Positions 1-39,060 of a stretch of DNA of 39,060 nt are shown here, piece by piece; the stretch's first letter is position 1; every line of letters starts with the position of its first letter. Position numbers and translations under genes: made by a program. The DNA lies in contig CAIUKP010000335.1 in NCBI GenBank assembly GCA_903899675.1, positions 1 to 39,060 of the forward strand, in the 5' to 3' direction. The notes beneath the pieces are model-generated. The model did not search any database. It was not told the origin of the DNA and saw nothing but the letters and a program-made list of their open reading frames with translations. The DNA comes from an uncultured Bacteroidota bacterium. Lineage in GTDB: Bacteria > Bacteroidota > Bacteroidia > Chitinophagales > Chitinophagaceae.

Positions 1-17
1 AGGTTACGAATAGTTTT

Positions 18-797
18 GTGCACCAGGGCGAAATTGGAATATATACCGGGGTAGGGCATTATTTTGGTGACCTAAACTCCAATGCCAACATCAACCGACC
101 CAAGCTGGCGGCTGGCTTTTTCTTTCGTAAACAATTGGGAGGCTATATTTCTTTGCGACTTTCGGGAGAATACCTGCAACTTGGTTACTCGGATATCTAC
201 AGCAAAAATCAGGTGCAGCAAATACGTAATCTCAGCTTTAATTCAGATGTTTGGGAGGCCTCCATTTCTGGCGAATTCAACTTCTTTAATTTCCGGCCCG
301 GCATAGAAGGCTATTCCTTTACCCCCTATTTGGGTTTGGGAATTGGTGCTTTTTCTTACGATCCCTATGCTTATATGGCCAGTGAGAAATATTATCTCCG
401 ACCATTAGGTACAGAGGGGCAGGGCAGCAGCCTTTACCCAGATTTACAGATTTATAACCCCATTGCCATTTGTGTTCCATTTACCGTAGGCGTTAAATAT
501 GCCCTGGATGCTCGAGTGAATGTATTTGCCGAATTCACCTACCGCTTTACCAATACAGATTATCTAGATGATGTAAGCGGGGTATTTGCACCCGATGCCT
601 TTCCTCCCTTACCCGACGGATCTCCCTCACCGGGCTTTTTATTACAGGATAGAAGCTATGAAACCGGTTTTTCCATTGGAACAAAAGGTCGACAAAGAGG
701 CAATAGCGTACAGCCGGATTCTTATGCCAGCTTGAAAGTAGGGGTAGCATTTAACCTCGAAACCTATCGCTGCCCCCCACCTCCCCGCGGTCGCTAA
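18..797 (+). CDS. DUF6089-like outer-membrane beta-barrel protein (N-terminus may lie upstream of window)
   Basis: ORF with beta-barrel-like alternating aromatic segments (GEIGIYTGVGHYFGDLN, YISLRLSGEYLQLGYSD), located just upstream of uppS as often seen in Bacteroidota; no signal peptide visible, so the start is probably outside the window. Confidence 0.7.
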   Translation: MHQGEIGIYTGVGHYFGDLNSNANINRPKLAAGFFFRKQLGGYISLRLSGEYLQLGYSDIYSKNQVQQIRNLSFNSDVWEASISGEFNFFNFRPGIEGYSFTPYLGLGIGAFSYDPYAYMASEKYYLRPLGTEGQGSSLYPDLQIYNPIAICVPFTVGVKYALDARVNVFAEFTYRFTNTDYLDDVSGVFAPDAFPPLPDGSPSPGFLLQDRSYETGFSIGTKGRQRGNSVQPDSYASLKVGVAFNLETYRCPPPPRGR

Positions 798-863
798 ACC
801 AGACTAAAAAGCAGGGGGATAGCATTTTTAAGTAATAATATCCCTTCAACCACTTGATTTTGT

Positions 864-871
864 TAACTTTG
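864..871 (+). promoter_or_regulatory. Possible Bacteroidota -7 element TAACTTTG upstream of uppS
   Basis: Matches TAnnTTTG; no clear -33 TTG at the ideal distance. Confidence 0.35.
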
Positions 872-892
872 CCCCCTTAAACTTTCGAGAGT

Positions 893-1657
893 ATGGATCA
901 GGGGCTTATCAGCCAAATTAACCTGCAACGCCTGCCTAGGCATATTGCTATCATAATGGATGGGAATGGACGATGGGCAGAAGAGAAGGGAAAGGATCGG
1001 CTGTATGGGCATTATCATGGCGTTGAAAGCGTGCGAAACATAGTGGAAGGAGCTGCAGAACTGGGCATTCAATTTCTTACTTTGTATGCTTTCAGTACAG
1101 AGAACTGGGACAGACCCCCGCTGGAAGTAGAGGGTTTAATGCATCTTTTGGTAGAAACCATCCGAAAAGAAGTGCCTACCCTAAATAAAAATAATATCCG
1201 GTTACACGTAATTGGCGACCTCGAGCTACTGCCTGCTCAAGCACGGCAGGAAATGCAGGAAGCGCTGGATCTTACAGCAGCCAATAATGGACTGCAATTG
1301 ATTATGGCCCTAAGCTATAGTAGTAGGTGGGAACTGGTACAAGCTGCCAAATCCATAGCCGCAGCAGTTCAGGAAGGGAAACTAAACACTTCACAAATAA
1401 CTCAAGAAACCTTCCGTGAACACCTGGCTACCCGCGTATTTCCCGACCCAGAATTGATGATCAGAACCAGTGGGGAATACCGAATCAGTAACTTTTTGTT
1501 GTACCAGCTTGCCTACGCTGAACTCTATTTTACCCCCACTCGATGGCCGGATTTTAGAAAAAACAATTTATATGAGGCAATCATAGATTTTCAACAAAGA
1601 GAGCGCCGTTTTGGCAAAACCGGACAACAAATTCAGCAGGATGCCCCAATTGTATAA
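893..1657 (+). CDS. uppS: Isoprenyl transferase / undecaprenyl diphosphate synthase
   Basis: Motifs HIAIIMDGNGRWA, YAFSTENWDRP, PELMIRTSGEYRISNFLLYQLAYAELYF. Confidence 0.95.
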   Translation: MDQGLISQINLQRLPRHIAIIMDGNGRWAEEKGKDRLYGHYHGVESVRNIVEGAAELGIQFLTLYAFSTENWDRPPLEVEGLMHLLVETIRKEVPTLNKNNIRLHVIGDLELLPAQARQEMQEALDLTAANNGLQLIMALSYSSRWELVQAAKSIAAAVQEGKLNTSQITQETFREHLATRVFPDPELMIRTSGEYRISNFLLYQLAYAELYFTPTRWPDFRKNNLYEAIIDFQQRERRFGKTGQQIQQDAPIV

Positions 1658-1801
1658 TATTTATAAGCATAATCACACGAATAGGGGGGTTTTAACAAAC
1701 ACTTTTCATTATTCCCGTTAATTTGCCCCGCCTTATAATCTTAACTAACTGAAGCTATGTGCACCGATGAAGCTTTCGGGTACATAACAAAACATATACG
1801 G

Positions 1802-4540
1802 ATGCCCAAAGTGTTAAAATTTTTATTGCCTGCTCTCTTTGTAACGCTTGGCAGCATTCCGGTTTGGAGTCAAGAGACTACAGGGAGAGACACGTCTATT
1901 ACCAACATCAATGCCGACCTGCTGAATATCTTTAATCAGAAGACACCCAAGCGCTATAAAATTTCGGCAGTAAAAGTAATTGGCAACCGGTTTTTCGACG
2001 AAAACCTCCTCATGTCAATCGCCAATATTAATCCGGGAGACGAAATAACTATTCCGGGAGGCGATAATTTTTCTAAAGCCATTAATAAACTTTGGGCCCA
2101 AAAGTATTTTAGTAATGTTGAAATTTTTATCACCCGGCTAGAAGGCAAAAACATTGAAATAGAAATTGCTGTAACAGAAAGAGCCCGACTTTCTAAATTT
2201 ACGTTTAAAGGGGCAAGAAAAGGGGAAACCGATGATTTATCTGGTAAAACAGGCCTGGTTCCCAACCGAGTTGTTACGGAAGACATGAAAATTTCAGCTG
2301 CTGAAGCGATTAAAAAGTATTATGCAGATAAGGGTTACCGCGATTCAAGGGTTCGTATTGTTGAAAAGCAGGATTCTGCACTCGACAATACCTTGGCACT
2401 CGAATTTTTGATTGACAAAGGCCCCAAAGTAAAAATCAACAACATAAATTTCGGCGGTAATACAGTAGAGGATTCAAAACTGAAAGGTCAGTTCAAGGAT
2501 ACCAAAGAAAAATCCCGCCTTACCCTTTTCCCGGTTCAGGATAAAGGACAAATTGTGATTCCAAAAAATTATACGTTTGAAGAGTATATGAAAGAGAAGG
2601 GATTTCTCACTTTCACCAAAACCAAAAAGGTGTTAGACCCCTATGTACGTGTTAAGCTGAACTCTGCGAAATTCGATCAAACTAAGTACATAGACGATAA
2701 AGATAAAATTCTCGAATACTATAATACCCTTGGCTATCGGGATGCCGTGATTGAAAAGGATACAGTATATTCTACCGGTCGTGGCAATATCAATATCGAC
2801 ATTAAAGTGGCAGAAGGCAGAAAGTATTATTTTGGTAATATCACTTGGAGAGGAAATACCAAATACTCAGATTCTGTTCTCTCATCTATTTTAGGCATTC
2901 GAAAAGGGGATACCTACAACATGGAAATCTTGAATAAAAGGCTGGGTAAAGGTGGTGGACCAGAAGGCGGAGATATCAGTGGATTATACCAAGATGATGG
3001 CTACCTATTCTTTAGAACAGAACCGATTGAAACTGCTGTTTACAACGATACCATTGATTTCGAATTGCGCATTATTGAAGGGCCTCAGGCTACGATTAAA
3101 AATGTTCGCATTACCGGGAACGAACGTACCAAAGAATATGTAATCCGCCGCGAACTGAGAACCATCCCCGGTGAAAAGTTTCGCCGTACCGATTTGGTTC
3201 GTTCACAGCGTGAAATTGCCCAGCTGAATTATTTCGATCAGGAAAAAATTAAAATCGAACCCGTTCCCAATCCCGACGACGGAACAGTTGATATTAACTA
3301 TGGGGTAGTAGAAAAATCAAGTGATCAGCTGGAGTTGAGTGCTGGCTGGGGTGGGTATATCGGACTTACCGGTACACTCGGAGTATCTTTTAATAACTTT
3401 TCACTTAATAATATCTGGAAAAAAAAGGCCTGGGATCCTTTGCCAATGGGTGATGGACAAAAACTCAGTTTGCGTGTGCAAAGTAATGGAAAGGCATTTA
3501 GAAGCTATAACTTCTCCTTTACTGAGCCCTGGTTAGGTGGTAAAAAGCGAAATGCCCTTACTTTCAGCGTTTATAATACCAAGTTTGGCCAAACCTACGA
3601 TCCGTATACCGGACAATATAATCAGAACATAGCCGATCAACGGTATATTTCTACAACGGGGGCAACGGTTAGTATTGCTCGGCAGTTGAAATGGCCCGAT
3701 GATTACTTTTCACTTACAACAGGACTCAACTATACTCGGTATAAGTTGAAAAACTATGCAATCGATCCTACCAATCTGCCAGGGTTTGATAATGGATATG
3801 TAAATAACTTGAATTTGCGGGTTGCTTTACAGCGTTCGTCTGTTGACTTTCCCATGTTCCCTCGCTCGGGATCTACTTTCTTATTGAGTTTGCAGATTAC
3901 GCCGCCTTATTCTATTATAGACGACAACCTGAACAACGATCAGCCCTATAAATGGCTCGAATACCAGAAATGGCGATTCAACGGTGAATGGTATATTCCA
4001 TTTGGACGCCCGCACGGCGCAGAGCGCAACAAGCAACTGGTAATGAAACTCGCTGCTAAATTTGGATATGTGGGCAGATTTAACTTGAACTCTAAAGTAT
4101 CACCCTTCGAACGCTTTCAGGTGGGGGATGCCGGCTTAAGCAACCAGTTTGCCCTGCTGGGATATGATATCATTGCTCATCGCGGATATCCGGTTTACGA
4201 CAACTCGAACCCTTCTATTAATCCCGACAGACAATACGCTACTCAGTATTTTACTATTTTCAATAAATACACCATGGAGCTTCGGTACCCGCTGAGCCTT
4301 AACCCCAGCAGTACCATCTATGCCCTTGGATTTTTTGAGGCCGCCAATGGCTGGTATTCTATGAAAGAGTATAATCCTTTCCGCCTTAGAAGGTCGGTGG
4401 GAGTGGGAATGCGCTTCTTTTTACCCATGTTCGGACTACTCGGATTCGATTATGGCATAGGATTGGATAGGATAACCTCGGGAGGAGCACTGAAAGATGC
4501 CGCAAGGTTTACGTTTATGCTTGGATTTGAGCCTGAATAG
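1802..4540 (+). CDS. bamA: BamA/Omp85 outer membrane assembly factor; likely start at 1802 (MPKVLKFLLPALF signal peptide) rather than 1757
   Basis: POTRA repeats followed by a C-terminal Omp85 barrel; signal peptide starts at internal Met. Confidence 0.93.
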   Translation: MPKVLKFLLPALFVTLGSIPVWSQETTGRDTSITNINADLLNIFNQKTPKRYKISAVKVIGNRFFDENLLMSIANINPGDEITIPGGDNFSKAINKLWAQKYFSNVEIFITRLEGKNIEIEIAVTERARLSKFTFKGARKGETDDLSGKTGLVPNRVVTEDMKISAAEAIKKYYADKGYRDSRVRIVEKQDSALDNTLALEFLIDKGPKVKINNINFGGNTVEDSKLKGQFKDTKEKSRLTLFPVQDKGQIVIPKNYTFEEYMKEKGFLTFTKTKKVLDPYVRVKLNSAKFDQTKYIDDKDKILEYYNTLGYRDAVIEKDTVYSTGRGNINIDIKVAEGRKYYFGNITWRGNTKYSDSVLSSILGIRKGDTYNMEILNKRLGKGGGPEGGDISGLYQDDGYLFFRTEPIETAVYNDTIDFELRIIEGPQATIKNVRITGNERTKEYVIRRELRTIPGEKFRRTDLVRSQREIAQLNYFDQEKIKIEPVPNPDDGTVDINYGVVEKSSDQLELSAGWGGYIGLTGTLGVSFNNFSLNNIWKKKAWDPLPMGDGQKLSLRVQSNGKAFRSYNFSFTEPWLGGKKRNALTFSVYNTKFGQTYDPYTGQYNQNIADQRYISTTGATVSIARQLKWPDDYFSLTTGLNYTRYKLKNYAIDPTNLPGFDNGYVNNLNLRVALQRSSVDFPMFPRSGSTFLLSLQITPPYSIIDDNLNNDQPYKWLEYQKWRFNGEWYIPFGRPHGAERNKQLVMKLAAKFGYVGRFNLNSKVSPFERFQVGDAGLSNQFALLGYDIIAHRGYPVYDNSNPSINPDRQYATQYFTIFNKYTMELRYPLSLNPSSTIYALGFFEAANGWYSMKEYNPFRLRRSVGVGMRFFLPMFGLLGFDYGIGLDRITSGGALKDAARFTFMLGFEPE

Positions 4541-4593
4541 GTTCGGCACCTTAAGTGATAACCTTCTGATTTCCAACACTTAAAAACATTTAT

Positions 4594-5106
4594 ATGAAAA
4601 AAATTCTCCTTCTTTCCTTATTGGCAAGCGCCTTTGCATTTAACGTTCAGGCCCAGCGGTATGCTGTAATTGACACTAAGTACATCCTGAGTAAGATTCC
4701 CGAATACCAGGAAGCCGACAAAAAAATGCAGCTGATTGGCGAGCAGTGGCAAAAAGAAATCGACGACAAACAGGGAATTCTCGAAAAAATGTATAAAAAC
4801 TTCGAAGCAGAGCAATTTATGCTTACCGAGGAGCTAAAAAAGAAGCGCGAAGATGAGTTGTTTGTTCGGGAAAAAGAACTGCGGGAACTGCAAAAAAAGC
4901 GTTTCGGATACGAGGGCGACCTATTTAAAGAGCGCCAGCGACTGGTAAAGCCTATTCAAGATAAATTGTACAACGTAATTCAGAAACTGGCCGTGGCCAA
5001 ATCTTATGACTTTGTACTGGATAAAAGTGAAGGAATAACCATTATATTTGCCGACCCTAAACTCGACAAAAGTGCGGAAGTGCTGAAAGAGCTAGGAATA
5101 AAATAA
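4594..5106 (+). CDS. OmpH/Skp family periplasmic chaperone
   Basis: Signal peptide MKKILLLSLLASAFAFNVQAQ plus RYAVIDTKYILSKIPEYQEADKKM and charged coiled-coil; follows bamA. Confidence 0.9.
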   Translation: MKKILLLSLLASAFAFNVQAQRYAVIDTKYILSKIPEYQEADKKMQLIGEQWQKEIDDKQGILEKMYKNFEAEQFMLTEELKKKREDELFVREKELRELQKKRFGYEGDLFKERQRLVKPIQDKLYNVIQKLAVAKSYDFVLDKSEGITIIFADPKLDKSAEVLKELGIK

Positions 5107-5152
5107 GTTGCTTTCTAATCGATCATCAATAATAACTATAATAAACATTCAA

Positions 5153-5788
5153 ATGAAGAAGTTACTTTTTGTATGGGTGGCAACCTCCGCCATCTTATTT
5201 TCAGCCGGCAGTGCCTCTGCACAGCAGCCGGTTAAAATCGGATATTTCGACGAACAGCAGGTGCTGGGTCTGATGCCGGGAATTGATAAGGTTTCTCAGC
5301 AAATTGAATCCTTTCAACAGGATTCACTTAAAGATGAGTATGATTGGACCTACAAGAGCTTTATGCGTCAAGACAGTAGCTTTAAAAAAGATTCTGCTGG
5401 CATGCCACCCAAAGTAAGAGAAATGGCCTTGGCTGAGTTGAATAAAAACCGCCAGAAGCTGGTGTATTGGCAACAGTATTCTCAGGAGGCATTAGGTCAA
5501 AAGCAGGAACAACTGCTGCAGCCTTTTCGGGTTAAAATTCTTTCTGCCCTCAACGAAGTAATTGCCGAACAAAAGTATACTCTGGTATTGAAAAGTGATG
5601 CTCTTTCACCTTATGTAAATCCTCCATTGTTGGATAATTTAGCCATTCGCGTAGCTATTAAGCTGAAACTCGCCTTGCCTAAAGAAGCAGAAGATGCCTG
5701 GAGAGCTGCCGGAGGAACTGGATTACCTGCTGCTGCGCCTGGAGCTGCCCCCAAAGCACCTGCTGCCGCTCCAAAGCCTAAAGCATAA
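5153..5788 (+). CDS. OmpH/Skp family protein (second copy), Ala/Pro-rich tail; start at internal Met 5153
   Basis: MKKLLFVWVATSAILFSAGSASAQQPVKIGYFDEQQVL; adjacent to the first OmpH. Confidence 0.85.
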   Translation: MKKLLFVWVATSAILFSAGSASAQQPVKIGYFDEQQVLGLMPGIDKVSQQIESFQQDSLKDEYDWTYKSFMRQDSSFKKDSAGMPPKVREMALAELNKNRQKLVYWQQYSQEALGQKQEQLLQPFRVKILSALNEVIAEQKYTLVLKSDALSPYVNPPLLDNLAIRVAIKLKLALPKEAEDAWRAAGGTGLPAAAPGAAPKAPAAAPKPKA

Positions 5789-5819
5789 TTTTTATCTTAC
5801 ACGATATTTTATAAAAGAG

Positions 5820-5850
5820 CCCCTTCCTAATGAAGGGGTTCTTAATTTTA
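5820..5850 (+). terminator. Intrinsic terminator-like hairpin CCCCTTC-ctaat-GAAGGGG followed by a T-rich tail
   Basis: 7-bp perfect stem (5820-5826/5832-5838) followed by ttcttaatttta. Confidence 0.6.
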
Positions 5851-5853
5851 GGT

Positions 5854-6705
5854 ATGAGTAGCACGAAGCCCATCGGAGTTTTTGATAGCGGATATGGAGG
5901 ACTTACCATATTGAAAGAGCTGGTGAAAGAATTGCCAGCGCATGATTTTATGTATGTAGGCGATAATGCCCGAGCTCCCTATGGATCTCGCTCTTTCGAA
6001 ACCGTTTATCAGTATACGTTGGAAGCTGTTCGCTGGTTTTTTTATCAGGGTTGCGAGTTGGTGGTGTTGGCTTGTAATACGGCTTCTGCAAAAGCCCTGC
6101 GAACCATACAACAACGCGACTTGCCCTTCATCGATCCCACCAAAAGAGTACTGGGTGTTATCCGGCCTACCACAGAAGTGATTGGCAACCTTACCAAAAC
6201 CGGCTCGGTGGGCATTCTAGGCACTTCTGGTACCGTTACCAGTAATAGTTATCCAATAGAGATCCATCATTTTTTTCCGAACTGCCAGGTATATCAGGAA
6301 GCTTGCCCCATGTGGGTACCCCTAATTGAAAATGGTGAAGCCGACCAGCCCGGTGCCGACTATTTTGTACAAAAACATTTGCAGCAGATCCTGGCACAGT
6401 CACCCAATATCGATACCCTATTGTTAGCTTGTACCCACTATCCTTTATTGCTGAAAAAAATTGAACAGTTGCTGCCTACACAAATTCGGGTAGTTACCCA
6501 AGGTGAAATTGTGGCCAAAAGCCTGGCCCAATATCTTGTGCGGCATCCCGAAATCAAACAGTTATGTACTCAATCTGCAGACTTACAATTTTATACTACC
6601 GATTCTCCAGCAGAATTTGAAAAGCAGGCAACGCTGTTTTTTGGGGCACCTTTAAAGGCCTATCACACCGATTTAACAGTTAAAATGGACTCTAAAGGGC
6701 TGTAA
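5854..6705 (+). CDS. murI: Glutamate racemase; start at 5854 (MSSTKPIGVFDSGYGG) favoured over 5830, which falls in the hairpin
   Basis: Motifs GVFDSGYGGLTILKEL, VLACNTASA, LLACTHYPLL. Confidence 0.95.
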   Translation: MSSTKPIGVFDSGYGGLTILKELVKELPAHDFMYVGDNARAPYGSRSFETVYQYTLEAVRWFFYQGCELVVLACNTASAKALRTIQQRDLPFIDPTKRVLGVIRPTTEVIGNLTKTGSVGILGTSGTVTSNSYPIEIHHFFPNCQVYQEACPMWVPLIENGEADQPGADYFVQKHLQQILAQSPNIDTLLLACTHYPLLLKKIEQLLPTQIRVVTQGEIVAKSLAQYLVRHPEIKQLCTQSADLQFYTTDSPAEFEKQATLFFGAPLKAYHTDLTVKMDSKGL

Positions 6706-6739
6706 AAGAGCTTTTTTGCGTAAAAACCACGATTTTCTC

Positions 6740-6770
6740 TTGTGGAAAAACATTTATTCCCCTACCTTTG
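6740..6770 (+). promoter_or_regulatory. Bacteroidota-type promoter for rpmH: -33 TTG (6740-6742) and -7 TACCTTTG (6763-6770), 20-nt spacing
   Basis: Exact TAnnTTTG match with a correctly spaced TTG. Confidence 0.65.
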
Positions 6771-6847
6771 CCGTCCTTTCACAAGCAGCAGTATGGTGAC
6801 TGCGGCAATGAAATGAAACCAAATTTTGGGGCTGAAAAAACAAACCA

Positions 6848-7003
6848 ATGAAAAGAACTTTCCAACCACATAAGCGTCGTCGCAAAAGCGTACACGGCTT
6901 TCGCCAGCGTATGGCAACTGCCAACGGAAGAAAGGTGCTAGCCAGTCGTAGAGCAAAAGGTCGCAAAAAACTGACTGTTTCCAGCGAAAAAGGATTGAAA
7001 TAA
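6848..7003 (+). CDS. rpmH: 50S ribosomal protein L34 (51 aa; missed by the ORF track)
   Basis: Translated by eye: [51 protein letters not shown]. Confidence 0.97.
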
Positions 7004-7044
7004 TTCCTTCGGCTTCGGTTCATCCATAAAAAATTTGCGAAAAT

Positions 7045-7073
7045 GCCTCATCTTTAGGGTGAGGCTTTTTTTT
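7045..7073 (+). terminator. Intrinsic terminator between rpmH and rnpA: GCCTCA...TGAGGC followed by TTTTTTTT
   Basis: 6-bp stem 7045-7050/7060-7065 followed by T8. Confidence 0.75.
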
Positions 7074-7080
7074 GAGTGTT

Positions 7081-7470
7081 ATGACGGCCCACAACAATAC
7101 ATATCCCCGAAACGAAAAGCTGAAAAGTCGCAAGTTAATACAGCAGCTATTTGCTGAAGGTAAATTTGTAACCGCATCCCCCATAAAATGTTTTTACTTG
7201 GCTAATCCTTCGGAGCTTTCCGAAACCCTTCAAACAGGAGTAGGGGCCAGCGCCCGCAACTTTAAGAAGGCCGTTCATAGAAATCGAATCAAAAGATTAT
7301 TGCGCGAAGCCTATCGACTGAACAATCAGTCCCTTCATCAAAAACTCGAAGAAAAGAAAATCCGGTTGGCCCTTTTTATTCTATTTATAGGTAAAGAGCT
7401 GCCCACCCAGCCCGCTATTGAAGTCGCTGTGCAAACAGCCCTTGAAAAACTCCGTAAAAATTTCGAATAG
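7081..7470 (+). CDS. rnpA: Ribonuclease P protein component (ATG 7081, or TTG 7072)
   Basis: Downstream of rpmH; basic protein with KKAVHRNRIKRLLREAYR motif. Confidence 0.93.
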   Translation: MTAHNNTYPRNEKLKSRKLIQQLFAEGKFVTASPIKCFYLANPSELSETLQTGVGASARNFKKAVHRNRIKRLLREAYRLNNQSLHQKLEEKKIRLALFILFIGKELPTQPAIEVAVQTALEKLRKNFE

Positions 7471-7575
7471 GAATTTTTATTGTATTCGCTATTCTCGAAG
7501 CAGCGATACCGCCATTTTCTACTTTTCTTTATCTAGTGTCATGCGTTTGCTATAACTTAGAAAGTAATCGGATCG

Positions 7576-9735
7576 ATGACCCCTAATTATATCTGTATGC
7601 CCTTTCGAAAATTATTGGTAATAGGTGCCTGGCTATGTATTCAGAATATTTCTGCGCAAAGCTTGCCTGATAAAGACTGGCTGGTGCAGCCGATAACAGA
7701 TTCGGTAACCATTGATACAAGCCATCAGCAATTTGTTATTTCGAATGGCTTGCTAAGAAGAACTTTTTTGCAACAGCCCAACCTAGCTTGTGTAGATTTT
7801 TTGAATCTTACCACGGGTCAACAATTGATTCGCAGCATAGAACCAGAAGCTCGTTTGGAAATTAATGGAGTAACCTATCAGGTTGGTGGCGCGCGCGGAC
7901 AAGCAGAAAAAGCATATTGGCAAAACAGCTTTTCTAAAAATCTCAGCAGTTCCGACAGTGATTTCCATTGGGTGCGTTGGAGTGTATCCGCTATTCAGCC
8001 CAGAATGAAAGGGAAAAGCAACTATCCCTCACCTGCCGGAAAAGAAATCGCATTTTTGTATACGTCTTCACTACCTGCCTTACAAGGATTACAGGTTACG
8101 GTTCATTATGCCCTTTACCGGGGACTGCCATTGCTAGAAAAATGGCTTACACTGCAATATGCAGGAAAAACAAACTTGAAGCTGAACCGGGTAGTGCATG
8201 AAGTGCTGGGCTTGGTGGAAGAGGAAAGTGCGGTGGTAGGAAAACCCACGGAAATGAAAAAGCAACATGGCATTTATGTAGAAACCAATTATGCTTTTAA
8301 TAATGCCATGCGGTATGATATCAGCGATCAAACCACTCATTGGAAAACAGATGGGAATTACACTTCTCAGGTAAATTACAATTTCGAAACTCCCTGCTTA
8401 CTAGAAATTTATCCTGAAAATGCGCCAGGCATTGAAATAGCAAGCGGTGAAAGTTTTGAGTCGGTGCATACCTGGGAATTGTTGATGGATAGCTACGATC
8501 GGCAGCGCAGAGGATTGATGATTCGAAAAATGTATCGAACCATTGCTCCCTGGGTAACCCGCAATCCTATATTCATGCACCTGGTTAGCAGAAAAGACGA
8601 AGAAGTAATACAGGCAATCGATCAATGCGTAGCAACTGGCTATGAGGCAGTAATATTGAGCTTTGGTAGTCACCTGCAAATGGAAGATACGGCTGTTGCC
8701 AATTTACAACGATGGAAAAAGTTGGCCGAATATGCCCATAAAAAAAATATTCTGCTAGGAGGATACTCTTTGTTCAGCAGTCGCCGTATCAGTGATGAAG
8801 ACGATGTGATTGATGTAAAAACCGGAAAACCGGGCGGGGCATTTTTTGGCAATGCTCCCTGTTTTGGTAGTAAGTGGGGATTGGCTTATCGCGATAAAAT
8901 AAAATGGTTTTTTGCACAAACGGGTTTTGATATTTGGGAAAATGATGGTCCCTATCCCGGAGATCGGTGTGCTTCGGAAACACATCCGGGACATAAAAAC
9001 TGGGATGACTCTCAATGGAAACAAATGTTGATTCAGAAAGAATTATATCGATGGCTGAATGAAAGGGGTGTATATATCAATGCGCCCGACTGGTATTTTT
9101 TAGATGGCACCCATAAAATTGCGATTGGCTACCGTGAAGTAAATTTTTCTCTTTCGAGGCAACAACAAATCATCCTCAATCGCCAGAACATTCATGATGG
9201 CACCATTGAAAAAATTCCTTCCATGGGTTGGGGTTTTGTTCCCCTTACCAAATACCAGGGTGGTGGTGAAGAGGCCGTGTTAGAGCCACTCAGTGAGCAT
9301 CTGAAGGAGTATGAACAATTGATGATGCAATATTATGGGGCCGGAGTGCAGGCTTGTTATAGAGGCCCCCGTTTATTTGATACCGACGCTACCCGAAAGA
9401 TGGTTACTAAAACAATTGATTGGTATAAAAAAAATAGGGCGATTTTAAATGCAGACATGATTCAATTGCGCAGAGCCGATGGGCGAGATTGGGATGGATG
9501 GATGCACGCCGACCCTAGTCTTCCGCAAAAAGGATTGGTGATGTTGTTTAATCCAACCGATCAAACTATTTCCCGCACCATTGAATTGCCATTGTATTAT
9601 ACGGGAAAAACAAAGCAGGCAGTAGTGATAGACTCCAAGGGATTGACCACCCGTTATCGGTTGAGCAGAGATTATAGTATTCCCTTTACTTTTTCTTTGC
9701 CGGCAAATGGCTATAGCTGGTTTTTGATTGAATAA
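7576..9735 (+). CDS. Secreted glycoside-hydrolase-like protein (possibly clan-D/GH36-like TIM barrel)
   Basis: Signal-like N-terminus (KLLVIGAWLCIQNISAQ), N-terminal beta-rich region, then barrel-like segments (GFDIWENDGPYPGDR, NAPDWYFLDG); family assignment tentative. Confidence 0.45.
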   Translation: MTPNYICMPFRKLLVIGAWLCIQNISAQSLPDKDWLVQPITDSVTIDTSHQQFVISNGLLRRTFLQQPNLACVDFLNLTTGQQLIRSIEPEARLEINGVTYQVGGARGQAEKAYWQNSFSKNLSSSDSDFHWVRWSVSAIQPRMKGKSNYPSPAGKEIAFLYTSSLPALQGLQVTVHYALYRGLPLLEKWLTLQYAGKTNLKLNRVVHEVLGLVEEESAVVGKPTEMKKQHGIYVETNYAFNNAMRYDISDQTTHWKTDGNYTSQVNYNFETPCLLEIYPENAPGIEIASGESFESVHTWELLMDSYDRQRRGLMIRKMYRTIAPWVTRNPIFMHLVSRKDEEVIQAIDQCVATGYEAVILSFGSHLQMEDTAVANLQRWKKLAEYAHKKNILLGGYSLFSSRRISDEDDVIDVKTGKPGGAFFGNAPCFGSKWGLAYRDKIKWFFAQTGFDIWENDGPYPGDRCASETHPGHKNWDDSQWKQMLIQKELYRWLNERGVYINAPDWYFLDGTHKIAIGYREVNFSLSRQQQIILNRQNIHDGTIEKIPSMGWGFVPLTKYQGGGEEAVLEPLSEHLKEYEQLMMQYYGAGVQACYRGPRLFDTDATRKMVTKTIDWYKKNRAILNADMIQLRRADGRDWDGWMHADPSLPQKGLVMLFNPTDQTISRTIELPLYYTGKTKQAVVIDSKGLTTRYRLSRDYSIPFTFSLPANGYSWFLIE

Positions 9736-9830
9736 GTTTTCATGCTTGATTAGGTATTAGTATCTGGTAAGGATACGCATGCGGTAGAAGCTATTATTGA
9801 TCAGCTTTGTTCAATCAACTACCTTATTCG

Positions 9831-10202
9831 ATGGATATACTTTTTAAGGAATATAGTTATGCCATTATTGGTGCCTGCATGGAAGTGCATAATCACCTAG
9901 GCACCGGATTTTTGGAGGTAGTGTATAAAGACGCTATTGAGATAGAGTTAATCAAAAGTGGGGTGTATTTTGAGCGAGAGAAAAAGTATGAAGTTTTTTA
10001 TAAGGGGAATAAATTGCTGCATTATTATATAGCTGATTTTGTGGTGGAGGAAACGGTGATTTTAGAAGTGAAAGCAGCGGCAGCGATTAGTCCTGTATTT
10101 ATTGCGCAAACAATTAATTATTTGAAAGTGTCGGGGAATAAACTGGGGTTACTGATAAACTTTGGGGAGGCTCAGTTGAGGGTTAAGAGATTGGTGTTAT
10201 AG
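9831..10202 (+). CDS. GxxExxY family protein (PD-(D/E)XK nuclease superfamily-like)
   Basis: MDILFKEYSYAIIGACMEVHNHLGTGFLEVVYKDAI contains GTGFLEVVY (GxxExxY); catalytic-type IADFVVEETVILEVKA; ends INFGEAQLRVKRLVL. Confidence 0.93.
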   Translation: MDILFKEYSYAIIGACMEVHNHLGTGFLEVVYKDAIEIELIKSGVYFEREKKYEVFYKGNKLLHYYIADFVVEETVILEVKAAAAISPVFIAQTINYLKVSGNKLGLLINFGEAQLRVKRLVL

Positions 10203-10215
10203 AAATGGATGAAGT

Positions 10216-10361
10216 CAAGGATGAAAGCCACGGATGGCACGGATGGAGGCACGGATGGGCACGGATGGAGCCACGGATGACACGGATGGGCACGGATGGG
10301 CACGGATGGAGCCACGGATGGAGCCACGGATGACACGGATGGAGCCACGGATGCACGGAAG
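10216..10361 (+). repeat. Short tandem/interspersed array: 12 perfect CACGGATG units plus degenerate edge units (CAAGGATG, CACGGAAG), spacers G/GG/A/GAGC/GAGG
   Basis: Perfect CACGGATG starts read at 10229, 10238, 10250, 10260, 10272, 10281, 10291, 10301, 10313, 10325, 10334, 10346; degenerate at 10216 and 10354. Confidence 0.97.
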
Positions 10362-10368
10362 GGGGGAG

Positions 10369-11217
10369 TTATTCTTCGATGCCTGCGAAGGTGTTGCCTT
10401 GGCTGGGGTCGCCGGAGTCGAAGCCTTTTTTAAACCAGTACATTCTTTGTTTAGATGTTCCGTGGGTGAATGCGTCGGGAACTACATAGCCTTTGCTTTG
10501 TTTTTGAAGCCGGTCGTCGCCGATGGCATTTGCGGCATTAAGGGCAGATTCTAAATCTCCGGGGTCGAGGATATCACGGAGCTTATTGGCGTGATGTGCC
10601 CAAACACCGGCGAGAAAGTCGGCCTGTAATTCGAGTTTTACGGAAAGCTGATTGTACTCTTTTTCGGAAAGTCTTTTTCTGGCACTATGAACTTTTTGTG
10701 AAGTGCCGTTAAGGGTTTGTAAGTGGTGACCTACTTCGTGGGCAATCACATAGGCCATAGCAAATTCACCGGGGGCGTTAAACTTTTGGGCAAGTTCGTC
10801 GAAGAAGGAAAGATCTATATATACTTTTCTATCACCGGGGCAATAAAAGGGGCCCGAAGCCGAACTGGCTGCACCACATCCGGATTGGGTTTGGCCAGAA
10901 AACATTACCAGTAAAGGCTTTTCGTAACTACTTCCTTGCGACTGATAAATTGAGTCCCAAACGGTTTCGGTTAGTCCTAATACCACTTTAGTAAAGGAAG
11001 CCAGTTTTTCTTCTTCTGCACTGCGGGGAGCCGATGTACTTTGCGTAGGGGCAGAATTTTGGAGCTGGTTCACAACTTGTGAGGGGTCGCCACCCATAAA
11101 AAGATAAATCAGTACAATAATAATTCCTCCGATTCCACCGCCCATGGCAATTCCTTTGCCGCCGCCGCCCCTTCTGTCTTCTACATTATCACTTTCTTTA
11201 TTACCTATCCAGCGCAT
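10369..11217 (-). CDS. YpfJ-type neutral zinc metallopeptidase
   Basis: MRWIGNKESDNVEDRRG, AYVIAHEVGHHLQTLNG zinc motif, LELQADFLAGVWAHH. Confidence 0.92.
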   Translation of the reverse strand: MRWIGNKESDNVEDRRGGGGKGIAMGGGIGGIIIVLIYLFMGGDPSQVVNQLQNSAPTQSTSAPRSAEEEKLASFTKVVLGLTETVWDSIYQSQGSSYEKPLLVMFSGQTQSGCGAASSASGPFYCPGDRKVYIDLSFFDELAQKFNAPGEFAMAYVIAHEVGHHLQTLNGTSQKVHSARKRLSEKEYNQLSVKLELQADFLAGVWAHHANKLRDILDPGDLESALNAANAIGDDRLQKQSKGYVVPDAFTHGTSKQRMYWFKKGFDSGDPSQGNTFAGIEE

Positions 11218-11556
11218 ACACTCATTTTTTGTAAATGTAAAACTTGTATTGGAAAAAATAATAGCACCTGGAAAAAACTACATAGGGGCTTGGCTAGAAC
11301 AAATATTGGCTCAATGCAACGATTGAGGTTATTTTGGTATCATATATTTCACCCCCTAACAGGAAATATTATTGATTTCGGATACGTTAAATAGAAAAAC
11401 GGGTAAGGCGCAAGACGCCCCCACGCCCTATTTTGTTAACAAATTGTTTATTCGTAGCCGAAAAGAGCGAATGAGCCAGACCGGAATAATTTATGTTTAT
11501 TTTTAATGTTTCCTGCAAGAGTGCCAATATATCCTAATACTTGAAAAGCCTTACCA

Positions 11557-14500
11557 ATGAAAGGGAAGTGGTTATTTATTGTTATAAGTGTAATTGCTTA
11601 TGCACCCTTATTTGCCCAGATAAAAAATAATGGATCGCCTTTTTCATCCTGTGGTACAGATGGCTGGTACGAAAATGCACGTAAAGACACTGCTTTTGTC
11701 AGAAAAGAGCGCCAAACCAACGAGCAAATTCGAAATAGGATTCAGCAAAAACAATCCCTTACTTCGGGAAATACCTCAATTAAAAGTTTAGGTATTAAGC
11801 CTAAGCCCGGCGCTTCGCCATTTGCCAATATCTATGAAGTGCCGGTAGTTTTTCATATTGTGAGTGAAAATCCCGAGGCAATAACGGATGCAATGGTAAA
11901 AGCAGCGTTGGGTGAACTGAACGATGCATTTGCGCACCGGGGAGCCTATGGAGCTGACCCGCTGGGGGTAAGTTCGGATATTGAATTTTGCTTGGCCAAG
12001 ATCGCACCCGATGGTGGGAATACAACTGGAATCAACCGGATAAAATCATACCTCGAAGGGTTTGATAAAGACCTGGAAACAGGTAGATTGGCCGAATTGT
12101 CGGATTGGAATCACCAGGAGTATATTAATATTTGGGTGGTAGGAAATATTCGCGCAGAAAACCCTGCTACCTTTTTTGATTGTGGCAAATGGAATAGAAT
12201 TGGCGTGGGCGGATTTGGCGGACCTGGATTTGGGTTAGTAGTAGCCGGTTTGTCGGGTCCATTACTGGCGCATGAAATGGGGCATTACCTTACCCTATAT
12301 CATACTTTCGAGGGACAAAACTGCGTGAACAACGACTGTACGAAAGATGGCGATTTGGTTTGTGACACGCCGCCAGACAGAAGCATTAATTCGTCTCCTT
12401 GTAATAGTCCAGAAAATTCATGCCGAACAGATACCCTTTCGGGCTTCACAAAAGATCAACCGGATAATATTTCCAATTTTATGGATTATGGGAGTCCATG
12501 TCCATCGGTATTTACGTATGGACAAGGAGAAAGGATGCGTACTTTTTTAGAGATTTTTGGAGGCGGCAGTTTATTAGCTTCCAATAAATGTGATCCTCCC
12601 TGTATTGGAGTGCCGCAGGCAGAATTTGAGTATAGGAGTACGCCTTATCCCAAAGCGGGCGAAGTAATAAATTTTAATAATCTTACATCGGGCAATGATC
12701 CTTTTGAGTGGTTGATCAATGGGGTTTTAATTGGCACTACTAAAGATATAAATTATACTTTTCCGGTTGCAGGGGTTTATGAGTTGAGTTTGCGGGCATA
12801 TAATCCTGCGAGAACTTGTTATTCTACTTTTATTGCGAAAGTGAATGTGAATTGCGGAGTAGAAGCGCGGTTCTCTCCGGACAAACGAAAGGTTACCCAT
12901 TCAGGCTCTATTTACTCAGAGCCGGTAACCTTTACCAATTATTCTTATGGGGGCACATCTTTTCAATGGTATTTAACGGATAGTACGGGGAATAATTTTA
13001 AGCCGGTTTCTTCGAGCAGAGATTGGGTGTATTCATTTCCGTCACCTGGGCTATACCGAATAAAATTAGTTGCCACGGATGGAGCCTGTACGGATGAGTC
13101 TCCAATTTACTCGGTAAACGTGATGGATGCGCGAGTGGATGGAGCGGTGTATTTATATGCTGTAAACTGTTACAAAAATGATAGTATACGAATAGTGTTT
13201 GCCATTGCGAATAATGGATATGATTCTATCCCTGCAGGAACAGCCATAAAATTTTATGATAAAATTCCAGGCCTTCCCGGAGGCACTCAGTTGGCACCGG
13301 ATTTTGTGATTCCCAATGATATTTTAGGGAAATGCGGCAATGTTTATACGCATGTAGTGAAAGCCAGCAGAACTAAGCAAGATTCTCTGATGGCCATATT
13401 TGATGAGGCGAATCTTTTTAATGAATTAGACGAATCGAACAATGTGGCTTATCGAATCCGCTTCCAGCCAAAGCTATCGATAACACCAGCGGATACAATT
13501 GTTAACATCAATTCTGCCTTACCTGTTGTAGTAAAAAATCAGGCAAACGATCCACTGGCTTCGGTTGTATGGACGCCCGGAACCCTAGTAAACTGTGCCA
13601 GCTGTTTAAATCCAACAGTAACTGTAACTGATACCATGCGATTGGGATTAACACTTCAAACAATTTATGGGTGTGTGGATACTATCTCTGCCTATATAAA
13701 AGTGTTTCCGATTGATATGGACCTAAAAAAATCGGTGGTTAATTGTTATGCCACTGATACGATGATTGTGTCGTCTGATATTTATTTACTAAAGGGATAT
13801 ACTGCCCTCAAGCGACCTGTTCAAATGCAGTATTTTGATGATGACTCAACAGCAGGGGTAGGAAAGTTGATTGGTGTAGGCTGGATACCGGTTTCTACTG
13901 CGTTCCCTTCTGGGGTAGCAACCATCCGGCATTTGATTCCCCAAACCCAAACAGGAAAAGTATACAGCTACCTTAATGCAGCACAAACTGTATATGAGCC
14001 GAATATAAGTAACAACGCTATCAGTACTCCCTTTACTCCTTTTGCAATAAACATGACTACCAATCAGGTTAATTTATTGCGAAATGAAAAGATGCAGCTT
14101 TTTGTGATTAACCAGGGAGATACTTACAAAAGTATTCGTTGGTCGCCTTCGGGAGGGTTGTCGTGCGACACCTGCTGGAACCCAGTATTGTTTACATTAT
14201 CCAACCGAAATTATACTATCACAGGAACTAATCAGTTTTACTGTGTTGATACAGCAACCCTTTTGGTGAATGTGTATTATCAATCTCATATCGCAATGCC
14301 CAATACTTTTTCTCCGAATGGGGATGGGGTAAACGATTATTTTTATGTGATATCAGGAGAAACTGTGGCCAGGGTAAATCAGTTCCAGATTTTTAGCCGA
14401 TGGGGTGAGAAAGTTTTTGAAATCAGCAATATATTGCCAAATGATTATGTGGGTGGTTGGAATGGAATGTATAAAGGAAAGCCGGCACCTGCGGGTACAT

Positions 14501-14577
14501 ATGTATATGTGTTGATATTGGGATTAACCGACGGAACTACTGAAACCCAACGTGGTAATATAACTTTAATACGATGA
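11557..14577 (+). CDS. Secreted M43 (pappalysin-like) metalloprotease with PKD/CARDB-like modules and gliding-motility-type C-terminal (T9SS) domain
   Basis: Signal peptide; HEMGHYLTLYHTF zinc motif; PKD-like segments; C-terminal NTFSPNGDGVNDYFYV...FQIFSRWGEKVFE...GTYVYVLIL. Confidence 0.9.
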   Translation: MKGKWLFIVISVIAYAPLFAQIKNNGSPFSSCGTDGWYENARKDTAFVRKERQTNEQIRNRIQQKQSLTSGNTSIKSLGIKPKPGASPFANIYEVPVVFHIVSENPEAITDAMVKAALGELNDAFAHRGAYGADPLGVSSDIEFCLAKIAPDGGNTTGINRIKSYLEGFDKDLETGRLAELSDWNHQEYINIWVVGNIRAENPATFFDCGKWNRIGVGGFGGPGFGLVVAGLSGPLLAHEMGHYLTLYHTFEGQNCVNNDCTKDGDLVCDTPPDRSINSSPCNSPENSCRTDTLSGFTKDQPDNISNFMDYGSPCPSVFTYGQGERMRTFLEIFGGGSLLASNKCDPPCIGVPQAEFEYRSTPYPKAGEVINFNNLTSGNDPFEWLINGVLIGTTKDINYTFPVAGVYELSLRAYNPARTCYSTFIAKVNVNCGVEARFSPDKRKVTHSGSIYSEPVTFTNYSYGGTSFQWYLTDSTGNNFKPVSSSRDWVYSFPSPGLYRIKLVATDGACTDESPIYSVNVMDARVDGAVYLYAVNCYKNDSIRIVFAIANNGYDSIPAGTAIKFYDKIPGLPGGTQLAPDFVIPNDILGKCGNVYTHVVKASRTKQDSLMAIFDEANLFNELDESNNVAYRIRFQPKLSITPADTIVNINSALPVVVKNQANDPLASVVWTPGTLVNCASCLNPTVTVTDTMRLGLTLQTIYGCVDTISAYIKVFPIDMDLKKSVVNCYATDTMIVSSDIYLLKGYTALKRPVQMQYFDDDSTAGVGKLIGVGWIPVSTAFPSGVATIRHLIPQTQTGKVYSYLNAAQTVYEPNISNNAISTPFTPFAINMTTNQVNLLRNEKMQLFVINQGDTYKSIRWSPSGGLSCDTCWNPVLFTLSNRNYTITGTNQFYCVDTATLLVNVYYQSHIAMPNTFSPNGDGVNDYFYVISGETVARVNQFQIFSRWGEKVFEISNILPNDYVGGWNGMYKGKPAPAGTYVYVLILGLTDGTTETQRGNITLIR

Positions 14578-15584
14578 GGACAAAGGCAGTAGGATTGCTT
14601 ATATTAGGAATAAGTTTTGTTCATCTGTTGATGGCACAGGATCCGCATTTCTCACAGTTTTTTGCTTCTCCGCTTAGTTTAAATCCAGCCAATACGGGGT
14701 ATTTTAATGGCGATTTGCGTGTTGCTGCTAATAGCAGAAATCAGTGGCCTTCTTTTAACAATGCGTATTCTACAATTACTTTTTCTGTAGATGGCCCTAT
14801 CCTACAAAAAAGACTTCCCCTGCGCGATCGGCTGAGTTTAGGCGTTTTTGGGATGAGCGACCAGTCGGGCGGTGGTGTGCTGAAGGAGAATTATATGGCA
14901 GTATCAATGGCCTATAAGAAAGGATTAGATTATAATGGTGATGTAGCTATTACGGCAGGGTTTCAAATGACTTATGGAAGTTTTGCTTTCAATAGAAGTG
15001 TGGCAACACTGGAAGACCAGTTAGATGTAGGCGGATTTATTTTGCCTACCAATGATGTGGCAACTTTTGGAAATGAGAACAGAAAAGTGGCCGATATGCA
15101 GGCCGGCCTGATGTATTCAGGGCTGTTCGCAAATGACATCTATTTTTATGCTGGCGCATCGGTATATCATTTGCTCGAGCCATCGGTGGGGTTTGGAAAT
15201 AACAGCTATCCGCTTAATAGAAGATATAATCTGCATTCAGGGGGCTATCTGCCACTGGGCCCCAATACTACCTTTCACTTTAGCACACAATATCAAAAGC
15301 AATACGATTACAGCGAATGGATGTATGGGGGAGCGCTGAGTTATTTTATTGCCTCCGGGGTTGATAGTTATGAAGTATATGCGGGTATGTGGATGCGAAA
15401 CGGCGACTCGTATGTGCCCTATCTGGGATTAGAGTGGAATGGATGGCGTGCGGGATTTACCTACGATCTGGCATACGGCAACAATAAAATAAATACACCC
15501 TATAGCCGCTCTACTGAATTTTCTCTCATCTATCTGTATCGCAAAAACACTACCAACAAGGGCATTCGTTGCCCAACTTTCTAA
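14574..15584 (+). CDS. PorP/SprF family type IX secretion system-associated membrane protein
   Basis: QDPHFSQFFASPLSLNPANTGYFNGDLRVAANSRNQWPS; ATGA overlap with the M43 gene. Confidence 0.93.
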   Translation: MRTKAVGLLILGISFVHLLMAQDPHFSQFFASPLSLNPANTGYFNGDLRVAANSRNQWPSFNNAYSTITFSVDGPILQKRLPLRDRLSLGVFGMSDQSGGGVLKENYMAVSMAYKKGLDYNGDVAITAGFQMTYGSFAFNRSVATLEDQLDVGGFILPTNDVATFGNENRKVADMQAGLMYSGLFANDIYFYAGASVYHLLEPSVGFGNNSYPLNRRYNLHSGGYLPLGPNTTFHFSTQYQKQYDYSEWMYGGALSYFIASGVDSYEVYAGMWMRNGDSYVPYLGLEWNGWRAGFTYDLAYGNNKINTPYSRSTEFSLIYLYRKNTTNKGIRCPTF

Positions 15585-15682
15585 TGGGAATTTCGCTCCA
15601 AAGTTGTTCTAAAGCTCCTGGTTTGTTATCAATGCGCTACTATGGCTAATTTACTATCTTTAAGTGGCCAAAAAATTCAACC

Positions 15683-17197
15683 ATGCGTTCTAAGCTATCG
15701 GGCTTTGTTTTATTATTCCTCACGGGATTTTCTTATGGGCAAAATACCTCAACGCTCATAACTGAGGTTCGTATCATTGATGGTACCGGGATTCCTGCTT
15801 ATGTAGGCTCGGTGCGCGTTAATGGCAATCAAATAGTAGATGTTGGAAACCTGCAGGCCCTGCCTGGTGAGCAGGTAATAAAAGGACAAAACAAATTTCT
15901 TTGTCCTGGTTTTATCGATGCGCATAGTCACCACTTTTCTTCTTTGCGCGCATTTCCACAGGCCGCAGCTACCAATAATCAGGGAATCACTACTATTGTA
16001 ATTGGGCAAGATGGCGGCAGCTATTCGGTAGACTCGCTGCGCAGTTGGATGAGCCAGCGAAAAGCTGCTGTAAATGTGGCTACCTACACCGGCCATACTA
16101 CGCTCAGAGAACAGGTGATGGGCGAAGATCAACTTCTAAGGGCAGCCACCTCCGCCGAGATAAGTAGCATGCAACAAATGTTGGCCGAAGAAATTAAGAA
16201 AGGCTCGCTCGGGTTATCAACCGGATTAGAATATGAGCCAGCTTTTTATTCCTCTAAGGAAGAAGTGATGCTGCTGGCAAAAACGGCTGCCGCTCAAAAA
16301 GGACGATATATCAGTCATATAAGAAGTGAAGACGTAACGCTGCAGGATGCAGTGGATGAAATTATTCGCATCGGAAGAGAAACCGGTATGCCGGTGCAAA
16401 TCTCCCACCTGAAAATTGCCCTTCATTCTCAATGGAATACTTCGGCAGCCCTTTTGCAGCAATTGCAACAGGCCCGAGTGGAAGGCGTGAATATTACAGC
16501 AGATGTTTATCCCTATACTTTTTGGAATTCTACGCTCAAGGTTTTATTCCCCTCTCGAAAATATACCAGCTTACCCGATGCTACACTGGCAGTTACCCAA
16601 CTTTGTGATCCTGCCGGATCGGTGATGGTTCATTTTGCTCCGGTTCCTGCATATGAAGGGAAAACCCTTTCTCAAATTGCGCAAATTAGAAAAGAGTCGC
16701 CTGCACAAACCTTGATACAACTGATTGCAATGGCGGATTCTTTTCGAAAAGCCAATCCAACCTTCAGCGGATCGGTGGAAACCATTATGGGCAAAGCAAT
16801 GACAGAAAATGATGTACGTAATTTTATCGCCTGGCCTTTATCGGTAATCTGTTCCGATGGTGGCAATGGCGGGCACCCAAGAGGCTATGGAACTTTTACC
16901 CGGGTATTGTATGAATATGTTAGCAAACAACCGCTGTTGAAGGTTGAAACGGCTATTTATAAAATGACAGGCCTCACGGCGCAACATTTAGGGATACAAA
17001 AACGCGGGGTAATTGCTCCGGGGTATATCGCCGACCTGGTTTTATTGGATATGGAAAAAGTAAAAGACCATGCCACGATAGAAAACGGAAAAGCCTTATC
17101 CGATGGGATCGATCAGGTATGGATTGGCGGACAGGTTACCTGGCAACATCAAAAACCAACCGGGAATTTACCGGGGGTATTTATAGCTAAAGAATAA
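15683..17197 (+). CDS. N-acyl-D-amino-acid deacylase (D-aminoacylase, amidohydrolase superfamily)
   Basis: FLCPGFIDAHSHH, QISHLK, GLTAQHLGIQKRGVIAPGYIADLVLLD. Confidence 0.88.
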   Translation: MRSKLSGFVLLFLTGFSYGQNTSTLITEVRIIDGTGIPAYVGSVRVNGNQIVDVGNLQALPGEQVIKGQNKFLCPGFIDAHSHHFSSLRAFPQAAATNNQGITTIVIGQDGGSYSVDSLRSWMSQRKAAVNVATYTGHTTLREQVMGEDQLLRAATSAEISSMQQMLAEEIKKGSLGLSTGLEYEPAFYSSKEEVMLLAKTAAAQKGRYISHIRSEDVTLQDAVDEIIRIGRETGMPVQISHLKIALHSQWNTSAALLQQLQQARVEGVNITADVYPYTFWNSTLKVLFPSRKYTSLPDATLAVTQLCDPAGSVMVHFAPVPAYEGKTLSQIAQIRKESPAQTLIQLIAMADSFRKANPTFSGSVETIMGKAMTENDVRNFIAWPLSVICSDGGNGGHPRGYGTFTRVLYEYVSKQPLLKVETAIYKMTGLTAQHLGIQKRGVIAPGYIADLVLLDMEKVKDHATIENGKALSDGIDQVWIGGQVTWQHQKPTGNLPGVFIAKE

Positions 17198-17206
17198 TTG
17201 GAACGT

Positions 17207-18253
17207 ATGAAGGAGGCACTTTTGTTAACCAATGGATTACTGGTTCATTCCGATGCAAAAACGGCACATGGGCTTATTCGAGGAACAGAACGGTTTACCA
17301 TTAAGGGAGTAATTGATCATGCAGCAACTGCCGGAAAAGATGCCGGGGAGTTGGTGGATGGACAACGTCGCGATATCCCTGTATTTGGCACTTTAGAAGC
17401 GGCCATACAAAATATTCCAACTGCAAATTGTTTGGTTATTGGGGTGGCAACTGTAGGGGGTCGGATACCGGGAGATATGTTATTGGTGATTGAAGCGGCT
17501 ATTCGGGCAGGACTTTCGGTAGTGAATGGACTGCACGAATTTTTAACAAATAAGCCTGCCATTGTATCGCTTGCGGCAGAAAAGGGGGTGAGCTTAACGG
17601 ATGTTCGAAAACCGAAAACTCGGGATCAGCTGCATTTTTTTACCGGAGAAATTTTTAAAATACCCATTCCGATTGTAGCCGTTATTGGGATGGATTGTGC
17701 AATGGGAAAACGAACAGCTGCCCGCATGCTAACCCAGGCAATTAGAAAAGTGAATCGGAAGGCAGAGATGATTTATACCGGACAAACCGGCTGGTTGCAG
17801 GGAGGTAAGTATGGATTTATTTTTGATTCAACCATTAACGACTTTGTTTCTGGTGAACTAGAACATGCAATTGTTAGTTGCTGGAAGGAGCAGCAGCCAG
17901 ACATTATTTTTTTAGAGGGTCAATCTTCTTTGCGCAATCCCAGCGGACCTTGCGGATCTGAATTACTGATATCGGGCAATGCAAAGAAAGTAGTATTGCT
18001 TTGTTCTCCCAAGCGAAAGTATTTTGACAACGATGAACATTGGGGGCAGATACCTACTGTTGAGTCTGAAATTGCCATCATTCAATTGTTGGGATCCGAA
18101 GTAATCGCGGTTGCGCTGCATACGGAAGGATGTAGTATGGAAGAGGCTTTACAGTTTCAACAAACATATGAAAAACGATTGTCTGTTCCTGTTCTGTTGC
18201 CCGTTGAGCAAGGAGTAGATAAACTGGTTCCTGTATTATTGTCTCTTATCTAA
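17207..18253 (+). CDS. DUF1611 family protein (DgcN-type N-acyltransferase candidate)
   Basis: P-loop-like VIGMDCAMGKRTAARML, YTGQTGWLQGGKYGFIFDSTINDFVSGELEHAI, FLEGQSSLRNPSGPCGSELL. Confidence 0.85.
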   Translation: MKEALLLTNGLLVHSDAKTAHGLIRGTERFTIKGVIDHAATAGKDAGELVDGQRRDIPVFGTLEAAIQNIPTANCLVIGVATVGGRIPGDMLLVIEAAIRAGLSVVNGLHEFLTNKPAIVSLAAEKGVSLTDVRKPKTRDQLHFFTGEIFKIPIPIVAVIGMDCAMGKRTAARMLTQAIRKVNRKAEMIYTGQTGWLQGGKYGFIFDSTINDFVSGELEHAIVSCWKEQQPDIIFLEGQSSLRNPSGPCGSELLISGNAKKVVLLCSPKRKYFDNDEHWGQIPTVESEIAIIQLLGSEVIAVALHTEGCSMEEALQFQQTYEKRLSVPVLLPVEQGVDKLVPVLLSLI

Positions 18254-18263
18254 TTGTAATCGT

Positions 18264-19334
18264 ATGAAAATAACTGCCGTACGTTCTTCACTTCGAAAGG
18301 TTCCTCTGAAAAAACCATATACAATAGCGTATAATACCTTTTCGGATGTAACGCTCGTTTTTTTTGAAGTAGAATTGGCCAATGGGATGATTGGATTTGG
18401 CTCTGCCAGTCCCGCAGAAGAAGTGGTAGGAGAAACTCCGGCACAAACAGCCGCCAATTTGCAGCTCGATTTTGTGCAACAGCTGGTGGGCAGAGATATC
18501 CGCCACTTTCAGCAACTGATTCAGGAAACCCGTGTGTTTTTCCCATTATTACCCGGTACGCAGGCAGCTATTGATATTGCTTTGCACGATGCGTTTGGAC
18601 AATACCTGGGCATACCGATTGTAGATTTTTATGGTCAAAAAATAAAGGCGTTGCTTACTTCCGTAACGATTGGCATCAAGGGGGTTTCAGAAACCTTGGA
18701 GGAAGCGGAAGGATATCAGCAATCAGGGTTTCGGGTGTTGAAAGTGAAAACCGGATTACAGGTAGAAGAAGATATTGAACGCATTGCCAAATTATACGAA
18801 AGATTTGGTAGGTCGATGTTGATTCGGGTAGATGCCAATCAGGGTTATTCCATGGAGCAATTACAGCAGTTTATTCCTGCTATGCAACAATATGGCGTAG
18901 AGTTGATAGAACAGCCGCTGCCGGTTGGTAAGGAGGCTGAATTGGGTGTTCTGGATGCTTCTATACGAAATCGATTGGCTGGCGATGAATCTGTGAAGGA
19001 TGCCGCAGCTGCATTGCGTTTCTGTAGTGAACAGAGGCCTTATGGCATTTTCAATATCAAATTAATGAAGTGCGGCGGAATTACCGGGGCTTTGCAAATA
19101 GCCAATGTGGCCGCAATTGGTGGTATTTCCTTATTCTGGGGCTGCAACGACGAAAGTATTATCAGCATCACAGCTGCGCTGCATGCAGCCTATTCCTGCG
19201 AAAATACGCGCTACCTCGATTTAGATGGCAGTTTTGATATCGCGCAAGACCTTCTTTCGGGTGGTTTTCGGGTGGAGGATGGCTATTTGTATCTAATGCC
19301 GGGGTCGGGATTGGGATTTAACCGGCCGGCATAA
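18264..19334 (+). CDS. Enolase-superfamily dipeptide epimerase / DgcA-like racemase
   Basis: MR/MLE-type motifs VLKVKTG, LIRVDANQGYS, LIEQPLP, LAGDESV, IKLMKCGG. Confidence 0.88.
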   Translation: MKITAVRSSLRKVPLKKPYTIAYNTFSDVTLVFFEVELANGMIGFGSASPAEEVVGETPAQTAANLQLDFVQQLVGRDIRHFQQLIQETRVFFPLLPGTQAAIDIALHDAFGQYLGIPIVDFYGQKIKALLTSVTIGIKGVSETLEEAEGYQQSGFRVLKVKTGLQVEEDIERIAKLYERFGRSMLIRVDANQGYSMEQLQQFIPAMQQYGVELIEQPLPVGKEAELGVLDASIRNRLAGDESVKDAAAALRFCSEQRPYGIFNIKLMKCGGITGALQIANVAAIGGISLFWGCNDESIISITAALHAAYSCENTRYLDLDGSFDIAQDLLSGGFRVEDGYLYLMPGSGLGFNRPA

Positions 19335-19400
19335 AAATACATAAGTCTTTGTTTATGCATTAGATTATTAGTATAAATAAACATTATTCATTTTAGCACC

Positions 19401-19408
19401 TATTTTTG
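19401..19408 (+). promoter_or_regulatory. Possible -7 element TATTTTTG upstream of the DUF6671 gene
   Basis: Matches TAnnTTTG; weak -33. Confidence 0.35.
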
Positions 19409-19459
19409 CCGCACTGTGGGCATGGTTATCAAATGATTGCCCGTTTTCAGCAAGGCAAC

Positions 19460-20338
19460 ATGAATGCTTCCCCAACCACTTCTACTAAAGTTTACCCTGA
19501 TTATTTCCGGGGAAAGGTATTGCATATAGTAAGCCGGCACCAAAAGCAGCAATATATTGAGCCCGTTCTTACTAGCCGTCTGGGATTTATTTGTAAAACC
19601 GTTTCGGAAGTAGATACCGATTTACTGGGTACTTTCAGCGGTGAGATAGCGCGTACACTTTCGCCGGAAGATTGTGCCCGAGAAAAATGTAAAATGGCAA
19701 GGGAGTATGTTAGTGATGGATATCTGCTGGCGTCGGAAGGATCTTTTGGGCCGCATCCTACCCTGGGATGGGTAACGGCCGGGGAAGAATGGCTGTTATT
19801 GTATGATATAGAGGAAGACGCTGAATTGATGGTGCGCGATATTACATTGGATACCTGCTTTTGGCGGGAAGCCATTTCTAATGAACAACAGTGTTTAGAT
19901 TTTCTTCAAAGGGTGGGATTTCCGAACCAACGAGTGATTGTAAAATCTTCGCAGGAGCAACCAGAGATTGTATTTAAAAACGGAACTACCCCCGAAGAGA
20001 TTGTACAGAATATGCACAACATGCTCAAGGAAAAGGGAAACTGTTATATAGAAACTGATATGCGGGCGATGTTTAACCCAACCCGTCAGCAGCATTTGAA
20101 TAAGTTGGCCGGATTGCTGGCAGATAAATTGAATAGCGTATGTCCGGATTGCGGATGGTATGGATTTTCGGTAACCTCAGTAGAAAGAGGGCTCCCCTGC
20201 AGCTGGTGTGGTACACCAACGAATTCAGTGAGCAATGAAATATATACCTGCAAACGATGTAATTGTTACCAAAATAAAAAATTCCCTAAAGGCATTCAAC
20301 AAGAAGACCCTCAATATTGTAATCAGTGTAACCCATAA
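19460..20338 (+). CDS. DUF6671 family protein with C-terminal zinc-ribbon-like cysteines
   Basis: YFRGKVLHIVSRHQKQQYIEPVL and C-terminal CPDCGW...CSWCG...CKRCNC...CNQC; start assigned to internal Met downstream of the -7 element. Confidence 0.7.
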   Translation: MNASPTTSTKVYPDYFRGKVLHIVSRHQKQQYIEPVLTSRLGFICKTVSEVDTDLLGTFSGEIARTLSPEDCAREKCKMAREYVSDGYLLASEGSFGPHPTLGWVTAGEEWLLLYDIEEDAELMVRDITLDTCFWREAISNEQQCLDFLQRVGFPNQRVIVKSSQEQPEIVFKNGTTPEEIVQNMHNMLKEKGNCYIETDMRAMFNPTRQQHLNKLAGLLADKLNSVCPDCGWYGFSVTSVERGLPCSWCGTPTNSVSNEIYTCKRCNCYQNKKFPKGIQQEDPQYCNQCNP

Positions 20339-20344
20339 ATAACA

Positions 20345-21301
20345 ATGGATCTGTCAGCATACATTCAATGGCTTCGGAGCGGAGAAGTGGTAGCTATACC
20401 TACCGAAACGGTATATGGTTTGGGGGCATCTATAGCATCTGAAGCGGCCATACTTAAAATATTTGAAACCAAACAGCGACCCCTATCCAACCCACTGATT
20501 GTGCATGTTGATAGTCCGGATGCTTTTTCCAAATATGCAACAGCCGTTCCGGAAGCGGTATATCAACTGGCAGCAAAATTTTGTCCGGGCCCAATCAGTT
20601 TTGTGCTTCCGGCTGCTCCTTCTCTATCGCCCTTGTTGTTGGGTGGACAAACCACGGTAGCATTGCGGGTTCCCAATCATCCCATTGCGTTACAACTGAT
20701 TCGCGAATTAGGCACTCCGATAGCAGCCCCCAGTGCGAATCGGTATAAAGGATTGAGTGCAACAACGGCTCATGCAGTAGCGCTGGCAATGCCTGAATTA
20801 AAAGACCGGATTATTGATGGTGGTCGTTGTTCAGCAGGGGTAGAATCTACCATTATTGGTTTTGAACAAAATACGCCGGTGATTTATCGAATGGGAGGTA
20901 TTACCAATGTGCAAATTGAAGAGGTATTAAACCAGCCAGTTGTATACAAGGGGCATGCCACCGGCAATCCAAAAGCGCCTGGTATGCAGTTGCGCCACTA
21001 TGCCCCTGAAACCCCGATGGTAGTGGCCAATCAGTTGGCGCAGGTAGTTAATCAGTTGGCACCGGCTAAGTTGGCTGTATTAAGTTTCCGTCAAACCATC
21101 TCGCATCCCTCCATCATTGCGCAGGAAATATTATCTCCTTCGGGCAGTGATCAGGAAGCGGCTTTTCAGTTATATCATTTATTGGGCAAACTGGATGCAG
21201 CACAGCCAGATTTTATTGTAGCAGAGTGGTTGCCAGAGCAGGGCTTGGGAGCAGCCATTAACGATAAGCTGCGCAGAGGGGCAGAACGGGTAATATTTTG
21301 A
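20345..21301 (+). CDS. L-threonylcarbamoyladenylate synthase (Sua5/YwlC type)
   Basis: AIPTETVYGLGASI, KQRPLSNPLIVHV, PIAAPSANRYKGLSATTA, C-terminal KAPGMQLRHYAPETP. Confidence 0.93.
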   Translation: MDLSAYIQWLRSGEVVAIPTETVYGLGASIASEAAILKIFETKQRPLSNPLIVHVDSPDAFSKYATAVPEAVYQLAAKFCPGPISFVLPAAPSLSPLLLGGQTTVALRVPNHPIALQLIRELGTPIAAPSANRYKGLSATTAHAVALAMPELKDRIIDGGRCSAGVESTIIGFEQNTPVIYRMGGITNVQIEEVLNQPVVYKGHATGNPKAPGMQLRHYAPETPMVVANQLAQVVNQLAPAKLAVLSFRQTISHPSIIAQEILSPSGSDQEAAFQLYHLLGKLDAAQPDFIVAEWLPEQGLGAAINDKLRRGAERVIF

Positions 21302-21321
21302 AGTAGCATTTAAAAGTAAAT

Positions 21322-22284
21322 ATGAGTTTTCAATTACTAACTGATAATCTTTCTAATCCGGCGTTGTTGTTTTTTTTGTTGGGCATATTCGCTGTTCAAA
21401 TAAAAAGTGATTTAGAAATTCCTTCGAACACCTCCAAGTTTATCGCATTGTATTTACTGTTTTCTATTGGATTTAAAGGTGGACAAGAGCTCGCGCATGA
21501 AACTTTTACGGCAGAAGTTTGGGGGAGTATCGGATTAGGACTTATGCTTTCTTTTTTAATTCCGATTTATACATTTTTCATTTTGCGCAAATCATTTTCG
21601 GTGTATGATTCGGCAGCTATCGCGGCTACTTATGGTTCGGTGAGTGCCGTAACTTTTGTAACAGCCGTGAGTTATTTAGAAATGCTTCGGCAACACTCGA
21701 GCGGACATATGGTAGCTATTATGGCCATGATGGAATCTCCCGCGATTATTGGCGCTTTGTTTTTAATGTCGAGATATCAACCTCAGGAAGACCGGCAAGG
21801 AGATACCCGGGGAGCATTGCGCCATGCGCTTACTAATGGCAGTGTGGTATTGATTTTAGGCAGCTTGTTAATTGGCTGGTTGGCCAATGCAAAGCAAGCA
21901 GAGGGCATTAAACCATTTACCACAGATATCTTTAAAGGGTTTCTGGCTATCTTTTTATTAGACATGGGCATCTCGAGTGGTCGTAAACTGCATTCGTTTT
22001 TACAAAATGGTTGGGCGCCGGTAATCTATGGTATTTGTATTCCGTTGGTGAATGGCATCATTACTTGCTGGCTGAGTGGCATGGTTACGCATGAAGTAGG
22101 CGATCGCTTTATGCTGGCTATCTTAGCCGCCAGTGCTTCTTATATAGCCGTGCCTGCTGCCATGAAAATTGCTGCACCCAAGGCCAATCCAGGTTTGTAT
22201 ATCCCTATGGCACTTGCCGTTACTTTCCCGTTTAATGTTACTATTGGAATGCCCTTGTATTACTGGCTGGTTACTATAACCTGA
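21322..22284 (+). CDS. SbtA-like sodium-dependent bicarbonate transporter family protein
   Basis: NPALLFFLLGIFAVQIKSDLEIP...LYLLFSIGFKGGQEL; multiple TM segments. Confidence 0.88.
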   Translation: MSFQLLTDNLSNPALLFFLLGIFAVQIKSDLEIPSNTSKFIALYLLFSIGFKGGQELAHETFTAEVWGSIGLGLMLSFLIPIYTFFILRKSFSVYDSAAIAATYGSVSAVTFVTAVSYLEMLRQHSSGHMVAIMAMMESPAIIGALFLMSRYQPQEDRQGDTRGALRHALTNGSVVLILGSLLIGWLANAKQAEGIKPFTTDIFKGFLAIFLLDMGISSGRKLHSFLQNGWAPVIYGICIPLVNGIITCWLSGMVTHEVGDRFMLAILAASASYIAVPAAMKIAAPKANPGLYIPMALAVTFPFNVTIGMPLYYWLVTIT

Positions 22285-22296
22285 TAGCATTACCGG

Positions 22297-22611
22297 TTAG
22301 GCTTTATGTAGATTCGATTGAATAATGGATTGTAGGGTATGCAAAGGAACTACCCCACTTTGTCTCCAGATTGGCAAACCATTTTTGTATAAGATAAGGG
22401 TAGGAACTCCGCTCACCTGTAATTCGGAAGCCAATGCATTATTTTGGTCAACATCAATTTTTATTATTCGAATCGCCTCTCCCATACCTGTCCGAAGCTG
22501 TTCTAAAATAGGGGCCATCGTTTTACAAGGCCCACACCAGCTGGCAGTAAAATCTACCAGCACCGGTTTGGGGCCATTGATTACCGAGCGAAAAGTTTCT
22601 TTTTCTGCCAT
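22297..22611 (-). CDS. Thioredoxin family protein
   Basis: VLVDFTASWCGPCKTMAPIL; start at internal Met MAEKETF. Confidence 0.92.
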   Translation of the reverse strand: MAEKETFRSVINGPKPVLVDFTASWCGPCKTMAPILEQLRTGMGEAIRIIKIDVDQNNALASELQVSGVPTLILYKNGLPIWRQSGVVPLHTLQSIIQSNLHKA

Positions 22612-22818
22612 GATTATAAAGGTGTTATTTAATCGAGTTGATTTTTGTTGTGGCCCTCTCGGGAATATCACAAAAACCAGTGTTCGGTAAATCCACTTTG
22701 CTAAATTAGCTAATCCCATTATTCGGCAGCAATAATAAATAAGTCAATGGTTCATTTGATAATAAAATCCTAATGAAGGAGTACCTTCGCGCTTATTTTG
22801 AATAATAGCGAAAAAGCA

Positions 22819-23115
22819 ATGGCTAAATCAGTAGATGATTATATTCGTTCCGGTGAGGGAAGTTTGGTAGATGTGCGAAGCACGGGAGAGTTTCAATCCG
22901 GTCATCTGCCGGGTGCCATCCATATTCCGTTGGATGAAGTGCCAGCAAAAATGAAAATGATTGCAGCTATGCCTCAGCCTATTATTTTGTATTGCCACAG
23001 TGGCAATCGTAGCGGGATAGCTGCCGACTATCTTCAACAGCATGGCGTTGAGGAAGTATTTAACGGAGGGGGCATTTTTCAGTTAATGCATCTTATTCAC
23101 CCCTCTATGGAATAA
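22819..23115 (+). CDS. Rhodanese-like domain protein
   Basis: LVDVRSTGEFQSGHLPGAIHIPL and active-site loop YCHSGNRSG. Confidence 0.92.
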   Translation: MAKSVDDYIRSGEGSLVDVRSTGEFQSGHLPGAIHIPLDEVPAKMKMIAAMPQPIILYCHSGNRSGIAADYLQQHGVEEVFNGGGIFQLMHLIHPSME

Positions 23116-23145
23116 CCCCCCTCGAATGCTGAAGCTTTTTGCCAA

Positions 23146-25164
23146 CTATTTTTTGTAACCAATGCCCTCGTTGAATCTAAATAACGCATATCCCTTTTTC
23201 TCTTCATAGCCCGGCACATCCGAAAGCTGCGTTGCTGCTGCGTCTTCTGAAATGGGGGTAGTAAAAGGCATTTTACCAGATGGGTTAAACCGACCGGTAA
23301 TTACATCCAGCAGCGCATCTTGGGTTGATCCGAAAGTGGCCAGCACAGACTGAATATTTTTTTTGGTTTGTGCATTGTATATTTCATCAATCACCCATGG
23401 GTTGGTATAATTTATTACCAGGGTTGTTGGCTTTTTGGCAGTAAGGGCATTAATATATTTTACATCTACTGAGTTTTTCGAGAGTGCGAGGTAAAGGGGA
23501 CTGCCATCTGAATCGAACAGTGATTTTGAGCCTGGTGTAATCCACAGAATAATATGATCGGCTTCTTCGGGGGTGTTTACAAATGTAACCGGGTAAGAAC
23601 CGCTTGCATCATTATAAACGGTGCTAGCAGATCCGCCTCTTTTTTGGTAGTACGATTCAAAGTAAATTTTTGTCGGCTTATTCAGTGGCAGAACCTGCTG
23701 TTCATTTCTGAGCAGTACTATCGACTTGCGCATGGCAAGGTTGGCCCTCGCTTGAAATTGTGGGTTCCCTACAATTTTTTCAGCAGCATCTTCATTCACG
23801 TAGGGGTTTTCGAATAGTCCCAGTTGAAATTTTTCAATCAACAAGCGTTTTACCGATTCATTAATCAGCGATTCACTTACCATACCTTTTCTTACGGTTT
23901 CGAGCAGCTCAGTAGGGTCGGCGGTTCCGGAATATAAATTGATGCCGGCTTCCAGCGTTTTTTTGTATCGCTCTTGGATGCTTAGGTTTTCGGCACCCCA
24001 TGGCATCATTTCAATAGGGCCGGTATCGGAATTGATGATGCCTTTAAAGCCCAGGCTATCCCTTAATAGATCATGAATCACGGCTTTGTTGTACGCGTAG
24101 GCAATTTGTTCGTAGCGGGTATCTTTCGGAATAGAGTAATAGGGCATGATAGCCGATGTTCCGGCTTTGATGGCTGCCTTAAAGGGAATCAGGTTATTTT
24201 TAAAACGCCCACCGGGAAAGTGTTCATACTTGCCCCAGTCGAAATGCGGGTCTTGTCCGCCCACCCCGGCTCCACCTCCCGGAAAGTGTTTGGTGGTAAG
24301 GGCTACGGAGGAGGAAGACAGCCTAGGTCCTTGAAATCCTAACACAACTTCGGTAATCATGTTGGCAACCCAATTGGCATCCTCGCCAAAAGTGCCTTCT
24401 ATTCTTTGCCAACGGGGTTCGGTGCTGAGGTCTGCCATGTACATATATCCTTTCCGTAATCCAACCGCAGCCCATTCTTGTCGGGCGATATCGGCGAATT
24501 CTCTTACCAGCTTTAAATCGCGCATGGCAGATAATCCCAGCTCACCAGGCCAGGTAGAAAAAGTGGTTTTGCCTACACTCAGTCCAATAGAGGCATCTTT
24601 GGTTATATGATTCCGAGGGTTAGAAGCAATAATAGCGGGTATTCCCAGCGGCTCACTTTCACAGAGAGCTTGTAATTTATTCGTCCATTCGGCAGTAATT
24701 CTTGCACTCACATTGGCGCGCATAATAAAATGTCGCAGATGAAATTGGCGAATACCCTTGGTGCTGCCAGCCGCCATCATATTTGGGGGCAGCGGTTTTC
24801 GGGTAAACATATTAATGCTTTGCACCAGATCTTCCTCATTAAAATCACTAGTGATAGGCTCTTTATTTTTAGGACCTTCAAACGACCAATCATTTTTTAA
24901 ACGGGCCGAGCTAATCAGCATAAATCCAACTTTTTCTTCTAACGACATTTGAGTTAATAAATTAGCCGCTCTGGTATCCGCCGGCAGGCGCCAATCTTCG
25001 TATGCATCTAGTTGTCCGTTTTTATTTAAATCCTTAAACTGCTTTCCTTGGATGGTAAGTAATTTTGCCGCCCGATACCCCAATGTTGGCTGTTGGGCAT
25101 TTAGAGAAACTGCACTCAATAAAAGTGCAAGTGGTAAACAGCAAATTCGGCCTAGCGTATTCAT
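23146..25164 (-). CDS. Glycoside hydrolase family 3 (beta-glucosidase-like)
   Basis: LTTKHFPGGGAGVGGQDPH, GFKGIINSDTGPIE, SIVLLRNEQQVLPL. Confidence 0.9.
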   Translation of the reverse strand: MNTLGRICCLPLALLLSAVSLNAQQPTLGYRAAKLLTIQGKQFKDLNKNGQLDAYEDWRLPADTRAANLLTQMSLEEKVGFMLISSARLKNDWSFEGPKNKEPITSDFNEEDLVQSINMFTRKPLPPNMMAAGSTKGIRQFHLRHFIMRANVSARITAEWTNKLQALCESEPLGIPAIIASNPRNHITKDASIGLSVGKTTFSTWPGELGLSAMRDLKLVREFADIARQEWAAVGLRKGYMYMADLSTEPRWQRIEGTFGEDANWVANMITEVVLGFQGPRLSSSSVALTTKHFPGGGAGVGGQDPHFDWGKYEHFPGGRFKNNLIPFKAAIKAGTSAIMPYYSIPKDTRYEQIAYAYNKAVIHDLLRDSLGFKGIINSDTGPIEMMPWGAENLSIQERYKKTLEAGINLYSGTADPTELLETVRKGMVSESLINESVKRLLIEKFQLGLFENPYVNEDAAEKIVGNPQFQARANLAMRKSIVLLRNEQQVLPLNKPTKIYFESYYQKRGGSASTVYNDASGSYPVTFVNTPEEADHIILWITPGSKSLFDSDGSPLYLALSKNSVDVKYINALTAKKPTTLVINYTNPWVIDEIYNAQTKKNIQSVLATFGSTQDALLDVITGRFNPSGKMPFTTPISEDAAATQLSDVPGYEEKKGYALFRFNEGIGYKK

Positions 25165-25298
25165 AATAAAGTAAATGGGTGCACTTAAAGCTATTTAGTT
25201 TTCTGATTCGGCAAGTTCAATAAATGCGAAAACGATTTCGGCTATCGATATACTATCTTATTATAATAAATAACATTGGGTGCATCCGGTTAGGGGCA

Positions 25299-25323
25299 TA
25301 AAAAAAGTCACTCAAAAGTGACT
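25299..25323 (-). terminator. Intrinsic terminator on minus strand (7-bp stem AGTCACT/AGTGACT, loop 4, T-tract on minus strand)
   Basis: 25306-25312 pairs with 25317-25323; A-run 25300-25306 gives U-tract on minus-strand RNA. Confidence 0.75.
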
Positions 25324-25352
25324 GCAGCTAGAATCAATAAACGGCAAAGCGA

Positions 25353-25433
25353 CTATTCAAATTCCAGTTCGTTCATGTTGTACTCCCAGCTAAAAATCAG
25401 CTCAGAAGTCGCTTGTTTTTTGTTAGTTGTCAT
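25353..25433 (-). CDS. Candidate small protein, 26 aa: MTTNKKQATSELIFSWEYNMNELEFE
   Basis: Complete ATG-TAG ORF on minus strand with A/T-rich leader and its own downstream terminator; no neighbouring ORF explains the locus. Confidence 0.45.
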   Translation of the reverse strand: MTTNKKQATSELIFSWEYNMNELEFE

Positions 25434-25692
25434 TGGTATATTTTTAATTGTTTTTATTTGATTTCAGTACAATACCTACTTACTTTTTATGCAAATAAGA
25501 TGCCAAAACAAAGTGGTTCGTTGCCCAGTTGCTACAATTGGGATGAACGGTAATTTACAAAATCAATCGTCTAAATATAATTAACAAAAGATTCAACAAA
25601 AGGTTGCAAAAAGGCAGTAAAAAAATCTAAAAACAGCAAATAGATGCAGAAAATAGCAAAATCGCGGGTTTTTATGCCTAAAGTAGCAGGAA

Positions 25693-26526
25693 TCAGCGTT
25701 TGATAATAACAAACTCCACCCTTCTGTTCGTTTCCCGATCTTTATCGGTTATTTCCTCGGCAATAATTTTTTTACTGGCACCCATGCCTTTATAGGATAG
25801 ACGGCCGCTGCTGATTCCGTTATTAATTAAGAACAGGTAAATTTCATGGGCCCGGTTGCGGGAGAGCACTTTTTCACCGGTGTCGATATCCAGTCCGTCT
25901 TCAGTTATTTCGGCACAGCAGATATGGCCCCTGATTTCAACTTGTAGGGTGGGGTTGTTTTTCATCACTTCCAACACCTCATTTAGCGTTGGCAGAGCAG
26001 AGGGTAAGAGGATATGTCGTCCCCCTTCGAAGTTGAGGTTATTGAGAATGATGTTGGATTTTCCTTCTTTGATTTGTTCCTGCAAGGCTTTTACGGGAGG
26101 GGCGGGAATGTCAACAGCTGTTTGTACAATTCCGGTAATTTCAACAACTCGGTTGAGTTGGTTTCTGGCTGCGACATGTAATTCCTGTTCGGCAATCGGA
26201 CTCCTTTTTCCCAGCGCAACTCTTTTAGTGATTTGAGCTGGAGCAACACCGAGCTCCAACAAATATTTTTCTACTGCCGCCACTCTGCGGGCTGCCAGGG
26301 AATCATTGTAAACAAAATTACCTCGGATATCGGTTCTGCCGGTAAGGGTAATGCCGGAAATACTTTTATAATCGGCAGCTAATTTCTGTAGCGTTGCGGC
26401 TGAAACAGGCATAATTACTGACTGGTCAAAATCGAAATAGATTTTTCCGAGTATGCCTTCTGTTTGCGAAATAGCGCTAACGGAAATAATACTGCATAGC
26501 ACAAAGGCCAATGTTTTTGCTAACAT
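25693..26526 (-). CDS. OmpA family protein
   Basis: Two OmpA-type modules: GKIYFDFDQSVIMPVSAATLQKLA...GRTDIRGNFVYNDSLAARR and LQVEIRGHICC...LSRNRAHEIYLFLINNGI...NRRVEFVIIKR. Confidence 0.88.
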   Translation of the reverse strand: MLAKTLAFVLCSIISVSAISQTEGILGKIYFDFDQSVIMPVSAATLQKLAADYKSISGITLTGRTDIRGNFVYNDSLAARRVAAVEKYLLELGVAPAQITKRVALGKRSPIAEQELHVAARNQLNRVVEITGIVQTAVDIPAPPVKALQEQIKEGKSNIILNNLNFEGGRHILLPSALPTLNEVLEVMKNNPTLQVEIRGHICCAEITEDGLDIDTGEKVLSRNRAHEIYLFLINNGISSGRLSYKGMGASKKIIAEEITDKDRETNRRVEFVIIKR

Positions 26527-26572
26527 AGGTAGGATTTATATACGTAAAGATAGTTACCCTGTGGGTTCATTG

Positions 26573-27556
26573 TTACCAGGGGGAAAGTCCTAACAATTTT
26601 TTACCTAAATCATTTAATTCGGCGGTTGCATACCGGGTTTTTTCCCAATTGCGGGGATCGCCCGGAAAGGCATATCCTTCAGGTGCTATGCGGTTTTGCC
26701 AGGACTGAACTCTCCATTGTTTGAGTACCTCATTATCTTCTTCGGCAGGCATCATGGATAAATATTGTGCGATGCGTACTTTATCCTTACTCAGGTTCGG
26801 ACGAATGCCATGGGGTTCAAGGCTGTTGAAAATAAGCAGGTCTCCGGCTTCGAGGGGTACTTTTACCAAATCAAATCCGCTTACATCGGGCATAAAATGA
26901 TTTCGGTCGGCCGGTTGGGTAAGTTTCCAGGTGTTGAAATTTCTGTATAATTCTGGCACACATTGAAATCCGCCCATATTTTCATCTGTTTGATCGGCAA
27001 GCGCCAATACTCCCTGAACATTTACCGGTTTGGTTTCCGGATCATAATCCCAATGAATAAACCCTTTGTACTCAAATCCAGGCTGAATTGGGAAATTCAG
27101 GTTGGCACGGTCGATGCTTACCCATAATTTTTCTGTACCCCAGATATCTACAAATGCGTCGTACACTCTTTGTACCTGACGATTATTCCAAAGATGCTGG
27201 TGATTATATACTTCTACCATTCCGGTATTGGCCAGTTCCTTCATTTTCATTTCGGCACGCGGGGGTGTATACCAAGTGGCAGGATTTGCCGGATCTTTCT
27301 CTTCAAATTCCCATAAAAATGCGGCAGTGGCTGCAGCCTGTTCTTTAGAAACGGCTTGTTTGATTACCACATATCCATTGTGCTTCCAAAAATGCCAATC
27401 ATCTTCGCTTAATACCCGCAATGGTTTTCCATTACTTCGGTCGTTCAGCTGAATCGCACTGCTTTTGGCGGTAGAGGGATTGCCAGGAATATCTTTATGT
27501 GCATTGGTTGGGGCCATGGTGGGTACCATCGTGGGCACCATTGTTTTTTGTTCCAT
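26573..27556 (-). CDS. Phytanoyl-CoA dioxygenase (PhyH) family protein
   Basis: WHFWKHNGYVVIKQAVSKEQ, FIHWDYDPET, GDLLIFNSLEPHGIRPN. Confidence 0.85.
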   Translation of the reverse strand: MEQKTMVPTMVPTMAPTNAHKDIPGNPSTAKSSAIQLNDRSNGKPLRVLSEDDWHFWKHNGYVVIKQAVSKEQAAATAAFLWEFEEKDPANPATWYTPPRAEMKMKELANTGMVEVYNHQHLWNNRQVQRVYDAFVDIWGTEKLWVSIDRANLNFPIQPGFEYKGFIHWDYDPETKPVNVQGVLALADQTDENMGGFQCVPELYRNFNTWKLTQPADRNHFMPDVSGFDLVKVPLEAGDLLIFNSLEPHGIRPNLSKDKVRIAQYLSMMPAEEDNEVLKQWRVQSWQNRIAPEGYAFPGDPRNWEKTRYATAELNDLGKKLLGLSPW

Positions 27557-27574
27557 ATTGCCAGGGGTAAGTAA

Positions 27575-28810
27575 TTATTTAATTAGATTTTGTAGTGTTT
27601 CTCGAATAATTGCCATGGTTTGAGGTCCCACACTCATACTGGTTAGATACTGGCTATGCGGAATGGTATTGCCGGTTTCAAAAAAACTGGGCTTAAGAAT
27701 ATAACCCAGGGCATCCTGTGAAAGACCCAAGATCATTTTTGGTCCGGTATTTTTCATCAGTCCACGTGTACTTAAACTGAGCGCCGGAGAGGTTTCTCCG
27801 GGATGTGTGGCCATGGCAGCATTGCCGATAGCTGCATAGGCAATTTCAGAATCTACACTATCGCTAAAAACTCTTTTAACTACACCCGCTTGAGAAAGCT
27901 GTTGAAAGCCTTGATTCTGCAGCGGGAATTTCACTAACTGACGGCGAAACACCAATTGACTATTACTCAGGGTTTGTGGTTGTTTCAATCTGCTTACCAC
28001 ATAAGCACCTAACTTTTCGCCTATTTTCATTGCCTGTGCATGGCTTTTAGGTACGTCTTCGGGTTGCACCCATCCGCCGATGGCGCCCTGTAAAAATAAA
28101 TGGATACCGCCCTGAGCAGAGTCGGCATATCTATAATATCCACCCACGTAGTCGGCACTTGCGCCTGCAGCCACATCATCTAAAATAGTGGGGTGACAGG
28201 CAAAGTTTACCAGGGTTACAATGTTTTTATTCTGAGCATCTTTAAACTGAAGAATGGTGAGGGTTCTGTCGAGCAAGCCCGGTTCGGAAATATTTTTTAC
28301 CCAATCTTCTCCAAAACTGCCTACTGCATATCGTCCGATACCAGAGCGGCGGGTATTCCAGGCTTTTTGCAAAGCAACTACGGCCTGGTTTACTATTTTT
28401 TTCATGTGGGCCTCATTTACACCACTATGCATAAGGTCTTTTCCCCATAGCCCTACCACATCCGGACCAGAGTGGGTATGGGTAGATGACATAATAATTT
28501 GTTGAGCCGGAAAACCAGGAATTGCTTTGGCCACTTTCTCGCGGATTTCTTGCAGCTGCGGATACATCAAGCCAATACAATCAAAGGTTAGCATACCTAT
28601 ACTGGTTTGATTGTTACTGATAACAACCGCCTTTACATATAAATTATCGGCTACCTCAATAAACTTTCGGTTGTTTTTTCCACCGGCGAAATACAGGCTA
28701 TCGCTATCGGGATTAATGTTTTCTTGAGCAGCTCCTACCCGAAAGGTTTGGGCATTCATTTGGAAAGTAAGCAGGGTGGCAAGTACAGCCAGGAAAAGGC
28801 TTTTTTTCAT
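27575..28810 (-). CDS. Neutral/alkaline non-lysosomal ceramidase-like secreted protein
   Basis: FRVGAAQENINPDSD, IIMSSTHTHSGPDVVGLWG, VNFACHPTIL. Confidence 0.85.
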   Translation of the reverse strand: MKKSLFLAVLATLLTFQMNAQTFRVGAAQENINPDSDSLYFAGGKNNRKFIEVADNLYVKAVVISNNQTSIGMLTFDCIGLMYPQLQEIREKVAKAIPGFPAQQIIMSSTHTHSGPDVVGLWGKDLMHSGVNEAHMKKIVNQAVVALQKAWNTRRSGIGRYAVGSFGEDWVKNISEPGLLDRTLTILQFKDAQNKNIVTLVNFACHPTILDDVAAGASADYVGGYYRYADSAQGGIHLFLQGAIGGWVQPEDVPKSHAQAMKIGEKLGAYVVSRLKQPQTLSNSQLVFRRQLVKFPLQNQGFQQLSQAGVVKRVFSDSVDSEIAYAAIGNAAMATHPGETSPALSLSTRGLMKNTGPKMILGLSQDALGYILKPSFFETGNTIPHSQYLTSMSVGPQTMAIIRETLQNLIK

Positions 28811-28907
28811 GAAATACTTCTTAATTCACCTAAAAATTACACAGATATTCTCATCCCGACAATAAAATTTGCACTTCTTTATTATCTTACTGCCCAAAAT
28901 CAATCAC

Positions 28908-30431
28908 ATGGCTGATAAAAGCAAATTATTAGAACTGGTACAAGCGGGATACAGCTTTAAGGGAGAACACGCAAAAATTGGACGTGCGATGTTCCAAGGG
29001 GAAGTGGTGCCAGATGCAGATATTTTTCTGCCTTTGAAAACGTTGAATCGGCATGGACTGATAGCGGGCGCAACGGGAACGGGTAAAACCAAAACCTTGC
29101 AGATGATAAGTGAGTGCCTGAGTGATAACAGTATTCCGGTATTATTGATGGATATTAAAGGCGACCTGAGCGGTATTGCTGCGGCTGGTGCTGCGAACGA
29201 CAAAATCACGTCGCGCTACCAATTGCTGGGGATGGATTATAAACCCGCTGCCTATCCGGTAGATTTGATGACGCTGAGCAATGAAAAAGGTATTCGGATG
29301 CGTGCCACAGTAAGCGAATTTGGTCCGGTTTTGCTTAGTAAAATTTTGGGATTGAATGATGTGCAAGGGGGATTGGTTGCGCTGATATTTAAGTATTGCG
29401 ACGATAACCAGATGCCCTTGCTGGATTTGAAAGATTTTATCAAAGTATTACAATATATAGGCGATGAAGGCAAGCAGGAAATAGAAAAAACCTATGGTAA
29501 AATTTCAACTACTTCTACCGGAACCATTTTGCGAAAAGTGATAGAGCTGCAACAGCAGGGTGCCGATCGGTTCTTTGGTGAAAAAAGTTTTGAAGTAGAC
29601 GATTTGCTTCGGATTAGTAATGATGGTAGAGGAATGGTGCATGTGTTACGCGTAACGGATATGCAAGACAGGCCCAAGTTGTTTTCAACTTTCATGTTGC
29701 AATTGCTGGCCGAGTTATATGCTACCCTACCGGAAGAGGGCGATTTAGATAAGCCCAAACTGGTTATGTTTATTGATGAAGCGCATTTGATTTTTAATGA
29801 AGCCAGCAGTGCTTTATTACAGCAATTAGAAACGGTTATTAAGTTGATTCGCTCCAAAGGGGTTGGTATTTTCTTCTGTACCCAAAACCCGCAGGATATT
29901 CCTGCTCCAATTTTGAGTCAGCTAGGATTAAAAATACAACATGCTTTGCGGGCATTTACGGCTGCAGACCGAAAAACCATTAAGCAGGCTGCCGAAAATT
30001 TTCCTATTACGGAGTTTTACAAAACGGATGAATTGTTAACGCAGCTGGGTATTGGGGAGGCCTTGGTAACCTTGTTGAATGAAAAGGGTATTCCTACGCC
30101 ATTGGTGCATACCATGCTCTGTTCTCCGCGCAGCAGAATGGATATTTTGTTGGATACCGAAATAGATCATTTGGTTGCCAATAGTAAGCTGGCTGCTAAA
30201 TATGCCAAGGAGATAGACAGTGATAGCGCCTATGAAATGCTAACCCGAAAATTAGAGCAGGCTGCTGCCGAGGCGCCACCTGAAGCAGAAAAACCGGCAG
30301 GTCGCACTGCCAAAGATCCTTCCTTCTTTGATAATCCGGTAGTGAAGCAGGTTGGAAGAACTGCTGCTAGTGTTATTACCAGAAGTTTACTGGGTGCTTT
30401 GGGGTTAACGGGCCGTTCTAGAAAAAGATAA
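28908..30431 (+). CDS. HerA-like ATPase (DUF853 / helicase HerA-like C-terminal)
   Basis: Walker A GATGTGKTKT, Walker B LVMFIDEAHLIF, FFCTQNPQDIPAPILSQLGLKIQHALRAFT. Confidence 0.92.
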   Translation: MADKSKLLELVQAGYSFKGEHAKIGRAMFQGEVVPDADIFLPLKTLNRHGLIAGATGTGKTKTLQMISECLSDNSIPVLLMDIKGDLSGIAAAGAANDKITSRYQLLGMDYKPAAYPVDLMTLSNEKGIRMRATVSEFGPVLLSKILGLNDVQGGLVALIFKYCDDNQMPLLDLKDFIKVLQYIGDEGKQEIEKTYGKISTTSTGTILRKVIELQQQGADRFFGEKSFEVDDLLRISNDGRGMVHVLRVTDMQDRPKLFSTFMLQLLAELYATLPEEGDLDKPKLVMFIDEAHLIFNEASSALLQQLETVIKLIRSKGVGIFFCTQNPQDIPAPILSQLGLKIQHALRAFTAADRKTIKQAAENFPITEFYKTDELLTQLGIGEALVTLLNEKGIPTPLVHTMLCSPRSRMDILLDTEIDHLVANSKLAAKYAKEIDSDSAYEMLTRKLEQAAAEAPPEAEKPAGRTAKDPSFFDNPVVKQVGRTAASVITRSLLGALGLTGRSRKR

Positions 30432-30487
30432 TCTTTCCGGCTTTTATACATTGAATATTAGGTTTGTTTGCCGGTAATCGAACTCTT

Positions 30488-31192
30488 ATGAAATCTGCAT
30501 TGGCTGTTTTGTTGGTTGGGTTATTATCTGCTGCAAACGCGCACGCACAAAAAATTACCGCCCATCGCCTGCATCAACTAACGGTGCAAGAACATCCTGC
30601 TTTGTTGGCTACCCAACAGCTTATTATAGTGTGGCAACGCCCGGGTGATTCTTTGCATCAGGCTTGGCTCACTGCTTGGGAAAGAAAGGGAACCCACTGG
30701 AAAAAAATCAGGCATTCGGTTCGGGCTGCGGTGGGTAAAAATGGAATAGCGGCCGCCGGCACTAAAATAGAAGGCGATGGAAAAACGCCCTCCGGCTGGT
30801 ATAATTTGAGCAGATTGTTTAGTTATTTGTCCACCGTTCCCACTCAATTACCGGTAACCCAGCTAACCCAAGCGGATAAATGGATAGACGATCCGGCATC
30901 ACCTGCCTATAATCAATATGTTCGCGGTGAAACAACAGCAGCTTCCTATGAAAATTTACTTTTGAAAAGCGACGACTACAAATATTGCATGGTGATTGAA
31001 TACAACACACAGCCTGTTGTTCCAGGAAAAGGTAGTGCTATCTTTTTTCATTTGTCTAACCCTGAGATGTGGCCAACGGCGGGTTGTGTTGCCATTCCCG
31101 AAAAACATATGTTACCCATTTTAGAATGGATGCAGCCCAATCAGCAAAGGGTTATCTGGATATTGAATGGGTCTTCTGATTTTAAAAAGTAG
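30488..31192 (+). CDS. L,D-transpeptidase (YkuD-like) secreted protein
   Basis: Signal peptide; GDGKTPSGWYNL; SAIFFHLSNPEMWPTAGCVAIPE catalytic-type motif. Confidence 0.87.
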   Translation: MKSALAVLLVGLLSAANAHAQKITAHRLHQLTVQEHPALLATQQLIIVWQRPGDSLHQAWLTAWERKGTHWKKIRHSVRAAVGKNGIAAAGTKIEGDGKTPSGWYNLSRLFSYLSTVPTQLPVTQLTQADKWIDDPASPAYNQYVRGETTAASYENLLLKSDDYKYCMVIEYNTQPVVPGKGSAIFFHLSNPEMWPTAGCVAIPEKHMLPILEWMQPNQQRVIWILNGSSDFKK

Positions 31193-31210
31193 CAGGTGTA
31201 GTAAGTATTG

Positions 31211-32221
31211 TTACCACCAGTGAATGCGATTGTAATTATTGGTAGTAATTGTTTTGGGTAAATTTCTGGCTACTTCAATGGCAATTTGCCGAAAGTTTTC
31301 GGTTCTTATTTTAGACAATTCATATTCCCTTGCGGCATCTTCCCGGGCGTATTGCATCAATTGATTTTCGCGGGCTACCTGATCGTTGTATTGTTTTACT
31401 TTCATTTCCCAGGCGGCTCTTTCATCGGCAGCAATTTTATCGCTCATACTTTTCAGCATCTCATTAACCTGCGGCATACAGGCAGCAGCTGGATGAATAG
31501 ACAGTAAGGTATTGCCGGCAGTTTGTGCACCTGAGTAGGAAGGATTTGCGGCCCACTCTCCTTTGGCACGGGTAAGCTTTTGATTACATTCTGCATCAAT
31601 TTTTTGTTTAAAATACACGGCCATTTTCGATTGGCAACGGGTATAGCAATCTTTCGAAACATCTGGAACAGCGGCTAGTTCGTAAATAGCTTGGTCGTAT
31701 TTACTTTGGGCAGCCAGCGAGGCAGCTTTTTCTTCAATCAGGGCACATTTGGCAATATAGTAATCCATGATTTTCTGCTTTCCTTCTTGCATAAATTTTT
31801 CAAGCTGCGCATTTTTAGTAGGGATGTTTTTAAACCCATCAATGAATGCCTTATTTTCATTGGTGCCCACGCCTTTTATGGTCATGTTGAGCGATGTGAA
31901 AGAAAGATTTTCTATTCCATCTCCGATATATAGGATAATGTTCATGGTTTGTGCAATCATGGCGGGCGGACCAGCAACCACATCTTTCGTAAAAAGGCCC
32001 ACATTTGCCGTAATAACAAATCGGGGTCTGTAAGCACTGCTGCCCATGGCATATTGTGTGGCGATGATGCTCAGTTTATTTTCTAAAATGGCTTTGGCTT
32101 CGGCGGGTATTTTTAAATCATCCGATACATAGGTATTGAGGGCGATGCGGCCCAGATCGTCGGATTGGGCGGAAGCAAGAAGGGAGGCGGACAAGCAGAG
32201 GGCAAGCAGAAAAGATTTCAT
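31211..32221 (-). CDS. Secreted protein of unknown function in DUF6175 cluster
   Basis: Signal peptide MKSFLLALCLSASLLASAQ; clustered with the next two genes. Confidence 0.7.
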   Translation of the reverse strand: MKSFLLALCLSASLLASAQSDDLGRIALNTYVSDDLKIPAEAKAILENKLSIIATQYAMGSSAYRPRFVITANVGLFTKDVVAGPPAMIAQTMNIILYIGDGIENLSFTSLNMTIKGVGTNENKAFIDGFKNIPTKNAQLEKFMQEGKQKIMDYYIAKCALIEEKAASLAAQSKYDQAIYELAAVPDVSKDCYTRCQSKMAVYFKQKIDAECNQKLTRAKGEWAANPSYSGAQTAGNTLLSIHPAAACMPQVNEMLKSMSDKIAADERAAWEMKVKQYNDQVARENQLMQYAREDAAREYELSKIRTENFRQIAIEVARNLPKTITTNNYNRIHWW

Positions 32222-32225
32222 GTAC

Positions 32226-32717
32226 TTATTTTTTCTTTTTAATTTTTTCCAGTTCCCGTAAATAAATAAAAACTTTTTTATCGGGTTCGTTTTCATCGGT
32301 AAACATGGATATAAGTTCCAGTGCATCTACATAGCCGATGGACGATTCTTTTATCACTTCTGAAATTTCGCTTACGGAACTGCCATTTTTTTTAGAAGTA
32401 GTGGCGGTGGTGGTAACAATCGATTCAACGGAGATGTACGAGCCATTCAAAAACTGATTCACCTGTGCCTTCGCTTTTACTTCAGCTACCCGGTTCATAG
32501 CGCTTTCGGAAGAGTTGCTGCTGGCACTCAATTTTACCAGGGATATCAGGTATTTGTTTTCGTAATCGAGAAAAACTTTCACGCCGGTAAAGGGTTCGCT
32601 TTTATACATGCGGGTAATAAAATTACTCAGCGCAGTTTTTTCGGCGTTATACGACTGACTGAAAGCATTCACATGAAACGAGCAAGCCATTATCAGTATC
32701 AGGACAATTTTTTTCAT
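32226..32717 (-). CDS. Small secreted protein, LPP20/FlgO-like features possible
   Basis: Signal peptide; VAEVKAKAQVNQFLNGSYISVESIV; 4-nt gap to downstream gene. Confidence 0.65.
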   Translation of the reverse strand: MKKIVLILIMACSFHVNAFSQSYNAEKTALSNFITRMYKSEPFTGVKVFLDYENKYLISLVKLSASSNSSESAMNRVAEVKAKAQVNQFLNGSYISVESIVTTTATTSKKNGSSVSEISEVIKESSIGYVDALELISMFTDENEPDKKVFIYLRELEKIKKKK

Positions 32718-32768
32718 ATAGCCATTATAATTTTAGCTCCGCGAAACCGGTTGAATCAGGGAAGTAAT

Positions 32769-33725
32769 TTATTTTTCACCCAATACCAGCATGGCTTCAC
32801 CGAGGCCGCGGGTCATCAATTTTGAGGTAATGTTAAAGGGGGCTGCTTTCAGATATTTTTGCAGTCCTCTCACAAAATCCCGCGCATCCATCGCATCTCC
32901 CGATTCATTAAAAAGGGGTATGCGAACTTGCTCATATAAAATATACGACTCTGAATTGTCGGTGGTGTTGAAGTTGCCCTTTACGGTGTTGCTTTTCATC
33001 CAGCCGGCTATATATTCATTCAGCTCTTTGCCATTAAATTCTTCTTCTAGGTCTTTCCCCCAGTTTTTCCAAGTTTTTATTTTTACAATTACTTCCCGGC
33101 CATTCTTTTTCATGTCGTTGAAGTAATTATCAATTTGCGAATTGAATAAAGAGAAGTTATCTTTTACTGCTTTTAGAAGTAAATCGGGAACAAATTTATC
33201 GGAGGCCTTGCTGTTGCCGGTGGAGGAGGCGATTCGTTTGCCAGTATAGGCATCGAATGCATCTAGGGTATAGCGGATAACATTACCACCACCAGTGCTA
33301 TTCACTTCCCACCAGAGTTGCAAAATAATATCTGATTTCGCTCTTTTTTTCAGTTTGTCTAGGGGCGATTCACTTAGGTCGGATCCCGAGTTGCTGCTAC
33401 TAGTAACATTATCTTCTGCAGATACTTGTTCTAGTTTTTTTAATTCCTGTTCGGCATCTTTTAAGGTATATCCTTCGCTCAGCATAAAGGCACCGAGTTT
33501 GGCAATAACCTGTGCCAGTTCAGTATCTTCCTGAAAGGCTTGTTTGTAGTTGGGAATTTTTTTCTGTGTTCCCTGATCGTTATACTGCGTCATAAAAAAA
33601 CGCTGATTGCACCAGTTATCACTGGGAAGAATCATCAGGGTAGGCTTCTTGGGCTGCGCGAGGGAAGTAAGTGATGCAGCCAGCATTACCAATAGAAATA
33701 AAATCCGGCACTTGAATATTTGCAT
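32769..33725 (-). CDS. DUF6175 family protein
   Basis: KPTLMILPSDNWCNQRFFMTQYNDQGTQKKIPNYKQAFQED plus signal peptide. Confidence 0.72.
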   Translation of the reverse strand: MQIFKCRILFLLVMLAASLTSLAQPKKPTLMILPSDNWCNQRFFMTQYNDQGTQKKIPNYKQAFQEDTELAQVIAKLGAFMLSEGYTLKDAEQELKKLEQVSAEDNVTSSSNSGSDLSESPLDKLKKRAKSDIILQLWWEVNSTGGGNVIRYTLDAFDAYTGKRIASSTGNSKASDKFVPDLLLKAVKDNFSLFNSQIDNYFNDMKKNGREVIVKIKTWKNWGKDLEEEFNGKELNEYIAGWMKSNTVKGNFNTTDNSESYILYEQVRIPLFNESGDAMDARDFVRGLQKYLKAAPFNITSKLMTRGLGEAMLVLGEK

Positions 33726-34166
33726 AAAAAAGAGATTAATATGAAACGGCGGATAGCGAATAGAATCGTTTATATGCCGTGTTTCGGGTGGTTTGAATGA
33801 AAGGGAGCCCTACTTCTTTTATTGAAAGGATTTTTGGGCTGCCTTCTTACCGGCTGAAGTTGATAAGGGGGAATGCCCCATTTGCCGGTGAAAATACCGG
33901 TATGGTTTTCCGGAAAAACGGAAATAAGATTTTGTATAAGGGAAAGAAAATTACGAATAACCGAAATAAGGCGGGAAATACCCGGATGGATAAATGGATT
34001 CATGGGATTTGGATATGGGCCAATCAGTTGCTGAAAAATTCAGTTTCTGTTGAGAAGATAAAATTATTTGATTTCTTTGGTTGGAAGAGTATTTTAACAT
34101 TTTGTATAAGAATGCATAATTTCTGTATTTTCTTCCCTTTTTTTGTAAAATTGTAGTCGTTCACCA

Positions 34167-35438
34167 ATGACTATATGTAAAATGTTTTTAATTACTAGTA
34201 AAAGAAGCATACGCTTTTTTGTGATGGGGTTTACGGGATGTTTATTGCTTTCCTGCGGCTTCAAAGCCCGAAATGTTTTGATGGTGCCCAGGATGGATGA
34301 GACAGGGGTAATCAAATTATATTACGATCGGGAGGGATATCTCTATCCGCCGGAGGCACATGTTACGCCCCATTATTTTTATTTATTGCATCAGCGGGGT
34401 GCCGTAAAGAATCAGGATAATCCGGAGTTTGCTACTATTGAGTATGCACTTCGGAAGAATGATTCGCTTAACAACTCCTATATACGTCAGCGATATAATG
34501 TGTCTGGTGCAGATTCAAGTGAGCGGTTTTTTATCCGATTGCAAAATGTGTTGCGAAGCAATGCGATTGACCGGGTGAATGAGATGTTGAAGAAGAGGTC
34601 GACCAACGAGCTGGTTATCTTAATTCATGGATTTAATGATCCGGATCCGGATGCTTATTATTTTTCGTTGCGGCGAAATATCAATGCTTACTTGCAACAT
34701 CCACCAGCTTACATAGAAGTATATTGGGATGGATTAACTGCATTGGGTTCCGGAACTGCGGCTCCATTTATCTGGCAACGGGCAAGGTTAAATTCAGCCA
34801 AAGTAGGTTTGGGGTTGCGGAGTTTACTAGAGGGAGTAGATAAAAACGTGCGCTTAACTTTTTTAACGCACAGTTTAGGCGCCAGCGTTGCCACCCATAC
34901 CTTATTTAACCCCGAAGTTTGGCCGCAGCAGTTTCAGGAGAAATTAGAAAAAAACTATCAATCCACAGAAATCCCCACACCGGCACAGTCCAATATACTT
35001 TTAGGCATGCTGGCACCGGCTATCAGTGGAACAGAGATATTTGATGATATTCAGCATACAGTTCCTGAAAGGGCGAAGCTGAATTTGAAAAGAGTAGTTG
35101 TTGGATTCGATCGATATGATTTTGCGGTAACCAAAGGAGGCTTGTTTCCCAAGATGTTTGGAAATACTGCCCTGGGTGCGGATGCCGGCGGAGAGGTAGA
35201 GAAAACCCGGCGGATTATTCAGGAGCGAATGCCCGAGGCAAAGTGCGAGGCGGTTGATTTTTCTTATAATTTGCCCGATTCGGTTCGGATTCGTTTAGAT
35301 AAGAAATCCCTGAAAAAATATCGGCAATCGGAACATGCTATTTTGTTTTACGAGAGCAACCCGCATTTCCCGATTTTTTTAGAAGCCTTGTTTGGAAAAA
35401 TTTATCCCGATGCTTCTAAATTACGGCCAGTTCAATAA
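34167..35438 (+). CDS. Alpha/beta-hydrolase-like lipoprotein
   Basis: Lipobox-like FTGCLLLSCGF; ELVILIHGFNDPDPDAYYFS, LTFLTHSLGASVATH. Confidence 0.78.
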   Translation: MTICKMFLITSKRSIRFFVMGFTGCLLLSCGFKARNVLMVPRMDETGVIKLYYDREGYLYPPEAHVTPHYFYLLHQRGAVKNQDNPEFATIEYALRKNDSLNNSYIRQRYNVSGADSSERFFIRLQNVLRSNAIDRVNEMLKKRSTNELVILIHGFNDPDPDAYYFSLRRNINAYLQHPPAYIEVYWDGLTALGSGTAAPFIWQRARLNSAKVGLGLRSLLEGVDKNVRLTFLTHSLGASVATHTLFNPEVWPQQFQEKLEKNYQSTEIPTPAQSNILLGMLAPAISGTEIFDDIQHTVPERAKLNLKRVVVGFDRYDFAVTKGGLFPKMFGNTALGADAGGEVEKTRRIIQERMPEAKCEAVDFSYNLPDSVRIRLDKKSLKKYRQSEHAILFYESNPHFPIFLEALFGKIYPDASKLRPVQ

Positions 35439-36444
35439 CCCGGTTCCAAACACTTGCATCTGCCGGAATTCCCAACTGCCGATTTTCTTTTCTGTTCCGT
35501 AAAGATTGTTCACCCGGATATAATATCTCAGTAACTTCTTCAGCGGGCATGGCTGATTTGATTTGTTGAATCGTATCTTGAATAGCGTTTTTTACAAAAT
35601 TCGAACTCGTTATTTGTAGTGGGTCAAAAGCCATAAATACTTGGCAGCAAGCAGCACAACTACCCTGTTCTAGCCGGTCGATGGCGGCGGTATGATTGCC
35701 GCCCGAAAGAAGGCTAGCCATCAAGTCTATCAGAATAGCCATGCCCGATCCTTTCCATAATCCGGTGGGCAAGATTCTTCTGCTTTCTTCAATGGATGCG
35801 GGATCGCAGGTGAGTGCTCCATCGGTTGTAAATCCCCCATCGTAAGGAAGCTGTTGATCAGCCAGTCGTTTCACTTGTAATTTACCATACGAGTATTGCG
35901 ACATGGCCATATCCAGCACAATGTGTTGACCGTTTGCTGCAGGCACTGCCATAATAAAAGGGTTGTTGCCGATGGCACCGGAGCGAGCACCCCACGGGGG
36001 CATACAGGTTTCGGTATTGGTAAAGCAGATAGCAAGCATGCCTTTTTCGGCCGCCTGCCAACCGTAGGTACCTCCGCGCATCCAATGGGTGGTATTGCGC
36101 AAGCTAACCATGCCCATACCATTTTTTTTGGCTAAATCGGTTGCTCGGTTCATGGCAAAAATGGCATTGGTAATACCCGGCCCCATTTCTCCATCATATA
36201 TTTCCCAAGCTGCGAGGGAGGTTTGTAATTGTGCTTTTCCTTGGGGGTTAATCCATCCGCGATGCAGGTAATCTACAAAGCGTTCTACCCGATTGAGTCC
36301 GTGCGAAAAAACACCATCACAGCTCGATTCGGTATGAATGCGGGCACAGGTTGCTGCCGTGTTTTCGGGGAGTCCGGCTTTAATAAATGCCCGGCAAATG
36401 GTTTGCTCCATTTCCTCAAAAGGAATTCGTAACATGGGGTACAT
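35416..36444 (-). CDS. Ldh family (malate/L-lactate/ureidoglycolate dehydrogenase-like) oxidoreductase
   Basis: SHGLNRVERFVDYLHRGWINP, TTHWMRGGTYGWQAAEKGMLAICFTNT, GNNPFIMAVPA, LPTGLWKGSGMAILIDLMASLLSGG. Confidence 0.92.
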   Translation of the reverse strand: MYPMLRIPFEEMEQTICRAFIKAGLPENTAATCARIHTESSCDGVFSHGLNRVERFVDYLHRGWINPQGKAQLQTSLAAWEIYDGEMGPGITNAIFAMNRATDLAKKNGMGMVSLRNTTHWMRGGTYGWQAAEKGMLAICFTNTETCMPPWGARSGAIGNNPFIMAVPAANGQHIVLDMAMSQYSYGKLQVKRLADQQLPYDGGFTTDGALTCDPASIEESRRILPTGLWKGSGMAILIDLMASLLSGGNHTAAIDRLEQGSCAACCQVFMAFDPLQITSSNFVKNAIQDTIQQIKSAMPAEEVTEILYPGEQSLRNRKENRQLGIPADASVWNRVIELAVI

Positions 36445-36557
36445 TGTTTAGTTGAGTAGGTAGCTGCAAGTTGTGCATTGCAGATATCCGCAACAAAATA
36501 AGCGATTGAATTGATTTTCTGTAAAACACCTGTTTGTTATTTCGCAGGCGTACCCGG

Positions 36558-37514
36558 CTAATTATTTTTTTCTTCCAGTAATACGGAAATAGTATCCAGT
36601 AACTGAAAAGCGGTTTCGGCCATCAGATTACCTTTATTATCCAGAAGGGGATTGATTTCTGCCAATTCCAGGCAAACCACGGGAAGCGATGCACATAAAT
36701 GGGTGAGTAAAGCGGAAATTTCTCCAGGTATAAACCCAACCGGAACGGGGGTGCCAGTGCCATAAGAAACTTGTTCGCAATCCATACTATCTACATCAAA
36801 AGAAATATAAACTGCATCACAATGTTGTAATATGGATTTGGTTTGTTCAACGCATTGTTGAATCCCTTTTTCCCGAACCTGTGCTACCGTAAATACCGAG
36901 ATTTTCTTTTCTGTAATTAAACTGGCTTCTGCTGATTCATAGTCACGAAGACCAAAATAGATAAGGTGTTCAGGCAATAGCTTCGCTCCGAGTGTGCCTA
37001 TGTTTTTTAATCTTTCCCAGTGTTGTAGCGTTTCAGTTCCTGGTTCGTTTACTTTACAAGCCATATTGTTTTCGGAAAGTGCTGCTGCCACGGGCATGCC
37101 ATGAATATTTCCTGAAGGGGAAGTAAAAGGCGAATGAAGGTCGGCATGTGCGTCTATCCAGATAACCCCGATAGTTTTTTCGGGGAATGCAGCTTTAATG
37201 CCACTTACAGTTCCTAGTGCGGAAGAGTGATCACCTGATAGTATGATAGGGAAGTAGTCTTTTTGTAAAGAAACTTTTACAGAAGCGGCTACCCGCTCGC
37301 ACTGTTCGGCTACATGCTCAATTCTTTTTGCAAAAGTGTTGTTGTTTTTGTTATAAATGGTTTCATTGCGGGTAAGAATATCTATGTATTTATGCCGGTT
37401 AAAATAATCATTGCCTGAATTAATGGCAGCAATTTCCAATGCATCAATACCCAAATCGGAACCTCTTGTACCGGCTCCGATGTCGGAACGGTTTTTTATC
37501 AATTGGATGATCAT
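36558..37514 (-). CDS. Arginase / formimidoylglutamase-type ureohydrolase
   Basis: ILSGDHSSALGT, GVIWIDAHADLHSPFTSPSGNIHGMP, ISFDVDSMD metal-binding motifs. Confidence 0.92.
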   Translation of the reverse strand: MIIQLIKNRSDIGAGTRGSDLGIDALEIAAINSGNDYFNRHKYIDILTRNETIYNKNNNTFAKRIEHVAEQCERVAASVKVSLQKDYFPIILSGDHSSALGTVSGIKAAFPEKTIGVIWIDAHADLHSPFTSPSGNIHGMPVAAALSENNMACKVNEPGTETLQHWERLKNIGTLGAKLLPEHLIYFGLRDYESAEASLITEKKISVFTVAQVREKGIQQCVEQTKSILQHCDAVYISFDVDSMDCEQVSYGTGTPVPVGFIPGEISALLTHLCASLPVVCLELAEINPLLDNKGNLMAETAFQLLDTISVLLEEKNN

Positions 37515-37656
37515 GGTCAAAGGTACAACCGGCATTCTAAGTAAAGAAATGTCTGTGGTTAAATTCGGATCAACTTAATGGGAGGCGCTTTTTGTTTGGC
37601 CTGGCATTGAGATGCTGAGAGCTATTTTTCACAGTGCATTGATTGGCAGGAGATTA

Positions 37657-37731
37657 GGGTTAGGGGCTGGTGCAGGGGTTGGGGATCAACGGATTAAAAT
37701 CCGTTGGTGTAGTATGTGGCGAGGCTACGCC
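37657..37731. repeat. REP-like element candidate: G-rich tract, then inverted repeat CAACGGATT-AA-AATCCGTTG and GGCG-aggcta-CGCC hairpin
   Basis: IR 37687-37695/37698-37706; second hairpin 37718-37721/37728-37731; intergenic. Confidence 0.6.
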
Positions 37732-37859
37732 GCTTTGTTTTTTGGGGGGATTAGTAATTTATTAAATGGTAAAGTAGCCCGATTAAAAACAACTGCTTCA
37801 GGATTATCTCAGATTGCAAGCAATGATATAAAAGGATAAAGCGACTCGCATTTGGGTAA

Positions 37860-38240
37860 TTACATCCAGTTCAGCAGGTATTTTTTATAGGCTGCCCGCA
37901 AATCGGCAATGATTCTTTCTAATTGATGCACTTCTTCCCCAATGTTTTCATTGTCGGCTACCAGTCTAGTATCTACTCGGCCCGCATGAATTTTGGCTTC
38001 GTCGGTTGCTAGGTGATGATTTTGTAAAATGCGGTTTCGGAGTTCATCGATGTTCTTCCTTTGAATGAGAAACTGGTTTTGAAAATGTTCGGCTTCAGAG
38101 AGGGCTTCCTGGGAAGTGTTTTTATTAACCACTTCGCTCAATAGTTTTTCTAAAAACTGAATTTCCTGAAAGTAAAAATCCAACAGGTGTTGTAATTCTC
38201 GGGGTTTATTGGTTAGGTGGGAGGCGGCTGTGTAAGACAT
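37860..38240 (-). CDS. Hypothetical coiled-coil-rich small protein
   Basis: Complete ORF with internal Met start (MSYTAASHLTNKPRELQHLLDFYFQ), helical composition. Confidence 0.65.
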   Translation of the reverse strand: MSYTAASHLTNKPRELQHLLDFYFQEIQFLEKLLSEVVNKNTSQEALSEAEHFQNQFLIQRKNIDELRNRILQNHHLATDEAKIHAGRVDTRLVADNENIGEEVHQLERIIADLRAAYKKYLLNWM

Positions 38241-38382
38241 ATACTTATTTTTAAATGATTGAATAAATGTTAACAACAAAGCTAAATAGGCGGACAGCCA
38301 AAAAAAATGACATTTATCAGTAATGAGCTAATATGCAACAAATCACAAATCAAGTAACTTTACCCCTATTAAACTTACTTGT

Positions 38383-38691
38383 ATGCACATACGACAGTTA
38401 TTTGGGTTCCTATTATTGATTGGCGCATTATCTGCTTGTATGCAAAAACAGCCGGTAGAGGATGTGCCCGAGAAATTGAAAACAGCCATGAAGCAGTTTT
38501 TAGAGCAATCTGCCCAGGGGAATACAACTGGAACGCAGTTTACGGTAGAGCAAGTGGCCTATTATGCTGGGCAGGAATTTTATGAATGTGAATTCAAGGT
38601 TAGGATGAAGCGTTTGCAGGGCAGTGATACAACCGGACAAATGCTGGCGCGCATCAAAAAGGACTACTCTTCGGTTTTACGAAAATATTAG
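38383..38691 (+). CDS. Hypothetical lipoprotein
   Basis: MHIRQLFGFLLLIGALSACMQ lipobox. Confidence 0.75.
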   Translation: MHIRQLFGFLLLIGALSACMQKQPVEDVPEKLKTAMKQFLEQSAQGNTTGTQFTVEQVAYYAGQEFYECEFKVRMKRLQGSDTTGQMLARIKKDYSSVLRKY

Positions 38692-38706
38692 CGCCGGTTG
38701 GGTGGG

Positions 38707-39060
38707 TTATTTTTTATGACCGGTTATTTCAGCTGTAAATAGGAGTCGATGGGTATTGGGTATCGTATTGGCAGATACCTGGATGCTTTTTCTTACCCAT
38801 CCGGTAACGGATAGTTCGGTATAAAAGGCTACCCGGATGCTATCGGTTTGTCCGGGCAGAATGGGATGTCCAGGGCCTATCACTTGTAAACAACTACATC
38901 CCCCATCAGCTGCTGATATTATAAGGGGTGCGTTTCCAGAGTTGGTAAAGGGGAAATAGAGTAGAGCAGTGTCGCCCATGGGAATTTTACCCAGATCCTT
39001 ACTGGTGCTTTTCCAGGTTATTTGGGCTGGCGTAGGGGTGGGGGCAATTTCGGCTAGATC
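38707..39060 (-). CDS. DUF1573-family protein, 5' end truncated by window edge
   Basis: Frame stays open to 39060 (DLAEIAPTPTPAQITWKSTSKDLGKIPMGDTALLYFPFTNSGNAPLIISAADGGCSCLQ); typical FxxxNxGxxPLxIxxxxxxCxC. Confidence 0.85.
   Translation of the reverse strand, partial: DLAEIAPTPTPAQITWKSTSKDLGKIPMGDTALLYFPFTNSGNAPLIISAADGGCSCLQVIGPGHPILPGQTDSIRVAFYTELSVTGWVRKSIQVSANTIPNTHRLLFTAEITGHKK

Follow-up and report, generated by a model that had tools for sequence, protein, structure and literature searches.

GxxExxY nuclease-like genes and the short repeated words beside them: evidence for a gene-word unit in bacteria

Genes of the GxxExxY family and the short repeated DNA words that lie beside them very likely constitute one unit. 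The locus considered here belongs to an uncultured Chitinophagaceae bacterium (Bacteroidota) and lies in a stretch of 39,060 nucleotides (contig CAIUKP010000335.1, hereafter the window), in which a GxxExxY gene is followed by an array of octamers. A sequence-only reading of this locus had proposed that gene and array are a single functional or selfish unit, and this core inference was supported in every test run. To our knowledge, no function has been established for GxxExxY proteins. The open-access literature searched contains passing annotations only and no description of their function or repeats (subscription papers and preprints were outside the scope), and Rfam gave no family match at the GxxExxY genes examined. 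The gene-word unit is apparently undescribed, a novelty limited to the open-access literature and Rfam.

The window locus and its close relatives

The features of the locus are the following:

9831..10202, + strand: intact GxxExxY gene of clade 2 (123 aa plus stop), encoding a small PD-(D/E)XK nuclease-like protein that matches TIGR04256 (E=1.4e-40; 138 bits vs a curated cut-off of 35) and PF13366 PDDEXK_3 (E=6e-37; 127 bits vs a cut-off of 22)
9915..10109, + strand: putative active site, from residue conservation in homologues (codons E29 9915-9917, D69 10035-10037, E79 10065-10067, K81 10071-10073, Q93 10107-10109)
10227..10244, + strand: GCCACGGATGGCACGGAT, which resembles the clade-2 half-site GCCACNNATNCACNNAT except for a gap of two bases
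10229..10353, + strand: direct array of 12 exact CACGGATG words, mean spacing 10.64 bp
10354-10361, + strand: degenerate last array copy CACGGAAG, so that the array as a feature is 10229..10361
10369..11217, - strand: convergent YpfJ-type zinc peptidase gene (NF050010, E=9e-114; PF04228)

Membership of the GxxExxY family is met, both profiles scoring above their curated cut-offs, and the protein has no other Pfam or NCBIfam match. An alternative in-frame TTG start is possible at 9807. The AlphaFold2 model is a confident prediction (pLDDT 94.5) whose Foldseek neighbours are Cas4 (SSO0001), LHK-Exo and lambda exonuclease. Among 24 diverse homologues, E29, D69, E79 and K81 are invariant and Q93 is nearly so. 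The core fold and the D...ExK residues of the PD-(D/E)XK superfamily are thus present, and E29, D69, E79-x-K81 and Q93 would fit a RecB/Cas4-type active site, an inference in the absence of any demonstrated nuclease activity. In PADLOC, no defence family fits above a weak Cas4-like similarity; a clade-3 member gives a weak match to the Cas4b profile (E=9e-5). A sequence search of the PDB found no clear relative (best E=0.64), and no strand-transfer domain is recognisable in the protein. As a separate observation, clade-3 matches occur inside open frames of 883-896 codons (G223:C17:474848, G086:C9:91047, G097:C22:338280, G113:C1:72357), which are possible fusions with a large protein.

Most of what had been read at this locus held. 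The 12 exact octamers lie on the same strand as the gene, a strand-aware exact search found no CACGGATG copy on the - strand of the array, as claimed, and the array occupies the gap as far as the 3' end of the ypfJ-like gene (10369), which bounds it and is a neighbour outside the gene-word unit. The proposed distance of 13 nt between stop codon and array failed: the stop is 10200-10202 and the first exact octamer starts 26 nt past it. The gap holds degenerate copies only (ATGGATG, AAGGATG), which are the likely source of the shorter figure.

The words of the array, 7-8 bp long and separated by gaps of 1-5 bp, are on a single strand and are not self-complementary. Their spacings are 9, 12, 10, 12, 9, 10, 10, 12, 12, 9 and 12 bp; since these are not all multiples of three, the array is not a coding repeat. 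Three looser GCCACNNATNCACNNAT-like half-sites, all with two-base gaps, begin at 10227, 10270 and 10323. Tandem Repeats Finder detects the array. The thirteenth CACGGATG copy of the window is isolated, at 13074; dinucleotide shuffles of the whole window gave 0.85 expected copies in all, and none of 100 shuffles reached 13. A weak 21-bp tandem repeat elsewhere in the window (33913-33970; 2.8 copies, 67% matches) is unrelated to the array.

The source genome (2.79 Mb in 413 contigs) contains one TIGR04256 gene, yet two dense CACGGATG arrays. Dense pairs of the word occur in two places only, the window array and contig C118:1906-2005, the latter adjoining an FKBP-like gene (named by reading) with no GxxExxY gene nearby. 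The comparison of array lengths proposed by the sequence-only reading gave 7, 12 and 29 exact words among close relatives. Genome G036 (locus L196), whose GxxExxY protein is 95% identical, has 7 words in the same place, or 8 with a variant, and locus L195, with a protein 93% identical, has 29 over 346 bp, including higher-order duplications. G036 also has the gene-less second array at the orthologous position, in a region of 3 kb with 92% nucleotide identity; it contains 7 words there vs 10 in the source genome. Therefore, array length is variable while position is kept. Same-genus genomes with ypfJ in other contexts have no array there, and a triple CACGGAT array is absent from the other same-genus genomes among the 36 first searched.

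Word brackets, their orientation and their phase

Reading of the flanking sequence at 30 GxxExxY loci of the order and 60 of the phylum showed a bracket of short repeated words around nearly every gene, in most cases with the words in forward orientation on the upstream side and as reverse complements on the downstream side. Across bacteria the bracket words are heptamers of the form CRCNNAK, often inverted between the two sides. Exact 11-mer repeat counts were dropped as the only statistic, as they miss degenerate words; arm alignment, k-mer enrichment and word chains were used instead. Inverted-arm alignment scores separate GxxExxY loci from control genes (p=4.6e-20). Upstream, 25/60 flanks contain CACAGAG (79-fold enriched); downstream, 24/60 contain its complement (87-fold). 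Occurrences in the opposite orientation number 4 and 2, respectively. Over the two arm sets, 334 CRCNRAK words point inward vs 75 outward and about 28 expected, and 59 of the 60 loci have at least two inward words in one arm. The spacing between words has its main peak at 9-11 bp and a second one at 20-21.

Because the word pattern had been derived from these first loci, a held-out set of 80 loci was fetched independently from named genomes. A word chain was present within 200 nt in 79 of them vs 30 of 271 control genes (11%; p=4e-52). For loci from genomes mostly outside Bacteroidota the pattern was found in 22/29; when read by eye, Bacteroides, Bernardetia, Gemmatirosa and Sphingomonas plasmid copies show it clearly, and Treponema and Fusobacteria copies show it weakly.

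The sequence-only reading would have been refuted by a lack of octamer enrichment near homologues. This was not the case, the words being about 80- to 130-fold enriched beside GxxExxY homologues, with agreement from the held-out set, and its unverified suggestion of similar repeats beside other GxxExxY genes was correct. Its description needs widening in three respects: the unit word is a heptamer class that differs between protein clades and not one octamer, the bracket is usually two-sided and inverted, and gene-less arrays exist too, one of them in the source genome. The window unit has no upstream arm and its downstream arm is expanded into the 12-word direct array, a one-sided variant of the usual two-sided bracket.

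The 32 clade-1 loci with both arms allow arms to be compared within and between loci. The share of exact words common to both arms of one locus is 0.68 vs 0.33 after shuffling, and spacer identity is equal within and between loci (0.706 vs 0.705). Words are kept and base pairing along the arms is not; a full-length RNA hairpin between the arms is unsupported by spacer identity. Kept words, unkept spacers and a phase of about 10 bp therefore favour words that are recognised as DNA, recognition as RNA not being excluded. With regard to the roles suggested earlier for the repeats (binding site, cleavage site or RNA), word recognition is favoured over long-range pairing because words are conserved and spacers are not, and there are no binding or cutting data.

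Word class, site occupancy and spread

The class of the word follows the clade of the protein. Clade 1 (LGPGLLESAY) has G-ending words, CRCNRAG. Clade 2, that of the window (MEVHNxLGxGFLEVVYKDAL), has T-ending words, CRCNNAT, commonly as GCCACGAATGCACGAAT...ATTCGTGCATTCGTGGC; the half-site GCCACNNATNCACNNAT is present exactly in 62/80 of its loci, its ends often form hairpins, and some of its members have palindromic word pairs. Clade 3 (GNGFQEVIYQRAL) has GATT-type words with a TGTCTGAA end. Called word classes agree with the clade in 69/69 cases for clade 2, 18/18 for clade 3 and 47/53 for clade 1, one of the clade-1 exceptions being L195, misfiled from clade 2; about a quarter of the loci remained uncalled by the strict word-class score. 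A tree of 196 proteins, 149 of them labelled with a word class, requires only 5 changes of that label; on it the clade-1 exceptions with T-words group with L144 in one supported clade. Five genomes with two clades each carry clade-correct words at both copies. The link between word and clade could possibly reflect common inheritance rather than recognition; it persists across phyla.

One Flavobacterium site has alternative occupants. Between a methionine aminopeptidase gene and a methyltransferase-like gene (both named by reading), some species have an empty gap of 21-25 nt or a stop/start overlap (TAATG), and others carry a unit, either of clade 1 with RAG words or of clade 2 with NAT words; in still others there are decayed remnants or another repeat. 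Clade and word class agree at this site (12:0 and 0:6, p=5e-5). As the word changes with the occupant at one site, word identity is separable from genomic position. This one site thus has both occupied and empty alleles, a criterion of transposable elements. At two gene-less loci (L276, L285) the site is filled by a different inverted repeat, CTACAAGGTTTTGAAAACCTTGCAGG, adjoining a short remnant of the left GxxExxY arm.

The family was found in 196/395 Bacteroidota genomes, with 0 to 11 copies per genome, by a scan seeded with the window's clade only and not with an all-clade profile, and it is also present in several other phyla. It is mostly chromosomal and almost absent from plasmids, and one query of a phage collection, at the sensitivity used, did not find it. 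The gene sits alone between unrelated housekeeping genes, and orthologous sites are often inherited vertically. Near-identical dispersed copies were not found: the five copies of G294 are 66-74% identical at best, and an identical pair in G253 was rejected as an assembly overlap. Where copies from a single genome were compared, they proved old and diverged, and no recent dispersal was seen. At two loci (L408, L409) gene and bracket are duplicated together in tandem; the duplicates are 94% and 92% identical, and word brackets lie at the junctions between them. At another locus a Flavo-1 RNA (RF01705; L158:11978-12120) lies about 6 kb from the GxxExxY gene, unrelated as far as seen.

Gene-less word arrays are dispersed in some genomes. 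G209 has arrays (10 matches) without a detectable GxxExxY gene, and in G243 the only GxxExxY gene belongs to another clade. Dispersed CACGGATT-type arrays also occur inside longer repeats at L173 and L174 (G209, G327). The presence of a CACGGAT array was discarded as a marker of the gene, being weak (14 genomes with an array, 9 of them with the gene); a gene excess is seen only in genomes with at least two such arrays (7/8, one-sided p=0.03). That the units are mobile is an inference drawn from dispersed arrays and from sites that are either empty or occupied; movement has not been observed, and no target-site duplication has been demonstrated.

Known systems and possible explanations

Several known systems share part of this architecture. 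Like REP/RAYT elements, GxxExxY units have a small gene flanked by short repeats that are also dispersed without the gene, mostly in intergenic positions (PMC3733652). However, REP/RAYT elements have GTAG- and CGTC-tagged REPs (PMC3733652) and a Y1 HUH transposase, whereas the GxxExxY protein is an unrelated PD-(D/E)XK nuclease and its words are non-palindromic heptamers in phased chains, without such tags, whose class changes with the protein clade; at the window locus there is neither a Y1 HUH transposase beside the repeats nor any palindromic unit. A small ORF bracketed by inverted arms is also characteristic of the 23S rRNA intervening sequences that encode S23/IVP proteins (PMC4990558; PF05635) and that have been described as a selfish element (PMC4990558), but the S23/IVP protein is an unrelated four-helix bundle, and GxxExxY sites are intergenic, not inside rRNA, with arms that conserve words and not full complementarity. 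The window unit is intergenic without an Rfam match, and clade-1 arms are not complementary outside the words. About half of the S23/IVP loci outside rRNA have inverted arms of their own phrases, and none of 30 S23 loci has GxxExxY words. S23/IVP genes (PF05635) at L342-L371, L149:1989-2363 and L153:7258-7665 are often bracketed by such inverted phrases, for example CAGTAGTCAGTAGC and TACAAAGATTCAAAG. This suggests that both kinds of unit share an architecture.

Cas4/RecB-type nucleases have the same fold and catalytic residue pattern, but the four-cysteine iron-sulfur set of Cas4 is missing (the window protein has one cysteine, C16), and GxxExxY genes stand alone, without CRISPR repeats and unique spacers; the window array does not meet the CRISPR definition of identical repeats with unique spacers of similar length. 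Free-standing homing endonucleases are likewise small stand-alone nuclease genes, with one intergenic site repeatedly occupied; they differ from the GxxExxY unit, which is flanked by its own word array, and no recognition site was identified at the empty allele.

Our preferred reading, with a probability of roughly 0.5, is a selfish or semi-autonomous unit made up of gene and words, in which the nuclease recognises the words of its own unit; that it recognises or cuts them, and that the unit moves, is inferred throughout. The small Cas4/RecB-like nuclease would bind the words of its own clade, probably as several copies on one helix face, the words lying about one helical turn of DNA apart. 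It would then nick or cut at word arrays, after which host repair or recombination would spread, expand or lose them and, rarely, move the whole bracketed gene into an intergenic gap. The mode of action of such a unit would resemble that of REP/RAYT or homing-type elements, the enzyme being unrelated. This reading is favoured because of the enrichment, the inward orientation, the held-out test, the word-clade match, the Flavobacterium site swap, the two-clade genomes, the arm words shared without spacers, the 9-11 bp spacing, the copy-number variation, the gene-less arrays, and the nuclease fold with its conserved residues. It is weakened by the lack of biochemical evidence of binding or cutting, of recent dispersal, of a demonstrated target-site duplication and of a strand-transfer domain, as well as by vertical inheritance, near absence from plasmids, failure of one query to find the family in phages, and the arrays of G209 without a gene and of G243 with a gene of another clade.

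Three other explanations can be considered. The words could be a cis operator or self-mark of a chromosomal nuclease for defence or DNA repair, inhibiting or titrating the enzyme or marking self DNA. The conserved catalytic residues, the fold close to Cas4, the mostly chromosomal presence in half of the Bacteroidota genomes and the maintenance of units at orthologous sites over many species speak for such a benefit to the host, but no PADLOC defence family fits beyond weak Cas4-like similarity, the gene is alone among unrelated housekeeping genes, empty sites are common and copy number ranges from 0 to 11, so that we regard it as unlikely. We are equally doubtful of a role at the RNA level, in which inverted words on either side of the ORF would pair or bind protein in a transcript, as in 23S rRNA intervening sequences, the protein processing or stabilising its own RNA. 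Arms are inverted in most clade-1 loci, clade-2 ends are often hairpins, many units lie between co-directional genes, and inverted arms are likewise found at S23/IVP genes, which are known from rRNA intervening sequences. However, spacers are no more complementary inside one locus than across different loci, the window and L195 arrays are one-sided and direct and cannot self-pair, helical phasing suggests double-stranded DNA, and Rfam gives no family match. Passive, microsatellite-like intergenic tracts with an incidental gene association would be compatible with the tandem expansion and higher-order duplication of the window and L195 arrays. This last explanation is already disfavoured and very improbable, as words occur at nearly every GxxExxY locus in many phyla, their orientation, phasing and clade-specific class are conserved, and at the same site the word changes with the occupant.

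A bolder form of the selfish-unit reading, possible and wholly inferred, is that each clade has an evolvable word code, its nuclease reading its own heptamer on one helix face, and that cutting drives the copying, expansion and insertion of arrays and of the gene itself into intergenic gaps. If true, these units would together form a class of selfish elements that spans the bacteria and relies on a Cas4-like enzyme. The link to word arrays gives the GxxExxY family a testable substrate, and the gene-word unit explains one class of short repeats in intergenic DNA (CACAGAG, CGCAAAG, CACGAAT and CACGGAT types). If the protein reads the word code, the family would offer a natural range of compact nucleases that differ in specificity. 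As S23/IVP genes apparently have the same architecture with other words, small mobile genes built in this way may be a general phenomenon.
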